Made by a program: the position numbers and the translations under genes. Below the pieces are notes generated by a model, which saw nothing but the letters and a program-made list of their open reading frames with translations, was not told the origin of the DNA and did no database searches. Source: Anaerofustis stercorihominis (GTDB lineage Bacteria > Bacillota > Clostridia > Eubacteriales > Anaerofustaceae). Taken from it: a DNA stretch of 64,000 bases. The stretch is from positions 248,001-312,000 of the forward strand of contig NZ_JANJZK010000001.1 of NCBI RefSeq assembly GCF_024623185.1. Reading direction: 5' to 3'. Below are positions 1 through 64,000 of this stretch, piece by piece (the first letter of the stretch is position 1; the number at the start of each line of letters is the position of its first letter).

Positions 1-1163
1 AAGTGATAGATTATTTTAAATATATCGCCATGACTACTCATACTATTCTTTGTAAAATAATAAATAAATATATCGAAGATGAAGAATATAGGAAGTTATT
101 TCCGTTTAGTAAAGAGCTGGAAGAACTAATTTTATGCGAAAATTATTATGAACAGCCGCTTCCTATTACGAGGATCGATTTGTTTTTGAATGAAGAAGAT
201 TTTACATTTAAATTTTGTGAATTCAATGCTGACGGTGCCAGTGCAATGAACGAAGACAGGGAACTCAATAATGCTTATAAGGATGATGAAATATTTAATC
301 AGTTCAGTAAAAAGTATAATATTAGTCATTTTGAACTCTTCGACAGCTGGGTAGATGAATTTTTAAATATTTACGATACTTTTAAATATAAGGTCGAAAA
401 ACCTACGATAGGAATAATCGATTTTATGGAAAGTGCTACTAATGAAGAATTCAAAGTGTTTAAGTCTCGTTTTGAAAAACGAGGATATGATACCGTTATA
501 GCCGATATTACTACCCTTAAATACGATGACGGACTTTATACTAAGGACGGCGTAAAAATAGACGCGGTTTACAGAAGAGCCGTTACCAGCGAAATGATGG
601 AAAAAATTGAAAAGATACCTGCATTTATTAAAGCAATCAAAGATAAAAAGACTTGCATAATAGGTTCCATGAGGACTCAGGTAATCCACAATAAAATAGT
701 CTACATGATAATGCATAAAAAGGAAACTTTTGACTTTTTAACTGCTGAGGAAATCCTTTTTATAAAAGACCATATCCCATATACTTGCTGGTTAAATGAT
801 GGGGTATTTGACAGAGAAAAAGTGATAAGCAATAAAGACAGCTGGATAATAAAACCCGATGATTTGTACGGAGCTAGGGGTGTATATGCGGGAGTAGATT
901 ATTCAAAAGAAAAATTTACGAAACTTATAGATGAAAATACTAACAATGGATATCTTCTTCAGGAATATGCTGCAATGTATAAAACAAAGAACTTTATAAA
1001 AGAAAAAAACGGAGAATTTGTCTTTGATGAGTTCAGCAATATGCCGGGCATATTTATATATAACGGAAAATTTAAAGGTTTATATTCCAGGGGCGGCAGA
1101 CAGGGGATAATTTGTGAAGCCGCCGGAGGGATTGCGATGTGTTCAATGCATGTCGAGATTTAA
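1..1163 (+). CDS. Circularly permuted ATP-grasp / glutathionylspermidine synthase-like protein (5' partial)
   Basis: The reading frame is open from the first base of the window and no ribosome binding site is visible, so the true start lies upstream; about 386 residues are present. The middle and C-terminal parts look like the circularly permuted ATP-grasp fold: an EFNADGASAMNE segment near visible residue 73, a WIIKPDDLYGARGVYAG segment near 284 that resembles the ATP-binding lysine and glycine-rich loop, and LLQEYA shortly after. Family members ligate an amine to a carboxylate using ATP, for example in glutathionylspermidine or peptide synthesis, but the substrate cannot be inferred here. 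The gene ends 24 bases before the WYL regulator gene. Family assignment is moderate and function is unknown. Confidence 0.6.
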   Translation, partial: VIDYFKYIAMTTHTILCKIINKYIEDEEYRKLFPFSKELEELILCENYYEQPLPITRIDLFLNEEDFTFKFCEFNADGASAMNEDRELNNAYKDDEIFNQFSKKYNISHFELFDSWVDEFLNIYDTFKYKVEKPTIGIIDFMESATNEEFKVFKSRFEKRGYDTVIADITTLKYDDGLYTKDGVKIDAVYRRAVTSEMMEKIEKIPAFIKAIKDKKTCIIGSMRTQVIHNKIVYMIMHKKETFDFLTAEEILFIKDHIPYTCWLNDGVFDREKVISNKDSWIIKPDDLYGARGVYAGVDYSKEKFTKLIDENTNNGYLLQEYAAMYKTKNFIKEKNGEFVFDEFSNMPGIFIYNGKFKGLYSRGGRQGIICEAAGGIAMCSMHVEI

Positions 1164-1187
1164 ATAATTAAATAAAAGGAGTTTGTT

Positions 1188-2088
1188 ATGAAAATTGACA
1201 GGTTGATGGGTATAATCACAACTTTACTTAATAAGGAAAAAGTGACAGCTCCTTTTTTAGCGGAAAAATTCGAAGTATCCGTAAGAACTATAAACAGAGA
1301 TATAATGGATTTATGTAAGTCCGGAATTCCGATAGTCACTACCAGAGGAGTAGGGGGCGGTATATATTTGGATCCGGATTTTAAAATGGATAAAAGTTTA
1401 CTTAAAGAAGAGGAGATAAGTGTTATATATGCAGGGCTTAAGGGTATTATTAGTGTAAGTGATAACAGTAAATATGAACTTCTTATTGAGAAATTTAAGG
1501 ATAATCCCAAGAATGATTTAGATATAGACCTTTCATCTTATTATAAGAAATCATTATCGGATAAGATAGAAAAAATACAAAAAGGTATCAATGATAAATT
1601 ACTATTGGAATTCGATTACTTTTCCAAAAAAGGAAAGAGTCACAGGATAGTGGAACCTTATACTCTTACATTTAAATGGTCAAGTTGGTATTTATATGCT
1701 TTTTCGATTGAGAGAGAAGATTTTAGATTATTTAAATTAAATAGGCTCATAAATCTTGATGTAACGAAAAATACTTTTTTTACCCAGAGAAGTTCCTTTG
1801 GTAGAAGATGATATCGATGTGATTTTCCCCAATACCATAAATGTACTTATATTGTTTGATAAGGACGTAGAGTATAGAATAATAGATGAGTATGGCAAAG
1901 ATAGTTACACATATTTCCTTGACGATAAAATTTTCTTCGGATTTTCCTTTTATGATAAAGAATACTTATTTAATTGGTTATTAAGTTTTGCTGATAAAGC
2001 AGAAATCATATTCCCAAGTGATATAAGAGATGAATTTATTGAACTTATAAAAAAAATTAATAATAAATACAATAAACATGACATATAG
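1188..2088 (+). pseudogene. WYL-domain HTH transcriptional regulator, frameshifted
   Basis: The first segment (1188-1811, good AAGGAG site) has a DeoR-type N-terminal helix-turn-helix (residues about 5-60, including SVRTINRDI) and a WYL domain with EPYTLTFKWSSWYLYAFS near residue 160. It then runs out of frame into a premature stop at 1809-1811. The remaining WYL C-terminal extension continues in the +1 frame to 2088. The frames join around a T7 run (1775-1781): with one T fewer the protein would read through as NTFLPREVPLVEDD, giving about 300 residues, the usual length. This may be a true pseudogene, slippage-dependent expression, or a sequence error. Such proteins usually sense a ligand and act as local repressors or activators. 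Confidence 0.8.
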
Positions 2089-2106
2089 TTGTCATGTTTA
2101 TTATTA
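2071..2106 (+). terminator. Rho-independent terminator after the WYL regulator
   Basis: A perfect 13-bp inverted repeat (2071-2083 with 2090-2102) encloses a 6-base loop and is followed by TTATTATA. The regulator's stop codon (2086-2088) falls in the loop, so the hairpin overlaps the end of the coding region. It is AT-rich, so an operator role is also possible. Confidence 0.6.
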
Positions 2107-2139
2107 TATAATATATCTAAAATAATAGGAGATATAGAT

Positions 2140-2442
2140 ATGGCAACTAGTATTGAATTTGTTGATTACGTTTATGAAAATTTGAAACCATTGGGAGATA
2201 TTAAGTGTAAAAAAATGTTCGGTGAATACGGACTTTGGTATAAGGGAAAATTCTTTGGATGTATCTGTGATAATCAGCTGTTTGTTAAAGATACTTCTTT
2301 AGGCAGAGAACTGCTGGGAGAGGATATATTATACGCAAGTCCCTATGAAGGTGCAAAAGAACATATTTTGATAGAAAATATTGATGATAAAGATTTGCTG
2401 AAAGATTTGGTAATAAGTACTTATAATGAGCTAAAAAAATAG
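2140..2442 (+). CDS. TfoX N-terminal domain family protein
   Basis: This 100-residue protein starts at the ATG at 2140 behind TAGGAG (2126-2131); an upstream in-frame TTG at 2089 lies in the terminator hairpin and is unlikely to be used. The sequence KKMFGEYGLWYKGKFFG near residues 25-40 is typical of the TfoX/Sxy N-terminal domain. In proteobacteria TfoX promotes competence, but stand-alone N-terminal domains are widespread in Firmicutes with no defined role. It is followed after 10 bases by the YoaP-like acetyltransferase gene and is probably co-transcribed with it. Confidence 0.75.
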   Translation: MATSIEFVDYVYENLKPLGDIKCKKMFGEYGLWYKGKFFGCICDNQLFVKDTSLGRELLGEDILYASPYEGAKEHILIENIDDKDLLKDLVISTYNELKK

Positions 2443-2452
2443 GAGAATAAAA

Positions 2453-3214
2453 ATGGATATAATAACTTTAAATAACGAAAATATCGAAAAAGAACATATT
2501 TGCTGTCTTATGTCCGCAAAAGACAGCGGTTATGTGGATCAAAAAAAATCTTGGCTTAAAGATATGATGAAAGAAGGCTTGAAATTTAAGAAGATGGACG
2601 TAAGAGGCAAAGTTTTTATTGAATATATACCTCTTAAAAATGCTTGGTATCCCGTTGCCGGTGATGATTATATGTTTATAGACTGTCTTTGGGTGAGCGG
2701 GAAATATGCCGGAAGCGGAAATTCAAGTATACTTCTTGATGAATGTATCAGGGATACAAAAGAGCGCGGATTAAAAGGACTGGCTATTCTTTCCTCCGAT
2801 AAAAAGAAGGGATATATGGCAGATAAAAAATTCTTGATGCATAAAGGATTTATAAAGTGTGATGAAGCGGAGCCTTATTTTGAACTTTTATATTTACCTT
2901 TTGAAGAAGATATAGCGCCTCCAAAATTCAGAGAAAGTGTAAAAAATCCTAAGACAGGAAATGACGGGTTTACTTTATATTACACTTCTCAGTGTCCTTT
3001 TACTCTAAAGTATGCTCCTATTATAGAAGAAGAAGCGAAAAGGAACAATATACCTTTTAAAAGTATACAAATAGATACTTTGGAAAAGGCAAAGAATGCT
3101 AAATGTCCTTATACTTCATATAGTGTATTTTATAAGGATGAATTTATTACTCATGAAATTTTAACCGTTAAAGCTTTTAACAATTTAGTTGATAAATATG
3201 TAAATAAAAAATAA
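2453..3214 (+). CDS. YoaP-like GNAT-family N-acetyltransferase
   Basis: The 253-residue protein has an N-terminal GNAT fold (about residues 1-145) in which YAGSGNSSILLDECIRD near residue 83 is in the acetyl-CoA-binding region, and a C-terminal domain of about 100 residues that resembles the YoaP extension. That tail contains a YYTSQCPFTLKYAP segment near residue 178, reminiscent of a thioredoxin-like CxxT motif. B. subtilis YoaP has the same arrangement. Its substrate is unknown. It starts 10 bases after the TfoX-like gene with an AGGAG site. Confidence 0.75.
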   Translation: MDIITLNNENIEKEHICCLMSAKDSGYVDQKKSWLKDMMKEGLKFKKMDVRGKVFIEYIPLKNAWYPVAGDDYMFIDCLWVSGKYAGSGNSSILLDECIRDTKERGLKGLAILSSDKKKGYMADKKFLMHKGFIKCDEAEPYFELLYLPFEEDIAPPKFRESVKNPKTGNDGFTLYYTSQCPFTLKYAPIIEEEAKRNNIPFKSIQIDTLEKAKNAKCPYTSYSVFYKDEFITHEILTVKAFNNLVDKYVNKK

Positions 3215-3238
3215 CCCTATATTGGGCTATTTTTTTAT
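3209..3238. terminator. Probable bidirectional terminator between convergent genes
   Basis: An imperfect stem with CCC (3215-3217) pairing to GGG (3224-3226) and flanking ATA/TAT pairs is followed by T7 on the + strand and preceded by an A-run. It lies between two convergent genes and overlaps the 3' end of the HAD gene. Confidence 0.45.
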
Positions 3239-3856
3239 TATATTAAAAAGTTCTTTTAAATTATCTATAAAATAAGTAGGTTCTTCACTTGATAAATATT
3301 CTTTTGTGTTATATCCATATGTCACACTTGCAATATCAATGTTGGCTTTTTTTGCCGAAACGATATCCCTTACTTCATCTCCTACATATAAAATATCTTC
3401 GTCTTTTAATCTTAATTTTTTCTTTAATTTGTTTATTTTAATTTCCTTTGAGAAAAGAGGTGAAGATATTATAAAATCCATTGTATCGATATTTTCATTT
3501 TTCAAAAAAGTATTTATATTCTTTTTTGAATTTGATGAAATTATACCCATATAGCTAAGTTTGGATTTCAGTGCTTCCAATGTTTCTTTGAGGTCTTCTT
3601 CGTAAGGGTCCATTGATTTATGGTATTCTTTCATTAATTTTTGTCCCTTTTTAATAAGAGAAAATACCTTTAAATATGGAACCCCCAAATCTTTGATTAT
3701 GTTATGGATAGGCTGATGTTTGAGTTCATCTATATAATCGTGTGTAATTTCTTTATAACCATATTTTTTGGCAATCTCATTGTATACGCGAAAAATAACA
3801 TTTTCCGTGTTTGCAAGGGTACCGTCAAAATCAAAAATTACACATTTATATTTCAT
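3227..3856 (-). CDS. HAD-superfamily hydrolase, phosphoglycolate phosphatase-like
   Basis: The 209-residue protein begins with the HAD nucleophile motif FDFDGTLANT (residues 8-17). It has a helical cap region, motif II ISSNSKK near residue 105, a lysine-containing segment, and motif IV LYVGDEVRDIVSAKKA near residue 157. The length and C1-type cap match the phosphoglycolate phosphatase/PpaX-like subgroup that dephosphorylates small metabolites. The substrate cannot be deduced. It is transcribed alone on the minus strand from an extended -10 promoter about 33 bases upstream of its start. Confidence 0.8.
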   Translation of the reverse strand: MKYKCVIFDFDGTLANTENVIFRVYNEIAKKYGYKEITHDYIDELKHQPIHNIIKDLGVPYLKVFSLIKKGQKLMKEYHKSMDPYEEDLKETLEALKSKLSYMGIISSNSKKNINTFLKNENIDTMDFIISSPLFSKEIKINKLKKKLRLKDEDILYVGDEVRDIVSAKKANIDIASVTYGYNTKEYLSSEEPTYFIDNLKELFNIIKK

Positions 3857-3888
3857 TTCTTATTCCTTTTCCTTTATTTGTAAAATAT

Positions 3889-3897
3889 ATTATATCA
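3889..3897 (-). promoter_or_regulatory. Extended -10 promoter of the HAD hydrolase gene
   Basis: The minus strand reads TGATATAAT, an exact extended -10 (TGNTATAAT), 33 bases upstream of the HAD start codon. No convincing -35 was seen. The same motif precedes several other genes in this window. Confidence 0.6.
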
Positions 3898-3955
3898 TAA
3901 ATAATGTTATCTTATTATATTTTTACATTTAGTTTACATTATAAATCAGAATTCT

Positions 3956-4195
3956 TTATTTTATCTTAAGCCTTAATGAATGATTTATTAAATCTGAATA
4001 AGAAAATGATAAAATATCATCTTTGTTATCTATATTAGTAGATATGGTAAAAATATTATTATATGCGTTTAAAATAGTACCTTCATTTTTGATTATCTTT
4101 CCTCTTGAAACTTTACTTATAAAATCTACATCTTTGCCGACATTATCCACAATGATTTTTTTTGCACTGTTGTAAGAATGACTTGGTAACTTCAT
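3956..4195 (-). CDS. veg: Veg family protein (DUF1021)
   Basis: The product is 79 residues when started at the ATG at 4195, which has a GGAGGT site 7 bases upstream. A longer frame to 4270 exists but lacks a site. Similarity to B. subtilis Veg (86 residues) is visible in the region around VSRGKIIKNEGTILNAYNN, followed by FSYSDLINHSLRLKI at the C-terminus, which matches Veg's YSYADILT-type ending. Veg is a small Sm-like beta-barrel protein that stimulates biofilm gene expression in B. subtilis; its mechanism is not settled. The gene is monocistronic and divergent from the M23 peptidase gene. Confidence 0.75.
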   Translation of the reverse strand: MKLPSHSYNSAKKIIVDNVGKDVDFISKVSRGKIIKNEGTILNAYNNIFTISTNIDNKDDILSFSYSDLINHSLRLKIK

Positions 4196-4386
4196 ATTTA
4201 TACCTCCGCTTTTTATATTATTATTACCTCTATAACCATGCTTTAAACCAAATTTTTCATTCTCTTCCACAAACTATCATCAAAAAAAAGCCTTTTTTCT
4301 TTCTTTTTTATTATTATTATGATAAACTTTTAATACGTATAGATATAATTCGATAGGATTATACATATAGGAGGTCATGTCTGTTT

Positions 4387-6057
4387 ATGAAAATTAAATG
4401 GGTCAATAGACGTAATGAAGAGCAGGAGCTCGATAAAGTATATAAACAAATAGTAAGAAGAGAAAATAAATATCATATAGCAGAAGAATCAACATATATA
4501 CATAAAAAAGAAAATATATTTAGAAGAATTGCCGGTGGACAAGATGTAAAAAAGGAACCGTCAAAACTTAGACAAAAATATGAAGGAAGCTGGCTTCATA
4601 CTCAAATTGATGAAATCAAAGAAGATTTGGATGAATTTTTTGTCGGAGTCAAATATTATTTAAAAAGAGTAAAATTCGGACTAAGAGATTTTAGAGAATA
4701 TGCAAAAGACCATCTTTTTAGTTTTTTAGTGGGCGTTTTTTGTGTGATTATATTTTTTGTGGGAGCATTTACTTATAAAAACTTATTTGGATATGAAGTA
4801 ATTTTTAATGGTACAAAGCTTGGTATAGTTAAGAATGTCAATGACTTTGAAAATGCATTAACTAATGTAGATGCTAATTTAACAAAATGGTACGATAATT
4901 CAAATGTTTATTATGAAAAATCAATTTCTTATCAGAAAGTACCAATAAAAAATCCAAAGGATGTAATGGATACGGAAGAATGTGAAAATGCTGTTTATAA
5001 TTTAAATATCCCTCTATTTTGTAAGGGTGCTGTTATTAGTGTTAACGGTAATGAAGCCGTAAGGGTTGCTTCTGTTCAGGACGCAAAGACGGTAATAAAG
5101 AATATAGGTAATAATTACGAAAAAGAAAGTTCTAACGAAAAACTTATAAAAGGCAGTAAAGTAAAAGAAGATATGGAGTATAAGGAAAAACTTATATCCA
5201 TAGATTCTGCAATGGATGTTAAAGATGCAATTAATTATTTGAGTAATAGTTCAAACCATGAGGTTGAAAATACCGGAGACAGTGATATTTTAGGTAAGAT
5301 TGATGAATCTAAGAAGAGCACTAATCTTGTAAGTGCTTTGAATTTTAGGGAAAATGAATTTTCTACAGATGAAATCAGCAGTAAACCTTCCATCACTATA
5401 ACTACCGTAAAACAAGTAACATATAAAAAGGATGTAGCTTATAAAACTGTTTACAGAGATGATCCTGATGTGTATGTAGGTACCAATAAGGTTAAGCAAG
5501 AGGGAAAAGACGGAGAAAAGAAGGTTACTGCCGTAAATACTTATGAAAACGGATCTGTAGTAAAAAGTGATATAAAGAAAGAAACAGTTACAGAAAAATC
5601 TACCAGCAAAATCATTTCGAGAGGTACGAAACCGCTGCCTCCTGTAACGAGTACGGGAAGGTTCATAATGCCTGCAAGCGGTACTATTTCGGCTCTTAAT
5701 AAAGCAGGTTCTCATGCAGGATACAAAGCTGTGGATATTGCCAATCCTCAGGGTACTCCCGTTTATGCTTCCGATACAGGTATAGTAACCAGAGCAAGCT
5801 GGTACGGAGGATATGGTAACTGTGTAGATATAGATCACGGTAATGGATATTCTACAAGATACGGACATAATGTAAGGATACTTGTAAAAGTAGGGCAGAA
5901 AGTTCAGCAAGGTGAACAGATTGCGGTAATGGGAAGTACCGGTAACTCTACGGGACCTCATTGTCACTTTGAAATACATTATCACGGTGTAAGCCAAGTA
6001 ATCTTAAATTACTTTAAGTATTTGGCAAACGGTATTCACGTTGACGCATTCCAATAA
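4387..6057 (+). CDS. Membrane-anchored M23 peptidase with G5 domain
   Basis: The 556-residue protein has a charged cytoplasmic N-terminus of about 110 residues, one membrane helix (about 110-132), a long extracellular region, a G5-like domain (about 335-415) and a C-terminal LytM/M23 domain (about 425-540). M23 enzymes cut peptidoglycan cross-bridges in the wall. The zinc-ligand region shows H525 and H527 (HCHFE) and H494 (YGHN). The first ligand motif is unusual: the canonical H-x3-D is absent, and His443 lies seven residues before Asp450. The GGAGG site is 12 bases from the ATG. The downstream membrane-protein gene begins 35 bases later. Active enzyme or SpoIIQ-like scaffold are both possible. 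Confidence 0.85.
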   Translation: MKIKWVNRRNEEQELDKVYKQIVRRENKYHIAEESTYIHKKENIFRRIAGGQDVKKEPSKLRQKYEGSWLHTQIDEIKEDLDEFFVGVKYYLKRVKFGLRDFREYAKDHLFSFLVGVFCVIIFFVGAFTYKNLFGYEVIFNGTKLGIVKNVNDFENALTNVDANLTKWYDNSNVYYEKSISYQKVPIKNPKDVMDTEECENAVYNLNIPLFCKGAVISVNGNEAVRVASVQDAKTVIKNIGNNYEKESSNEKLIKGSKVKEDMEYKEKLISIDSAMDVKDAINYLSNSSNHEVENTGDSDILGKIDESKKSTNLVSALNFRENEFSTDEISSKPSITITTVKQVTYKKDVAYKTVYRDDPDVYVGTNKVKQEGKDGEKKVTAVNTYENGSVVKSDIKKETVTEKSTSKIISRGTKPLPPVTSTGRFIMPASGTISALNKAGSHAGYKAVDIANPQGTPVYASDTGIVTRASWYGGYGNCVDIDHGNGYSTRYGHNVRILVKVGQKVQQGEQIAVMGSTGNSTGPHCHFEIHYHGVSQVILNYFKYLANGIHVDAFQ

Positions 6058-6092
6058 AATAATATATGTAATAATATACGGAGGAAAAGATT

Positions 6093-6464
6093 TTGAATAG
6101 TTTAATAATAGTTTTAGTATGTGTCGTTCTGGCAGTGTTGATTCAATTTTTACTTTGCAGATCCGACAATATTCTCATGGGACTAATAATCCCTGCGGTA
6201 TTTGCTTTGATTGCAATCATGATGAGTGTAGTAACAAAAGGAAACGGGCTTAATAAGTTTACGGAATTTGTTCAGTGGTTCTTACCGGGACTTATTGCTC
6301 TTATAATTTACTTCTTTACTAAAAAGAAAAAACATGATAAGAGAAAAGAAGAAAAAGAAGCTAGAAAAAAATTAAAAGAAGATAAAAAGCTTGCTCTTGA
6401 CTCTAATGACGATGACGAAGAAGTTGAGGAAGTAGAAGCTGAAATAATCGATGAAGATAATTAA
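6093..6464 (+). CDS. Small membrane protein with acidic cytoplasmic tail, unknown function
   Basis: This 123-residue protein starts at a TTG behind GGAGGAAA. It has three hydrophobic segments (about residues 3-20, 25-47 and 60-77), then a lysine-rich stretch (KKKKHDKRKEEKEARKK) and a strongly acidic C-terminus (DDDEEVEEVEAEIIDED). No family was recognised. It follows the M23 peptidase gene by 35 bases and precedes a terminator, so the two form a transcription unit. A cell-envelope role is possible but unproven. Confidence 0.6.
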   Translation: MNSLIIVLVCVVLAVLIQFLLCRSDNILMGLIIPAVFALIAIMMSVVTKGNGLNKFTEFVQWFLPGLIALIIYFFTKKKKHDKRKEEKEARKKLKEDKKLALDSNDDDEEVEEVEAEIIDEDN

Positions 6465-6465
6465 A

Positions 6466-6491
6466 AAGATCCGCTTTATGCGGATTTTTTA
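6466..6491 (+). terminator. Rho-independent terminator
   Basis: The stem ATCCGC (6469-6474) pairs with GCGGAT (6480-6485) around a TTTAT loop, followed by T6. It sits immediately after the stop codon of the small membrane protein. Confidence 0.85.
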
Positions 6492-6530
6492 TTTGTATAA
6501 TAATTTCATAAAATAAATGAAACGTTTAGG

Positions 6531-6547
6531 TTCAATGTTATATTGAA
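6531..6547. promoter_or_regulatory. Inverted repeat overlapping a putative -35 of the nickel operon
   Basis: TTCAAT-N5-ATTGAA is a perfect interrupted palindrome that overlaps a TTGAAA (6543-6548) which could serve as a -35. An -10-like TAATAT follows at 6566-6571. A related TTTCAT-N7-ATGAAA lies at 6504-6522. These could bind a metal-responsive repressor, but no regulator is identified. Confidence 0.35.
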
Positions 6548-6574
6548 AATATTTCATAAAAATGATAATATGTT

Positions 6575-6687
6575 ATAGAAGCAGATACCACGAAGGTATT
6601 TTATATTAAAGTATTATTAAGAAATAATTCCACGAAGGATGATCCATTACATGAAGTAATGTCTTTCTTTCGTGTTTTTTTATGGGA
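6575..6687 (+). ncRNA. Structured attenuator-like leader of the nickel operon
   Basis: About 110 bases of leader carry two identical CCACGAAGG elements (6588-6596 and 6630-6638). Each is at the tip of a small hairpin: ATACC/GGTAT around ACGAA, and TCC/GGA around ACGAA. A third hairpin nests CATTAC/GTAATG inside CACGAA (6631-6636) pairing with TTCGTG (6669-6674) and ends in T7, an intrinsic terminator. It uses the same bases as the second small hairpin, so the two are mutually exclusive. The GGGAGGA site of nikM follows directly. This layout suggests a riboswitch or attenuator; I do not match it to a known class. Confidence 0.5.
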
Positions 6688-6697
6688 GGAAATAGTT

Positions 6698-7705
6698 ATG
6701 CATATGGCGGATGCTTTGGTGTCTCCTGCTGTGGGAGGTGCTATGATAACTGTAAGTGCTGGTGCACTTGCTTATTCGGTTAAGAAAATAAAAGAAGATG
6801 ATAATTTGGAGAAAAAGGTTCCGTTGATGGGAATTATGAGTGCATTTGTATTTGCGGCTCAAATGATTAATTTTACTATACCTATGACGGGTTCAAGCGG
6901 ACATATCGGGGGAGGTATACTTCTGTCTTTGATTTTAGGCGGTCCCGCGGCGTTTATATCCATATTTTCGGTGTTACTTATTCAGTGTTTGTTTTTTGCG
7001 GACGGGGGGGGGTTGGCTCTCGGATGTAATTTATTTAATATGGGTGTAATTCCTTGCTTTTTAATTTATCCTTATGTTATAAAGCCTATATTACAAAAGG
7101 GAATAAATAAGAAAAGTATTGGGGTTGCATCAATTCTCGGGTGCGTATTATCATTACAGTTAGGTGCTTTTATGGTTGTAATAGAAACTTTTTTTTCGGG
7201 GATAAGCGAACTTCCTTTTAATAAGTTCCTGATTTTAATGCAGCCGATACATTTAGCTATAGGACTTGTTGAAGGTATTGTAACTATGCTCGTAGTAGAC
7301 TTTATATTTAATCAACGAAAAGAAATTTTAGATGAGAGCATATTTAGTAAGAAAAGTAAAGCCAGTTTTAAAAAAGTCATTGTGTCTTTAAGTATTATTA
7401 CTCTTATTGTTGCAGGAGGGTTATCTCTTTTCGCTTCGTCAAATCCTGACGGTCTTGAATGGTCTGTTCAGGGGGTTACGGGAAGTACTGAGGTTGAAAA
7501 GGGAAACCATGATATTTATACTGCGATGAATAATATCCAAGAAAAGACGGCTTTTATGCCTGATTATAATTATAAGAATGAAAATAACGAAAGTTTAATA
7601 AGTGGAACATCTGTTGCCGGCGTAGTCGGAGGTGTAATAGTATTTATTTTCGCAGGTGTTATTGGGATAAGCGTATATAAAGTAAGGAAATTAAAAAGGT
7701 CATAA
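6698..7705 (+). CDS. nikM: ECF nickel/cobalt transporter substrate-binding component, NikM/CbiM with fused NikN-like part
   Basis: The 335-residue integral membrane protein starts at the ATG at 6698 behind GGGAGGA. It begins MHMADAL, and in CbiM/NikM the N-terminal Met-His coordinates the metal. TGSSGHIGGG and the FADGGGLALGCNLFNMG segment are family hallmarks. The C-terminal part (about 225-335), with two further helices and the sequence NPDGLEWSV, resembles NikN/CbiN, so this is a NikMN-type fusion. Its neighbours NikQ and NikO complete the transporter. The following lar genes favour nickel over cobalt. Codons 103-105 form part of an unusual G9 run. Confidence 0.88.
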   Translation: MHMADALVSPAVGGAMITVSAGALAYSVKKIKEDDNLEKKVPLMGIMSAFVFAAQMINFTIPMTGSSGHIGGGILLSLILGGPAAFISIFSVLLIQCLFFADGGGLALGCNLFNMGVIPCFLIYPYVIKPILQKGINKKSIGVASILGCVLSLQLGAFMVVIETFFSGISELPFNKFLILMQPIHLAIGLVEGIVTMLVVDFIFNQRKEILDESIFSKKSKASFKKVIVSLSIITLIVAGGLSLFASSNPDGLEWSVQGVTGSTEVEKGNHDIYTAMNNIQEKTAFMPDYNYKNENNESLISGTSVAGVVGGVIVFIFAGVIGISVYKVRKLKRS

Positions 7706-7726
7706 TATAATAGAAAGGAGTAAGTA

Positions 7727-8497
7727 ATGGCGAATATAAGAACATCCTTAAATGATATTTATTTTATGGAAAATTTAGCAGACGATAACAGTTTTATCCA
7801 TTTACTTACACCTTCTGTTAAGGTATTTACGACTTTAGTTTTTATAATAGCTGTTATTTCAACTGCAAGTTATAATATTTTAAGGTTACTGTTTTTTTTA
7901 TTATATATAATTGTAGTGTCCATAATAAGTCAAACAGATAATAAACTATTGTTTAAAAGATATTTGATTGTCCTTCCGTTTTCTTTCTTTGTTGGTATCG
8001 GTAATATTTTTGTAAACAATAATGTTTATTATGAAATATTAAATATTCCAATTACCTTTGGATTTATATCTTTTATAGGTATAATTTTAAAATCTTACCT
8101 TACTGTAATGGCAGTGTTTTTACTTGTTTCAACTACTAGATTAAACGATATATTTGCTTTTATGGGAAATATAAAAGTTCCAAAGATTATTGTCAATGAG
8201 TTGAACCTTACATTCAGGTATATACATACTTTAGCCGATGAAGCAGGAAATATGTATACTTCATATATTTTAAGAAGTAACAGGAAAAAAGGTATAGATA
8301 TCAAAGATATGGGAAGTTTTCTCGGAAATTTACTCCTTAGAAGTGTGGATAAAGCTGATAAAGTATATCATGCAATGAAACTCAGAGGTTATAACGGCGA
8401 GTACAATTACAGTAAAATATATAAGTATTCAAAAAGAGATTATATTAGTTTTATAATCTTCTTTGTATATTTAGTAATAAGTTTTTATTTTATTTAA
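7727..8497 (+). CDS. nikQ: ECF transporter transmembrane (T) component, NikQ/CbiQ
   Basis: This 256-residue membrane protein has several hydrophobic helices in its N-terminal half. A cytoplasmic coupling region near residues 180-225 includes the MKLRGYNGEY segment, a T-component signature that contacts the ATPases. The AAAGGAG site is 7 bases from the start. The gene lies 21 bases after nikM and 10 bases before the ATPase gene. By family knowledge it couples ATP hydrolysis by NikO to nickel transfer through NikM. Confidence 0.88.
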   Translation: MANIRTSLNDIYFMENLADDNSFIHLLTPSVKVFTTLVFIIAVISTASYNILRLLFFLLYIIVVSIISQTDNKLLFKRYLIVLPFSFFVGIGNIFVNNNVYYEILNIPITFGFISFIGIILKSYLTVMAVFLLVSTTRLNDIFAFMGNIKVPKIIVNELNLTFRYIHTLADEAGNMYTSYILRSNRKKGIDIKDMGSFLGNLLLRSVDKADKVYHAMKLRGYNGEYNYSKIYKYSKRDYISFIIFFVYLVISFYFI

Positions 8498-8507
8498 AGG
8501 AGCGTTA

Positions 8508-9200
8508 ATGATAAGTATAAAAGATTTAAATATAAAATATCCCGACGGAACAAATGCACTAAATAATTTAAATTTAGATATAAGTGACAATGAAAATATA
8601 GGCTTGCTTGGTGCAAACGGTGCCGGGAAATCCACCTTATTTTTAAGTATGCTTGGAGTTATTCCAATAGCTGACGGAAGTATAACCATAGATGACAGTG
8701 AAGTAAATAAAAACAATATCGATAAAATAAGAAGGGAAGTCGGGCTTATATTTCAAAATCCCGATGACCAACTGTTTTCTTCTACTGTATACGATGATGT
8801 TGCCTTTGCTTTAAATAATTTAAATATGAATAAATATGATGTTAAAAATATAGTGTACGATATATTAAATAAACTCGGTATTTATCATTTAAAAGATAAG
8901 GCTGTTTATAAGCTTTCCGGAGGAGAAAAAAGAAGTGCCTGCATTGCTTCTATATTGGTACAAAATCCCAATATTATATTATTTGATGAACCAACTTCTT
9001 ATTTAGACAGAAAATCAAAAAGAAAATTGATTGAAATAATAAATTCTATTAATTCCACTAAACTTATTGCTTCCCATGACTTTGATTTAATAAAAGAAAC
9101 TTGTACAAGGATTGTTATTTTAAAAAATGGAAGTGTATATTATAATGGAAATATGGATGTACTAAATAATGAAGAATTTCTTATGGAGGCAGGATTATGA
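8508..9200 (+). CDS. nikO: ECF nickel transporter ATP-binding protein NikO/CbiO
   Basis: The 230-residue ABC ATPase shows Walker A GANGAGKST (residues 35-43), a Q-loop in IFQNPDDQLFS, the signature KLSGGEKR, Walker B IILFDEPTSYLD and the switch histidine in IASHDFD. It is slightly shorter than usual (about 270) at the C-terminus. The single ATPase gene implies a homodimer. The next gene, larE, starts inside its last codons (4-base overlap), which points to translational coupling of nickel import with cofactor synthesis. Confidence 0.9.
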   Translation: MISIKDLNIKYPDGTNALNNLNLDISDNENIGLLGANGAGKSTLFLSMLGVIPIADGSITIDDSEVNKNNIDKIRREVGLIFQNPDDQLFSSTVYDDVAFALNNLNMNKYDVKNIVYDILNKLGIYHLKDKAVYKLSGGEKRSACIASILVQNPNIILFDEPTSYLDRKSKRKLIEIINSINSTKLIASHDFDLIKETCTRIVILKNGSVYYNGNMDVLNNEEFLMEAGL

Positions 9201-9943
9201 CCCTTGAAGAATTTTTTAAGTATTATAAAAAAGTTGCTTTGGCTTTTTCAGGAGGTGTTGATTCCTCTTATCTTTTATACATATTAAAAAAATTAAATAT
9301 AGAATCTACGGCTTATTTTGTGAAAAGTGAGTTTCAGCCTGACTTTGAATTAAAAGAGAGTATTACTCTTGCAACTAAACTTGGTGCGGACCTAAAAATA
9401 ATAGATAATCCTATTTTAGATGAAGAAAAGATTATAAATAATGATGTTAGCCGGTGTTATTACTGTAAGCAGAATATTTTTTCCCATATTATAAAAGCGG
9501 CTAAGCAGGATGGATATAATATCATAATCGACGGAACGAACGCTACGGATGATGAAAGTGACCGCCCCGGAATGAAAGCACTTAAAGAAATGAAGATTTT
9601 ATCCCCGTTAAAAATATGTTCTCTTACAAAACAGGATATAAGGTCCTTATCAAAAGAAGCCGGGCTTCCTACTTGGGATAAGCCTTCTTACTCTTGCCTT
9701 GCGACAAGGATAAGCACTGGAGAGAAAATAAAAAAAGATACTCTTGTTAAAATAGAAAAAAGTGAGTCCTATTTATTTAAACTGGGATTTAAGGATTTTA
9801 GGATAAGAGTTAAAAATAATAGTGCGGTAATTCAAGTGAAAGAAAAAGATTTTATAAAAGTCATGGAAAACAGAGACAGGATATTAAAAACGATATCTCA
9901 TATGTTTGATGAAATCAGTTTGGATTTAAGACCAAGAAGGTAA
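9197..9943 (+). CDS. larE: LarE, ATP-dependent sacrificial sulfur transferase of nickel-pincer cofactor synthesis
   Basis: The 248-residue PP-loop protein has SGGVDSS at 18-24, the adenylating motif, and YSCLATRIS with Cys167, which aligns with the cysteine that donates its sulfur in Lactiplantibacillus LarE. The family adenylates the dicarboxylated pyridinium precursor made by LarB and converts its carboxylates to thiocarboxylates. The CYYCKQNIF segment is also typical. The gene overlaps nikO by 4 bases and lies 7 bases before larB, so the order here is larE-larB-larC. Confidence 0.9.
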   Translation: MTLEEFFKYYKKVALAFSGGVDSSYLLYILKKLNIESTAYFVKSEFQPDFELKESITLATKLGADLKIIDNPILDEEKIINNDVSRCYYCKQNIFSHIIKAAKQDGYNIIIDGTNATDDESDRPGMKALKEMKILSPLKICSLTKQDIRSLSKEAGLPTWDKPSYSCLATRISTGEKIKKDTLVKIEKSESYLFKLGFKDFRIRVKNNSAVIQVKEKDFIKVMENRDRILKTISHMFDEISLDLRPRR

Positions 9944-9949
9944 AGTGAT

Positions 9950-10714
9950 ATGAATAGTAAAGAAGGATTAAAAGACTTACTTAAGAAAGTTAAAAATAAT
10001 GAGATATCAATCGATGACGCTGTAGTAAAACTCAAAATGAAACCTTTCAGTGATATCGGATATGCAAAGATCGATAATCATCGTTCTATAAGACAAGGCG
10101 TATCGGAAGTCATTTACGGAGAAAAAAAGACAGCAAAGCAAATCCTTGGCATTGTAAACGGCATGAGAGATAACGGAAGTGAAAATATACTTATTACAAG
10201 AATTGATGAAAATAAGTATAAAAAATTGAAGGATAGTATAGATATTGTGTACTATGACAAAGCTAAAATGGGTATAGCTTACGAAAATAAGGATATAGAT
10301 AAAGTCGGGAAAATTGTTATTGCCGCGGCGGGTACCAGCGATATAGATGTATGTGAAGAAGCCTATATTACCGCATCTACCCTTGGTAGCAATGTTGAGA
10401 GGCTTTATGATGTAGGAGTGGCGGGACTTCACAGATTACTAAATAATTTGGATGTTTTGATGTCTGCACGAGTAATAATCGTGGTTGCTGGAATGGAAGG
10501 TGCTTTGGCAAGCGTTGTCGGAGGGCTGGTTGACTGTCCCGTTATTGCCGTTCCGACAAGTGTTGGGTACGGTGCTAATTTCGGCGGACTTTCTGCTCTT
10601 CTCTCGATGCTTAATTCCTGTGCAAGCGGAGTTAGTGTAGTGAATATTGATAATGGTTTCGGTGCAGGATATCTTGCGAATATGATAAACAAAATGGAGG
10701 GTATTGATGAATAG
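9950..10714 (+). CDS. larB: LarB, pyridinium-3,5-biscarboxylic acid mononucleotide synthase
   Basis: The 254-residue protein has an N-terminal regulatory-like half and a C-terminal PurE-like half: IVIAAAGTSDIDVCEEAY near residue 122, VERLYDVGVAGLHRLL, then VVAGMEGALASVVGGL and PTSVGYGANFGG. LarB carboxylates and hydrolyses nicotinic acid adenine dinucleotide to start nickel-pincer nucleotide synthesis. The stop codon overlaps the larC start by 8 bases. Confidence 0.92.
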   Translation: MNSKEGLKDLLKKVKNNEISIDDAVVKLKMKPFSDIGYAKIDNHRSIRQGVSEVIYGEKKTAKQILGIVNGMRDNGSENILITRIDENKYKKLKDSIDIVYYDKAKMGIAYENKDIDKVGKIVIAAAGTSDIDVCEEAYITASTLGSNVERLYDVGVAGLHRLLNNLDVLMSARVIIVVAGMEGALASVVGGLVDCPVIAVPTSVGYGANFGGLSALLSMLNSCASGVSVVNIDNGFGAGYLANMINKMEGIDE

Positions 10715-12347
10715 CTTATATATAGAATGTAACAGCGGTGCGGCAGGCGATATGTTAATGGCTGCACTTTTGGATTTATATGATGATAAAGAAGATTTTT
10801 TATACAAGATGAATAATCTCGGTCTTGAAAATGTAAGTGTAAGTTTTAGAGAAGAAAAGAGAAATGGTATAACTGGGAAAAAAATCATCGTAACCGTTGA
10901 TGGTGTAGAGGAAGAAAGCCTTGATGTAATAGATAATAAACAAGAACATCATGAACATGAAGGTAACCATGAAGATGATTTAATTCTAGACAGTTTTTAT
11001 GCTTTTGAAGGCGGATATCATGATTTTTTAAACAGCAGAAACGAAAATAAAATTGATATTAGTGAAGAAATAAAAAAAGAAGTAAAAGAACCTACTTTCC
11101 CCGCAGATAGTTTATATGCTTTCGAAGAAAGCTACAGCGATTTTTTGAATGACAGAAGTAGAACTATAGAACATGAACATCATCATATTCCTGAAAGAGC
11201 CGAAGAAAAAATAGAAATAAAACACGATGAAAAAAATGAGGATATTTCATTTCCGGCAGACGGGCTATATGCCTTTGAGGTAGGATTTGACGATTATCTT
11301 AAGGCACGTGAAACTTTACATTCTCATCACGAGCATGACTGTGGTCATGAACATTATCATCATGGACATGCTCATAACCATGAACCTTTACATGTACATG
11401 GACATCACCATAAGCATAATCATAATGACATCAAACATATCAATAATATAATAGATAAGTTAAATTTAAGTAAAAATGTGAAACATCATGCTAAAGAAAT
11501 ATATAATCTTATTCTTAAAGCTGAAGCCAAGGCTCATGGGTGCAGTGTAGATAAAGTTCATTTTCATGAAGTGGGAAATTTGGATGCTATAGTTGATATT
11601 GTAGGTGTATGTTATTTAATAGATAAATTAGATATAGATAATATTATTTGTTCTCCTTTAAATGTCGGATACGGAAATGTAAGGACCGCTCATGGTATAC
11701 TTCCGGTTCCTGCTCCGGCAACTGCGTATATATTAAGAGATGTTCCTACTTATACGAACGAAGAAAAAGGTGAACTTACAACACCGACGGGAGCTGCTAT
11801 TTTAAAACATTTCGTTAAAGAGTTTACAAACAGAAGAAACATGACTTATGAAAAGATAGGATACGGTTTAGGTAAAAAAGAGCTAAAATCCGCTAATTTT
11901 GTTAGGGTATTTCTAGGTAAAATCAATGATGAGGATAAACTTAAAGATAAAATATTTAAGCTTTCATGTAATATAGACGATATGACGGGAGAGGAAATCG
12001 GACTTGCTATTGATAAACTGTGGGATAACGGTGCCCTTGATGTGTATACAATCCCCGTAAATATGAAGAAAAACCGTCCGGGGGTAATACTCGAAGTACT
12101 AATGAAAGAAGAAGTTGAAGAAAGATTATTGAATGTTATCATGAAATATACTTCTACCTTTGGAGTCAGAAGAAGCGAATATGACAGGTATATATTAAAT
12201 AGAACTTTTAAAGAAAAAGAAACGAAGTACGGAAGTATAAAAGAAAAAGTCGGTAGCGGATACGGTATTGAAAAAAGCAAGTTAGAATTCGATGACTTAA
12301 AAGAAGTTTCGGATAAATATAAAATCCCAATAAGAGATATAAAATAA
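10707..12347 (+). CDS. larC: LarC, nickel insertase for the pincer cofactor, with long His-rich repeat insert
   Basis: The 546-residue protein starts at the ATG at 10707 (GGAGGG site); the N-terminal YIECNSGAAGDMLMAAL and the HFHEVGNLDAIVDIVG segment (about 285-300) identify LarC. LarC uses CTP to insert nickel between the two thiocarboxylates. It is a single continuous frame, unlike L. plantarum larC1/larC2, which needs a frameshift. Residues about 75-240 form a large insert: three imperfect copies of a YAFE-x3-x-D-(F/Y)-L module (about 95-112, 133-150 and 182-200), then a cluster of about 18 histidines in 35 residues (205-239), probably a metal store or docking site. A terminator follows. 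Confidence 0.92.
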   Translation: MNSLYIECNSGAAGDMLMAALLDLYDDKEDFLYKMNNLGLENVSVSFREEKRNGITGKKIIVTVDGVEEESLDVIDNKQEHHEHEGNHEDDLILDSFYAFEGGYHDFLNSRNENKIDISEEIKKEVKEPTFPADSLYAFEESYSDFLNDRSRTIEHEHHHIPERAEEKIEIKHDEKNEDISFPADGLYAFEVGFDDYLKARETLHSHHEHDCGHEHYHHGHAHNHEPLHVHGHHHKHNHNDIKHINNIIDKLNLSKNVKHHAKEIYNLILKAEAKAHGCSVDKVHFHEVGNLDAIVDIVGVCYLIDKLDIDNIICSPLNVGYGNVRTAHGILPVPAPATAYILRDVPTYTNEEKGELTTPTGAAILKHFVKEFTNRRNMTYEKIGYGLGKKELKSANFVRVFLGKINDEDKLKDKIFKLSCNIDDMTGEEIGLAIDKLWDNGALDVYTIPVNMKKNRPGVILEVLMKEEVEERLLNVIMKYTSTFGVRRSEYDRYILNRTFKEKETKYGSIKEKVGSGYGIEKSKLEFDDLKEVSDKYKIPIRDIK

Positions 12348-12348
12348 G

Positions 12349-12370
12349 AAACGCTGAAAGCGTTTTTTAT
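12349..12370 (+). terminator. Rho-independent terminator of the nickel operon
   Basis: AAACGCT (12349-12355) pairs with AGCGTTT (12359-12365) around GAA and continues into T-rich sequence. It closes the nikM-larC transcription unit. Confidence 0.88.
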
Positions 12371-12444
12371 TTTGTTTAATATTTGTATAAATATAAAACT
12401 TTACATTTAAACCTCACATATATATTTTAAAGTAGGGTATTTTT

Positions 12445-12453
12445 TGTTATAAT
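12445..12453 (+). promoter_or_regulatory. Extended -10 promoter upstream of tsaE
   Basis: TGTTATAAT is an exact TGNTATAAT motif 33 bases upstream of the tsaE start codon and downstream of the larC terminator. Confidence 0.6.
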
Positions 12454-12485
12454 ATAATTTAAGTTTAAATCAGATAGGTATATTT

Positions 12486-12950
12486 ATGAGGATAATAACA
12501 AGAAATGATATGGAAACTACCTCGTTAGGCAAAGAGATAGGTAAATTACTAAAAAATAATACAAGTGTATATTTAATAGGAGAAATGGCAAGCGGGAAGA
12601 CGCAGCTTAGCAAAGGTATTGCGGAAAGTCTAGGGCTTTTAAATAAATTTTCATCTCCTACTTATACGATTATTAATGAATATAAAAATGAATTTGATAC
12701 ACTTTATCATATGGATGCTTACAGGATAGAAGATATAAGTGAACTTGATTATATCGGTTTTTATGATATATATAAAAATGAAAAAATGATTATCGAATGG
12801 GCTGATATGATAATGAGCGAGCTAGATGAAACCGGAATAATCGTTGATATAAATAAAGATGAACAAGATTTTAACAAAAGAGTTATAGATATAAAAGCGT
12901 TTGATGACAGCATTGATATAATGAAAAAATTGGAGGAAATTTATGAGTAA
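12486..12950 (+). CDS. tsaE: TsaE, ATPase of tRNA t6A synthesis
   Basis: The 154-residue protein has a P-loop in GEMASGKTQLSKGIAESLG (about residues 33-51), SSPTYTIINEY near 57, and the YHMDAYRI and IIEWAD motifs of the family. TsaE binds the TsaB-TsaD complex and is needed for cycles of threonylcarbamoyl transfer to A37 of ANN-decoding tRNAs. Its stop overlaps tsaB by 8 bases. Only a weak ribosome site is visible (AGATAGG), which is normal for this position. Confidence 0.92.
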   Translation: MRIITRNDMETTSLGKEIGKLLKNNTSVYLIGEMASGKTQLSKGIAESLGLLNKFSSPTYTIINEYKNEFDTLYHMDAYRIEDISELDYIGFYDIYKNEKMIIEWADMIMSELDETGIIVDINKDEQDFNKRVIDIKAFDDSIDIMKKLEEIYE

Positions 12951-13644
12951 GATACTGGCGATAGATACTTCGACCGTTGCTGCAAGTGCGGCTATTTTAG
13001 ATGATGATAACATACTTGGAGAAGAATATACTGCTTATAAATTAAAACACTCAGAAAAGCTTCTTCCGTTAATAAAACATTTGCTTGAAGATGTAAGACT
13101 AAGTTTAAATGATATAGATTACTTTGCTGTCGGTTCCGGACCGGGGTCCTTTACGGGCTTGAGGATTGCGGCTTCTACGGTTAAAGCTTTTGCTCATGCT
13201 ATGGATAAACCCATAGTGTCGGTTTCTTCACTATTTGCATGTGCGGAAAATTTAAAGGGTATGAATGATGTGATTTGTATAATATTTGATGCACAGAGAA
13301 ATGATGCTTATTATAATATTTTTATAAATAAAGACAATAAATTAACTCCTTTATATTCTGATAGTATTATAAATATTGATGATTTAGTCGATAAATTAGA
13401 AGGATATGAAAGAGTTTTATTTGCAGGTGACGGTGTTAATAAATATAAAGATAAGATTATAGAAAGAGTATCTGACAAAGCTATTTTTGCAGACAATTAT
13501 AATTTGCTTCCAAAGGCAAGCGGAGTAGCGAAAATTTCTAAAGGATATATTGAAGAAGATATGAATATATATTCTTACGATAATTATCTTCCCAATTATA
13601 TAAGACCATCGGCGGCAGAAGAGCAAAGGTTAAAAAAGAAATAG
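12943..13644 (+). CDS. tsaB: TsaB, tRNA t6A synthesis scaffold protein
   Basis: The 233-residue ASKHA-fold protein begins with ILAIDTSTVAASAAI and has the GSGPGSFTGLRIAASTVKA segment (about residues 65-83) that is diagnostic of TsaB. TsaB has no kinase activity and pairs with TsaD. The GGAGG site lies within the end of tsaE, so the two are translationally coupled. rimI follows after one base. Confidence 0.92.
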   Translation: MSKILAIDTSTVAASAAILDDDNILGEEYTAYKLKHSEKLLPLIKHLLEDVRLSLNDIDYFAVGSGPGSFTGLRIAASTVKAFAHAMDKPIVSVSSLFACAENLKGMNDVICIIFDAQRNDAYYNIFINKDNKLTPLYSDSIINIDDLVDKLEGYERVLFAGDGVNKYKDKIIERVSDKAIFADNYNLLPKASGVAKISKGYIEEDMNIYSYDNYLPNYIRPSAAEEQRLKKK

Positions 13645-13645
13645 T

Positions 13646-14089
13646 ATGGAACTTGAAATAAGAGAAGCAGTCATTACAGACGTTGAAGACATAATAGAAT
13701 TTGAAAGAGATTGTTTTGAGCATCCTTGGGGAGAACAATCTATTTTTGCGGAACTTATAAACAATAAAAGTTTTTATATAGTGTTCTATGAAGGGGAAGA
13801 CGTCGTAGCTTTTGGCGGGTATCAGGATATAGTTGGACAAGGTCATATTACCACAATGGGTGTAAGGGAAGACAAAAGAGGTCTTGGATATGGTAAAAAG
13901 TTATTGTCTCTGATAGTAGAACATGCATATAGAAAAGATATCAAAGAGATGACCTTAGAGGTGAGAGAGTCGAATATAACCGCGATTAATCTATATGAGA
14001 GTATGGGATTTAAAATATATGGAAAGAGAAAAAATTATTATGCTGATAATCACGAAGACGCATATATAATGTGGAGATTTGATATATAG
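13646..14089 (+). CDS. rimI: RimI-like ribosomal protein S18-alanine N-acetyltransferase
   Basis: The 147-residue GNAT protein shows the order typical of RimI: LEIREAVITDVEDIIEFE at the start, HPWGEQSI, TTMGVREDKRGLGYGKKLL (acetyl-CoA P-loop, about residues 70-88) and NITAINLYESMGFK. RimI acetylates the N-terminal alanine of ribosomal protein S18. The gene is embedded in the tsaE-tsaB-rimI-tsaD order common in Firmicutes, although a membrane protein gene separates it from tsaD here. Confidence 0.88.
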   Translation: MELEIREAVITDVEDIIEFERDCFEHPWGEQSIFAELINNKSFYIVFYEGEDVVAFGGYQDIVGQGHITTMGVREDKRGLGYGKKLLSLIVEHAYRKDIKEMTLEVRESNITAINLYESMGFKIYGKRKNYYADNHEDAYIMWRFDI

Positions 14090-14111
14090 TATTTCTTCCG
14101 GGGGAGACATA

Positions 14112-15557
14112 ATGAAAGAAAAAAGAAAAAGTAAAATAAGTATAATATTTAGTGTGGTTATGGTGTTGTTATTAATTCCATCTGTTATTTTTGGAGCCAA
14201 TATCGAAAATAATATAAAAAAGGATAATCTTAAAACCAACACCGAAGGGACTGTATTTACTCTTAATAAAAAAGATACTTACAATAAATCCATTTTTATG
14301 GGGACTTATACGAATATTCTAAATGAAGGTAAAATTAACGGGAGTGTAATTACAGCTTCCACTTCAATAAATAACAGCGGTAATATAAACGGAAGCGTTA
14401 TTTCCATTGCTCCTAATTTCACCAATTCCGGAGTAATAAATAAAAGTGTAATAGGCTTTTATAATAATATGTATTTGAATGATTCACATATTAAAAAAGA
14501 TTTGATTTGCTATGGAAATAAAGTTATAACAAATGAAAAGACAGTAGTGAACGGGGATGTAAATCTTTATGTTGATGATGTCCTTTTAAAGGGTAAAGTT
14601 GACGGAGATGTATTGGTAGTAGGTAAGAGTGTTACCATTAACGGAGTTATAAACGGAAATGTAAAAGTAGGATGTAATGAACTTGTTCTAGGCAGAGATA
14701 CAAGAATAAATGGTTCGTTAACATACGAAAGTCCCAATCCTATAGTAAAAACCGATCAAAGTAAAGTTAAGGGAAGTATAAAAAATGAAGATTTGGGTTT
14801 TAAAATCCCAAGTGTGGCAAACGAAGAGGGAAGTGCTCTTGCAGGATTTATATCTTATTATGGGATATTAAACAAGATTTCCATACTTTTGATTGCTGTT
14901 TTATTATTCAAATTATTCCCGATGAGTGCTTTAAAGGTAGAACTGTTTACAAGGCGAAATGTATTTAAGTGCTTAAGTGTAGGTGCTATGACTATGTTAT
15001 TCATAATACCTGTAATATTCATACTCCTCATTACTATTGTAGGAATGCCTGTTGCACTTCATATTGCAAGTTTATATTTTGATTTGACTTACATTGCAAC
15101 CATACCAACGGCATTGGTACTGGGGGGATTATTTATAAAAGGTCAAAATCTTTCATCAAAGATGTTAACAGGGATACTTGTAATCTTTGCTTTGGATTTC
15201 CTTCCTTCATCATTCTTTAGCTCTGTAATCACATTAATAGCTAATTTGATTGGTATTGGAAGTATTGTAATGCTTATTTCTCTATACCTTCGTTTTCAGA
15301 TTAAAAGAGAAAGAACAGAGTATGTTACTCTTATGAGTATCAATAATTCCAAGGAAGATATAATAAGGACAAAACAAAAATTTGAACAAATGAAGAGTCA
15401 AAAATTTGAAGCAGCCATGAAGCAAAAGGAAGAAGATAAGAGTAATAATGAGGAAAAAAATACTACGAATAAAATAGATGATGAGAATGATATTACTAGA
15501 AATGAAGATGAAGATCATGATGATATAGATAATAAAGAGGATGATACAGATGAGTAA
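14112..15557 (+). CDS. Bactofilin-like polymer-forming domain protein with C-terminal membrane helices
   Basis: The 481-residue protein uses the ATG at 14112 with a GGGGGAG site; this start lies after the rimI stop. It has an N-terminal signal or anchor helix (about residues 10-30). A region of about 200 residues then carries short repeats rich in N, G, S and I/V (NINGSVIS, GKVDGDVLVVGKSVTINGVINGNVKV), typical of right-handed beta-helix polymer-forming proteins. Four hydrophobic segments (about 245-405) and a highly charged C-terminal tail follow. The localisation and partner are unknown. It overlaps tsaD by 8 bases, which implies coupling. An envelope-organising role is inferred only. Confidence 0.7.
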   Translation: MKEKRKSKISIIFSVVMVLLLIPSVIFGANIENNIKKDNLKTNTEGTVFTLNKKDTYNKSIFMGTYTNILNEGKINGSVITASTSINNSGNINGSVISIAPNFTNSGVINKSVIGFYNNMYLNDSHIKKDLICYGNKVITNEKTVVNGDVNLYVDDVLLKGKVDGDVLVVGKSVTINGVINGNVKVGCNELVLGRDTRINGSLTYESPNPIVKTDQSKVKGSIKNEDLGFKIPSVANEEGSALAGFISYYGILNKISILLIAVLLFKLFPMSALKVELFTRRNVFKCLSVGAMTMLFIIPVIFILLITIVGMPVALHIASLYFDLTYIATIPTALVLGGLFIKGQNLSSKMLTGILVIFALDFLPSSFFSSVITLIANLIGIGSIVMLISLYLRFQIKRERTEYVTLMSINNSKEDIIRTKQKFEQMKSQKFEAAMKQKEEDKSNNEEKNTTNKIDDENDITRNEDEDHDDIDNKEDDTDE

Positions 15558-16554
15558 AATAATTACTTTAGCTATTGAAACTTCGTGTGATGAAACAAGT
15601 GCTTCTGTCGTTGAGGACGGGGTAAAAGTGAACTCAAACGCCATTCATACTCAAATAGATATCCATAAAGTATATGGCGGAGTTGTTCCCGAAATCGCAT
15701 CCAGAAATCATCTTATGAAGATATCCAGTGTTGTGGATAAAGCACTTTTAGATGCAGGTGTCACTTTTGATGATATAGATTTCATAAGTGTAACCACGGG
15801 CCCCGGACTTGTCGGAGCTTTATTGATAGGTCTATCATATGCAAAGGCTTTGGCATTTAGCTTAAATAAGGATTTGGTCGGAGTTAATCATATGGCGGGA
15901 CATATTTCAGCCAGCTTCATAATGGGAGCAAAACCTCCTTTTATATGCCTTACTGCCAGCGGAGGACATACCAATATTACAAAGGTAAATGATTATACGG
16001 ATTTTGAACTTCTTGGTTCTACTAAGGATGACGCCGCCGGAGAGGCTTTTGATAAAGTAGCAAGGAGCCTCGGACTTTCATATCCCGGGGGAGTACAAAT
16101 AGATAAGCATGCTAAGCTTGGAGATGAATATAGTATTGATTTCCCGGTAGTCCTTATGGGAAAGGATAACCTTGATTTTAGTTTCAGCGGACTTAAGAGT
16201 GCTGTTTTAAACTATTTGAACAGCAAAAAGATGAAGAACGAAGAAGTTAGTATTGATAATGTATGCGCGAGCTTTAACAGATGTGTCGTAGATACTATTG
16301 TTACAAAGACCATGCTCGCACTAAAAAAAGAAAATATGACAACTTTATGTGTCGGCGGCGGAGTTTTGTGTAATGATCTGCTTAGAAATGAACTTAAAAA
16401 GAAATGCGAAGAGAAAAATATAAAGCTTTTTTTGCCGGATAAAATTTACTGCACGGACAATGCTGCGATGATAGGTTCCGCAGGGTATTTTAATTATATA
16501 AAAAACAAAAAAGACAGCTTGATTTTAAATGCAAATCCTGACTTAAAATTATAA
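15550..16554 (+). CDS. tsaD: TsaD, tRNA N6-adenosine threonylcarbamoyltransferase
   Basis: The 334-residue protein starts at the ATG at 15550, nine bases after GAGG; an ATG at 15541 abuts that site. LAIETSCDETS near the N-terminus, the metal-binding H114-MAG-H118 pair, TASGGHTNI and DDAAGEAFDKVAR are all TsaD hallmarks. It transfers the threonylcarbamoyl group to A37. It is co-translated with the preceding bactofilin-like gene. Confidence 0.95.
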   Translation: MSKIITLAIETSCDETSASVVEDGVKVNSNAIHTQIDIHKVYGGVVPEIASRNHLMKISSVVDKALLDAGVTFDDIDFISVTTGPGLVGALLIGLSYAKALAFSLNKDLVGVNHMAGHISASFIMGAKPPFICLTASGGHTNITKVNDYTDFELLGSTKDDAAGEAFDKVARSLGLSYPGGVQIDKHAKLGDEYSIDFPVVLMGKDNLDFSFSGLKSAVLNYLNSKKMKNEEVSIDNVCASFNRCVVDTIVTKTMLALKKENMTTLCVGGGVLCNDLLRNELKKKCEEKNIKLFLPDKIYCTDNAAMIGSAGYFNYIKNKKDSLILNANPDLKL

Positions 16555-16590
16555 AATATATTTAATAGAAATACAAAAATGTAACAAATA

Positions 16591-16752
16591 TTATCAACAT
16601 TTTTACGTGGATTTTTAAACATTATTACCTTAAATCAGTGGTAAAATGTTGATAATTATTGCCATGATTTTGATGAAACTACCATAAAATAGCGGATTTT
16701 TATATCTAGAAAATGTGGAAAACTGTGGATAACTATGTTGATATGTGTATAA
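16591..16752. other. Cluster of DnaA-box-like 9-mers between tsaD and alr
   Basis: Six DnaA-box-like 9-mers fall within 162 bases. One on the + strand is TTATCAACA (16591-16599). Five on the minus strand read TTATCAACA (16647-16655), TTTTCCACA (16714-16722), TTATCCACA (16724-16732, perfect consensus), ATATCAACA (16736-16744) and TTATACACA (16744-16752). The region is AT-rich and noncoding. It resembles a DnaA-binding locus, either a secondary titration/regulatory site or origin-like. Neighbouring genes run in one direction on both sides, which argues against a bidirectional origin here. Confidence 0.5.
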
Positions 16753-16840
16753 ATATGTCAATTTCATAACAAATTCGTCACTTTTTAGTTTTTTTTGTCG
16801 AAATTAGTATAAAACTTCATATTTAGGAGATAATCATAAA

Positions 16841-17974
16841 ATGGAAAAATTTCAAAGCGGTGTAAAAATCAATTTAGATAATTTAATAAGTAATTACAGG
16901 GTAATAAAAAAGAAAGTCAAAGGTAAAAAAGTCATACCGGTAATCAAGGCTGATGCATATGGGCACGGAGCTGAAATTTGTGCAAAGATCTTAATGGAAG
17001 AAGGGGCGGATTTATTTGCCGTTTCCAGTGTGTATGAAGCAATGTGTCTAAGAGATTATGGCATAGATGCGGATATTTTGATTTTGGGTTATGTTCCCGA
17101 CAGAAAGATAAGTAAAATAATCGATAATGATATCATTCCTACGATCTATAATTTGGATTTTGCAAATAAGTTGAACGAAGAAGCAGGGAAAAAGAATAAA
17201 AAAGTAAAGGTACATATTAAAATCAATACCGGAATGAACAGACTGGGCTTTAATAAAAATGAAATCGACGAAGCGTTTAAAGTATTAAAAGGTTTGGATA
17301 ATTTGATTTATGAGGGATTGTTTTCTCATTTTGCAACCAGTGACGAAATAGATAAATCATACAGTAAAAGGCAGTTTGATATTTTTGAGTATGCAGTGAA
17401 AAAATCCAAGGAATATGAATTGGGTATAACTATCTACCATATTGCCAATTCTGCTGCCATAACCGACTTGGATGAATATAGCCTTGATGCGGTAAGAGCG
17501 GGGATAGTCCTTTACGGAGTCTATCCATCTGAAGTAAAGCCAACAATAAATCCATATAAGCCGGTAATGTCATTCTATACTACAATAACCAATATATTTC
17601 ATATAGATAAGGATGAAACTGTGGGTTATGGAAGGACTTTTACAGCCATGGATAAAACGAAAGTAGCAGTGATGTGCGTTGGTTATGCCGATGGTTATAA
17701 CAGAAAACTATCCAATAAAGGCGAAGTTTTAATAAACGGTAAATATAAAGCTAAGGTAATAGGTAATGTTTGTATGGATATGACCATGCTTGAAATACCG
17801 GAAAACGCAGATATCAATATAGGCGATAATGTAGAGATTTTTGGAGAAAATATAAATATATCTTCACTTGCGAATATATGCGAAACGATACCCTATGAAC
17901 TGTTATGCTGCATAAATAAGAGAGTTAAAAGAGAATACGTATTAAATGGAAAAACCGAGGAATTTGAAATATAA
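16841..17974 (+). CDS. alr: Alanine racemase
   Basis: The 377-residue protein has the PLP lysine in VIKADAYGHGAE (K36) and the catalytic tyrosine in VGYADGY (Y282). INTGMNRLGF, IYHIANSAA and GIVLYGVYPSE are also conserved. It interconverts L- and D-alanine for peptidoglycan precursors. A TAGGAG site is present, and the upstream region holds the DnaA-box-like cluster. It forms a single-gene unit ending in a hairpin that overlaps the stop codon. Confidence 0.95.
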   Translation: MEKFQSGVKINLDNLISNYRVIKKKVKGKKVIPVIKADAYGHGAEICAKILMEEGADLFAVSSVYEAMCLRDYGIDADILILGYVPDRKISKIIDNDIIPTIYNLDFANKLNEEAGKKNKKVKVHIKINTGMNRLGFNKNEIDEAFKVLKGLDNLIYEGLFSHFATSDEIDKSYSKRQFDIFEYAVKKSKEYELGITIYHIANSAAITDLDEYSLDAVRAGIVLYGVYPSEVKPTINPYKPVMSFYTTITNIFHIDKDETVGYGRTFTAMDKTKVAVMCVGYADGYNRKLSNKGEVLINGKYKAKVIGNVCMDMTMLEIPENADINIGDNVEIFGENINISSLANICETIPYELLCCINKRVKREYVLNGKTEEFEI

Positions 17975-17990
17975 TTTTCGGTTTTTATAT
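17950..17990 (+). terminator. Terminator overlapping the end of alr
   Basis: AAAAACCGA (17950-17958) pairs with TCGGTTTTT (17978-17986) over a 19-base loop and is followed by AT-rich sequence. The left arm is within the coding region. Confidence 0.55.
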
Positions 17991-18090
17991 TTTAAAATTT
18001 TAAAATATATTTTTTATTCTTTATAATTTTAATAATTTTATTTATTTGGTGGAAAAATAAATAAAGAAAATAAAAATATGGAGGATAATT

Positions 18091-18756
18091 ATGTTTAAAC
18101 ATGAAAAACAATTATTTCATGCTGTTCAAATAGAAGGTCCAAATCCGCAGTATGCGGCGTTGCTTCAGGAACAGCTTGGAGGAGCAAACGGAGAGTTAAA
18201 AGCTGCTATGCAGTATATGTCTCAAAGCTTTAGGATCAAAGATCAGGAAATAAAAGATTTATTCCTTGATATCGCTGCTGAAGAGCTTGGACATATGGAA
18301 ATGGTCGCTACAACTATCAATTTATTAAACGGACATGATGTTAATTATAATAAAGTAGATGTTGGAGAAGTTGAAACGCATGTACTATTAGGACTAAATC
18401 CGGGACTTATCAATGCTTCGGGATATTCTTGGACAGGCGATTATGTAACCGTAACTGGAGATTTATGTGCTGATCTGCTTTCTAATATCGCATCTGAACA
18501 ACGTGCAAAAGTTGTTTATGAATATTTATATCGTCAAATCAATGATAAAAAAGTTAAAGAAACTATAGATTTTCTTCTTAACAGAGAAGAAGCTCATAAT
18601 GCGATGTTCAGAGAAGCTTTTAACAAAGTTCAGGACACAGGCTCAAACAGAGATTTCGGAACTACAAAAGCTGCCAAAATGTATTTTAATATGTCTGAAC
18701 CATCACCTCAAAGTGATTTGCATCATGTAGACGGAAAACCGCCTGCATTTAATTAG
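18091..18756 (+). CDS. Manganese catalase-like diiron/dimanganese ferritin-like protein
   Basis: The 221-residue protein has the four-helix metal-site pattern: E in GGANGELKAAMQYM, E and H in AAEELGHMEMV, E in NIASEQRAKVVYEYL and E..H in NREEAHNAMF, as in non-haem Mn catalases and CotJC coat proteins. Mn catalases dismutate hydrogen peroxide. The length fits short catalase/CotJC forms; spore-coat membership cannot be decided because no CotJA/CotJB neighbours are present. A GGAGG site precedes the start and a strong terminator follows. Confidence 0.85.
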   Translation: MFKHEKQLFHAVQIEGPNPQYAALLQEQLGGANGELKAAMQYMSQSFRIKDQEIKDLFLDIAAEELGHMEMVATTINLLNGHDVNYNKVDVGEVETHVLLGLNPGLINASGYSWTGDYVTVTGDLCADLLSNIASEQRAKVVYEYLYRQINDKKVKETIDFLLNREEAHNAMFREAFNKVQDTGSNRDFGTTKAAKMYFNMSEPSPQSDLHHVDGKPPAFN

Positions 18757-18764
18757 TGGGTTTT

Positions 18765-18794
18765 AAAGACTATCTTTGTGATAGTCTTTTTATT
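18765..18794 (+). terminator. Rho-independent terminator after the catalase gene
   Basis: AAAGACTATC (18765-18774) pairs perfectly with GATAGTCTTT (18780-18789) and runs into a T-rich tail. Confidence 0.88.
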
Positions 18795-18894
18795 TATTAT
18801 AAAAGTGGAAAATTGTCATTTTATACATGGAATAAAAATATCATTCATACAAAAAATAATTTTGTAAATAAATTTCAAGGAAAGGAACTAAAAA

Positions 18895-19062
18895 ATGAGT
18901 GATTTATATAAACCCGGTACAGACAATTTACCGGCAGGAGAATACAGAGAAGTAGAAAATGATGGGTCATATATTGAAAATGGAAGATTAGTAAATATAG
19001 ACCAAGGTGACAGACTTCCGCCTACAGGTGCTAAAGGCAGAAGATGGATTAAAGAAGACTAA
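18895..19062 (+). CDS. YjzC-like small protein
   Basis: This 55-residue frame starts with ATG after an AAGGAAAGGAA site and ends at TAA 19060-19062. The sequence shows a PGTDNLPAGEYREVENDG N-terminal part and GDRLPPTGAKGRRWIKED at the end. It resembles the small YjzC family of Firmicutes, in which a PG.. APxxGxY.E start and a GDxFPPT..R.W end are conserved. The function is unknown. It lies between two terminators, downstream of the catalase gene, so it is likely transcribed on its own. Confidence 0.7.
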   Translation: MSDLYKPGTDNLPAGEYREVENDGSYIENGRLVNIDQGDRLPPTGAKGRRWIKED

Positions 19063-19170
19063 CTGTTATGTGTTTTTTTTATTATGTTTATTATTTTATA
19101 ATTTTAAAAGGCATTGAATATATTGAACAGTTAGTATGTTTAATAAAAGAAAAGATATATAAATTTGTAT

Positions 19171-19195
19171 AAAGCAGCATTATGCTGCTTTTTTA
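19171..19195 (+). terminator. Rho-independent terminator after the YjzC-like gene
   Basis: AAAGCAGCA (19171-19179) pairs with TGCTGCTTT (19183-19191) around a 3-base loop and ends in T6. Confidence 0.88.
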
Positions 19196-19214
19196 GTTAC
19201 CAAAAGGAAACTAT

Positions 19215-19230
19215 AGCACTTTAAAGTGCT
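19215..19230. promoter_or_regulatory. 16-bp perfect palindrome upstream of the macrodomain gene
   Basis: AGCACTTTAAAGTGCT is a perfect palindrome without a spacer, 77 bases before the macrodomain start codon and shortly after the preceding terminator. It is a candidate operator. The binding protein is unknown. Confidence 0.35.
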
Positions 19231-19306
19231 TACTTTACAACTTAAATGAGCTGTTTTATATTATTTGTATAAAGATATATATACATTTATATATGGAGGT
19301 ATGGAT

Positions 19307-20080
19307 ATGTGTAAAGAAGATTTATTATGGCTTATAAAATATTTAAAAAATGAAAATGATGAATATAAAAATTTAAAAATACCAAAAGATGAAGAGGGTA
19401 GATTTTATTTATACAGAGCTCTTGTTAATATAAGGGAGCCTAAAGAAATAAGCAGTGAATATTTAAAGAGGGAAGATAAATTACTGAAGGAGGTCGCTGA
19501 CAATAAAGGCATTGTAAGCATTGACAATATAGAAAATATAAGTAAAAACTTATATTTATATAAAGGGGATATAACCCTTCTTGAATGCGACGGAATCGTA
19601 AATGCAGCAAACAGCGAAATGCTAGGATGTTTTTATCCAAATCATAAATGTATCGATAATGCTATTCATACTTTTGCGGGAGTCAGATTAAGACTTAAGT
19701 GCAGTGAAATAATGAACGAGCAATGTCACCCTGAATCTACGGGAAAGGCAAAAATAACTCCTGCTTATAATCTTCCAAGCAAATATATCCTACATACCGT
19801 CGGTCCTATTGTGAGAGGAGATTTGACAAAACGGAATATATCAGATTTAAGGAGCTGCTACAGTGAATGTCTGATTTTAGCAAAAAAGTATAAGTTAGAG
19901 AGTATAGCATTTCCTTGCATATCTACAGGAGAATTTTGTTTCCCAAATAAAGAAGCCGCAAAAATAGCTTTATATGTTATATGTAAATTTTTGAAAGACA
20001 ATGATATGAAAATCATAATAAATGTATTTAAAGAAGCAGACTATCAGATTTATAAGGATTTAGCAAAGAAAAAATATTAA
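19307..20080 (+). CDS. Zinc-type macrodomain protein-ADP-ribose hydrolase
   Basis: The 257-residue protein starts at the ATG at 19307, six bases after GGAGGT (another ATG at 19301 abuts the site). The N-terminal helical part of about 80 residues is followed by a macrodomain: LYKGDITLLECDGIVNAANSE, then CFYPNHKCIDNAIHTFAG and RLKC, the cysteine/histidine pattern of SirTM-linked Zn macrodomains, and later GEFCFPN. These enzymes remove ADP-ribose from proteins modified by the partner sirtuin. The sirtuin gene begins 36 bases downstream. Regulation by redox stress is known for the family in other species. Confidence 0.88.
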   Translation: MCKEDLLWLIKYLKNENDEYKNLKIPKDEEGRFYLYRALVNIREPKEISSEYLKREDKLLKEVADNKGIVSIDNIENISKNLYLYKGDITLLECDGIVNAANSEMLGCFYPNHKCIDNAIHTFAGVRLRLKCSEIMNEQCHPESTGKAKITPAYNLPSKYILHTVGPIVRGDLTKRNISDLRSCYSECLILAKKYKLESIAFPCISTGEFCFPNKEAAKIALYVICKFLKDNDMKIIINVFKEADYQIYKDLAKKKY

Positions 20081-20116
20081 TAATTAGGCTAATAAAATAA
20101 ATTTATTGGGGAGAAA

Positions 20117-20992
20117 ATGTCGATGAATAATATTATTAAGGAAGACATAAAACAAATAATCGATGTCATAGATAACGCCGAAGCTTTAGTCCTTGGAGCC
20201 GGTTCAGGATTTTCATCAGCAGTCGGTTTTAAATATGAAGGAATGTATTTTGAAGAAAACTTTAGTGATTTTATAGGAGAGTATGGATTTAGTGATATGT
20301 ATTCTGCCGGATTTTATCCTTTCGAGACTTTGGAAGAGTACTGGGGGTACTGGAGCAGACATATTTATTTAAACAGATATAAATATAAAGATAATGAATT
20401 ATATAAAAATCTGATTGATTTTATCAAGGATAAAAATTATTTTGTTATTACTACAAATGTAGATCATCAGTTTCAGCTTTCCGGAGTGGATAGTAACAGA
20501 TTATTTTATACTCAGGGTGATTACGGACTGTTTCAATGTTCAGTTCCTTGTCATAATAAGACTTATGATAATAAGGATATAATAGCTGAGATGGTAGAAA
20601 AACAAAAAGACAGAAAAATACCGTCAAATTTAGTACCTTACTGTCCGAAATGCAATAAACCTATGACGACAAATTTAAGAGTTGATGATACTTTTGTTGA
20701 AGACGAAGGCTGGCACAATGCCCATAAAAATTATGAAAATTTTCTTGATATAAATAAATATAAAAAAATAGTTTTCTTGGAACTTGGGGTTGGGTTTAAT
20801 ACTCCCGGTATAATAAAATATCCATTTGAAAACATGGTAAGTAAATATGAAAATGCGGTACTTATAAGAATAAATCAAGAAAAAAGTCCTTACTTTTTTG
20901 ATATAAAAGATAAAATAATTTTTGTGAAGGGAGATTTAAAAGAAACTTTAAACGATATTTTTAAATATAAAAATAAAAAAGAACAGCTTTAG
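20117..20992 (+). CDS. SirTM-class sirtuin, protein ADP-ribosyltransferase
   Basis: The 291-residue protein has the NAD-binding GAGSGFSSAVGF segment (about residues 27-38), ITTNVDHQFQ, and a zinc-ribbon pair of Cys-x2-Cys-like motifs (CSVPC and CPKC). The sirtuin catalytic histidine position reads TQGDYGLFQC, that is Gln instead of His, as in SirTM enzymes that ADP-ribosylate rather than deacetylate. The start could be 20117 or 20123, given the GGGGAG site. The known targets, GcvH-L and its LplA2 lipoate ligase, are usually in the same operon but are not found in this window. Confidence 0.88.
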   Translation: MSMNNIIKEDIKQIIDVIDNAEALVLGAGSGFSSAVGFKYEGMYFEENFSDFIGEYGFSDMYSAGFYPFETLEEYWGYWSRHIYLNRYKYKDNELYKNLIDFIKDKNYFVITTNVDHQFQLSGVDSNRLFYTQGDYGLFQCSVPCHNKTYDNKDIIAEMVEKQKDRKIPSNLVPYCPKCNKPMTTNLRVDDTFVEDEGWHNAHKNYENFLDINKYKKIVFLELGVGFNTPGIIKYPFENMVSKYENAVLIRINQEKSPYFFDIKDKIIFVKGDLKETLNDIFKYKNKKEQL

Positions 20993-21002
20993 CTGTTCTT
21001 TT
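20979..21002. terminator. Bidirectional terminator between the sirtuin gene and trxA
   Basis: AAGAACAGCT (20979-20988) pairs with AGCTGTTCTT (20991-21000), with an A-run before and T-run after, between convergent genes. The arm also overlaps the sirtuin stop codon region. Confidence 0.8.
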
Positions 21003-21003
21003 A

Positions 21004-21330
21004 CTATAGAGAATTTATGATTTCCACATATTTTTCTTTTGGATATGCACCGACTTCTCTTGAAACTTGTTCTCCGTTTTTAAAGAAGATCACAGTCGGT
21101 ATGCTCATAACTCTGAACTGCATTGAAAGTTCTCCGTTTGCGTCTACATCTACTTTACAAACTTTTACTTTGTCAGAGTATTCATCAGCAATTTCATCTA
21201 TAATAGGAGCAAGTCCTTTACAAGGCCCGCACCAATTTGCCCAAAAGTCTACCATTACAGGTTTGTCGCTGTTTACTACTTCGCTTTCGAAGTTTTCATT
21301 TGTAATTATTACTATATTTTCACTTGCCAT
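21004..21330 (-). CDS. trxA: Thioredoxin
   Basis: The 108-residue protein has the redox site WANWCGPCKGLAP (about residues 28-40), the cis-proline loop MSIPTVIFF and the length of a classical thioredoxin. It is encoded alone on the minus strand with an AGGAGG site and an extended -10 promoter. It reduces protein disulfides with thioredoxin reductase, which is not in the window. Confidence 0.96.
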   Translation of the reverse strand: MASENIVIITNENFESEVVNSDKPVMVDFWANWCGPCKGLAPIIDEIADEYSDKVKVCKVDVDANGELSMQFRVMSIPTVIFFKNGEQVSREVGAYPKEKYVEIINSL

Positions 21331-21368
21331 AATCGTCCTCCTAAATATTAGTATTTCACATCTTTAAC

Positions 21369-21377
21369 ATTATATCA
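21369..21377 (-). promoter_or_regulatory. Extended -10 promoter of trxA
   Basis: The minus strand carries TGATATAAT 39 bases upstream of the trxA start codon. Confidence 0.6.
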
Positions 21378-21446
21378 TTTAAATTTAAATATTTACATAT
21401 TTAATTGAAAATTAATGTTATATGCTTAAATTTAGAATTTGTTTTA

Positions 21447-21455
21447 TGCTATAAT
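21447..21455 (+). promoter_or_regulatory. Extended -10 promoter of the yaaO-tmk-darA-holB-ricT cluster
   Basis: TGCTATAAT fits TGNTATAAT and lies about 100 bases upstream of the first gene. Confidence 0.5.
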
Positions 21456-21544
21456 AAAATAAATATAAGAGAAGTAATATTTTGAAAAAATATAGTGACT
21501 TAAAGATTTATTAAAGAATTTTATATTATTTTATATGTAAATAA

Positions 21545-22933
21545 ATGAGACTGATTATGAAAAATGAATTAAACATAAATATAAAAAAATATATAGACAA
21601 AAATCCTGTCAGATTTCATATGCCGGGGCATAAGGGAAGGGTGGAAAAAGAACATTTTTACGAGTCGGATGTTACCGAACTCTCCTTTAACGATAATTTA
21701 CTTGCTCCGACCGAAGTGATATCAAGACTCAATGAATATATAAGAGATACTTTTAAAAGCAAAAAGTCTTTCATTCTCGTCGGCGGAAGTACAAGCGGTA
21801 TCATAAGTTCGATTCTATATTCATTAAATGAAAATGATAAGATACTTTTTCCCAGAAACAGTCATATATCCGGTTATTACGGACTTTATTTAAGTGGCGG
21901 AAGACCTATATATATTTACCCAAAGGATAATATATTAGGTGTTACGGAAGATGAATATATAAATGCAATAAAGGAAAATCCTGATATAAAAGCTGTTATC
22001 ATTACTTATCCGAATTACTTTGGTTATAGTTTGGATATTAAAAAAGTATGTGATGAAATAAAGAAAATAAATAAGGAAATTATAATAATAGTTGATGAAG
22101 CTCACGGAGCACATTTTTCTTTCAGTGATGAATACCCCATGAGTTCTTTAAAAGCTAACAGTGATATTGTCATAACATCTATGCACAAGACTCTTACAGC
22201 TCTTACTCAGACGTCACTTCTTCATGTAAACAGTGATTTGATAGATATAAATAAGCTAAAATTATATATAAATATGACTACATCCACATCTCCTTCTTAT
22301 TTGTTTCTTACGTCTGTTGAGGCGGCTGTTCATTTTGCCGAAGACGAAGGGCATGGGATTTTAAAAGATATAAAGAAATGGTACATCGAAACCAAAGATT
22401 TTGTGGAGAATAATACCCGGTTTAAATTTGAAGAGTTTTCAGGGAAAGTACATGATTATACCAAGATTTGTATAGATACTTCAAATACTGATTTGGATGG
22501 ATATACTTTATCCGAGATACTGGAAAAAGAATATAATATATTTACCGAGTGTTCCACCGATAAGTATTCTCTTTGCTATTTGGGATTAAAGACCAACAAA
22601 GAAGATATAGATAAATTAAAAAAAGCTTTAATTTTTATAGATAAAGAAGATTTTAAAATAAAAAAAAGAAATGATATTGTTTTTAAAAATATTAAACCCG
22701 TTATTAAATATAAAATGCGAAATGCGCTAAAAATGAATAGAGAAAGTATCAAATTGGACAAGGCAGTAGATAAAGTAATCAGTGATTATATTGTCCCTTA
22801 TCCTCCCGGATTTCCTATACTTGTTCCCGGAGAAGTGTTAGATAAAGATATAATATCTTATTTAAAAAGTATAGTGGACAAAGAGACTGTTTTAGGGTTG
22901 AATAATGGGTATATAGACGTGATTAAGGAGTAA
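21545..22933 (+). CDS. Orn/Lys/Arg decarboxylase-family PLP enzyme (YaaO/SpeA-like)
   Basis: The 462-residue fold-type I PLP enzyme begins near RFHMPGHKGR, a hallmark of this decarboxylase family. The PLP lysine lies in SMHKTLTALTQ (about residue 221), preceded by IIVDEAHGAHF. The C-terminal part includes PYPPGFPILVPGE. Family members decarboxylate arginine, lysine or ornithine in polyamine synthesis; the exact substrate is unknown. The start could be 21545 or 21557; neither has a strong ribosome site. It heads the yaaO-tmk-darA-holB-ricT order known from B. subtilis. Confidence 0.85.
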   Translation: MRLIMKNELNINIKKYIDKNPVRFHMPGHKGRVEKEHFYESDVTELSFNDNLLAPTEVISRLNEYIRDTFKSKKSFILVGGSTSGIISSILYSLNENDKILFPRNSHISGYYGLYLSGGRPIYIYPKDNILGVTEDEYINAIKENPDIKAVIITYPNYFGYSLDIKKVCDEIKKINKEIIIIVDEAHGAHFSFSDEYPMSSLKANSDIVITSMHKTLTALTQTSLLHVNSDLIDINKLKLYINMTTSTSPSYLFLTSVEAAVHFAEDEGHGILKDIKKWYIETKDFVENNTRFKFEEFSGKVHDYTKICIDTSNTDLDGYTLSEILEKEYNIFTECSTDKYSLCYLGLKTNKEDIDKLKKALIFIDKEDFKIKKRNDIVFKNIKPVIKYKMRNALKMNRESIKLDKAVDKVISDYIVPYPPGFPILVPGEVLDKDIISYLKSIVDKETVLGLNNGYIDVIKE

Positions 22934-22935
22934 TA

Positions 22936-23619
22936 ATGAACAAAGGAAAGTTATTTGTTGTAGAAGGACTTGACGGAAGTGGTAAGCAGACACAAAGCGA
23001 ACTTGTAACCGAGAGATTGAAAGATGAAGGCTATAATGTCATAAGAGCCAGTTATCCCAATTATAAAAGCGAATCTTCCGCTCTTGTCAAGATGTATCTA
23101 AACGGAGATTTCGGTGAAAATGCGGATGATATAGATCCAAAGGTAGCTTCAGCCTTCTATGCGGTTGACAGGTATGCTACTTATAAAAAGGAATATGAAG
23201 ACTTTTACTTAAGCGGCGGTATAATCATAGCAGACAGATATGTAACGAGTAACATGGTACATCAGGGCTGTAAGATAAAAGATATAGAAAAAAAGGAAGA
23301 GTATTTAGATTGGTTAGTGGATTTTGAGTATAATATTTTTAAGATACCGAGACCTGATAGAGTATTTTTCTTGGATATCAACCCCGAGGTTTCCAAGGAA
23401 CTGATAAAAGATAGGGATAATAAGTTTACTAATGAAAGTAAAAAAGATATACATGAAAGTAATTATGAATATTTACTGTCTGCGTATGAGAATGTCAATT
23501 TTTTAGTGGACAAGTATGGATTTGAGAGAATAGAGTGTGTAAAGGGAAATTCACTTAAGAGTATAGAAGAAATAAATGATATTTTATATAAAAAAATAAT
23601 AAAAGACCTTAGGAGGTAG
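22936..23619 (+). CDS. tmk: Thymidylate kinase
   Basis: The 227-residue kinase has the P-loop VEGLDGSGKQTQ (about residues 8-19), the DRY motif in IIADRYVTSNMVHQG, and RPDRVFFLDINPEV. It phosphorylates dTMP to dTDP. It starts two bases after the decarboxylase stop, so the two are co-translated. It is a little longer than typical Tmk (about 210), with extra sequence in the middle. Confidence 0.88.
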   Translation: MNKGKLFVVEGLDGSGKQTQSELVTERLKDEGYNVIRASYPNYKSESSALVKMYLNGDFGENADDIDPKVASAFYAVDRYATYKKEYEDFYLSGGIIIADRYVTSNMVHQGCKIKDIEKKEEYLDWLVDFEYNIFKIPRPDRVFFLDINPEVSKELIKDRDNKFTNESKKDIHESNYEYLLSAYENVNFLVDKYGFERIECVKGNSLKSIEEINDILYKKIIKDLRR

Positions 23620-23624
23620 GAAAG

Positions 23625-23957
23625 ATGATGAAATTAATTATTGCTATGGTACAAAATGAAGATGCATTCATATTATCCGATGCACTTACAGACGAAGGAT
23701 ATCAAGTAACAAAGCTAAATACGATAGGCGGGTTTTTAAAGATGAAAAATGTTACTTTGATGATTGGTACCGAAGAAGAAAAAGTTGAGAAAGCTTTGGA
23801 AATAATGAAGAAAATATGTAAAAAAAGAGAACAAGTTATATCTACACCTGTGGACGCTTCTTTTATGGAAAGTCCTCTTACGACATATACGGCAAGCGTA
23901 GAGGTTGGAGGCGCAACAGTCTTTGTATTGGACGTTGCACAGTTTGAAAAGTACTAA
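23625..23957 (+). CDS. darA: DarA/PstA, cyclic di-AMP-binding PII-like protein
   Basis: The 110-residue PII-like protein begins MKLIIAMVQNEDAFILSDAL and has GYQVTKLNTIGGFLKMKNVT, the c-di-AMP-binding region, as in B. subtilis DarA (YaaQ). The GGAGG site overlaps the end of tmk. DarA homologs bind cyclic di-AMP, but the regulated target is not generally known. Confidence 0.9.
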   Translation: MMKLIIAMVQNEDAFILSDALTDEGYQVTKLNTIGGFLKMKNVTLMIGTEEEKVEKALEIMKKICKKREQVISTPVDASFMESPLTTYTASVEVGGATVFVLDVAQFEKY

Positions 23958-23959
23958 TA

Positions 23960-24829
23960 ATGTTAGATAATTTATTTGAAACGGAAAAAAATATACTTTT
24001 AAATCATATTGAAAAAGATACAATGTCTCATGCTTATCTGTTTTACGGTGCAGGGGAAGAAACTCTAGATAAAACAATACTGGAATTTCTTAAGACCCTA
24101 TACTGTAAAAACGCTAAGTATTACTGTGATGAGTGTGAGGAATGTATAAAAATCAATACGAACAATAATATAGATATAACTCATATTTATAAAGATCCCG
24201 CAAGTATCAAAATAAAACAAATCAGGGATATGCAGTACAAAATAAGTTTATCTTCAAGCGAATATAAGTATAATATATTCGTTATTCATAATGCGGATAC
24301 GATGACTATAGAGTCTTCCAATGCTTTTTTAAAGACCTTGGAAGAACCTGTTAAGGATACTATAATTATTTTATCCTCACCTTCCAAAGCAATACTTCTT
24401 CCCACGATACTTTCAAGGTGCATTCATATAAAAGTTAATGATAATAAAGTTACTTTAAGCCTTTCTGATGAGGAAAAAAATTATATATTGGAAAGTTTAG
24501 TTAATATATTAAAAGGAAATAATCTAAATAATGTAAATATAAGTAAAAAATTGACAAAAGAGAAGAATAAAGTTGAAAATTATACACTTTTTATAATGAA
24601 ATTTTTCTCAGATGTGTTAATATATAAAGAAAGTAATTTAGATATGACTTTTAATGATAAAAGCTCTGATTATGTGGAATATATAAAACAAGTAAATAAG
24701 CTTGTTACTAAGGATAAATTACAAAAAATAATAGACAAAATTTTATATATAAATGAAATGATAAATTATAATGCGAATGCTTCTTTGGCATTTCTGAGTA
24801 CATTTATATATATAGGGGAGGAAGTATAA
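23960..24829 (+). CDS. holB: DNA polymerase III delta' subunit-like protein
   Basis: The 289-residue protein shows HAYLFYGAGEETL near the N-terminus, a Zn-binding CDECEECIKI segment (about residues 55-64), the SNAFLKTLEEP motif and an SRC-type sensor in LLPTILSRC. The P-loop is degenerate (YGAGEETLDK), as in clamp-loader delta' subunits that do not bind ATP. It sits between darA and ricT, as in B. subtilis. Confidence 0.85.
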   Translation: MLDNLFETEKNILLNHIEKDTMSHAYLFYGAGEETLDKTILEFLKTLYCKNAKYYCDECEECIKINTNNNIDITHIYKDPASIKIKQIRDMQYKISLSSSEYKYNIFVIHNADTMTIESSNAFLKTLEEPVKDTIIILSSPSKAILLPTILSRCIHIKVNDNKVTLSLSDEEKNYILESLVNILKGNNLNNVNISKKLTKEKNKVENYTLFIMKFFSDVLIYKESNLDMTFNDKSSDYVEYIKQVNKLVTKDKLQKIIDKILYINEMINYNANASLAFLSTFIYIGEEV

Positions 24830-25764
24830 TGCAAAAAGTAGTAGGTGTAAGATTCAAACCTGCAGGTAAGATATATTATTTTGACCCTACAAATATTTAT
24901 CTCAAATTGGAAGATAATGTAATTGTAGAGACAGCAAGAGGACTTGAGTATGGTACGGTTGCGAGTAAGGTAAAATACGTCGAAGAAGACGAAGTTACAA
25001 AACCGATTAAACCTGTCATAAGAAAAGCTACTGTAAAGGATACTAAAACGAATGAGGAAAATCTTAAAAAAGCAGAAAAGGCTTTAAAGATTTGTAAAGA
25101 AGAAATAATCAAGCAAAAACTTGATATGAAACTTATAAGAGCAGAGTATACATTCAATGCTTCAAAAGTTATTTTTTATTTTACGGCTGACGGAAGGATA
25201 GATTTCAGAGAGCTTGTAAAAAATTTAGCGTCGATATTTAAAATCAGAATCGAACTCAGACAAATAGGGGTAAGAGATGAAGCGAAGATTTTAGGCGGTG
25301 TAGGTCCATGCGGATGCGGACTTTGCTGTAATAAATGGCTTGGAGAATTCGAGCCGGTTTCAATTAAAATGGCGAAAGAACAAGGATTGTCACTTAATCC
25401 TTCAAAAATATCGGGAATATGCGGAAGACTTTTATGTTGTCTTCAATATGAACATAACTGTTATGAAGATGCCCTTTCAAGACTTCCTAAGGTTTCTGAC
25501 AAAGTGAAGACCCCTGACGGCATAGGTACTGTCGAAAGACTTAATGTATTAAAAGAGACATTTCTCGTTAAATTTGAAAACGACGGAGATATCGCTTTTA
25601 AAGAATTTACGAATGGAGAAGTAAAAGTACTTAAGAAAAAGAAAAAACGTTGTTCAAACAAAGATACATGTCAAAATAAATCTTGTCCAAATCACGATAA
25701 ACATGCTGAACATGCAGATGAAAATATAGATGAAGAACTTAAAAAATTAGAAAAAGATAATTAG
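24829..25764 (+). CDS. ricT: RicT/YaaT, PSP1-domain protein of the RicAFT complex
   Basis: The 311-residue protein overlaps holB by one base. It has the PSP1 domain, with LGGVGPCGCGLCCNKWL (about residues 155-171) and GICGRLLCCLQYEHNCY carrying the cysteines that bind Fe-S clusters. The family assists RNase Y maturation and affects sporulation and competence in B. subtilis. The last 50 residues are basic and then contain C/H-rich sequence (CSNKDTCQNKSCPNHDKH), an unusual extension. Confidence 0.9.
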   Translation: MQKVVGVRFKPAGKIYYFDPTNIYLKLEDNVIVETARGLEYGTVASKVKYVEEDEVTKPIKPVIRKATVKDTKTNEENLKKAEKALKICKEEIIKQKLDMKLIRAEYTFNASKVIFYFTADGRIDFRELVKNLASIFKIRIELRQIGVRDEAKILGGVGPCGCGLCCNKWLGEFEPVSIKMAKEQGLSLNPSKISGICGRLLCCLQYEHNCYEDALSRLPKVSDKVKTPDGIGTVERLNVLKETFLVKFENDGDIAFKEFTNGEVKVLKKKKKRCSNKDTCQNKSCPNHDKHAEHADENIDEELKKLEKDN

Positions 25765-25774
25765 GAGAATTAAG

Positions 25775-26752
25775 TTGAAGAAATTCTTTAAAACTTATTT
25801 TATAGATACTTTATCAAGCATGGCTTTAGGGCTCTTTTCTACACTGATCATAGGCAGTATTTTAAACCAAATCGGTGTAGTTTTTCATATCAGTTTTTTA
25901 ACTGATACTCTTTTTCCCGCACTAAAAACCATGACGGCACCGGTAATAGCTGTCAGTGTTGCTTACGGACTTAAATCGGATCCTCTTGTAATATTTGCCT
26001 GCGGTGGTGCGGGGCTTATCGGAGGAGATCCCATAAGTGCACTGCTTGTGGGTATATCGGGTTCAATCGCGGGAATGCTGGTATCGAAAAAAACAAGTCT
26101 TGATATAATAATAACTCCGATAGTAACGGTTCTTGTAGGCGGGCTTGTCGGTTTTTACATAGGACCTGTGATGCAGAAGTTTATGCTGTTACTTGGTGAA
26201 CTGATAATGAAGTCATGTGAACAGGAACCTTTGATTATGGGTATTTTGGTAAGTGTTATTATGGGTATTATTTTAACGCTTCCGATAAGTTCTGCGGCTC
26301 TCGGTATAATGCTTAATCTATCGGGACTTGCGGCAGGTGCTGCGTGTGTAGGCTGTGCTTCACAAATGATAGGTTTTGCGGTAATGAGCTACAGAGAAAA
26401 TAAGTTTGAAGGTCTCATATCTCAGGGGCTTGGGACGAGTATGCTTCAAATCGCAAACATAATTAAAAAACCTATACTTTTCCTTCCGCCTATAATAACG
26501 AGTGCGATACTTGGACCTATTTCAACGGTCGTATTTAAGATGACAAATACCGCTTATGGCGCCGGAATGGGAACCAGCGGACTTGTTGGGCAGTTTGGGA
26601 TGATAGAAGCAATGGGGAGCAGTACAGGAACTATTGCTATGATGATACTTATGCATTTTGTTCTTCCTGCTTTTTTAACATTTGTAATCAGTGAAATATT
26701 TAGGAAAAAGAATATAATAAAACCCGGAGATTTAAAATTAGAATTAAAATAG
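25775..26752 (+). CDS. PTS EIIC-like membrane protein (PTS_EIIC_2 family)
   Basis: The 325-residue multi-pass membrane protein starts at TTG behind an AGGAG site. It has roughly eight hydrophobic segments with many glycines, for example FACGGAGLIGGDPISALLVG and GMGTSGLVGQFGMIEAMGSS, which fit the stand-alone EIIC-like PTS_EIIC_2 family. No IIA or IIB gene is nearby, so a real sugar-PTS role is uncertain. It is placed between ricT and thrC with 10-base gaps on both sides. Confidence 0.75.
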   Translation: MKKFFKTYFIDTLSSMALGLFSTLIIGSILNQIGVVFHISFLTDTLFPALKTMTAPVIAVSVAYGLKSDPLVIFACGGAGLIGGDPISALLVGISGSIAGMLVSKKTSLDIIITPIVTVLVGGLVGFYIGPVMQKFMLLLGELIMKSCEQEPLIMGILVSVIMGIILTLPISSAALGIMLNLSGLAAGAACVGCASQMIGFAVMSYRENKFEGLISQGLGTSMLQIANIIKKPILFLPPIITSAILGPISTVVFKMTNTAYGAGMGTSGLVGQFGMIEAMGSSTGTIAMMILMHFVLPAFLTFVISEIFRKKNIIKPGDLKLELK

Positions 26753-26762
26753 GAGAGATATT

Positions 26763-28256
26763 ATGGAGAAACTTTTTAACAGTACAAGAGATAATAATAA
26801 TAAACTCAGTCCTTCGAAAGCTATTATAAAAGGTCTTAGTGATGACGGAGGATTATTTGTTCCCGAGTTTTTAAAAGATGTAAAATTTAATTATAAAGAC
26901 TTTATCGGTAAATCTTATAACTACATAGCTAAAATTATTTTAAGCGAATTTTTGGATTTTTCAAAAGAACAAATAGATTACTGTGTTGATACAGCTTATA
27001 GTTTAAACAACTTTGAAACCGAAGATATATTTAAAGTCGTTGATGTAGAAGACGGACTTTCTATATTGGAATTATTTAGCGGTAACACTATAGCATTTAA
27101 AGACTGTGCTCTTTCTATTTTGCCTCTTTTATTAAAATGTGCCAAAGAAAATGAAAATGACAAAGATGATGTTTTGATACTTACCGCAACCAGCGGGGAC
27201 ACTGGTAAAGCTGCTTTGGAAGGTTTTCATGATGTAGATGGTATAGACGTTATAGTTTATTATCCTTATAAAGGTGTTTCAAGATTACAGTTACTTCAAA
27301 TGCTTACTCAAAAAGGAAGTAATGTCAAGAGTTATGCAGTGAAGGGTAATTTTGATGATACACAAGCCGGTGTAAAAGAAATATTTAACGACAGTGACTT
27401 TGAAAAGGAACTTGAAAAATACGGAGTTAAACTTTCTTCCGCAAATTCAATCAATATCGGAAGACTTCTTCCTCAGGTTGTATATTATTATCACTCATAT
27501 GTAAGATTGATTGAACAAGGGAAAATTAAAGAAGGGGATAAAGTAAATTTTATAGTTCCTACAGGAAACTTTGGTAACATTTTGGCGGGATATTATGCTT
27601 ATTTGACAGGTCTTCCGGTTTATAAACTAATTTGTGCTTCCAATGATAATAATGTACTTTTTGATTTCTTCAAAAGCGGTGTATATGATAAAAACAGAGA
27701 ATTTAAAAAGACAATTTCACCTTCAATGGATATTTTGATATCCTCTAATCTTGAAAGACTTATTTATCATATGTATGATGGAGATGATAAAAAGGTAAAA
27801 GATTTGATGACTAAGTTAAATAATGAGGGTAAATATACTATAGACAGTAAATATATGTCTAAAGCCGATAATTTTATCGGAGGTTATGCAACCGAAGATG
27901 AAATCAGAAAAGTAATCAAAAAGGTTTATGAAGAAGATGATTACTTAATGGATACTCATACTGCTGCGGGGTATATGGTTTATAAAGATACTAAAGAAAA
28001 TGATGATACATATTCTGTTTTATTATCCACAGCTTCACCTTATAAGTTTTCTAAAGACGTATATGATTCGATTTTTGAAGATGATGTAAAAGCTAGTGAT
28101 GACGTTGAATATATGTATAAACTTAATGAGAAAACCAATGTAAATATACCAAAACCTGTAAACAATATAGAAAGCTTTGAAAGAAGAGAAGAAGAAGTTA
28201 TTACAAAAGAAAATATGAGAAATTCTATACTAAAATATATAGAGGGTAAGAAATAA
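26763..28256 (+). CDS. thrC: Threonine synthase
   Basis: The 497-residue protein has the PLP lysine in FKDCALSI (about residue 118). It also has LTATSGDTGKAALEGF and GNFGNILAGYYA. The N-terminal RDNNNKLSPSKAIIKGLSDDGGLFVP is typical of the long ThrC type. It makes L-threonine from O-phosphohomoserine. It overlaps thrB by one base, so the two are coupled. Confidence 0.95.
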   Translation: MEKLFNSTRDNNNKLSPSKAIIKGLSDDGGLFVPEFLKDVKFNYKDFIGKSYNYIAKIILSEFLDFSKEQIDYCVDTAYSLNNFETEDIFKVVDVEDGLSILELFSGNTIAFKDCALSILPLLLKCAKENENDKDDVLILTATSGDTGKAALEGFHDVDGIDVIVYYPYKGVSRLQLLQMLTQKGSNVKSYAVKGNFDDTQAGVKEIFNDSDFEKELEKYGVKLSSANSINIGRLLPQVVYYYHSYVRLIEQGKIKEGDKVNFIVPTGNFGNILAGYYAYLTGLPVYKLICASNDNNVLFDFFKSGVYDKNREFKKTISPSMDILISSNLERLIYHMYDGDDKKVKDLMTKLNNEGKYTIDSKYMSKADNFIGGYATEDEIRKVIKKVYEEDDYLMDTHTAAGYMVYKDTKENDDTYSVLLSTASPYKFSKDVYDSIFEDDVKASDDVEYMYKLNEKTNVNIPKPVNNIESFERREEEVITKENMRNSILKYIEGKK

Positions 28257-29125
28257 TGTTTGAAATTAAAGCTCCCGCAACCAGTGCTAATTTATGCTGC
28301 GGATTTGATACTTTTGGACTTGCAGTAACTTTATATAACACTTTCAAAGTAGAAAAATGTGATAAATTTATTTTCGACGGAAAAGAAGAAGATATTAACA
28401 ATACAAATAATTTGATTTTAACCAGTATGCTTACGACATGTAGATTTTTAAATAAAAAGCCTATTGGTGTAAAAGTAGAAGTTAAAAGCGACGTTCCTTC
28501 GACCAGGGGTCTTGGCAGTTCCGCCACATGTGTAGTTGCAGGGATCATAATGGCGTATAAAGTTTTGGGTATTGAAGTTGATATAGATGATGTTTTTAAT
28601 ATCGCTTCAAGTATCGAAGGGCATCCCGATAACGTTGCTCCTTGCATATTCGGAGGGACCACTCTTTCATATAAAGAAGATACGGAGTTTAAATATTACA
28701 AGATACATACCAATAAAAAATATAGGATATGTGCGTTTATTCCTCGTTTTAAACTTTCTACAAAGAAGGCAAGAAACGTGCTTCCGGATAAATACACTAG
28801 AGAAGATGTTGTATTCAATATTCAAAGAGCATCTCTTCTTCCACTTAGCTTGGAAAGAGGTGACAGCGAATTTGTAAAAGATGCACTTCAGGATAAAATC
28901 CATGAACCATACAGAAAAAATCTTATTAACGGATATGATGACATTGTAAATTTAACCGAGAAATATGGTTTTGTCGGTACATATCTGTCTGGTGCGGGTC
29001 CTACAATAATGGGAATATATGAAGGTAATATCAATCTCAGAAAGCTTGATTATGACATAAAAAAATTAAAAGATAAATATGACTTGTATCCGCTTAAAAT
29101 TGATTTTGACGGAGTTAAATATTAA
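28256..29125 (+). CDS. thrB: Homoserine kinase
   Basis: The 289-residue GHMP kinase has IKAPATSANLCCGFDTFGLA at the N-terminus and the ATP-binding PSTRGLGSSATCVVAG (about residues 80-95). GHPDNVAPCIFGG and SGAGPTIMGIY follow. It phosphorylates homoserine, the step before ThrC. The family's PxSxGLGSSAA motif is slightly changed to GLGSSAT. A terminator follows. Confidence 0.95.
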   Translation: MFEIKAPATSANLCCGFDTFGLAVTLYNTFKVEKCDKFIFDGKEEDINNTNNLILTSMLTTCRFLNKKPIGVKVEVKSDVPSTRGLGSSATCVVAGIIMAYKVLGIEVDIDDVFNIASSIEGHPDNVAPCIFGGTTLSYKEDTEFKYYKIHTNKKYRICAFIPRFKLSTKKARNVLPDKYTREDVVFNIQRASLLPLSLERGDSEFVKDALQDKIHEPYRKNLINGYDDIVNLTEKYGFVGTYLSGAGPTIMGIYEGNINLRKLDYDIKKLKDKYDLYPLKIDFDGVKY

Positions 29126-29130
29126 AAATA

Positions 29131-29163
29131 AAAATGAACAGTAATTTACTGTTCATTTTTTTA
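29131..29163 (+). terminator. Rho-independent terminator after thrB
   Basis: AAAATGAACAGTAA (29131-29144) pairs with TTACTGTTCATTTT (29146-29159) and is followed by T-rich sequence. Confidence 0.85.
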
Positions 29164-29190
29164 TAATTGATACTAAAAATAATAATTATG

Positions 29191-29334
29191 GGTTGGGGTA
29201 GCTTCTCTTTCATAAAATGCGGGCAGCATTTTATTGAAAATCGAGAAGCGTTTAAGCCATAGTGGCGTTTGAACGTAAGGATTTTTTGGCTTCTTTTGTA
29301 GCCTGGGACAAAAGAAGCTCGCCCTTTAGGGCGA
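29191..29334. other. Highly structured noncoding element between thrB and nadE
   Basis: Four successive hairpins are packed into 134 bases of locally higher GC. (A) GCTTCTC (29201) pairs with GAGAAGC (29243), with an inner ATAAAATGC/GCATTTTAT stem. (B) GCCA/TGGC (29256-29266) lies inside GTT/AAC. (C) GCTTCTTTTGT (29289-29299) pairs perfectly with ACAAAAGAAGC (29308-29318). (D) TCGCCC (29319-29324) pairs with GGGCGA (29329-29334). D can terminate nadE on the minus strand. The whole may be a dispersed repeat or an RNA. No coding frame is evident. Confidence 0.55.
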
Positions 29335-29340
29335 AATGTT

Positions 29341-31254
29341 TTAATCCTCTAACCAAGCACTAAAATCCGCATCGCTCGGCATTCTGAAGTCTCCTCTGGG
29401 ACTTAAACTTACCGAACCGACTTTAGGTGCGTCTGGTGTACATGAACGTTTGAATTGAGATATGAAAAACCTTCTCATAAAATTATTAAGCCATTTTTCA
29501 ATCGTTTCATCACTGTACTTATCTTTAAAAGCTTGTTTTGCAAGGAAGTGAAGTTTATCTTTCTTCGCTCCAAACCTTATAAAATAATATAAGAAAAAGT
29601 CATGAAGTTCATACGGACCTATATTATCTTCGGTTTTTTGGGCTATCTTTCCGTCCTTTGTCGGAGGTAGTAATTCCGGACTAACTGGAGTATCTAGAAT
29701 ATCCAAAAGAATTTCCTTTGTTTTATCATCACTCATCATTGCTACAGTCCTGACTAAATGAGAAACCAAAGTTTTCGGAACGCTTGCATTTACTCCATAC
29801 ATACTCATATGGTCGCCGTTATATGTGCACCATCCAAGAGCCATCTCACTTAAATCCCCTGTGCCTACGAGTATAGCTCCGTGCTTATTAGCCATATCCA
29901 TTAGTACTTGAGTTCTTTCTCTTGCCTGTGTATTTTCATATGTCACATCATGAACATCTATATCGTGTTCTATATCTTTCATATGAAGAGTTGCGGCTTC
30001 TTTTATGCTGATTTCCTTTATTGTTACTTTTAATGATTTCATTAAATCTATAGCATTTGTATATGTCCTGTCTGTTGTACCAAATCCCGGCATTGTGATT
30101 CCTATTATATTTTCACTTGGAAGATTTAAAAGTTTCATTGTCTTATTTGCAACGAGTAAAGCCAGTGTTGAATCGAGTCCTCCCGAAATCCCTACGACCA
30201 ATTTTTTTAGCCCGGTATGTTCAAGTCTTTTTGCGAGAGCCGAAGACTGAATATTGAAAATTTCGTTGCATCTTTCTATACGTTTGGTTTCGTCGTTAGG
30301 CGTAAAAGGATGAGGATCAATAAATCTATTGAAATTGGTAATATCAATATCATCTTCAAATTCGCACTCGATCTCTTCATAAAATTCTTCATATTGTTCT
30401 CTGCTGTCGCTGAAACTGATATTTTGCCTTCTTTGGAAATTTAATTTCTGTAAATCTATATATGCACATGTAAGTTGATTTTCTCTTTCAAATCTTTTTC
30501 CTTTGTTTAGTATAATTCCATTTTCCGCTATCAGAGAACTTCCTCCAAATAGTAAATCGGTCGTAGATTCATGAACCCCGGCTGAAACATATGCGTAAGC
30601 ACATAAACATTTAGCACTTTGTGAAGAAATCAAATTGGTTCTGTATTCATCTTTTGAGACAACTTCATTGCTTGCGGAAATGTTCAAAATAAGATTAGCT
30701 CCGGATAGTGCAAGTTTTGCACTCGGTGCTATAGGTACCCATAAGTCTTCACATACTTCTATCCCGACAGTAAGATCATTACTTAATTTAAACAGCATTT
30801 GTCCGAAGGATACTTCCTGTCCTGCCAAGTATATTTCGTCTGATACGTTACTGCCGCTTACAAACCATCTTTTTTCGTAGAATTCGCTGTGAGTAGGTAT
30901 AAATTCTTTGGGGATTACGCCAATGATTTCCCCGTTTAAAAATGCAACGGCACAGTTATAAAGTGAATTTTTATATCTTACCGGCATTCCCACAACAATG
31001 AAAATATCATCCTCTGCAGTTTTTTCAATAAGTTTTTCAAGTTCTTCTTCACATTTTTCAAGAAGGGTATCCTGAAAGAATAAATCCGCACAAGTATAAG
31101 AACTTATTGAGAGTTCAGGAGTTATGAGTATTTTTGCACCTTCTTTTTTTGCTTCTTTTACTAACTTATATATTTCATTTGTATTATAGCTTGGATTTGC
31201 GACTTTAACCTTAGGTACTCCGCATGCTACTTTTATAAATCCGTGATTGTTCAT
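29341..31254 (-). CDS. nadE: Glutamine-dependent NAD+ synthetase
   Basis: The 637-residue fusion has an N-terminal nitrilase-type glutaminase (about residues 10-280) with Glu in TPELSISSY, Lys in PKEFIPTHSEFYEKRWF and Cys in VGIEVCEDLW. The C-terminal NAD synthase (about 330-637) has a P-loop in GISGGLDSTLAL. It amidates nicotinic acid adenine dinucleotide, the same metabolite that LarB uses as substrate. It is transcribed alone on the minus strand from an extended -10 promoter. Confidence 0.95.
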   Translation of the reverse strand: MNNHGFIKVACGVPKVKVANPSYNTNEIYKLVKEAKKEGAKILITPELSISSYTCADLFFQDTLLEKCEEELEKLIEKTAEDDIFIVVGMPVRYKNSLYNCAVAFLNGEIIGVIPKEFIPTHSEFYEKRWFVSGSNVSDEIYLAGQEVSFGQMLFKLSNDLTVGIEVCEDLWVPIAPSAKLALSGANLILNISASNEVVSKDEYRTNLISSQSAKCLCAYAYVSAGVHESTTDLLFGGSSLIAENGIILNKGKRFERENQLTCAYIDLQKLNFQRRQNISFSDSREQYEEFYEEIECEFEDDIDITNFNRFIDPHPFTPNDETKRIERCNEIFNIQSSALAKRLEHTGLKKLVVGISGGLDSTLALLVANKTMKLLNLPSENIIGITMPGFGTTDRTYTNAIDLMKSLKVTIKEISIKEAATLHMKDIEHDIDVHDVTYENTQARERTQVLMDMANKHGAILVGTGDLSEMALGWCTYNGDHMSMYGVNASVPKTLVSHLVRTVAMMSDDKTKEILLDILDTPVSPELLPPTKDGKIAQKTEDNIGPYELHDFFLYYFIRFGAKKDKLHFLAKQAFKDKYSDETIEKWLNNFMRRFFISQFKRSCTPDAPKVGSVSLSPRGDFRMPSDADFSAWLED

Positions 31255-31287
31255 TTTTTTATCCTCTTAAAAATTTTATAGATATTA

Positions 31288-31296
31288 ATTATATCA
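31288..31296 (-). promoter_or_regulatory. Extended -10 promoter of nadE
   Basis: The minus strand reads TGATATAAT 34 bases upstream of the nadE start codon. Confidence 0.6.
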
Positions 31297-31443
31297 TAAT
31301 TTATCTTTATTTAAAATATTATGCAGTTTTAATGTCTTTTATATTCTAAGTATACTTTTAATGATTTAAAAATATAAATTTTTACATATTTAAACAAAAA
31401 TGGTTAAATCAATTTACTTAATATGCTTCAAACCTCGCAAAGT

Positions 31444-31472
31444 TTGACATTTAACGGGCTTCGTAGTATACT
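31444..31472 (+). promoter_or_regulatory. Near-consensus sigma-A promoter of the polysaccharide locus
   Basis: TTGACA (31444-31449), a 17-base spacer and TATACT (31467-31472) lie 76 bases before the first gene of the polysaccharide locus. This is the strongest -35/-10 pair seen in the window. A short AAAC/GTTT inverted repeat sits over its upstream edge. Confidence 0.75.
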
Positions 31473-31547
31473 AAATTGCAAATAATTTAAGTAAATATAT
31501 AGTTAATTTACATAAAAATTAATTAAAATATACATAGGAGAAAGTAA

Positions 31548-33377
31548 TTGACAAAGAAGAAAAGGTTAGCAATATTATTTATTGTAGATGCTTTGATAGT
31601 AACATTCAGTTCTATGATGTCTTTACTCTTAAGATTTGATTTGTTTACTATTCCTTCAAGGTTTTTATATCCTGCACTTAAGTTTCTCCCTCTTGATATA
31701 TTTATAGCAATTTCTGTTCTTGCTATATTTAAAATGTACAACAGGGTATGGACTTATGCTTCCTTGGATGAGGTAATGTCTGCACTTAAAGCCTCTATAG
31801 TAATCGAACTTATTTATCTTTTATATCATAAACTTTTAAATGTAGGTATGCCCAGGAGTTATTACTTCTTTGATATTACCTTCTTATTTTTGCTCATTGC
31901 TTTATCCAGACTTTCCGTTAGGGTATTTAAAGGAATAATTGCAAGAAGACAAAAAAGTGCACTTAAAAGAAATATAATGATAATAGGTGCAGGTTCGGCA
32001 GGTTCTCTTTTAATCAAAGAAATCAGAAACGGAATGAAGAGTTATGATGTCGTTTGTATCATTGATGACAATGACGACAAAGTAGGAAAATATATACATA
32101 ATATACCTATAGTCGGAGCAAGGGACGATATATTAAAAAATATTGCAAAATATGATGTCGATGAAGTAATAATTGCAATGCCTTCAGCCTCTGTAGATAC
32201 GATAAGAGATATAATCACTATATGTAATCAAACCAGCGTTAAGTTAAAAATCCTTCCTGCAATAGCTAAAAGCCTTACAAGTTCTCTTACTCAAAAAGTA
32301 AGGGAGGTAAATTATGAAGATTTACTTGGCAGGGATGCTGTAGATATAAAAAATAAAGAGCTTAAAAAGTTTGTTGACGGCAAAACCGTAATGGTGACAG
32401 GAGGGGGCGGAACCATAGGGTCAGAACTTTGCAGACAAATAACAGCAAATAACCCCAAAAGACTTATAGTAGTAGATATATATGAAAATACTGCCTATGA
32501 ACTTCAAATGGAACTTAAAAGAAAACATCCTGACATAGATGTTACGGTTCTTATTGCTTCCATAAGAGATATGAACAGAATGGATAGTATATTTAATAAA
32601 TATAAACCTGAAATAGTTTATCACGCTGCGGCACATAAGCATGTTCCTTTAATGGAATATTCACCTAACGAAGCAGTTAAAAATAACTGCAAAGGTACTC
32701 TTAATCTTGTTAAATTAGCTGATAAATATAAGGTAGAGAGATTTGTTTTGATTTCTACGGATAAAGCTGTAAGACCTACCAATGTTATGGGGGCAACAAA
32801 AAGAATTTGTGAGATGATAATACAGAGCTATAATTCAAAATCAGAAACTGAATTTGTAGCTGTTAGATTTGGTAACGTGCTTGGAAGCAACGGCTCGGTC
32901 ATACCTCTATTTTTAAAACAAATTGAAGAGGGAGGACCTGTAACAGTTACGCATAAGGAAGTTACTAGATTTTTTATGACTGTAAGAGAAGCGGTATCTC
33001 TCGTTATACAGGCAGGACTTCTTGCCAAGGGCGGGGAGATTTTTGTCCTTGATATGGGTAAACCTGTTAAGATTTATGATCTTGCAGTTAATTTGATAAA
33101 GCTTAAAGGATATATACCGGGAGAAGAAATAAAAATAGATGTTGTCGGACTCAGACCCGGTGAAAAGATGTACGAAGAAATACTTATGGAAGAAGAAGGT
33201 CTTACAGGTACAAAAAATCATATGATTTATATAGCAAAACCAATAGATATAGAAATCAATGAATTTCTGACTGATTTAAATGAACTTATAAACCTTGCTT
33301 ATGAAAATAACGATGAAATCATAAGAAATGAAATCAAAAAGCTTTGTCCTACATATAAAGAAGTTAAGAATGATTAA
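31548..33377 (+). CDS. pglF: PglF/CapD-type UDP-GlcNAc 4,6-dehydratase
   Basis: The 609-residue protein starts at TTG with an AGGAG site. Four membrane helices (about residues 8-115) precede two Rossmann segments: GAGSAGSLLIKEI near 147 and the catalytic NAD-binding GGGGTIGSELC near 284. The active site shows STDKAVRPTNVMGATKR, with Met in place of the usual SDR tyrosine, as in PglF/FlaA1-type dehydratases. It converts UDP-GlcNAc to the 4-keto-6-deoxy sugar, the first step to diacetylbacillosamine. It is the first gene of the locus and is followed by a strong hairpin. Confidence 0.88.
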   Translation: MTKKKRLAILFIVDALIVTFSSMMSLLLRFDLFTIPSRFLYPALKFLPLDIFIAISVLAIFKMYNRVWTYASLDEVMSALKASIVIELIYLLYHKLLNVGMPRSYYFFDITFLFLLIALSRLSVRVFKGIIARRQKSALKRNIMIIGAGSAGSLLIKEIRNGMKSYDVVCIIDDNDDKVGKYIHNIPIVGARDDILKNIAKYDVDEVIIAMPSASVDTIRDIITICNQTSVKLKILPAIAKSLTSSLTQKVREVNYEDLLGRDAVDIKNKELKKFVDGKTVMVTGGGGTIGSELCRQITANNPKRLIVVDIYENTAYELQMELKRKHPDIDVTVLIASIRDMNRMDSIFNKYKPEIVYHAAAHKHVPLMEYSPNEAVKNNCKGTLNLVKLADKYKVERFVLISTDKAVRPTNVMGATKRICEMIIQSYNSKSETEFVAVRFGNVLGSNGSVIPLFLKQIEEGGPVTVTHKEVTRFFMTVREAVSLVIQAGLLAKGGEIFVLDMGKPVKIYDLAVNLIKLKGYIPGEEIKIDVVGLRPGEKMYEEILMEEEGLTGTKNHMIYIAKPIDIEINEFLTDLNELINLAYENNDEIIRNEIKKLCPTYKEVKND

Positions 33378-33379
33378 AT

Positions 33380-33420
33380 AATAACTTAAGAGATAAATCG
33401 TCTCTTAAGTTATTATTAAT
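33380..33420 (+). terminator. Hairpin (terminator-like) inside the polysaccharide locus
   Basis: AATAACTTAAGAGA (33380-33393) pairs perfectly with TCTCTTAAGTTATT (33401-33414) around a 7-base loop and is followed by ATTAAT rather than a strong T-run. It separates the pglF-like gene from the rest and may reduce read-through. Confidence 0.55.
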
Positions 33421-33512
33421 ATTCTTGCTTTTTATTAATTGTAGATTAAAAATCAATCAATATTTGTCGATATGGTGTATAATATGTATCTGACATATAA
33501 GGAGATATTTTT

Positions 33513-34811
33513 GTGGAGATTAAAAGTAAAAAAAGTAATGTGATATTTAATATTCTAATTATAATTACAATGCTTATTTTTGTAATAAGAAATACATTGT
33601 TATTAAAACTTGATAATACTTTTTTTATAGGTTTAAACTTAATAAGCTTCTTTTTGTGCATTATTGTCTTTATATATTATTATATCAAGACATATAATAA
33701 ATTGAATTTTAAAAAATTTATAAAAAATAATATCATTATTATTTTATATTTTATTTTTAGGATTATTACTTTATTTATAAAAGATTTCGATAATGCGACT
33801 CTCAGAAGTATAATTATAGAATTTTTCTTGTTGGTGATTTTATTTAGAGGACTTACTTTAAATGGAAATGATCCAAAGAAAATATTAAAACCATGTATTA
33901 TTATAATATCATTGGTATCGGCATTTTTTATTTTAAGAGTTGTTTATTATCTTTTTACAAGCAGTGGACTGGAAGAAGCCTTTTTAAAATCTTTGATATA
34001 CTCTGTTTCAGGTACGACCTTTAGCGTAAATCCCAATGACGGCGGAGTACTTGTGGCTTTTGTGATTGCATTTAGTTTATTATATATTGAAAAAAAAGAT
34101 TATAAATATTATATATGCCTTATAATATCAATCTTGTATCTATTTATATCGGGATGCAGAAGTGCAATAACCGGATTAATTGTTGTAATGTTATGTTATT
34201 TGATAACAAAGTTTTGTAAAAAAATAGGATTTAAAAAGCAAATGGGTGTTGTTTTATCGATATCGCTGGCTTATTTGATAATAATGTTTTCCGTTGTAGG
34301 TGTAAACAGCAAGGTTGCAGGATTTACTCCATTTGAAAACTTATGGAATACCTACAGTTCACAGAGGTATATGCTGGATAAGTATACTATTTTATCTTTA
34401 AAAGATGATTTTTTATTAGGCTTTGGGAGTTATGAGTATACCGGTGAGAAGAGGTATAATTATTTGATGGATAACATTCCCCAAATGGTAGATGTCAAAC
34501 TCGGAGCTGATGCAGGGTATGCAATCAAATATAAGACACTAAATGCGCATAACGGATTTCTTGATTTTATAGCAGGAAATGGTCTTATATGCTTGATTTT
34601 GTTTTTGTATTTCTTTGTAAGAAGAATTAAAAATTTAGATGATAAAGTGTGCAGAAAATATTTTTTACCTATTATATATATGATTGTGGTTTCTAATTTT
34701 GAAAACACTATTTTAAACATTATTCCATTCATGTTTTTCCTTATGATATTATTCATAGCATCTATGGAATATGAACAATTAAGAATCAATGAATCAAATG
34801 AAAATATTTAA
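33513..34811 (+). CDS. O-antigen polymerase/ligase-like membrane protein (Wzy family)
   Basis: The 432-residue integral membrane protein begins at GTG after AAGGAGA. It has about ten or more hydrophobic segments and a large extracellular loop (about residues 270-345) containing YSSQRYMLDKY and NAHNGFLDFIAGNG, a pattern found in O-antigen ligase/polymerase proteins. It likely joins repeat units or transfers glycans on lipid carriers outside the membrane. A second protein of this type occurs at 44921. A TATAAT at 33478-33483 could give it its own promoter. Confidence 0.75.
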   Translation: MEIKSKKSNVIFNILIIITMLIFVIRNTLLLKLDNTFFIGLNLISFFLCIIVFIYYYIKTYNKLNFKKFIKNNIIIILYFIFRIITLFIKDFDNATLRSIIIEFFLLVILFRGLTLNGNDPKKILKPCIIIISLVSAFFILRVVYYLFTSSGLEEAFLKSLIYSVSGTTFSVNPNDGGVLVAFVIAFSLLYIEKKDYKYYICLIISILYLFISGCRSAITGLIVVMLCYLITKFCKKIGFKKQMGVVLSISLAYLIIMFSVVGVNSKVAGFTPFENLWNTYSSQRYMLDKYTILSLKDDFLLGFGSYEYTGEKRYNYLMDNIPQMVDVKLGADAGYAIKYKTLNAHNGFLDFIAGNGLICLILFLYFFVRRIKNLDDKVCRKYFLPIIYMIVVSNFENTILNIIPFMFFLMILFIASMEYEQLRINESNENI

Positions 34812-34826
34812 ATTTGGGAGTTAAAA

Positions 34827-35978
34827 ATGGAAAACAACGAAAGAATTTTTTTAGCTTCACCACATATGAGTGATGAAGGATACGAACAAGAATACATAAA
34901 AGAAGCCTTCGATACTAACTGGATAGCACCTCTTGGGGCAAACGTAAATAATTTTGAAAAGGAAATATGTGAAGTAACCGGAGCAAAAGATGCTGCTGCG
35001 CTGGTTTCCGGTACTTCCGCCATTCACCTTGCTCTTAAACTGTTAAATATAAAAGAAAATGATATAGTATTTTGTCAAAGTCTGACTTTTTCAGCAAGTG
35101 CTAATCCTATCATATATGAAAACGCTACTCCTGTTTTTATAGACAGCGACAGAGATAATTGGAATATGAGTCCTAAAGCTTTGGAAGCGGCGTTTGAAAA
35201 ATACAAAGAAAAAGGAATTAAACCAAAAGCAGTAATTGTTGTACACTTATATGGTATTTGTGCAAAAATAGATGAGATAATTGAAATATGTAATAAATAT
35301 GATACTCCTATAGTCGAAGATGCAGCGGAGAGCCTAGGAAGTATATATAAAGGAAAAATGACGGGAACTTTTGGTGATTATGGTATTTTATCTTTTAACG
35401 GAAATAAGATAATTACTTCTTCTGGGGGCGGTATGCTTCTTGTAAATACACCTGACAGCAGTGAAAAAGCTGCAAGAGCAAGATTTTTATCTACTCAGGC
35501 AAGAGAAAATAAAAGATACTACTATCATAAAGAAGTCGGATATAACTACAGAATGAGCAATATCGTAGCGGGTATAGGCAGAGGTCAGCTAAAAGTTTTG
35601 GATAAAAGAGTGGAAAAGAAAAGAGAGATTTATTTCCATTATAAAGAAGCATTCAAAAATATTTCTGATATCGAGATGATGCCTATTAATGATGAGGAAA
35701 CTAGATGTAACTGTTGGTTAACCACAATATTAATAGATGAAAAATCAAAGGTAAAACCTTTGGATGTGATTTTGAAGCTTGAAGAAAACAATATTGAAGC
35801 AAGACATGTTTGGAACCCTATGCATAAGCAGCCATTTTTTGAAAAATACGATTATATCGATAACGGCGGTGTAGGGGAGTATATATTTAATAATGGAGTA
35901 TGTCTTCCTTCCGATACAAAAATGACAAAAGAAGATATGGAAAGGGTAAGTAATATTATAAAAACGCTTTGGGATTAA
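34827..35978 (+). CDS. pglE: DegT/DnrJ/EryC1-family aminotransferase, PglE-like
   Basis: The 383-residue PLP enzyme starts RIFLASPHMSDEGYEQEYI and has IVEDAAESLGSIYKG and the PLP lysine in FNGNKIITSSGGGM (about residue 191). The N-terminal FLASPHMSxxGxE..Y pattern is typical of PglE, which aminates the 4-keto-6-deoxy sugar made by PglF. Its neighbours PglC- and PglD-like complete the bacillosamine set. It has a GGGAG site, and its stop lies within three bases of the next start. Confidence 0.85.
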   Translation: MENNERIFLASPHMSDEGYEQEYIKEAFDTNWIAPLGANVNNFEKEICEVTGAKDAAALVSGTSAIHLALKLLNIKENDIVFCQSLTFSASANPIIYENATPVFIDSDRDNWNMSPKALEAAFEKYKEKGIKPKAVIVVHLYGICAKIDEIIEICNKYDTPIVEDAAESLGSIYKGKMTGTFGDYGILSFNGNKIITSSGGGMLLVNTPDSSEKAARARFLSTQARENKRYYYHKEVGYNYRMSNIVAGIGRGQLKVLDKRVEKKREIYFHYKEAFKNISDIEMMPINDEETRCNCWLTTILIDEKSKVKPLDVILKLEENNIEARHVWNPMHKQPFFEKYDYIDNGGVGEYIFNNGVCLPSDTKMTKEDMERVSNIIKTLWD

Positions 35979-35980
35979 TT

Positions 35981-36622
35981 ATGATTAGAAAACGTACTTT
36001 TTATGATAAATATATAAAACGGATCATAGATTTTATTTTATCACTATGCGGGATTATAGCGCTTAGTCCTGTTTTATTAATAGTATCGTTTTTGGTCAGA
36101 GTGAAACTAGGTTCACCAATTCTATTTAAACAGGAAAGACCGGGACTTAACGGAAAAATATTTATGATGTATAAGTTTAGGACAATGACTGATGAAAAGG
36201 ATGAGAACGGGGAACTTCTGGATGACGAGATAAGACTTACTAAGTTTGGTAAGATCCTCAGATCCACCAGTCTTGACGAGCTTCCCGAGATGTTTAATAT
36301 ATTAAAAGGAGATATGAGTATAATAGGTCCAAGACCTCTTTTAGTTAAATATTTGCCTTTATATAATGAAAGACAAGCTCATAGGCACGATGTAAAACCC
36401 GGACTTACCGGATATGCACAGGTAAACGGAAGGAATGCAATAAGCTGGGAAGAAAAGTTTGAGCTTGATATATTTTATGTAAATAATTCTTCATTGTTTA
36501 TGGATATATTCATATTTTTTAAAACAATAAAAAAAGTATTTGTTAAAGAAGGTATCGACAGCGGTACTTCAGTAACAATGGAAGAATTTCAAGGCTCCAG
36601 AGAAGCCGAAGAGGTTATTTAA
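35981..36622 (+). CDS. pglC: PglC-like undecaprenyl-phosphate sugar phosphotransferase
   Basis: The 213-residue protein has a re-entrant membrane helix near the N-terminus (about residues 12-38) and the polyprenyl-phosphate transferase motifs FKQERPGLNGKIFMMYKFRTM, STSLDELPE, GPRPLL and KPGLTGYAQVNGRN. Small enzymes of this type, such as Campylobacter PglC, transfer diacetylbacillosamine phosphate to undecaprenyl phosphate. The start at 35981 follows the aminotransferase stop immediately, and the stop overlaps the next gene by one base. Confidence 0.88.
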   Translation: MIRKRTFYDKYIKRIIDFILSLCGIIALSPVLLIVSFLVRVKLGSPILFKQERPGLNGKIFMMYKFRTMTDEKDENGELLDDEIRLTKFGKILRSTSLDELPEMFNILKGDMSIIGPRPLLVKYLPLYNERQAHRHDVKPGLTGYAQVNGRNAISWEEKFELDIFYVNNSSLFMDIFIFFKTIKKVFVKEGIDSGTSVTMEEFQGSREAEEVI

Positions 36623-37236
36623 TGAAAAAGATAGTTGTTATAGGCGGAGGCGGACATGCCAAAGTCGTTATTGATATAATAAAGAAAAACGGATATGAAC
36701 CGTCGGAAATTGAAGTTTTAGATGACAATTTAGAAGTCGGCAGTGATATTTTATCTTGTAAAGTAGCAGGCAAAGTCGAGGATGTTTTAAAATATAATAA
36801 AGATACTAAATTTATAATTGCCATAGGTATTAATCAAGTAAGAGAAAAGATCTCTAAGGAATATGATCTTGATTATTCTACCTTTATTCATCCATCTGCC
36901 GTAATAGGTGAAGATGTAATAGTAGGTAAAGGCAGTGTGATAATGGGCGGCAGTGTAATTAACAGCGGAAGTATAATAGGAAATCATACTATAATCAATA
37001 CTTCCGTCAGCGTAGATCACGACAGTAATATTGATGATTTTGTTCATTTATCTCCCGGAGTTCATATGGGGGGCAGTGTAAGCATTGGAAAAGGGACTTG
37101 GCTTGGAGTTGGGACTTCAGTTAAAAATAATGTAATTATAGGCGAAGATATCATAATTGGTGTTGGAAGTGTGGTTGTAAAAGATATAAACGAAAAAGGA
37201 ACTTATGTCGGAAATCCTTTAATAAAAATCAAGTAA
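36622..37236 (+). CDS. pglD: PglD-like sugar N-acetyltransferase
   Basis: The 204-residue protein has a Rossmann-like N-terminal part (VIGGGGHAKVVIDII) and a left-handed beta-helix of hexapeptide repeats (about residues 95-190), with VSVDHDSNIDDFVHLSPG holding the catalytic histidine. PglD acetylates the 4-amino group to give UDP-diacetylbacillosamine. Gene order PglE-PglC-PglD supports the assignment. Confidence 0.88.
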   Translation: MKKIVVIGGGGHAKVVIDIIKKNGYEPSEIEVLDDNLEVGSDILSCKVAGKVEDVLKYNKDTKFIIAIGINQVREKISKEYDLDYSTFIHPSAVIGEDVIVGKGSVIMGGSVINSGSIIGNHTIINTSVSVDHDSNIDDFVHLSPGVHMGGSVSIGKGTWLGVGTSVKNNVIIGEDIIIGVGSVVVKDINEKGTYVGNPLIKIK

Positions 37237-37251
37237 TTAATGGGGTAATAT

Positions 37252-38508
37252 ATGAAAGTATGGATTTTAAATCATTATGCAACTAATATGTATTTTGATG
37301 AACTGGGAAGACATCAGAGTTTTGCGAAATATTTACTTAGAAAAGGGCATGAAGTAAAGATTTTTTGTGCTAGTACCGTTCATAACAGTGATGAAATTGT
37401 GGATTTAAATAATGATTTATATATAGAAAAAAAAGGAAAAGATGATGTTCCTTATATTTTTGTACAAACGTCTCCTTATATGGGAAATGGAGTATCAAGG
37501 ATAAAGAATATGCTTTCATATTATAAAAATGTTAAAAAAGCGGTAAATGAATATATGAAAGTTGAAGGTAAGCCTGATATAATATATGCTTCTTCCGTCC
37601 ATCCTTTGGCTCTCGTTGCGGGGATTAAAATCAAAAAGAAATTTAATATACCTTGTATAAGTGAAGTTAGGGATTTGTGGCCCGAAAGTCTTATAGAGTA
37701 TGGTATAATAAAAAGAAAGAGTTTGATTGCAAAAATCTTATATAAGGGAGAGAAGTGGATTTATAAAAAGTCTGACGCAGTTCTTTTTACTATTCCCGGG
37801 GGAGAAAAATATATAAAAGACAGAAATTGGACAAGTGTCCTTCCTCAAAAAAAAGTTTTTTATATCAATAACGGGGTAGACCTTGAGGAATTTGAAGAGA
37901 ATAAGAATAAATATACTTTTGAAGATGAAGATCTAAATAATGATAAGTTATTTAAAATAGTATATGCCGGTTCCATAAGAGATGTAAATAATGTAGATGA
38001 AATCCTTGATATGGCAAAAATTTATAAATATAAACATTTAGATGATGTCAAGTTTATTATTTACGGAGACGGTCCCAGAAAAGAACCTTTGGAAGAAGAA
38101 GCAAAAAGGTTGTCTTTGGATAATGTAGTATTTAAAGGAAGAGTAGAAAAGAAGTATATTCCTTTTATATTATCAAAGAGCGATTTAAATTTGATTAGTG
38201 GGATATCCGGAAATATAGGAGCATACGGAGTTAGCTGGAATAAACTTTTTGAATATATGGCAAGCGGTAAACCGATATGTGCTAATTATAATCTTGGAGA
38301 ATTTAATTTAATAGAAGATAATAATGTCGGTATTTGTAAGAAGTACGATGATCTTAATGAATACTGTGATGATATAGAAAATAAAATAATATCGGATAAA
38401 GATAAGTATTCTAAATTATGTGACAATGCACTTAATGCAAGTATAGAATTTAGCTTTGACGAACTTACTGATAAGTTGATTGATATAATAGATTATTTAA
38501 TTAAGTAA
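37252..38508 (+). CDS. WbuB-like GT4 glycosyltransferase
   Basis: The 418-residue GT-B protein has MKVWILNHYATNMYFDELGRH at its start, IPCISEVRDLWPESLIEYG near residue 140, a KIVYAGSIRDVNNVDEIL donor-domain segment, and IPFILSKSDLNLI and a KLFEYMASGKPI segment. These are typical of WbuB-like transferases in polysaccharide loci. The acceptor and donor sugars are not deduced. It follows pglD by 15 bases. Confidence 0.8.
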   Translation: MKVWILNHYATNMYFDELGRHQSFAKYLLRKGHEVKIFCASTVHNSDEIVDLNNDLYIEKKGKDDVPYIFVQTSPYMGNGVSRIKNMLSYYKNVKKAVNEYMKVEGKPDIIYASSVHPLALVAGIKIKKKFNIPCISEVRDLWPESLIEYGIIKRKSLIAKILYKGEKWIYKKSDAVLFTIPGGEKYIKDRNWTSVLPQKKVFYINNGVDLEEFEENKNKYTFEDEDLNNDKLFKIVYAGSIRDVNNVDEILDMAKIYKYKHLDDVKFIIYGDGPRKEPLEEEAKRLSLDNVVFKGRVEKKYIPFILSKSDLNLISGISGNIGAYGVSWNKLFEYMASGKPICANYNLGEFNLIEDNNVGICKKYDDLNEYCDDIENKIISDKDKYSKLCDNALNASIEFSFDELTDKLIDIIDYLIK

Positions 38509-38523
38509 GATAGGGTGAAAAAT

Positions 38524-39837
38524 ATGAAAAACGAACTTTTAAAAAAAATAAAAAATAAAGAAATAATTGTTGGAGTGGTCGGACTTGGTTATGTTGGTCT
38601 GCCCCTTGCCGTCGAAAAAGCGAAAGCCGGATATAAAACTATAGGTTTTGATGTTCAGCCACAGAAAGTCGATATGGTAAACAGCGGTGAAAATTATATC
38701 GGAGATGTGGTCGACAGTGATTTAAAGAAGCTTACCGAAAGTAAAATGTTATCGGCTACGACTGATTTTAGTTTTGTAAAAGATGTTGATTTTATTGCCA
38801 TATGTGTTCCGACTCCTTTAGATAAACACCAGCAGCCGGATATATCTTATGTTAAAAGCTCTACCATAGAAATATCCAAGTATTTAACAAAAGGTACTAT
38901 GGTAGTATTGGAATCAACTACTTATCCGGGAACAACCGAAGAGCTTATCAAACCTATTTTGGAAGAGGGCTCGGGACTTAAATGCGGTGAGGATTTTTAT
39001 CTTGGATTTTCTCCGGAAAGAGTCGATCCGGGTAACCTTATTTATAAAACCAAAAATACTCCTAAAGTAGTAGGTGCTATAGGAAAAGACGCAACAGAAG
39101 TGATCTCGGCTATGTACAGTTCGGTTTTGGAAAGTGATATCCATACTGTTTCATCTCCTGCAGTTGCGGAAATGGAAAAGATACTGGAAAATACTTATAG
39201 AAATATAAATATAGGTCTTGTAAATGAGCTTGCAATGCTTTGTCACGAAATGGGAATAAGTCTTTGGGAAGTTGTTGATGCTGCAAAGACCAAACCTTAT
39301 GGTTTCCAAGCTTTTTATCCCGGTCCCGGACTTGGAGGACACTGTATTCCTCTAGATCCATATTATCTTTCATGGAAAGCAAGGGAATATGGTTTTCATA
39401 CTTCCATGATCGAGAGTTCTATGATGATTAATGATAAAATGCCGGAGTATTGTGTTGAAAGAGCAATGAAGATACTTAACAGGCACGGTAAGGCTTTAAG
39501 TACATCAAAAGTACTTGTTTTGGGAGTTGCCTATAAGCAGGATATAGACGATTACAGAGAATCTCCGGCACTCAGTGTTATAGATATATTGGGTGAAAAT
39601 GGAGCGGATGTAGATTTTTACGATCCTTTTATCAGTGAATATAAACATGAAGGAAAGAGTAAAAAAGGTATAAATAAAATAGACGATAAAATAATATCTT
39701 CTTATGATTTGGTTATGATAACTACAGCTCACAGTAATGTGGATTATGAAATGGTAAGTAACAATGCCAAAGCAATATTTGATACAAAGAATGTAATGAA
39801 AGATATTAAAAATAGAGATAATTTAGAAGTTTTATAA
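38524..39837 (+). CDS. wbpA: Nucleotide-sugar dehydrogenase (WbpA-like, UDP-GlcNAc 6-dehydrogenase)
   Basis: The protein of about 437 residues starts at ATG 38524 (an upstream in-frame GTG at 38515 is less likely). It has the NAD motif GVVGLGYVGLPLAVEKAKAG, CVPTPLDKHQQPD, ESTTYPGTTEE and the catalytic cysteine in GPGLGGHCIPLDP. This type oxidises C6 of UDP-GlcNAc to the uronic acid. Together with the Gfo/Idh, acetyltransferase and aminotransferase genes it fits the WbpA step. Confidence 0.85.
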   Translation: MKNELLKKIKNKEIIVGVVGLGYVGLPLAVEKAKAGYKTIGFDVQPQKVDMVNSGENYIGDVVDSDLKKLTESKMLSATTDFSFVKDVDFIAICVPTPLDKHQQPDISYVKSSTIEISKYLTKGTMVVLESTTYPGTTEELIKPILEEGSGLKCGEDFYLGFSPERVDPGNLIYKTKNTPKVVGAIGKDATEVISAMYSSVLESDIHTVSSPAVAEMEKILENTYRNINIGLVNELAMLCHEMGISLWEVVDAAKTKPYGFQAFYPGPGLGGHCIPLDPYYLSWKAREYGFHTSMIESSMMINDKMPEYCVERAMKILNRHGKALSTSKVLVLGVAYKQDIDDYRESPALSVIDILGENGADVDFYDPFISEYKHEGKSKKGINKIDDKIISSYDLVMITTAHSNVDYEMVSNNAKAIFDTKNVMKDIKNRDNLEVL

Positions 39838-39856
39838 TATATTTAGGAGAAAAGAT

Positions 39857-40930
39857 ATGAAATATGCGTTAATAGGCTGCGGTAGGATTTCTACCAATCA
39901 TATCAAAGCTGCTGTTAATAATGAATTGGAAATAGCGGCTGTATGTGATATTTTAGATGAAAGAATGGAAGAAGTCCTTTCAAAGCATGGTTTACAAGAG
40001 GACGAAAATATAAAGAGATATAACGATTATAAAGTAATGGTTGAAGAAATCAAACCTGAGCTTGTGAGTATTGCTACTGAAAGCGGTTCACATGCCGAGA
40101 TAGCGTTGTATTTAATAGATAAAGGAATAAATGTAATAATTGAAAAGCCTATGGCGATGAGTATCAAAGACGCTGATGAGATAATCAGGCGTTCAAATGA
40201 AAAGAATGTAAAAGTATCAGCATGCCATCAAAACAGGTTTAATATCGCCGTTCAGGAGATGAGAAATGCTCTTGAACGCGGAAGGTTCGGAAAATTATCT
40301 CACGGTTCTATTCATGTGAGATGGAACAGAAACAAAACTTATTATGAACAAGCACCTTGGAGAGGGACTTGGGCTGAAGACGGCGGCGCATTAATGAACC
40401 AGTGTATTCACGGTATAGATTTACTCAGATGGATGATGGGGGATGAAATCGAAGACGTTTACGGTGTAACAAAACAGCAGTTTCATGACTATCTAGAAGC
40501 CGAAGACATAGGTATGGCAGTGGTGAAATTTAAAAATGGTGCCGTTGGGACTATAGAAGGGACTACAAACGTATATCCTAAAAATCTTGAAGAAACTCTT
40601 TATTTGTTTGGGGAAAACGGTACGGTAAAACTCGGAGGAAAATCTACAAACAATATAGATGTTTGGGATTTTAAAGATGAAACCGAAGAAGACAATAAAA
40701 ATAAAGGTTTGGAAGAAGCTACAAGCAATGTATACGGAAACGGACATACTTCTTTATTCAAAGATGTAATGAATGCAATTTATGAAGACAGAAAACCGTA
40801 TGTAGACGCCGTGGCGGGAAGAAATGCATTGGAACTTGTATTAAGCGTTTATAAATCACAAAAAGAAGGAAAAGCAGTTAAACTTCCTTTGAAAGATTTT
40901 TCAAGTATAGATATGAAAGGCGAATTTTAA
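39857..40930 (+). CDS. wbpB: Gfo/Idh/MocA-family oxidoreductase, WbpB/WlbA-like
   Basis: The 357-residue protein starts with YALIGCGRISTNHI, the NAD-binding Rossmann motif, and carries IIEKPMAMSIKDADEI (the conserved EKP), HQNRFN and a C-terminal domain with GGALMNQCIHGIDLLRWMMG containing the catalytic His-Asp pattern. WlbA-type enzymes oxidise C3 of UDP-GlcNAcA, which suits the neighbouring genes. The start has an AGGAG site. Confidence 0.82.
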   Translation: MKYALIGCGRISTNHIKAAVNNELEIAAVCDILDERMEEVLSKHGLQEDENIKRYNDYKVMVEEIKPELVSIATESGSHAEIALYLIDKGINVIIEKPMAMSIKDADEIIRRSNEKNVKVSACHQNRFNIAVQEMRNALERGRFGKLSHGSIHVRWNRNKTYYEQAPWRGTWAEDGGALMNQCIHGIDLLRWMMGDEIEDVYGVTKQQFHDYLEAEDIGMAVVKFKNGAVGTIEGTTNVYPKNLEETLYLFGENGTVKLGGKSTNNIDVWDFKDETEEDNKNKGLEEATSNVYGNGHTSLFKDVMNAIYEDRKPYVDAVAGRNALELVLSVYKSQKEGKAVKLPLKDFSSIDMKGEF

Positions 40931-41491
40931 ATGAGCGATTATTTTGTTCATGAATCAAGCTATGTAGATGAAGATGTCATAATTGGTAAAAATACCAAGG
41001 TATGGCATTTTTGCCATATACAAAAAGGTGCGAGGATAGGCGAAAATTGTTCTTTCGGACAGAATGTCAATGTATCAAATAATGTGATTATAGGTAACGG
41101 ATGTAAGGTTCAAAATAATGTATCCATTTATGAAGGAGTGGAACTTAAAGATTATGTTTTCTGCGGTCCCTCAATGGTATTTACCAATGATTTGACCCCG
41201 AGAGCTAAATATCCGAAGGGTCCTTTGGGGTATAAAAAAACGATTTTGGAAACAGGTGCTACGGTAGGCGCAAATGCAACAATAGTTTGCGGTCATAACC
41301 TAGGTAAATGGTGTATGATTGCTTCCGGGGCTGTAGTTACGAAAGATGTTCCCGATCATGCTTTATTTGCGGGCGTTCCCGCTAAGCAAATAGGCTGGGT
41401 GTGCGAGTGCGGAAATATACTCGATGAAAATTTAGAATGTTCTTGTAAAAGAAAATACAAAAAAGGAAGCAATGGACTTATAAAAAGGTAG
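40931..41491 (+). CDS. wbpD: WbpD-like hexapeptide N-acetyltransferase
   Basis: The 186-residue protein is built of left-handed beta-helix repeats (about residues 12-140) such as IGENCSFGQNVNVSNNVIIG, with GVPAKQIGWVCECG at the end. This length and the C-terminal C-x-C segment (CECGNILDENLECSC) resemble WbpD, which acetylates the 3-amino group of UDP-2-acetamido-3-amino-glucuronate. It starts directly after the oxidoreductase stop, so the genes are tightly coupled. Confidence 0.82.
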   Translation: MSDYFVHESSYVDEDVIIGKNTKVWHFCHIQKGARIGENCSFGQNVNVSNNVIIGNGCKVQNNVSIYEGVELKDYVFCGPSMVFTNDLTPRAKYPKGPLGYKKTILETGATVGANATIVCGHNLGKWCMIASGAVVTKDVPDHALFAGVPAKQIGWVCECGNILDENLECSCKRKYKKGSNGLIKR

Positions 41492-41499
41492 GAATAATA

Positions 41500-42618
41500 A
41501 TGATTAAAGTTTGCCATATGACAAGTGCACATAAACCGACCGATGTAAGGATATTCGAAAAAGAATGTGTTTCGTTGGCTAAAAAAAATGAATATGAAGT
41601 ATATTTGGTCGCAAAAGGTGACAGTTACGAAAGTAAGAATGTTCATATCGTGGGAATAGGAACGAGTAACAGAGGCAGGATATCTAGGATGTTATTCACT
41701 GCTAAAGATATCTACAAAAAGGCTCTTGAGGTAAATGCGGATATTTATCATTTTCATGACCCTGAACTTCTTCCTTATGGTCTTAAGCTTAAGAAAAAAG
41801 GAAAGAAAGTGATTTTTGACAGTCATGAGAATTACAGTGAGCAGATAAAAGAAAAATATTATATCCCTAAAATGTTAAGAGGATTTATTTCAAAAGTATT
41901 TAAAAGCTATGAAAGTAAAGTTAGCAAAAAAATAGACGGAGTGATTTTTCCATGTCCCATGTTTGGTAAACATCCTTTTGAGGGAAGAAGTAAAAGATGT
42001 GTATATATAAATAATACTCCTATATTGGAAGAGCTTTATGATAAATATGAAGAAGTTAAAAAGGATTATTCCAAACCTGTTGTTTGTTATGCCGGAGGGC
42101 TTAATTATAACAGAGGTATAACTCATTTGATAAAAGCAAGCTATAATGCAGGAGCAAAGCTTATTCTCGGGGGAAATTTTGTGCCTGCTTCTTACGGAGA
42201 AGAACTTAAAGAGACTAAAGAATATAAATGTGTAGATTTCAGAGGATATCTAAACAGAGATGATATCTTAAATATGTATAAGGAGTCAACCATAGGTGCA
42301 AACGTACTTTTAAATGTAGGTCAGTATGCGGTACTTTCAAATTTATCGACAAAAATATATGAATTTATGTCCATGGGACTTCCCATTATAAGTAACGATT
42401 ATCCTTATGCCAGAGAAGTCATTGAAAAATATAATTTCGGTATCGTTGTAAATTCCGATAACGTTGATGAAATTGCAAATGCAATAAAATACTTAAGTGA
42501 CAATCCAAAGGCAGCCAAGGAAATGGGCGAAAATGGAAGAAGAACGATAAAAGAGCATTTTAACTGGAGTATAGACGAAAAAGTATTATATGATTTATAT
42601 GAAGATATATTGAAGTGA
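41500..42618 (+). CDS. GT4 glycosyltransferase
   Basis: The 372-residue protein starts KVCHMTSAHKPTDVRIFEKEC, has YHFHDPELLPYG, VIFDSHENYSEQIKE, VCYAGGLNYNRGI and a C-terminal KIYEFMSMGLPII segment, all of GT-B type. The pattern resembles glycosyltransferases next to WbpA/B/D/E-type genes. The specificity is not known. It ends 9 bases before the next gene's start. Confidence 0.82.
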   Translation: MIKVCHMTSAHKPTDVRIFEKECVSLAKKNEYEVYLVAKGDSYESKNVHIVGIGTSNRGRISRMLFTAKDIYKKALEVNADIYHFHDPELLPYGLKLKKKGKKVIFDSHENYSEQIKEKYYIPKMLRGFISKVFKSYESKVSKKIDGVIFPCPMFGKHPFEGRSKRCVYINNTPILEELYDKYEEVKKDYSKPVVCYAGGLNYNRGITHLIKASYNAGAKLILGGNFVPASYGEELKETKEYKCVDFRGYLNRDDILNMYKESTIGANVLLNVGQYAVLSNLSTKIYEFMSMGLPIISNDYPYAREVIEKYNFGIVVNSDNVDEIANAIKYLSDNPKAAKEMGENGRRTIKEHFNWSIDEKVLYDLYEDILK

Positions 42619-42626
42619 GGATAGTT

Positions 42627-43763
42627 ATGGAGTTCAGAGATTTAAAAACACAATATAAAGTACTTAAAGATGATATTGACAAAGCGGTAGTTGAAGTTAT
42701 GACTAATTGTAACTTTATAAGCGGTAAGCAGGTAGAGAAATTGGAAAAAGAACTTGCAGAATATGTGGGAGTAAAGCACTGCGTAACTTGTGCTAACGGT
42801 ACGGACGCTTTATCTCTTGCTTTAATGGCTTGGAATATAAAAGAGGGGGATGCTGTTTTTGTTCCCGATTTTACATTCTTTGCTTCGGGAGAAGTTGTAT
42901 CTCATATAGGTGCTACACCGATATTTGTTGATGTGGATAAGGACACTTTTAATATTTCTGCAAATAGTCTTGAAAATGCTATTTTGAAAGTAAAAAAAGA
43001 CGGCAAATTAAATCCAAAAGTTATAGTAGCAGTGGATTTATTCGGACTTCCCGCTGATTATACAGAATTAAAAAAGATAGCTGACAAATATGGACTTTTT
43101 ATACTTGAGGACGCTGCACAGGGATTTGGAGGAGAAATAGAAGGTAAAAAGGCTTGCAGTTTCGGTGATATAAGTACGACTTCATTTTTTCCCGCAAAGC
43201 CTCTCGGTTGTTACGGCGACGGCGGTGCTGTTTTTACTGATGACGATAACATATGTGAGCTTCTGAAGTCTTACAGAGTACACGGAAAAGGGTCTATGAA
43301 ATATGATAATGTAAGAATTGGTGTCAATTCAAGACTAGATACGATTCAGTCTGCAATATTATCTATTAAATTGAAAGCCTTTAGAGAATATGAGCTAAAA
43401 GATATAAATAAGGTAGCTGATAAGTATAGTGAAAAACTTGAGGGAGTAGTGAAAACTCCATATATACCTAAAGGGTTTTACTCCAGTTTTGCTCAGTATA
43501 CTATCACTTTGGATAATAAAAAAGTCAGAGACGATTTACAAAAATATTTAGCTGATAATGACATACCTACAATGATCTATTATCCAAAACCGATGCATGA
43601 ACAAAAAGCATTTGATTATCTTGAATATAAGGGAGAAGGTTTTAAAAATACGATTTCTCTTTGTGATAATGTGCTTTCCTTACCTATGCATCCTTATTTG
43701 AAGGATGAAGAGATTTCAAAAGTAGCTGATACAATAAAAGAGTTTTTTAACGGAAATAAATAA
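42627..43763 (+). CDS. wbpE: DegT/DnrJ/EryC1-family aminotransferase, WbpE-like
   Basis: The 378-residue PLP enzyme starts at ATG 42627 with a GTGAGGA site. It shows MEFRDLKTQYKVLKDDID, FISGKQVEKLEKELAEYVG, EDAAQGFGGEIEGK and the PLP lysine in FFPAKPLGCYGDGGAV (about residue 185). This matches WbpE, which aminates C3 of the 3-keto uronate. With the WbpA, B and D homologs it completes UDP-2,3-diacetamido-glucuronic acid synthesis. Confidence 0.85.
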   Translation: MEFRDLKTQYKVLKDDIDKAVVEVMTNCNFISGKQVEKLEKELAEYVGVKHCVTCANGTDALSLALMAWNIKEGDAVFVPDFTFFASGEVVSHIGATPIFVDVDKDTFNISANSLENAILKVKKDGKLNPKVIVAVDLFGLPADYTELKKIADKYGLFILEDAAQGFGGEIEGKKACSFGDISTTSFFPAKPLGCYGDGGAVFTDDDNICELLKSYRVHGKGSMKYDNVRIGVNSRLDTIQSAILSIKLKAFREYELKDINKVADKYSEKLEGVVKTPYIPKGFYSSFAQYTITLDNKKVRDDLQKYLADNDIPTMIYYPKPMHEQKAFDYLEYKGEGFKNTISLCDNVLSLPMHPYLKDEEISKVADTIKEFFNGNK

Positions 43764-44903
43764 ATGAAGATATTGATAATTGGGAATGCAAATTCCTTTT
43801 GGATTAAAGAATACGTTGAGTATATACTCCCGGGTAGTGATAATGAGGTATTTATTGCCAGCAAAAGTGTTGTAAATAAATATTTTAAGGATTTTTATAA
43901 TAAAAATAATATTAATATATTAGAAACAAATCATGGTACATTTTTATTTGATCGTATACCAAAGTTAAAGACATTAGTAAATATGTATAGGAAAGTAAAA
44001 AAAGAAGCAGGTAACGGGATGTTTGATGTTATTCATATTCATTCGGTCCCAAGTAATTTTATGGTTACTTTTTTAAACAAGTTTATAGTCAGATTTGGTA
44101 AGAGAATTGTTTGTACTTACTGGGGATCCGATTTACTTTCTAAAACAAAGGAACAGCTTATGAAAGCCATACCTTGCCTGGATAAAGCAAAGTGTATATC
44201 TTATTCTTCGGACGGTATGGATAGATATTTTCATGATGTGTTCGGAGATATTTATAATGATAAGATAGTAAGGGCTAAATTTGGTATATCGATATATGAT
44301 GTTATAGATAAAGTAAAAAGTCATAAGAGTAAAGATGAATGCAAAGAGTTCTTTGGCATAGAAAAAGATAAAATCGGTGTTATGATAGGCTATAACGGAA
44401 GTATAAGACAAAACCATTTAAAAGTCATAAATGAATTATCCACGTTAGATAATGAAACTTTGAATAAATTAAATATTGTTATTCAGCTAAGTTACGGTCT
44501 TACATCCGATGAATATCGACAAAATATTATTGATGAAATCAGTAAAATAAATGTTAAACATGTAATAATCGATGATTTTTTGAATAAAGAAAAATCTGCT
44601 ATGCTAAGGAATGCTACCGATATTTTTATTCATGCACAGGAAAGCGATGCTTTTTCTGCATCAATTCAGGAGTGCGTATACGGAGGAGCTGTACTTATAA
44701 ATCCGGAGTGGATAGTATATAAAGAATTCGATGATATAGGTATTGATTATATTAAATATCGTTCATTTAATGAATTACCTTTAATTATAAAAGATATATC
44801 TGATGGAAATGTTAATATTTACAATGCTGATAAAGTAAAAGAGTTATATGAGAAATATTCATGGAATGCGGTAAAAAAAGACTGGCTGAAATTATATAAA
44901 TAG
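43764..44903 (+). CDS. Glycosyltransferase, GT4/GT-B-like
   Basis: The 379-residue protein begins MKILIIGNANSFWIKEYVEY and has IHIHSVPSNFMV, CTYWGSDLLSK near residue 120 and a C-terminal SAMLRNATDIFIHAQESDAFSAS segment, typical of family 4-like GT-B enzymes. It starts directly at the aminotransferase stop. The WGSD motif is found in transferases of surface polysaccharide loci. Donor and acceptor are unknown. Confidence 0.75.
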   Translation: MKILIIGNANSFWIKEYVEYILPGSDNEVFIASKSVVNKYFKDFYNKNNINILETNHGTFLFDRIPKLKTLVNMYRKVKKEAGNGMFDVIHIHSVPSNFMVTFLNKFIVRFGKRIVCTYWGSDLLSKTKEQLMKAIPCLDKAKCISYSSDGMDRYFHDVFGDIYNDKIVRAKFGISIYDVIDKVKSHKSKDECKEFFGIEKDKIGVMIGYNGSIRQNHLKVINELSTLDNETLNKLNIVIQLSYGLTSDEYRQNIIDEISKINVKHVIIDDFLNKEKSAMLRNATDIFIHAQESDAFSASIQECVYGGAVLINPEWIVYKEFDDIGIDYIKYRSFNELPLIIKDISDGNVNIYNADKVKELYEKYSWNAVKKDWLKLYK

Positions 44904-44920
44904 TAAATGGGGACGATTTT

Positions 44921-46300
44921 ATGAGGGCAAAAATATTTGATAAGATATATATGGATTTTATAAATTACATATATAAAAAGACTCGTCATATGTCTGAAGA
45001 TATTAAGGCTAAAATAGTTGTTTTTAGCTTTTTTATGCTATTTATAAATATGTTTTTGTCTACTGCCGGTGTTTATAAGGGAAGTACGTCCATTGCCGCT
45101 TTTATAGGTGTAATAATAACATTTTTTATTATTTTATTTGGAATAGATAAAAAAATTGAAAATATAGAAATAAATAAAAACTTACTAATTTTATTATATA
45201 TTGTATCAGGATTTTTCCTTATTTCCGGAATATTACATAGAGTTATGGCATATATATTATGTTCATTGATTTTTGCTGTTTTGTTGCCTATTCTTTATAT
45301 TATTTTTAATGATGAAATCGGATATAGTAAATTTTTAATAAGTTTTAATAATGGTATAAAATATAGTTTTATATTATTGATTATTGTTTCAATATTTATT
45401 TCTCCATTGACTTCCGGGCAGTATGCTTCATTCCTTGCAAATCCAAATGGTCTTGGCGCTTATTTAACAATAGTCTTTCCTTGTTTATTATATTTATTTG
45501 AGACAGAAAAAGATAAAGCGAATAAGGTTTTAGATGTAATATTGATTGGGTGTGTATTTGGATTATCTATATTCGTAAAATCGAGGACTACATATTTATC
45601 ATTTATATTTATTGGTATTGTTTATATACTATATTTGTTTATAAATAAAATAAATTTAAAAGAAATTTTAATTAGATTATTTAAAATATTATTGTCTTCT
45701 GCTCTCGGGACAGTTATATTATTTTCAATGCTTACATATGTCAGTAATTTCATTATTAGTGCGGAGAAGAATATATTTGGAAATTCCTTTGTCGTAACGT
45801 TTAAGGCTGAAAGCAGCTACAGAGAATTTACAAGTCTCACAGAACAAATAAGCTCTGCGGCAGACAGAAGCAAGAAAGGAATAGCCGATGATAATACTCT
45901 TTCTTCGGGAAGAGCTGAGATATGGAGCATGTATATAAGTAAACTTAACTTTTGGGGACATAATGCAGATAAGTTAAAAGTTCCTTATCAGGAAGGATAT
46001 CTTGAAGCGAATTCTCATAACACATATTTGCAAATAGCTTATTCTGCTGGTATAATAGCAGGACTGAGCTTTGTAATCATGAATGTTTTATTTTTAATAT
46101 ACTTATTAAAAATTATATTTTATGGATTTACGAATAGAAATTTAGATATTAAATACTTATTTATAGGTTCTATGCTTATAGGGTGCGAGATAACTATGGT
46201 TCTTTCATCGGTATATTATCCATATATAAGTTCGGTATCGATAGTATATTATTTTGTAATAGGATATTTATTTAATAAACAAGATAAGCTCAATATTTAA
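44921..46300 (+). CDS. O-antigen polymerase/ligase-like membrane protein
   Basis: The 459-residue membrane protein has about eleven hydrophobic segments and a large extracytoplasmic loop (about residues 275-375) with LSSGRAEIWSMYIS and ANSHNTYLQIAYSAG, a Wzy/WaaL-type pattern. It is the second such protein in the locus; one may polymerise the repeat unit and the other may transfer it to a different acceptor. A GGGGA site precedes its start. Confidence 0.8.
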   Translation: MRAKIFDKIYMDFINYIYKKTRHMSEDIKAKIVVFSFFMLFINMFLSTAGVYKGSTSIAAFIGVIITFFIILFGIDKKIENIEINKNLLILLYIVSGFFLISGILHRVMAYILCSLIFAVLLPILYIIFNDEIGYSKFLISFNNGIKYSFILLIIVSIFISPLTSGQYASFLANPNGLGAYLTIVFPCLLYLFETEKDKANKVLDVILIGCVFGLSIFVKSRTTYLSFIFIGIVYILYLFINKINLKEILIRLFKILLSSALGTVILFSMLTYVSNFIISAEKNIFGNSFVVTFKAESSYREFTSLTEQISSAADRSKKGIADDNTLSSGRAEIWSMYISKLNFWGHNADKLKVPYQEGYLEANSHNTYLQIAYSAGIIAGLSFVIMNVLFLIYLLKIIFYGFTNRNLDIKYLFIGSMLIGCEITMVLSSVYYPYISSVSIVYYFVIGYLFNKQDKLNI

Positions 46301-46324
46301 TTATTTTGAAAATTGGTGGATAGT

Positions 46325-47782
46325 ATGAGTGATAAGAAATTATCTTCAGGAAATATTATAATCAATCTTATCTGGAAATTTATGGAACGTATAAGTGTGC
46401 AAGCGATAAACCTGATCATTCAAATATTGCTTGCAAGAAAATTGTTTCCGGAAGATTTTGCTGCAGTAGCTATCATTACTGTTTTTATTAATATTGCAAC
46501 CATATTCGTTCAAAGCGGTTTCGGAACAGCTCTTATTCAAAAAGCGGAAATTGATGAACTGGATAGCTCTTCGATTTTTTATTTTAGTATCTCTGCTTCT
46601 TTTGTACTTTATATAATTTTATTTTTTGCGGCTCCTTATGTTGCGAATTTTTATCATCAGGATATACTTAAAAACTTACTAAGGGCTGAAGCCATCATAT
46701 TGGTGTTTGGCGCTTTTAATACTGTTCAGCAGGCTATTTTAGCAAGAAATTTGGAATTCAAGAAGAATTTTAAGGCAAGTTTACTTGGATGTATTGCGTC
46801 AGGCATAACTGGGGTTGGGCTTGCCTATGCGGGAGCTGGAATATGGGCGCTTGCTATTTCTACAATAGTAAATAATTTTGTTTTGACTGTAGTGCTTTGG
46901 TTTAGCGTAAGATGGCGACCAAAGTTGATATTTTCATTGAAACGAGTAAAAACTTTATTTTCATTCAGCTGGAAGCTTGTTTGCTCTTCTTTGGTCAGTG
47001 TTATTTATACTAATGTAAGGACTCTGATTATAGGTAAAGCTTTTAAATCCGATACTCTCGGTTATTACAACAGAGGGGACATGCTGGGCTCAAGTCTTAT
47101 GAACGGGCTTACCGGTGCGATAAATGCGGTTATGCTTCCTGTTTTATCTACTAAACAGGATAAAATAGAGGAAATGAAAAAAATGCTCAGAAGAGCAATG
47201 TCCCTTAATTGCTTTGTCATATTTCCCGTTATGTTTGGGCTTGTTGCGGTATCAAAGCCGCTGATACTTATTTTATTTACGGATAAATGGCTTAATGCCG
47301 TTCCTTTTATGCAGCTTGTTTGTATTGCATATGCATTTTATCCTATGCATTCAGCTAATCTTCAAGCAATAAATGCTTTGGGACGAAGCGATGTTGCACT
47401 TAAATTGGAAGTAATAAAACGTGTTATCGGACTTTGTTTAATTGGGTTAAGCTTCCCATTTGGCGTATATGCTATTGTGGGAAGTGAAATATTATTTTCT
47501 TTGGTAGCAACTATAGTTAATGGTTTTCCCAATAAGTACTTAATAAATTATTCTATAAAAGAACAATGGAGGGATATCATTCCTTATTTGATTTTGGCAG
47601 TTATAATGTCCATATTGGTATATTCTTTAAGCTTAATACTTAATATTCCAAATATTTTATTATTGATAATTCAGATTATAATGGGTATTATGATTTATAT
47701 TATAGGTTGTCATATATTAAAACTAGATGCGTATACATATATGCTTAATAAAATAAAATCTGTTTTATCATCAAGAAAGTAA
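46325..47782 (+). CDS. wzx: Wzx-type lipopolysaccharide flippase (MOP superfamily)
   Basis: The 485-residue protein starts at ATG 46325 (an in-frame TTG upstream at 46313). It has twelve or more hydrophobic segments and a SGFGTALIQKAEID stretch typical of WzxC-type flippases, followed by YYNRGDMLGSSLMNGLTGAINAVMLPVLS. It is the likely exporter of the lipid-linked repeat unit. A terminator ends the locus. Confidence 0.88.
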   Translation: MSDKKLSSGNIIINLIWKFMERISVQAINLIIQILLARKLFPEDFAAVAIITVFINIATIFVQSGFGTALIQKAEIDELDSSSIFYFSISASFVLYIILFFAAPYVANFYHQDILKNLLRAEAIILVFGAFNTVQQAILARNLEFKKNFKASLLGCIASGITGVGLAYAGAGIWALAISTIVNNFVLTVVLWFSVRWRPKLIFSLKRVKTLFSFSWKLVCSSLVSVIYTNVRTLIIGKAFKSDTLGYYNRGDMLGSSLMNGLTGAINAVMLPVLSTKQDKIEEMKKMLRRAMSLNCFVIFPVMFGLVAVSKPLILILFTDKWLNAVPFMQLVCIAYAFYPMHSANLQAINALGRSDVALKLEVIKRVIGLCLIGLSFPFGVYAIVGSEILFSLVATIVNGFPNKYLINYSIKEQWRDIIPYLILAVIMSILVYSLSLILNIPNILLLIIQIIMGIMIYIIGCHILKLDAYTYMLNKIKSVLSSRK

Positions 47783-47812
47783 AAGATATATTTGCTGATA
47801 TATCTTTTTTAT
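47781..47812 (+). terminator. Rho-independent terminator of the polysaccharide locus
   Basis: AAAAGATATAT (47781-47791) pairs with ATATATCTTTT (47798-47808) around TTGCTG and ends in T-rich sequence. Confidence 0.85.
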
Positions 47813-47845
47813 TTACTCTCTTTATTTTCTTTTTTTGTAATAAAA

Positions 47846-47854
47846 TGATATAAT
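47846..47854 (+). promoter_or_regulatory. Extended -10 promoter of the pilus-like cluster
   Basis: TGATATAAT lies 30 bases upstream of the lipoprotein start codon, right after the polysaccharide terminator. Confidence 0.6.
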
Positions 47855-47883
47855 AAGTTAAATACTCGAAAAAGGAGAATATT

Positions 47884-48861
47884 ATGTCACTTAAAAGTAA
47901 CAAAATAAAATCATTTTTATCTGTAATTATATGTATTTTATTTGTTTTTTTTATGTGTTCATGTTCTTCTGATGAAGGAAATGATTCCGGCGGAGCAGAG
48001 GCAAAAACAGCTACTGTTAATAATAATAAAACACCTACTTATATATCTCATAAACCAAAAGCCAGTGGGAAAAAAGTATATGGTAATGATGAAGCCGAGA
48101 TTGATGCTTCTAATATAAAAGACGGATATGTAATGGTTAAATATAAAGGTAAGACCGATAAGAGGCTAAAAATTTTGGTCAATTCGCCCAATAGGGAAAG
48201 CTGTAATTATGATTTGGAAGGCGACGGGAGCTATGAAACTATTTCATTCCCTTATGGCAGCGAAACTTATAATGTAGGAGTATATAAAAATATATCTGGA
48301 AATCAATACTCTACAGTTTATTCAACCGATTTGAATGTTGAAATAAAAGATAAATTTATGCCGTTCCTTCTTCCCAATGCATATGTAAAATTCGATGAAA
48401 ATGATGAAACCATTAAAGTTGCAAGTGATATAACAAAAGATGATAAGACGCAGCTTGAAATCATTGAAACCATATATAATTATGTAACGGATAAAATATC
48501 TTATGATAATGATCTTGCAGCAAAAGTTTTGAACGGCGAAACCAGCGGTTATATACCGAGTATAGACAGTGTTCTTGACAGCGGAAAAGGGATATGTTTC
48601 GATTATGCTGTTGTTATGACTGCAATGCTTAGAAGCAAAGATATTCCCACAAAACTGATTATAGGATACTCGGGGGAAGTATATCACGCTTGGGTAAATG
48701 TATATTCCAAAGAAAGCGGAGAAATCGATAAGGTAATTAAATTTGACGGTAAAGATTATGTCCTGATGGATCCGACTTTTTCTTCTTCTTATAAAGATGA
48801 AGATGAGCTTCAGGAATATATAGGGGACGGAACGAAATATCAGGAAAAGTACGTATATTAA
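47884..48861 (+). CDS. Transglutaminase-like domain lipoprotein
   Basis: The 325-residue protein has a signal peptide and a C-rich lipobox-like end (FFMCSCSS, residues about 20-27), so the mature protein is probably a membrane-anchored lipoprotein. The transglutaminase-like domain (about 190-315) has the catalytic Cys in GKGICFDYAVVMTAMLRS, His in YHAWVNVYS and Asp in LMDPTFSS. Bacterial proteins of this fold act as proteases or cross-linkers; the substrate is unknown. It is the first gene of the pilus-like transcription unit, 12 bases before the pilC-like gene. Confidence 0.85.
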   Translation: MSLKSNKIKSFLSVIICILFVFFMCSCSSDEGNDSGGAEAKTATVNNNKTPTYISHKPKASGKKVYGNDEAEIDASNIKDGYVMVKYKGKTDKRLKILVNSPNRESCNYDLEGDGSYETISFPYGSETYNVGVYKNISGNQYSTVYSTDLNVEIKDKFMPFLLPNAYVKFDENDETIKVASDITKDDKTQLEIIETIYNYVTDKISYDNDLAAKVLNGETSGYIPSIDSVLDSGKGICFDYAVVMTAMLRSKDIPTKLIIGYSGEVYHAWVNVYSKESGEIDKVIKFDGKDYVLMDPTFSSSYKDEDELQEYIGDGTKYQEKYVY

Positions 48862-48873
48862 AGGAGAATAAAT

Positions 48874-49905
48874 ATGAATAAAAAATTGGTAACGGATAGA
48901 TATATCTCATCTTTTTTGGAACAGCTTTACTTGCTTGTAAAAGCAGGTGTGCCTTTAGATGAATCCATAGGCATGTTATCCAAAGGGGAAAGCAATAAAG
49001 AGAGTAAGGAATTATTAAATTCTCTTTTAAAAGACTTGCTTGAAGGAAAAGACTTGCATACTGCGATAGACAACTCAAAAGTTTTTCCTCATTATATGAC
49101 GAAGATGATAAAAGCAGGAGAGACGACCGGGCATTTGGAGGATACTCTAAAGTCCTTGTACGAATATTATGACAGAATGGACAGACTCAATACCAGTATT
49201 AAAAACGCTGTTTTTTATCCTTCCATTTTAGCCGTTATGATGCTTGCGGTAATATTAGTTCTTATAACTAAGGTAATGCCGATATTCAGTGAGGTGTATG
49301 AACAAATGGGTAGTACATTGACAGGCTTTTCACTTGCAATGCTTAATATAGGTAAACTTTTAAATCACTACGCACTTCCATTTATAACCATCGTTGCTGT
49401 TATAATAATTTTACTTATGTGGCTTCTTAAAAGCGAAAAAGGCAAATTTATGCTTATCAGAAAGTTAAGAAAAAGTAATCTATATGGAGAAATCATTAAA
49501 TCAAGATTTTCATCTGTAATGGCAATGGCTCTCGGAAGCGGATTGGAGATAGATGAAGCTTTAGATTTATCATTGGAGACGACAAATGATATAGATATGG
49601 AAGAAAAGGTAAAGTCTTTAAAAGAACAAATGGCAGAAGGCGTGAGCTTTTCAGATGCTGTAAATGAAGTAAAACTTCTCTCTGAAATAGATGCTAGATT
49701 TTTAAGCGTAGGTGTAAAGACAGGCAGTGTGGATAAGGTAATGAAGCAGATTGCCGACAGGAGCGAAGAGGAAGCCAACGAGCATATAAACAGTTTGATC
49801 AGTAAAGTGGAGCCGAGTCTTGTAATAGTTTTGGCGGTAATAACCGGAGCTATACTATTATCGGTTATGATTCCTCTTGCAAATATAATTTCGCTTATAG
49901 GATAG
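48874..49905 (+). CDS. pilC: Type IV pilus/type II secretion inner-membrane platform protein (PilC/GspF)
   Basis: The 343-residue protein contains two copies of the GspF domain. The first, near residues 10-130, has LVKAGVPLDESIGML, MIKAGETTGHLEDTL and a membrane helix. The second, near 205-335, has SRFSSVMAMALGSGLEIDEAL and FLSVGVKTGSVDKVM. Three hydrophobic segments are present. PilC forms the platform that assembles pilin subunits. An AAAGGAG site precedes it, and five bases separate it from the next gene. Confidence 0.9.
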   Translation: MNKKLVTDRYISSFLEQLYLLVKAGVPLDESIGMLSKGESNKESKELLNSLLKDLLEGKDLHTAIDNSKVFPHYMTKMIKAGETTGHLEDTLKSLYEYYDRMDRLNTSIKNAVFYPSILAVMMLAVILVLITKVMPIFSEVYEQMGSTLTGFSLAMLNIGKLLNHYALPFITIVAVIIILLMWLLKSEKGKFMLIRKLRKSNLYGEIIKSRFSSVMAMALGSGLEIDEALDLSLETTNDIDMEEKVKSLKEQMAEGVSFSDAVNEVKLLSEIDARFLSVGVKTGSVDKVMKQIADRSEEEANEHINSLISKVEPSLVIVLAVITGAILLSVMIPLANIISLIG

Positions 49906-49909
49906 AGAT

Positions 49910-50239
49910 ATGAAAAAGAGTATTTATAAAGAAAATGGGATATTTTCTCTTATAAAGTCCAATTTATTTGGAATAATTTTGTTTTTATTCATTTTTATTT
50001 TTATCGTTTCGGGGATAAATTCTCTCGGAAGTAAAAGTAAGGAAGAAGAAATGAAAATAGCAAAAGACAGTATCAATAAAGCAATAGTGAGCTGTTATGC
50101 TATAGAAGGTAAGTATCCTAAAGATTTTGATTATTTGGTAAAAAACTACGGAGTACATATCAATGAATATAAATATAAGGTAAATTATCAAATATTTGCT
50201 TCAAATATTCTTCCCGATGTGACAATAATAGAAAGGTAA
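49910..50239 (+). CDS. Pilin-like protein of the pilus-like cluster
   Basis: The 109-residue protein has an N-terminal hydrophobic helix (about residues 17-37). A compact C-terminal region follows, with CYAIEGKYPKDFDYLVKNYG. No clear prepilin peptidase GFxxxE site is present: the sequence near the helix reads GIFSLIKSN, with Gly but without Glu at +5. It is five bases after the pilC-like gene. A structural role in a type IV pilus-like filament is inferred from position only. Confidence 0.65.
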   Translation: MKKSIYKENGIFSLIKSNLFGIILFLFIFIFIVSGINSLGSKSKEEEMKIAKDSINKAIVSCYAIEGKYPKDFDYLVKNYGVHINEYKYKVNYQIFASNILPDVTIIER

Positions 50240-50244
50240 GTAGT

Positions 50245-50748
50245 ATGAAAAATAATAGTAATTCTCATACAATTCAAACTGCTATGGCACTTATAATGTT
50301 TTGCTTATTTTTAGTAAGTATTCTTTTGGTGTTGACAAGCGGTGTTAAATCTTACAGCTCTATTGCTTCTAAACTTTCAAGCAGATATGAAAGCAGGACA
50401 TGCATTAATTATATATCTTCCAAAGTAAAGTATAATGATACCCAAAATAGTGTGGATATAAAGGATTTTAACGGTAAAAATGCATTATATATAAAAAATC
50501 AGATTGACGATAAAGAATTTAATACTATTATTTATTATTATGACGGATACGTTAAGGAACTGACGGTAGAGGAAGGTAAAGAACTGGGGTTAAACAGCGG
50601 TCAGAATATAGTGCCGATCAAAAATATAGAGTTTAAGAAGGTAAAAAATAATCTTATACATATCTACTGCACAGATAATAAAGGAGATAAAAAGGACGCT
50701 TATATTTCTTTGAAATCCGAAGACGGAGGTACCAGTAATGGAAAATAA
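50245..50748 (+). CDS. DUF4860-like small membrane protein of the pilus-like cluster
   Basis: The 167-residue protein has one N-terminal hydrophobic helix (about residues 11-33) and an extracellular domain with NIVPIKNIEFKKVKNN. It resembles DUF4860 proteins found with PilT/PilC homologs in clostridia. Its function is not known. It overlaps the next gene by 11 bases, so the two are probably coupled. Confidence 0.6.
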   Translation: MKNNSNSHTIQTAMALIMFCLFLVSILLVLTSGVKSYSSIASKLSSRYESRTCINYISSKVKYNDTQNSVDIKDFNGKNALYIKNQIDDKEFNTIIYYYDGYVKELTVEEGKELGLNSGQNIVPIKNIEFKKVKNNLIHIYCTDNKGDKKDAYISLKSEDGGTSNGK

Positions 50749-51118
50749 AAGGTCTAAATCCGTACTGTTTTTAATGGAACTTATTTTAATAATATTCTTT
50801 TTTTCTATATGTTCAAGTATTTGCCTTAAAGTATTTGCTTCCGCAAAGACAATGTCGGATTACAGTGATAACTTAAACAATGCATCTGTTCTCGCACAGG
50901 ACGGAGCAGAGTGTTATAAGGCTTATAACGGAGATTTAAGTAAAGTTGCAAAAGAACTTGGCGGCGAAATTGATAACGGTAATGTTGTCGTAAAGGGTGA
51001 CTTGGATTTATATATTGTAGGAAATGAAAAAGAAGCAAATGTATATGTTAACATGAGCGGAGAAAATGATATTAGTAAATCCTTGTTTTCTGTAAAAGTA
51101 GGAAATGGGGGTAAATGA
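50738..51118 (+). CDS. Pilin-like small protein
   Basis: The 126-residue protein has an N-terminal helix LFLMELILIIFFFSICSS (about residues 10-27) with a Glu at the pilin +5-like position, but the preceding residue is Val rather than Gly. The rest is an extracellular domain with acidic residues. The start lies within the previous gene (11-base overlap), with a GGAGG-like site before it. A minor pseudopilin role is inferred. Confidence 0.6.
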   Translation: MENKRSKSVLFLMELILIIFFFSICSSICLKVFASAKTMSDYSDNLNNASVLAQDGAECYKAYNGDLSKVAKELGGEIDNGNVVVKGDLDLYIVGNEKEANVYVNMSGENDISKSLFSVKVGNGGK

Positions 51119-51119
51119 T

Positions 51120-51560
51120 ATGAAGAGAAATAATAGCAATGAGTATGGGATCAATATCGGAAGCAGTACTCTTATTATGATATTTGCTCTTCTTTGTCTT
51201 GTGGTTTTCTCCCTGCTTGCATATAAGACAGCTTTAAATGAAAAAAACTTGGCTTTAAAAATTTCAAATGAAACAAAAGCATATTATGAAGCCGATTATA
51301 AAGCAACAAAAATAAAAAATAAAATAGAAAATAATATAACTAATGGTAAAAGTATTGCTTCTTTTGTGGATTATGAAAAGAATAGAAATGGAAGTAATTA
51401 TATCGGATATAGTGTTAAAATAGATGAAAATAAAAAATTATCTGTAGAACTTAGACGCAGCGGAAGTAATTTAAAAGTTGTCAAGTGGACAGAAGTCAAT
51501 GAGGCAAGTGAAGATTACAATAATAAACTTGACGTTTGGGGAGGAGAATTAGGTGATTAG
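51120..51560 (+). CDS. Small membrane protein of the pilus-like cluster
   Basis: The 146-residue protein starts at ATG 51120, one base after the previous stop, using the GGGGGT site at 51107-51112. The segment GINIGSSTLIMIFALLCLVV (about residues 10-29) is the N-terminal helix; the G-I-N-I-G-S-S pattern recurs in clostridial clusters with PilT. A lysine-rich coiled region follows. It overlaps the pilT-like gene by 8 bases. Confidence 0.62.
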   Translation: MKRNNSNEYGINIGSSTLIMIFALLCLVVFSLLAYKTALNEKNLALKISNETKAYYEADYKATKIKNKIENNITNGKSIASFVDYEKNRNGSNYIGYSVKIDENKKLSVELRRSGSNLKVVKWTEVNEASEDYNNKLDVWGGELGD

Positions 51561-52614
51561 TTTAAATGAACTTCTAAAAAGAGCCGTAGATGATAATGCT
51601 TCTGATGTATTTATCATTGCAGGAAGGGGACTTTCATATAAAGTTAACGGAGTTATAAAAGAGATAGACAGTGAAATCGTTATGCCTGATATTTCAGAGC
51701 GTATGATAAGAGAAATATTTGATATCGCAGATAGAAATATCGATAAGTATATTGAAACGGGAGATGATGATTTTTCCGTTACTATAAGAGGTCTTTCGCG
51801 TTTCAGAGTCAGTGTTTATAAGCAAAGAGGTTCCTTTGCCGCAGTCATTCGTATAGTTCCTTTTGGTATCCCGGATTACAAGAAGCTTGGTATCGGTGAA
51901 AATGTAATGGATGTGGTAAATAAGACGAAAGGACTTATCCTTGTGACCGGACCCGCGGGAGGCGGTAAATCAACGACTCTTGCTTGTATGATAGATAGGA
52001 TAAACCATTCCAGGAACTCTCATATAATAACTTTGGAAGAGCCGATAGAGTATCTTCATAGGAACGATAAGTCAATAATATCTCAAAGAGAAATCGAATT
52101 CGATACGATGGATTATGTGTCTGCTTTGAGAGCTTCTTTAAGGCAGGCTCCGGATGTTATATTAGTTGGAGAGATGAGGGATTATGAGACCATAAGTACA
52201 GCTATGACCGCTGCAGAGACCGGACATCTTGTTATTTCCACTCTTCATACTGTGGGTGCCAGCAATACAGTTGATAGGATTATAGACGTTTTCCCTGCAA
52301 ATCAACAGCCTCAAATCAGAGTTCAGCTTGCTATGCTCCTCCAGGCAATCGTATCTCAGCAGCTTGTTCCTACTGTAGACGGAGGGCTCGTTCCCGTATT
52401 TGAAATAATGTATGCAAATAATGCAATAAGAAATATGATAAGGGAAAGCAAGACTCATCAGCTTAATGCTACGATAGTTTCAAGTGCCTCTGAAGGTATG
52501 ATAAGTATGGATAATAGCCTTTTAGAGCTTTATAAAAAAGGAGTTATATCAAAAGACATAGCTATACGCTATGCTCTTAATCCGGATAATTTATCTAAGC
52601 GAATAGAATTATAA
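51553..52614 (+). CDS. pilT: PilT-like type IV pilus retraction/secretion ATPase
   Basis: The 353-residue ATPase starts at GTG 51553 behind GGGGAGGAG-like sequence. It has the PilT-type N-domain, Walker A GPAGGGKST (133-141), the Asp box around LEEPIEYLHRND, Walker B DVILVGEMRD and the His box with GHLVISTLHTVGA. PilT depolymerises pilins, or acts as the only motor in reduced systems. No PilB-type extension ATPase gene or prepilin peptidase gene is seen in this cluster. A terminator follows. Confidence 0.92.
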   Translation: MISLNELLKRAVDDNASDVFIIAGRGLSYKVNGVIKEIDSEIVMPDISERMIREIFDIADRNIDKYIETGDDDFSVTIRGLSRFRVSVYKQRGSFAAVIRIVPFGIPDYKKLGIGENVMDVVNKTKGLILVTGPAGGGKSTTLACMIDRINHSRNSHIITLEEPIEYLHRNDKSIISQREIEFDTMDYVSALRASLRQAPDVILVGEMRDYETISTAMTAAETGHLVISTLHTVGASNTVDRIIDVFPANQQPQIRVQLAMLLQAIVSQQLVPTVDGGLVPVFEIMYANNAIRNMIRESKTHQLNATIVSSASEGMISMDNSLLELYKKGVISKDIAIRYALNPDNLSKRIEL

Positions 52615-52618
52615 AAAT

Positions 52619-52652
52619 AAAAACCTTATTCATTTTTGAATAAGGTTTTTTA
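52619..52652. terminator. Bidirectional terminator between pilT and the BTAD regulator
   Basis: AAAACCTTATTCA pairs with TGAATAAGGTTTT (52637-52649) around TTTT, flanked by A-run and T-run, between convergent genes. Confidence 0.85.
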
Positions 52653-52656
52653 TTTA

Positions 52657-53850
52657 TTAGTTGTTAGGCTCCAGGGGGGAAATCGTAAATTTAATATCCA
52701 AATCAGGTTTTGCGATTTTCTTTTTGAAGTCTCTTGCAATCCTTCCAGATACCATATCCGCATTTTCAAAGCTTGTGGACGGAAGCATAACTATATATTG
52801 ACATAAACTATACCTTGTAAATACGTCTCCTCTTCTTAGCGATTCTTGTATTGAACAGTGAAGTTTATCCATATATTTATTCATTATATGCTGCTTGATA
52901 GGTGATCCGTTTATATCTATTATCGTAAATAATGCCAAGTTTATAGATACCCCGGTTCTGGCTATGGACCTGGCTTCTATCTGGCATAATTCTTTGAATA
53001 AACCGAGTTCACAATAAAAAGCACCCTTAGAATAAGATTTTTCCTTTAAATTTTCTTTAATAACATTTAGGTCAAATTCAACATTTTTTGTCGTATCCAA
53101 TATTGTCTTATATAAACTTGTAAGCTTTTGTGAAAGATTTAGTCCGAACTGCTTATAAAATAAGTCTACGACGTATTCATAATGTTCCAATGCTTCTTTA
53201 TTCTTTTCATTTTTTGCTAAAGCATAAATCAAATGATAATGTAAATCTTCATCATATGGATCTATTATAACTGCTTTTTCGCATATTTCAGCAATAGACT
53301 GATAGTCATCCTTTTCTTTTAATATATTTATCATATCATTTATCATGGTAATATACATATTTTGGTAGTATGTAGCTAGCGGAACAACCCATGACTCATA
53401 TGCACTTTTGGGTAAGAAAGTGCCTTTATATATATCAATTGCTTTAAGATAATATTCTAACTTTTCATTTTTATTATCAGAAAATTTAGCTTTATCAATT
53501 AAATTTTTGAATATTTCAATATCAATTTCAAAATCTAGGTCATTGTTCCAATGATATGAGCCCCTTGAAAATTTAATCATGTTTTTCCCTTCGGTGTAAC
53601 CCAGACTATCAAGGACATTTCTCGCTCTGTGTACCAAAGTTTTTAAATTATTTGTCGGAGAAGAAAGATTTTCATCTTCCCAAAGGACTTCGATCAACTC
53701 ATTTTGAGATATTTCTTTTTCTCTGAAAGCAATAAGATATTCTAATAAAGACCATACTTTCTTAAATCTGCTTGTAGAGTCATTTAAAGTATTGTCTTTA
53801 TATGAAATCGAAAATTCTCCGAGCATTTTTATTTTTAAATTATTATCCAT
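52657..53850 (-). CDS. BTAD-domain transcriptional regulator with degenerate GGDEF-like tail
   Basis: The 397-residue protein has an N-terminal OmpR-like winged helix (about residues 1-95, with LLEYLIAFREKEISQNELIEVLW). A helical bacterial transcriptional activator domain (about 100-255) follows, with IIDPYDEDLHYHLIYALAKNEKNKEALEHY. The C-terminal part (about 290-390) resembles a GGDEF domain in fold but reads RYSLCQYIVMLPS where GGDEF would be, so it is unlikely to make c-di-GMP. It is probably a ligand-responsive regulator. The target is unknown; the convergent pilus-like cluster is a candidate. Confidence 0.78.
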   Translation of the reverse strand: MDNNLKIKMLGEFSISYKDNTLNDSTSRFKKVWSLLEYLIAFREKEISQNELIEVLWEDENLSSPTNNLKTLVHRARNVLDSLGYTEGKNMIKFSRGSYHWNNDLDFEIDIEIFKNLIDKAKFSDNKNEKLEYYLKAIDIYKGTFLPKSAYESWVVPLATYYQNMYITMINDMINILKEKDDYQSIAEICEKAVIIDPYDEDLHYHLIYALAKNEKNKEALEHYEYVVDLFYKQFGLNLSQKLTSLYKTILDTTKNVEFDLNVIKENLKEKSYSKGAFYCELGLFKELCQIEARSIARTGVSINLALFTIIDINGSPIKQHIMNKYMDKLHCSIQESLRRGDVFTRYSLCQYIVMLPSTSFENADMVSGRIARDFKKKIAKPDLDIKFTISPLEPNN

Positions 53851-53868
53851 AACTTATCTCCCAGCGTA

Positions 53869-53897
53869 ATTATACACTAAATCAGGTGAAAAAACAA
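53869..53897 (-). promoter_or_regulatory. Promoter of the BTAD regulator gene
   Basis: On the minus strand TTGTTT (53892-53897) and TATAAT (53869-53874) are separated by 17 bases, about 20 bases before the start codon. The ribosome binding site GGGAG follows. Confidence 0.6.
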
Positions 53898-54256
53898 TGT
53901 TTTACAATTAAGGTATAGCGTCATGATTTTCTGATTTGGCTTATAAGTACCATCTGTTATTTTATTTAAATTTACAGTTATTTTTCTATTATATAATTGT
54001 ATATTTTATAATTAAAGAAGTAAATAAAATTTGATTATTTTTATTAAAAATATAATTGATAATACTATATAGTTATAAAACTATTATTATTTGTAAAGTT
54101 ATATTGCCATTTGTAACTTGAATTAACCTTTATAAATTTTTTTATAAAAATATATAAGTTTGAGATGTTTAGAATCGTTATGTAAAAGTTTAATCTTCTT
54201 AAAAAGTTATTTATTTTTTTGTTCTGGTAGATATTTTATTCAGATATTAAGTTTTA
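53898..54256. other. AT-rich intergenic region without identifiable genes
   Basis: This is most of the 446-base gap between the BTAD regulator and pheA. It is extremely AT-rich and contains no plausible frame, tRNA-like fold or strong terminator. Only the divergent promoters at its two ends were recognised. Confidence 0.6.
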
Positions 54257-54265
54257 TGTTATAAT
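54257..54265 (+). promoter_or_regulatory. Extended -10 promoter of pheA
   Basis: TGTTATAAT is an exact TGNTATAAT motif 32 bases upstream of the pheA start codon. Confidence 0.6.
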
Positions 54266-54296
54266 AAAAAGAAAATTATAATATGGAGATTATATA

Positions 54297-55127
54297 GTGG
54301 AAAAAATTGCGGTTTTAGGACCTAATGGTACTTTCAGTGACAGTGCGTCAATAGAATATATAAATGAATTTAATAATGAACTTGAGCAGGTTTATTATTC
54401 AACGATCGACGATGCCTTTCATAGTGTGGGAGCTGAATGTGAAGTTGGTATCATACCCGTTGAAAATACTTTGGACGGATATGTTCAAAGAACCTTGGAT
54501 TTATTGCTTGAAATGAATGTTTACATTGAAAATGAAATAAGTATCCCTGTTCAGTTTTCTTTGGTTAGCAATACTGAAAATATTGAAGACATAAAAAAAT
54601 TGTACGTTCAGTTCAAAACAAGCGGACAATGCAGGAAATTTATTGATGGACTGCGCGATGTACAAATAATAATAACTGAGAGCAATATGGAATCTTTTAA
54701 TAAGGCAGAAGAAGGAAATATTGGTGAAGCTGCAATAATACCGGGACATATGTTTGAACATTCAACAGCATCTTTTAAGATAAAAAATGTGACCGATTCA
54801 ATCAATAACTATACACGTTTTATAGTTGTTAGGCAGGGGGATCTTAAAGTAGATATAACTGATAATAAAGATATAAAAGTTCCCCTATATATAATGCCGG
54901 ATAATGACCGACCGGGGATATTGTTCGATATATTAAAAGAATTTTCTTTAAATAGAATAAATCTCGTCTCAATAATGTCAAGACCAACTAAATTAGACAT
55001 GGGTACTTATAATTTTTATTTGGAAATAAACGGAGATTTCAAACAAAAGGAAAAAATCATTAATACTATAAACAAGATAAAAGAAGATTATAAAATTAAG
55101 GTTTTGGGATTTTATTCTATAAACTAA
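54297..55127 (+). CDS. pheA: Prephenate dehydratase
   Basis: The 276-residue protein starts at GTG after a GGAG site. It has the dehydratase domain IAVLGPNGTFSDSASIEYI, GIIPVENTLDGYVQRTLDLL and the TRF motif in NYTRFIVV near residue 179. A C-terminal ACT domain (about 198-270) carries PGILFDILKEFSLNRINLV, the usual phenylalanine-binding region. It converts prephenate to phenylpyruvate. It is a single-gene unit with its own promoter and terminator. Confidence 0.93.
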   Translation: MEKIAVLGPNGTFSDSASIEYINEFNNELEQVYYSTIDDAFHSVGAECEVGIIPVENTLDGYVQRTLDLLLEMNVYIENEISIPVQFSLVSNTENIEDIKKLYVQFKTSGQCRKFIDGLRDVQIIITESNMESFNKAEEGNIGEAAIIPGHMFEHSTASFKIKNVTDSINNYTRFIVVRQGDLKVDITDNKDIKVPLYIMPDNDRPGILFDILKEFSLNRINLVSIMSRPTKLDMGTYNFYLEINGDFKQKEKIINTINKIKEDYKIKVLGFYSIN

Positions 55128-55152
55128 AAGACTGTTTCTATGGTCTTTTTTT
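55127..55152 (+). terminator. Terminator after pheA
   Basis: AAAAGAC (55127-55133) pairs with GTCTTTT (55144-55150) around a 10-base loop and continues with T-rich sequence. Confidence 0.75.
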
Positions 55153-55285
55153 ATTTAAATATTAAATATAAAAATATTTTTTATATTATATGTTACTCCT
55201 ATGTAACTGGTAGGTGATATTATAATATTAAAATAAAGTTTAAATCTATTAAGAATGAGTATTAATATAGATATCGGAGGGTATT

Positions 55286-58200
55286 ATGAAAAAGTTAAAT
55301 AGAATATTAAGCTTAATGTTAATTTCATTTATGATATTAAGTTTAATTCCTTCAAATGTTTTTGCTAAGGAAATACAAAATAAAAGCGGTAAAACCGTAA
55401 GCATTTCTTATGAAAAAGGCTGGGATGACGGGGTTACCGGAGATGTTCCTGATACCAGTAAGTATGCTGTTGGAGAAACCATAAGTATAAGGACGGGCAC
55501 ACTTGCAAGACCTAATTATAGGTTTGCGGGCTGGAAGTATAGTAATTCTTCAACTAACTGGACTGAAAAAGTTGTAAAAGCGGGGGCTAACTTTGTTGTT
55601 CCTGATGTTGATACTATATTCAGACCTGTATGGGAAAAGGAACCTTATAAAATAAAAATCGTATATCATTATGAAAATGATAAGGTTGCAAATGAAGTCA
55701 CATATAAACCCAGTAACCAAACTATCGAAAGTGAAATATCAGCATTTAATGTAGATGTTTATAACAATCATAAACCAGTAAGAAATGGCTATACATTTGC
55801 GGGATGGTTTGTGAACAGTAAGGATGGCAGAGATTATGATAAAGCTGAAGGTATTACTAACAGTGAGGGAAGATATTATGAAAATAGGGCAGAAGCAGTT
55901 ATTAATCCTTGGATAATCGAAACAAATAATGGCGTCCTTGATTTATATGCAGGTTGGGTAAAGGACGGTAAGAATATTGAGGATATAAATAAACCTGAAG
56001 AAGAAAAGGTGGAATATACTTTAGAATACTGGACAAATAACGGAAACGGAGTATTTATTAGAACTACCCAAAAAGAGGGTAATTTAAATATAATAAATAA
56101 AGTTCCTAAGGCTAAAGTCGGATATGAATTTAAGGAATGGAATACAAAGTCTAATGGAAGCGGAACAGCTTATAAAGCCGGTGACAGCTTTAAATTAAAT
56201 AGTAATACTAAGTTATATGCTATTTGGCAGTCAAACGGTATTGCTAACTTCTATGTTTTAAAGAATACTGCTAATGTACCTGGCAGTGCTTCTCCCGATA
56301 AACCTTCCAATTACAAACGTGTTGGAGCTGGGAAAATAAATAAATCAATCAGTAAGTCCATATACGATAATACCAGTGAAAACGGAGTTGACAGAGACGG
56401 TAACCTAGTACAAATACCTAGTATGGAAACTCAGAAAAAGGCGTTGATATCAGCAGGATATAGTGAAAAAGATATAGATAGCGGTAAGATAGCAATAAGA
56501 TGGTATGTAATTAAATTTGATAAAACAGATGGTTGGCATGTCGATGGTGTTGCATATGATACTACCACTTATCATAAAGTTGTTTTTATTAATGAATATG
56601 ATAAGTCTTTAAAAGATAATATATTTGAAAACTTTGAATATGTTGTTAAGTCTTATCCCAAAGTAGAAGATAATACAGGGGTTGCTAAACCTGATGTTAA
56701 TCCGTATGAAGAGGGTTATGAATTTGATGGATGGTATTATGGAGACGGCACAAGACTTCAAGATCATGAACTTAAATGGGTTAATAAAGATATAGTTGTA
56801 TATGCAAAATTTAAGAAAATCACATCAAAATATGTAATAAAATATATCGATATTGATACTAAAAAAGAGATAAAAAATAAAGAAACTTTGACCGGAGAAT
56901 ATGGAAGTTCTCTCAAAGTTGCGGCTAAGGATAAAGGAAATATAAAAGGTTATACTCTAGTAGAAAATAACAGTGAATTCCCTATAGTCATTGATGAAAT
57001 TTTAAAAAACAACGGAAGCGATAAAAATGCAAGGATAATAACATTTGCATATAAGGCTAATGAGCATAAAGTAACTTATGATGCTAATCCTCCTTATAAA
57101 GGAGCTGTAGTTAAAAATGAAGATAAATTACCTAGTATAACTTCATATAAATATAATTCAAATGTGGAAGTTTCGGATTCCAAAGGAATTGAAGTCAAAG
57201 GATATACTTTTGACGGCTGGGCTGTTAAAGGACTTGAAGATGTAACTGATATTGATGTTAATTCTAAGTTTGCAATGCCTGACAATAATGTTACTCTTTC
57301 AGCAAAGTGGAAAATAAATCAATATACTGTAATCTATGATGCTAATGTTCCTAATGGCGGTGTTTTAGACGGTACGGTTACAGCAGACAAAAAATATGAT
57401 TTTAATTCGGATGTTGAAGTTAATGGCGGCAACATAAGTGTTAAGGGATATTCGTTTGAAGGATATTATGATCAATATAATAATAGGTATACAGATGGAG
57501 TACATTTTAATATGCCTGCCGAAGATATTACATTAACTGCAGAATGGAAAGTAAATGATTATCCATATGTTGTACATTATGTTGATACAAATAATAATAA
57601 ACTTCATGATGATAAAAATGCCTCAGCTGACTATTGTAAAAAGGTAACTGAACATGCCATTGATATAAAAGGATATTCTCCAAAAAGTTCAACTGAAAAT
57701 ATAACTATAGATACTGAAAACAATGAAATAACCTTTGTATATGAAAAAAATATTTATAATTATGTGGTTCATTATGTAGATACCGAAGGAAATAAGTTAT
57801 CAGACGATAAGAACGGTAATGCAAAATACGACGAAACAATAACCGAAAATGCAATAAATATAAAGGGATATAGTTTACAAGGTGAAAAAGATCAGAGTAT
57901 CAAAATAGATACTGAAAATAATGAAATAACATTTGTGTATGAAAAAAATAGTTATGATTACATCGTTCATTATGTAGACCTTGATGGTAACACATTATCT
58001 GCAGACAAAAAAGGCAGCGGTAAGTACAAAGAAACAATATCAGAAAAAGCAATAGATATAAAAGGTTACAGTGTACAGGGCAGTGATGAGCAAAAGATAG
58101 ATATAGATGTTGAAAACAACGAAATAACTTTTGTATATGATAAAAATGTCTATGAATACAGAGTATATTATGTAGACAGAAATAACAATAGACTATATAA

Positions 58201-58339
58201 TGATAAAATAATGAAAGCTGCTTTCGGAGATACCATAAGTGAAAAAGCGATTAATATAAATGGATACGAATTAGTAAGCAGTAACACACAGTCAATAGTA
58301 ATAGATACTGAAAATAATATTATACTTTGTGTAACTTGA
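55286..58339 (+). CDS. Secreted InlB-repeat/MucBP-repeat surface protein, apparently without a wall anchor
   Basis: The 1017-residue protein has an N-terminal signal peptide (about residues 1-27, NVFA then KEI). Several InlB B-type (Listeria-Bacteroides) repeats follow, with motifs such as FAGWKYSN, FKEWNTKSNGSGTAY and FDGWYYGDG (about 30-755). Four MucBP-like repeats of about 65 residues begin near 759, 823, 888 and 953, each with YVVHYVD, IKGYS and NNEITFVYEKN-like ends. The last repeat ends NNIILCVT, where FVYEKN is expected, and no LPXTG or membrane helix follows, so the C-terminus is truncated or the protein is released. An adhesin role is inferred. Confidence 0.8.
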   Translation: MKKLNRILSLMLISFMILSLIPSNVFAKEIQNKSGKTVSISYEKGWDDGVTGDVPDTSKYAVGETISIRTGTLARPNYRFAGWKYSNSSTNWTEKVVKAGANFVVPDVDTIFRPVWEKEPYKIKIVYHYENDKVANEVTYKPSNQTIESEISAFNVDVYNNHKPVRNGYTFAGWFVNSKDGRDYDKAEGITNSEGRYYENRAEAVINPWIIETNNGVLDLYAGWVKDGKNIEDINKPEEEKVEYTLEYWTNNGNGVFIRTTQKEGNLNIINKVPKAKVGYEFKEWNTKSNGSGTAYKAGDSFKLNSNTKLYAIWQSNGIANFYVLKNTANVPGSASPDKPSNYKRVGAGKINKSISKSIYDNTSENGVDRDGNLVQIPSMETQKKALISAGYSEKDIDSGKIAIRWYVIKFDKTDGWHVDGVAYDTTTYHKVVFINEYDKSLKDNIFENFEYVVKSYPKVEDNTGVAKPDVNPYEEGYEFDGWYYGDGTRLQDHELKWVNKDIVVYAKFKKITSKYVIKYIDIDTKKEIKNKETLTGEYGSSLKVAAKDKGNIKGYTLVENNSEFPIVIDEILKNNGSDKNARIITFAYKANEHKVTYDANPPYKGAVVKNEDKLPSITSYKYNSNVEVSDSKGIEVKGYTFDGWAVKGLEDVTDIDVNSKFAMPDNNVTLSAKWKINQYTVIYDANVPNGGVLDGTVTADKKYDFNSDVEVNGGNISVKGYSFEGYYDQYNNRYTDGVHFNMPAEDITLTAEWKVNDYPYVVHYVDTNNNKLHDDKNASADYCKKVTEHAIDIKGYSPKSSTENITIDTENNEITFVYEKNIYNYVVHYVDTEGNKLSDDKNGNAKYDETITENAINIKGYSLQGEKDQSIKIDTENNEITFVYEKNSYDYIVHYVDLDGNTLSADKKGSGKYKETISEKAIDIKGYSVQGSDEQKIDIDVENNEITFVYDKNVYEYRVYYVDRNNNRLYNDKIMKAAFGDTISEKAININGYELVSSNTQSIVIDTENNIILCVT
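57563..58330 (+). repeat. Tandem MucBP-type repeats at the end of the first surface protein
   Basis: Four tandem units of about 195 bases encode MucBP-like modules. They share codons for HYVD and IDTENNEITFVYEKN-like ends, which suggests recent duplication. The last copy is degenerate at its end. Confidence 0.7.
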
Positions 58340-58363
58340 TTAAAGCTAGGGGGAGCAATAATA

Positions 58364-60799
58364 ATGAAGGAAAAATTATTAAGAAAAAGAATTGGCGTTA
58401 TTTGCATGCTTATTGCATTTGTTTTTATGGTTCCGAGTATTATAAACGCGGCGACTTTGAAAAATGAACCTTATGTTCAGTACAATTTCAACAGCAATTT
58501 GACCGACCAAAAAGGGCACGGAGTACTTACAAAATGGAGCAGTACGGGAAATAGCAACAGGAATAATTCTTCCACGTCTTACGGTTCGGACAGCTATGGA
58601 CCTTATTTTCAGTGGAAATCCACTCAGGCGAGAGGCGGCGGATTTTATATCGATATAGACAAGAATATCGGTGAAGAATATACTATCGGTCTTAAATTCT
58701 CCTTTGAACAGACAGGACCGGGCTGGAGAAAAATCATAGATTATAAGAATTCGGCTGTGGATACAGGATTTTATTTTATTTCTGATGGTCATTTGAACTT
58801 TTATAATTATGGAACCAACGGAAAAAGTGTAACTAATCATAATCAAGTAGTAGATATGATTGTCAGAAGAAACAAGTCAAAGTCTTTTGAAGCATATATA
58901 GTGAACGGAGATACCAAGACACTTGATTTACAGGTAAATGACAGTAATGATCAGGGCGTTCCGGCTGTAGTAAACGGTAAAACCAGACTAGGATTTTTCT
59001 TTGATGATATAGCCACTAGTTCGGAGGCAAGCTCGGGAGGAAAAGTATATGCCATAAAAATATGGGATAAATATATCGACCCTGACGAAGTAATCGAGGA
59101 ACTCAAGCCTAAGGGATTTGTAAACGTACATTATGTTGATGAAAACGGGGATAAAATAAAAACAGATAAACAAATCGAAGGTGAAAAAGGCGAAGCTTAC
59201 AGCGTAGCACAAGAGGATATAGAAGGATACAGATATGTAAGGACAGAAGGAAACGCTTCGGGAGTATTCCCTGAGGGAAATACCGATGTTACTTTTGTAT
59301 ATAAAAAAATAGTGAAGGGTACCGTTACAGCAAAATTTGTGGATATAAACGGGAATAAGATAAAAGATGATAAAATATATGAAGGCGAAAAAGACGAGCC
59401 TTATAATATAAAAAAAGAGAATATATACGGATATGAATATGTAAAGACCGAGGGAAATGCTACGGGAGTATTCCCTGACGGGAATATTGATGTTACCTTT
59501 GTATACAAAGTATCCATGCCTTGTACGGTAACTGCAAGGTATGTGGACGAGGACGGGAACAAGTTATGCGAAAATATAGTGTACAAGGGTTTTGAAAATG
59601 ACAGTTATAAAACAAGCAAGCTTGAAATAAAGGGATATGAGTTTTTAAAAGTTGAGGGCAATGAGACTGGTAAGTTTATACATACTCCTCAAATAGTTAC
59701 TTATATTTATAAAAAACAAGCTCCTCCCGAACCTGTCAAAAGAGGTGATGTAACCGCGAAGTATGTAGAGGAAGCAGGAAATGAAATTCATTCCGATTTG
59801 ATATATAAAGGAAAAGCGGGGGATGATTACAAGACATCAAAACTTGTTATACCGGGATATGACTTCAAGGAAGTCGTGGGAAATGAGAGCGGTAAATTTA
59901 CAGAAGGCAGTCAGGAAGTAATATATATCTATATCAAGAAAAGCCCCGATGATGCCGCAGATGACACTAAGGGCGGAAGCGTTGTGGTAAGGTATGAAGA
60001 TAAAGACGGGAATATCATAAAAGAGGACGTCGTTCATAATGGTAGCGTGGGAGATAAATATGAAGTCCCTAAACCTCAAATACCGGGATATGAAGTGGAA
60101 AAAGTCGTTGGGGAAGAAAAGGGTAAAATAGAGGAGAATGTGAAAGTAATAACAGTCGTTTATAATCCTCTATCCGCTATAGATACGGCGAGCAGTGTCG
60201 TTGCAAGATATGTTGACGAAAAAGGGAACACCATACATCCCGACAATGTTTATGACGGTCAAATAGGTGATAATTATAAGACAAAAAAAGAAAACATCAA
60301 GGGATTCGAACTCGTAAAGGTTGAAGGTAAAGAAAGCGGTAAATTTGCCGAAGATGTAAAAGTCGTTACGTATGTTTATAAAGAAGTCGGCAAGGTAACG
60401 GTAAAATTCGTAGACGAAAAAGGGAATACGATAAAGAAAGAAGTCGTATATACCGGAGGTCTGGAAGAAAGATATGATATAAAATATCCTAATATAAAAG
60501 GATATGAATATGTAAAGACGCTGGGCAGTAAAACCGGTTTTTATTCAAGAGACGATCAGGAAATTATTTTTGTTTATAAAAAGGCGAAGAGCGTAAATGA
60601 TAATAATAAGCTAAATAATAACACAGATAAAACAAATTCATCGGGAACGAGTAACGGCAGAGATGTATCAAATAAAAATACTCCTCCTTCCGGTTCGGTA
60701 AAGACGTCCGATGAGAATAATCTTGGTTTATATTTTATCCTTGCAATGATTTCGGCAGGCGGAGTGATGTATATGATAAGAAAATCAAAAGAAGCATAA
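58364..60799 (+). CDS. Cell-surface adhesin-like protein: signal peptide, lectin-like domain, seven MucBP repeats, C-terminal anchor
   Basis: The 811-residue protein has a signal peptide (about residues 1-29, ending NAA). A LamG/lectin-like domain (about 35-240) contains YVQYNFNSNLTDQKGHG and FFDDIATSSEASSGGKVYAIKIWD. Seven MucBP repeats (about 251-742) follow, each starting like VTARYVDEDGNKL. A linker then leads to a C-terminal SVKTSDENN motif, a hydrophobic helix and RKSKEA. KTSD-type motifs with a helix and a positive tail are compatible with a variant sortase signal, but no canonical LPXTG is present. It begins 24 bases after the first surface protein, with a strong GGGGGAG site. Confidence 0.8.
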   Translation: MKEKLLRKRIGVICMLIAFVFMVPSIINAATLKNEPYVQYNFNSNLTDQKGHGVLTKWSSTGNSNRNNSSTSYGSDSYGPYFQWKSTQARGGGFYIDIDKNIGEEYTIGLKFSFEQTGPGWRKIIDYKNSAVDTGFYFISDGHLNFYNYGTNGKSVTNHNQVVDMIVRRNKSKSFEAYIVNGDTKTLDLQVNDSNDQGVPAVVNGKTRLGFFFDDIATSSEASSGGKVYAIKIWDKYIDPDEVIEELKPKGFVNVHYVDENGDKIKTDKQIEGEKGEAYSVAQEDIEGYRYVRTEGNASGVFPEGNTDVTFVYKKIVKGTVTAKFVDINGNKIKDDKIYEGEKDEPYNIKKENIYGYEYVKTEGNATGVFPDGNIDVTFVYKVSMPCTVTARYVDEDGNKLCENIVYKGFENDSYKTSKLEIKGYEFLKVEGNETGKFIHTPQIVTYIYKKQAPPEPVKRGDVTAKYVEEAGNEIHSDLIYKGKAGDDYKTSKLVIPGYDFKEVVGNESGKFTEGSQEVIYIYIKKSPDDAADDTKGGSVVVRYEDKDGNIIKEDVVHNGSVGDKYEVPKPQIPGYEVEKVVGEEKGKIEENVKVITVVYNPLSAIDTASSVVARYVDEKGNTIHPDNVYDGQIGDNYKTKKENIKGFELVKVEGKESGKFAEDVKVVTYVYKEVGKVTVKFVDEKGNTIKKEVVYTGGLEERYDIKYPNIKGYEYVKTLGSKTGFYSRDDQEIIFVYKKAKSVNDNNKLNNNTDKTNSSGTSNGRDVSNKNTPPSGSVKTSDENNLGLYFILAMISAGGVMYMIRKSKEA

Positions 60800-60805
60800 T
60801 AAATA

Positions 60806-60831
60806 AGGCAGGTCAAACCTGTCTTTTTTTA
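60806..60831 (+). terminator. Rho-independent terminator after the adhesin gene
   Basis: AGGCAGGT (60806-60813) pairs with ACCTGTCTT over a CAA loop and is followed by T-rich sequence. Confidence 0.85.
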
Positions 60832-60937
60832 TACTTATTTATAAAAATTATCTATAATTATTTTTTAAGTTTAATCTGTTTTATAAATATTGACAAGCAT
60901 TTTCTTTACATAGAATATAGCAATTTAATATTCATTA

Positions 60938-60946
60938 TGATATAAT
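60938..60946 (+). promoter_or_regulatory. Extended -10 promoter of mnmE-mnmG
   Basis: TGATATAAT lies 61 bases upstream of the mnmE start codon. A TTGACA at 60890-60895 upstream is too far away to pair with it. Confidence 0.6.
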
Positions 60947-61006
60947 TTAAAAGTTAATCGGGAAATATTTATAAATTTTAGGAAATATTTATTTTAGGAG
61001 AAAAAA

Positions 61007-62383
61007 ATGTTTAAAGAAGATACAATCGCTGCAATAGCTACACCATCCGGGTATGGCGGTATTTCTATTATTAGGATCAGCGGAAGTGAAGCATTTAAAG
61101 TTTGTGACAGAGTCTTTAAAATGAAAAAAGGTTCTATTTTTGATGTTCCTAAAAATACTATAAACTACGGTCATGTTGTAGATAAAGATACAAATGAGAT
61201 AATAGATGAAGTACTTGTTTCAAAAATGTGTGAGCCGCATTCATTTACTGCGGAAGATGTCATTGAAATCAACTGCCACGGAGGAATGAGTGTTACAAAG
61301 GATATACTTAACTTGGTACTCAAAAACGGAGCAAGGCTTGCCGAAGCGGGAGAATTCACTAAAAGAGCTTTTTTAAACGGTAGGATAGATTTGGTTCAGG
61401 CTGAAGCGATAAGCGATATTATCACAGCTAAAACATCTAATTTTGCAAAGAGCGCAATGAGCTCTCTTAAAGGAGATTTATCTAAGCGTATAGATGATAT
61501 AAAAGCTGATATTACTAATATGCTTGCGAGACTGGAAGTCACTATTCAATATCCGGAATATGATGAAGAAGATTTAACAAATAATGAAATAGTGGAATTA
61601 ATAAATTCCATGAAATCTAAACTTAATAAAATTATTGCTACTTTTGAAAAAGGAGAAATTTTAAAAGACGGAATAAATGTCGCTATAATAGGAAAACCAA
61701 ATGTTGGAAAATCTCAGCTTTTAAATGCACTTATAAATGAAAATAAAGCTATCGTGACCGAAGAAGCCGGTACTACAAGGGACATTGTGGACGAAGTAGT
61801 AAATATAAAAGGTGTTCCTATTAAATTTATAGACACTGCGGGAATTAGAAATGCGGACAGTAAAGTTGAAAAAATCGGCATAGATAAATCAATTGCAATG
61901 CTTGAAGAAAGTAATATTATTTTATTTTGTATAGATACATCAAGAGCTCTTGACACTGAAGATATGGATATAATAAAAATGCTTCCTGATGATAAGGAAA
62001 TATTGGTTGTGCTCAATAAAATGGATTTGAATACAAATATGGATACGATCAAAGCATTTGAGAATTATAAAACAGTTGAAATTTCTGCTCTTAAAAAAGA
62101 GGGGATAGAAAAAATAGAAAATAAGATATATGAACTTACCGGATTAACTGAAGATGATGAAGTAGGAAATACACTGGTAAGTAATGTAAGACATAAAAAT
62201 CTTTTGATTGGGGCAAGAGAAGATTTTGATAATGCTATTAAAATGATAAATGAAGGGCTTGAGGTGGATCTTGCAGAGATAGATATAAATTCGGCTTTAG
62301 GCAAGCTCGGGGGTATCACTGGAGAGACAACAAGCGAAGATATAATAGATGAAATATTTAAAAATTTCTGTTTAGGAAAGTAG
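61007..62383 (+). CDS. mnmE: MnmE, tRNA uridine-34 modification GTPase
   Basis: The 458-residue protein starts at ATG after TAGGAG. It has the N-terminal tetrahydrofolate-binding domain ([22 protein letters not shown]), the helical domain, an inserted G domain with G1 in GKPNVGKS (229-236), then DTAGIRNAD and NKMD, and the C-terminal FCLGK with its catalytic cysteine (Cys455). With MnmG it makes the cmnm5 modification at the wobble uridine of several tRNAs. mnmG follows after 8 bases. Confidence 0.95.
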
Positions 62384-62391
62384 AGGATATA

Positions 62392-64000
62392 ATGAGTTTT
62401 TTAGCTGGTGAATATGATGTTATAGTAATAGGTGCCGGACATGCGGGATGTGAAGCGGCACTTGCAAGTGCAAGAAAAGGAAGCCGTACTCTTCTTTTAA
62501 CACTTAATTTAGATGCTCTTGCGATGATGCCTTGTAACCCTTCAATAGGAGGGACGGGAAAGGGGCATTTGGTCAGAGAAATAGATGCACTTGGCGGAGA
62601 AATGGGTAAAAACATAGATAAGACTTTTATTCAAACAAAGACTCTTAATACTGCTAAAGGTGTTGCGGTTCAGTCTCTTAGAGCACAAGCTGATAAGAAA
62701 AAGTATCAGGAAGAGATGAAATTTGTAATTGAAAACACCGATAATCTGGATTTGAAACAGCAGGAGGCAGTGGAAATACTTACTGAAGACGAAAAAGTAA
62801 GCGGTGTCATCACTCATACCGGAGCAATGTATAAGACCAAAGCTATAGTTATTTGTTCGGGAACATATTTGAAAGGCAGGATAATAATAGGTGATGTAAG
62901 CTATTCCGGAGGTCCGAATGGTATTTTCCCTGCGAATAAGTTAAGCGACAGTTTAAAAAAACTGGGATTTAAACTATTAAGACTAAAGACGGGGACTCCT
63001 GCAAGGGTAAATAAAAGAAGTATAGATTTTTCAAAAATGGAAGTTCAGTTTGGAGATAAGGAAATAACTCCTTTTTCTTTTGAAAATGAAGATAAAGATT
63101 TAGACTATGATGAGCAGCCATGTTATCTTGCTTATACCAATGAAAAGACACACGAAGTTATTAAAGATAATCTGCATCGTTCACCTCTATACAGCGGAAA
63201 TATCACAGGTATAGGACCGAGATATTGTCCCAGTATAGAAGATAAAATAGTTAGGTTTGCAGATAAGGAAAGACATCAGCTATTTGTTGAACCTGAAGGT
63301 CTCAATACAAATGAGATGTATCTTCAGGGTATGAGTTCATCTCTTCCCGAAGATGTTCAGGTCAAGTTCTTAAGAACCATTAAAGGTCTTGAAAATGTAG
63401 AAATAATGAGAGTAGCATATGCCATTGAATACGATGCCGTAGAACCTACTCAAATAGAGTTATCTCTTGAAAGTAAAGTAGTTAAAGGATTATTTACTGC
63501 CGGACAAATAAACGGGACCAGTGGGTATGAGGAGGCTGCAGCACAGGGACTTATTGCAGGTATCAATGCAAGTAACTATGTTCAAAATAAAGAACCTCTT
63601 ATTTTAGACAGGGCGAGCAGTTATATTGGAGTTCTTATTGACGATATCACAACAAAAGGAACAAAAGAACCTTATAGGATGTTTACTTCAAGGGTCGAAT
63701 ACAGACTTCTTTTAAGACAGGATAATGCGGACTTAAGACTTACTCCTTATGGTTATGAACAGGGGCTGATAAGTAAGGAAAGATATGAAAATCTTTTGAA
63801 ATATGAAGATGCTGTAAATAATGAAAAGTCAAGACTTAAACAAGTAAAAATCACTCCAAGCAATGAGAATAATCAGAAATTGACTGAAATAGGAACGACA
63901 CCTTTAAGAAACACCATAACAGTATATGACCTTATAAAGAGACCTAAAATAAGCTATGATGATACAGAAATATTTGATGAAAACAGGGCTGAGCTTTCAA
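62392..64000 (+). CDS. mnmG: MnmG (GidA), tRNA uridine-34 modification flavoprotein (3' partial)
   Basis: The frame starts at ATG 62392 after an AGAGGATAT site and is open to the end of the window, giving at least 536 residues of the usual about 625. FAD-binding [21 protein letters not shown] (about residues 9-29), the [23 protein letters not shown] segment, [17 protein letters not shown], and [18 protein letters not shown] (about 368-385) are family signatures. It partners MnmE in wobble-uridine modification. It is missing only its C-terminal helical domain. Confidence 0.96.

Follow-up and report, generated by a model that had tools for sequence, protein, structure and literature searches.

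The window (the whole stretch of DNA analysed, 64,000 nucleotides) carries on its forward strand an operon in the order nikM(N)-nikQ-nikO-larE-larB-larC. The product of nikM (6698-7705) matches CbiM (PF01891) and PF13190, with a fused NikN-type PDGLE domain, and is followed by nikQ (7727-8497, CbiQ family PF02361) and nikO (8508-9200), an ABC ATPase by its domain match. The frame at 9197-9943 encodes a larE-like PP-loop protein, with weak PP-loop/HUP Pfam matches and a name taken mainly from the lar gene order, and larB (9950-10714) belongs to the AIR carboxylase family PF00731. The last gene, larC (10704-12347; TIGR00299 and NF052512 above cut-off), is a LarC1-LarC2 fusion: both parts share one frame, which carries a long His-rich insert, whereas the larC of Lactobacillus is frameshifted.

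The leader of this operon, also on the forward strand, begins near a candidate sigma-70-type promoter (6543-6571), called from a consensus scan only, with TTGAAA, a 17-nt spacer and a TG directly 5' of TAATAT. A strong intrinsic terminator of the gene 5' of the nik leader lies at 6464-6490. Two hairpins follow the promoter: P1 (6583-6601; AGATACC-ACGAA-GGTATTT, 7 pairs, C-ACGAA-G loop), which was found by folding and has counterparts of the same class in other leaders, and P2, the antiterminator (6629-6639; TCC-ACGAA-GGA, 3 pairs), which is kept in nikM leaders and supported by covariation. A preliminary description of this DNA had placed ACGAA loops in identical 9-mers at 6588-6596 and 6630-6638, and we confirmed that these are the only two copies of CCACGAAGG in the window, where 0.07 matches were expected and no shuffle contained two. 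It had also reported a third hairpin that reuses the second 9-mer, runs into T7 and ends before the nikM ribosome site. This corresponds to an intrinsic terminator (6631-6681) in which 6631-6639 pairs with 6666-6674 (9 pairs), followed by T7 at 6675-6681 and ending 5' of the ribosome-binding site GGGAGG (6684-6689) and the nikM ATG (6698). Overlooked at that stage was the apical hairpin of the terminator (6645-6661; CATTAC-ATGAA-GTAATG), seen in sequence and fold, which presents a third C-AYGAA-G loop. P2 and the terminator share the same bases and are mutually exclusive, as read from the alternative pairing, and the RNA 5' of nikM can fold either as two small hairpins or as a transcription terminator. 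The minimum-free-energy fold is P1 plus the terminator. The folding energy alone is ordinary (z = -1.6; 12 of 200 shuffles equally good); the significance of the leader comes from its conservation.

By protein search, 44 of 61 relatives have nikM-type genes. A second species of the genus (G002) has the same twin 9-mer leader; G001, of the same genus, has neither nikM nor this leader. Among nikM leaders, the P2-plus-terminator element was found in that second species and at about 17 further loci from two other families, with a core of C-AYGAA-G in which the loop is constant while the stems vary (CC/GG, UC/GA and so on). The paired elements, whose conservation upstream of related nikM genes had been proposed as a check, are both conserved and covarying. 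In relatives free of the element (L006, L024, L025, L027-L030), an ACCCCC..GGGGG palindrome lies near the nikM promoter. It resembles a CsoR/RcnR/InrS-type operator, and from sequence RNA control appears to have been swapped there for control by a DNA repressor.

A first covariance model, built from nikM leaders with the terminator pairs as its only structure, was run on 67 genomes of the order. It recovered nikM leaders and, in the same genomes, the leaders of operons that combine a SAM methyltransferase with Nik/Opp ABC genes, of MATE exporters, of a CsoR/RcnR-type metal sensor and of CobN/ChlI clusters; in another family it found leaders of nikABCDE-like operons running on into larE. Additional matches with E above 0.01, in G002 and the window's own genome, are weak and were rejected as chance, since they fall inside unrelated coding sequence or have no core. 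A second model, run on 391 genomes of the class, gave matches in 31 genomes from about a dozen further families. The strict filters of these scans lose weak matches. Nearly all of these lie directly 5' of metal-transport-type genes: an ECF S-component gene (PF12822) accompanied by a gene for a methyltransferase or kinase-like protein, CbiM, nikA-type genes, or a metallophore-type binding protein. AUACC-ACGAA-GGUAU, the P1 sequence of the window, serves as P2 in many of these class-level leaders. Two of the 31 (G269 and G437) are weak matches with no convincing P2.

Two further features were seen at loci under the element. At L100, L105, L106, L067 and L128, it precedes members of an ECF S-component family (PF12822, LPMHIPVLLCGF) whose partner is a SAM methyltransferase or a kinase-like protein; at some loci this family stands beside nikMQO, and its substrate is probably related to nickel, cobalt or a metallophore. 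The methyltransferase leaders L064-L069 and L078 have a conserved AATACNNGTATATACAA palindrome between promoter and P2, which may serve as a DNA operator or else compete with P2 as an alternative hairpin.

P2 pairing was not part of the search model, which did build in some of the loop invariance. Over 33 distinct 17-mers, 76.8% of cells were paired compared with 63.4 +/- 1.9 in shuffles, there were 33 double-change cells compared with 12.5, and the covariation score was 0.475 compared with 0.216 (0 of 500 shuffles in each case), while controls with P2 slid along the sequence reached at most 41% paired. For P1, which was in no model, the 110 nt upstream was scanned for hairpins with 5 pairs or more and a C-(A)NGAA-G loop. 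Of the 66 non-redundant leaders, 22 had one; dinucleotide shuffles gave 0.13 on average and never more than 2, and reversed sequences gave 0. Some of these leaders had been viewed before the pattern was set, which makes the precise count somewhat flattering, but the gap is very wide. Examples are UUAACC-AUGAA-GGUUAA, GCCGGC-AUGAA-GCCGGC, GCAAUC-AAGAA-GAUUGC and GCCGAC-CGAA-GUCGGC. The two thirds of leaders that fail this strict test have looser P1-like hairpins or none, and many, such as the methyltransferase ones, have only a single small P2 hairpin (mostly 3-6 pairs). In both P1 and P2, a conserved C-(A)NGAA-G loop caps an RNA hairpin. The median energy of P2 is -3.4 kcal/mol (-1.8 in the window), and that of the terminator is -21.5 kcal/mol (-16.4 in the window).

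DUF3842 was first picked out as a recurrent neighbour of element loci. Across the 391 genomes of the class, it is encoded in 29 of the 31 motif genomes compared with 106 of the 360 others (Fisher p = 1e-12); by genus, a count that controls only partly for kinship, the figures are 21 of 23 with the motif and 71 of 199 without (p = 2e-7). The motif carriers lacking it are G269 and G437, the two weak matches. Within the genus, motif and DUF3842 are both present in G000 and G002 and both absent from G001. The gene orders are motif-nikA-DUF3842-cooT in Heliorestis acidaminivorans, motif-nikM-nikO-DUF3842-cooT in Bacillus marasmi (where the RNA match is weak by itself, E = 0.03) and motif-nikA-DUF3842-larC-larE-larB in Mobilitalea sibirica; a Peptococcaceae genome has a weak motif match directly 5' of DUF3842. 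CooT, a relative of which is in the PDB (6fan), adjoins DUF3842 in 33 of 80 named loci. The AlphaFold model of DUF3842, a confident one (pLDDT 94.7), has a small nucleotide-binding-like alpha/beta fold and no known RNA-binding fold, and Foldseek returned general nucleotide-binding-type folds only. The strict co-occurrence suggests a protein factor, and DUF3842 is tied both to nickel and to this RNA, with a putative RNA-binding role. The gene is also found without a detected motif, in the 106 genomes above and in Nitrospirae loci beside CooT, and may simply be a nickel-metabolism protein. The literature searched, covering few subscription journals, contains no mention of DUF3842.

Other DUF3842 loci were also observed. 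At L153, L154 and L157, DUF3842 and cooT stand 3' of acetyl-CoA synthase-like and His-rich genes, and in these copies of DUF3842 the NxC cysteine that is common near the C-terminus of others is missing. Outside Bacillota, a Spirochaetaceae MAG (L214) has a DUF3842-nikM-nikO-larE-larC-larB cluster.

We consider it probable that the element is a metal-uptake attenuator, most likely for nickel, that is read at its loops by a trans-acting factor, with DUF3842 as the best candidate for that factor or its partner. Mutually exclusive terminator and antiterminator structures stand 5' of uptake genes. P2 is weak and the terminator strong, and therefore termination should be the default and P2 must be held for read-through. 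Unaided, the RNA would form the strong terminator and the nik/lar operon would be off; a trans-acting factor would read the P2 loop, and the P1 loop where there is one, and would hold P2 against the terminator. DUF3842 (PF12953), a small Rossmann-like protein, could be this factor or a necessary partner of it. Because the targets are import genes, read-through would be most useful at metal scarcity, and the proposed direction is that scarce nickel would lead to P2 being held and the operon being read through. We infer nickel rather than cobalt mainly from the lar genes and the NikA-type and nik genes; some targets are instead ECF-S genes of unassigned substrate, which counts against this preference. 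A broader proposal is more tentative, and we put it forward as possible rather than probable: DUF3842 would found a new class of RNA-binding antiterminators, sensing nickel directly, via CooT or via the pincer cofactor, reading C-(A)NGAA-G twin hairpins, and serving an RNA-level nickel-uptake regulon across Clostridia-type bacteria.

The initial inference had been a metal- or cofactor-responsive riboswitch or attenuator. Attenuation of nik and pincer-synthesis genes has stood up, and the part that has lost ground, given the P2-only leaders and the co-occurrence of DUF3842, is the RNA itself acting as a riboswitch. Under that explanation, the P1 and P2 loops would jointly bind a pincer-cofactor intermediate, Ni2+ or Co2+, and would switch between P2 and terminator protein-free, in a guanidine-II-like manner. 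This would suit the near-identical loops on tandem small hairpins, the variable linker, the terminator overlap and the loop invariance, with DUF3842 merely a co-regulated nickel protein. We nevertheless regard it as rather unlikely: the small P2 hairpin is all that many leaders have, P2 is far weaker than the terminator, and the loops of most members do not have the self-complementary CG of guanidine-II. The ordinary folding energy would agree with a simple constitutive terminator or with chance repeats in a DNA operator, and we give this almost no credence in view of the compensatory P2 changes around an invariant loop, the P1 enrichment and the near-exclusive siting 5' of metal-transport genes in unrelated families. 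A plain terminator is refuted, and P2 covariation refutes a DNA operator. The predominance of AUGAAG among the loops suggested leader-peptide attenuation, which was rejected as well: the window reads ACGAAG, AAGAA and AGGAA occur among P1 loops, and the loops have no visible ribosome site 5' of them.

Two named proteins were weighed against DUF3842 as the factor. CooT binds nickel, according to published work, and its frequent position next to DUF3842 (33 of the 80 named loci) would fit an RNA-binding nickel sensor. That role is very improbable: the window's own genome, G002 and 17 of 20 class-level motif genomes have no CooT, and its absence from carriers excludes it as the general factor. 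Antitermination by an ANTAR protein, with the dual hairpins as its targets, would explain the shared layout of a hairpin pair whose second member overlaps a terminator (PMC3369931), and the window's own genome does have an ANTAR protein gene. The loops differ, however, with hexaloops carrying A1 and G4 in the ANTAR targets (PMC3369931) and (A)NGAA here. Of the 22 motif genomes that were tested, 10 lack PF03861, G013 and G021 among them, and the absence of ANTAR genes from carriers largely refutes this explanation, leaving it a negligible probability. A loop-reading factor for which DUF3842 is the best candidate remains the reading that we prefer.

Nickel is required by hydrogenases, CO dehydrogenase, acetyl-CoA synthase, urease and lactate racemase, many of which are central in acetogens and gut Clostridia. 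The element offers a defined short RNA with metal-uptake targets in about 15 families of the class, together with a candidate protein partner, and nickel homeostasis in these organisms becomes directly testable at the RNA level. It also helps to assign roles to the ECF S-component and methyltransferase families found under it, and gives DUF3842 its first functional handle.

To place the element among known RNAs, we compared the leaders with Rfam. There was no relevant match for the window leader at gathering or permissive thresholds (E up to 10), nor in 22 other loci that included representatives of other families, and the match to a known riboswitch family that the preliminary description had named as a refutation was not found. 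No description of this RNA was found in the literature searched, again with few subscription journals covered. CooT and DUF3842 are nickel-associated genes that neighbour the target operons of the element, with no link to RNA control in that literature. The NiCo riboswitch shares the association with Ni/Co transport, but that class controls export genes and has a larger four-stem aptamer; the preliminary description had set it aside, and indeed no covariance-model match to it was found in the leader. The guanidine families likewise gave no covariance-model match at E up to 10 or at gathering scores. Guanidine-II (mini-ykkC) also has two small hairpins, and the ACGAA members here have loops like its ACGR; the resemblance noted at the outset does not extend to membership, as the element has one extra loop base (A), a second base that varies among C, U, A and G (mostly U), an overlapping terminator and metal-uptake genes. 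With the extra A and the variable second base, the C-G loop-loop pairing of guanidine-II cannot form in general. Guanidine-IV is similar in being Clostridial, in controlling terminator read-through by competing folds and in sometimes lying 5' of MATE genes, but it gave no Rfam match, and the AUGAA-type loops here are without kissing-loop complementarity. The dual hairpin targets of ANTAR proteins (EutV/NasR/AmiR) are alike in having two small hairpins joined by a variable linker, a second hairpin that overlaps an intrinsic terminator, and loop bases conserved over stem sequence. Their loops are hexanucleotides in which the first base is A and the fourth is G (PMC3369931), whereas here P2 has AYGAA and P1 (A)NGAA, and ANTAR genes are missing from many carriers. 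The element belongs to none of the families tested and would work like the known tandem-hairpin antitermination leaders.
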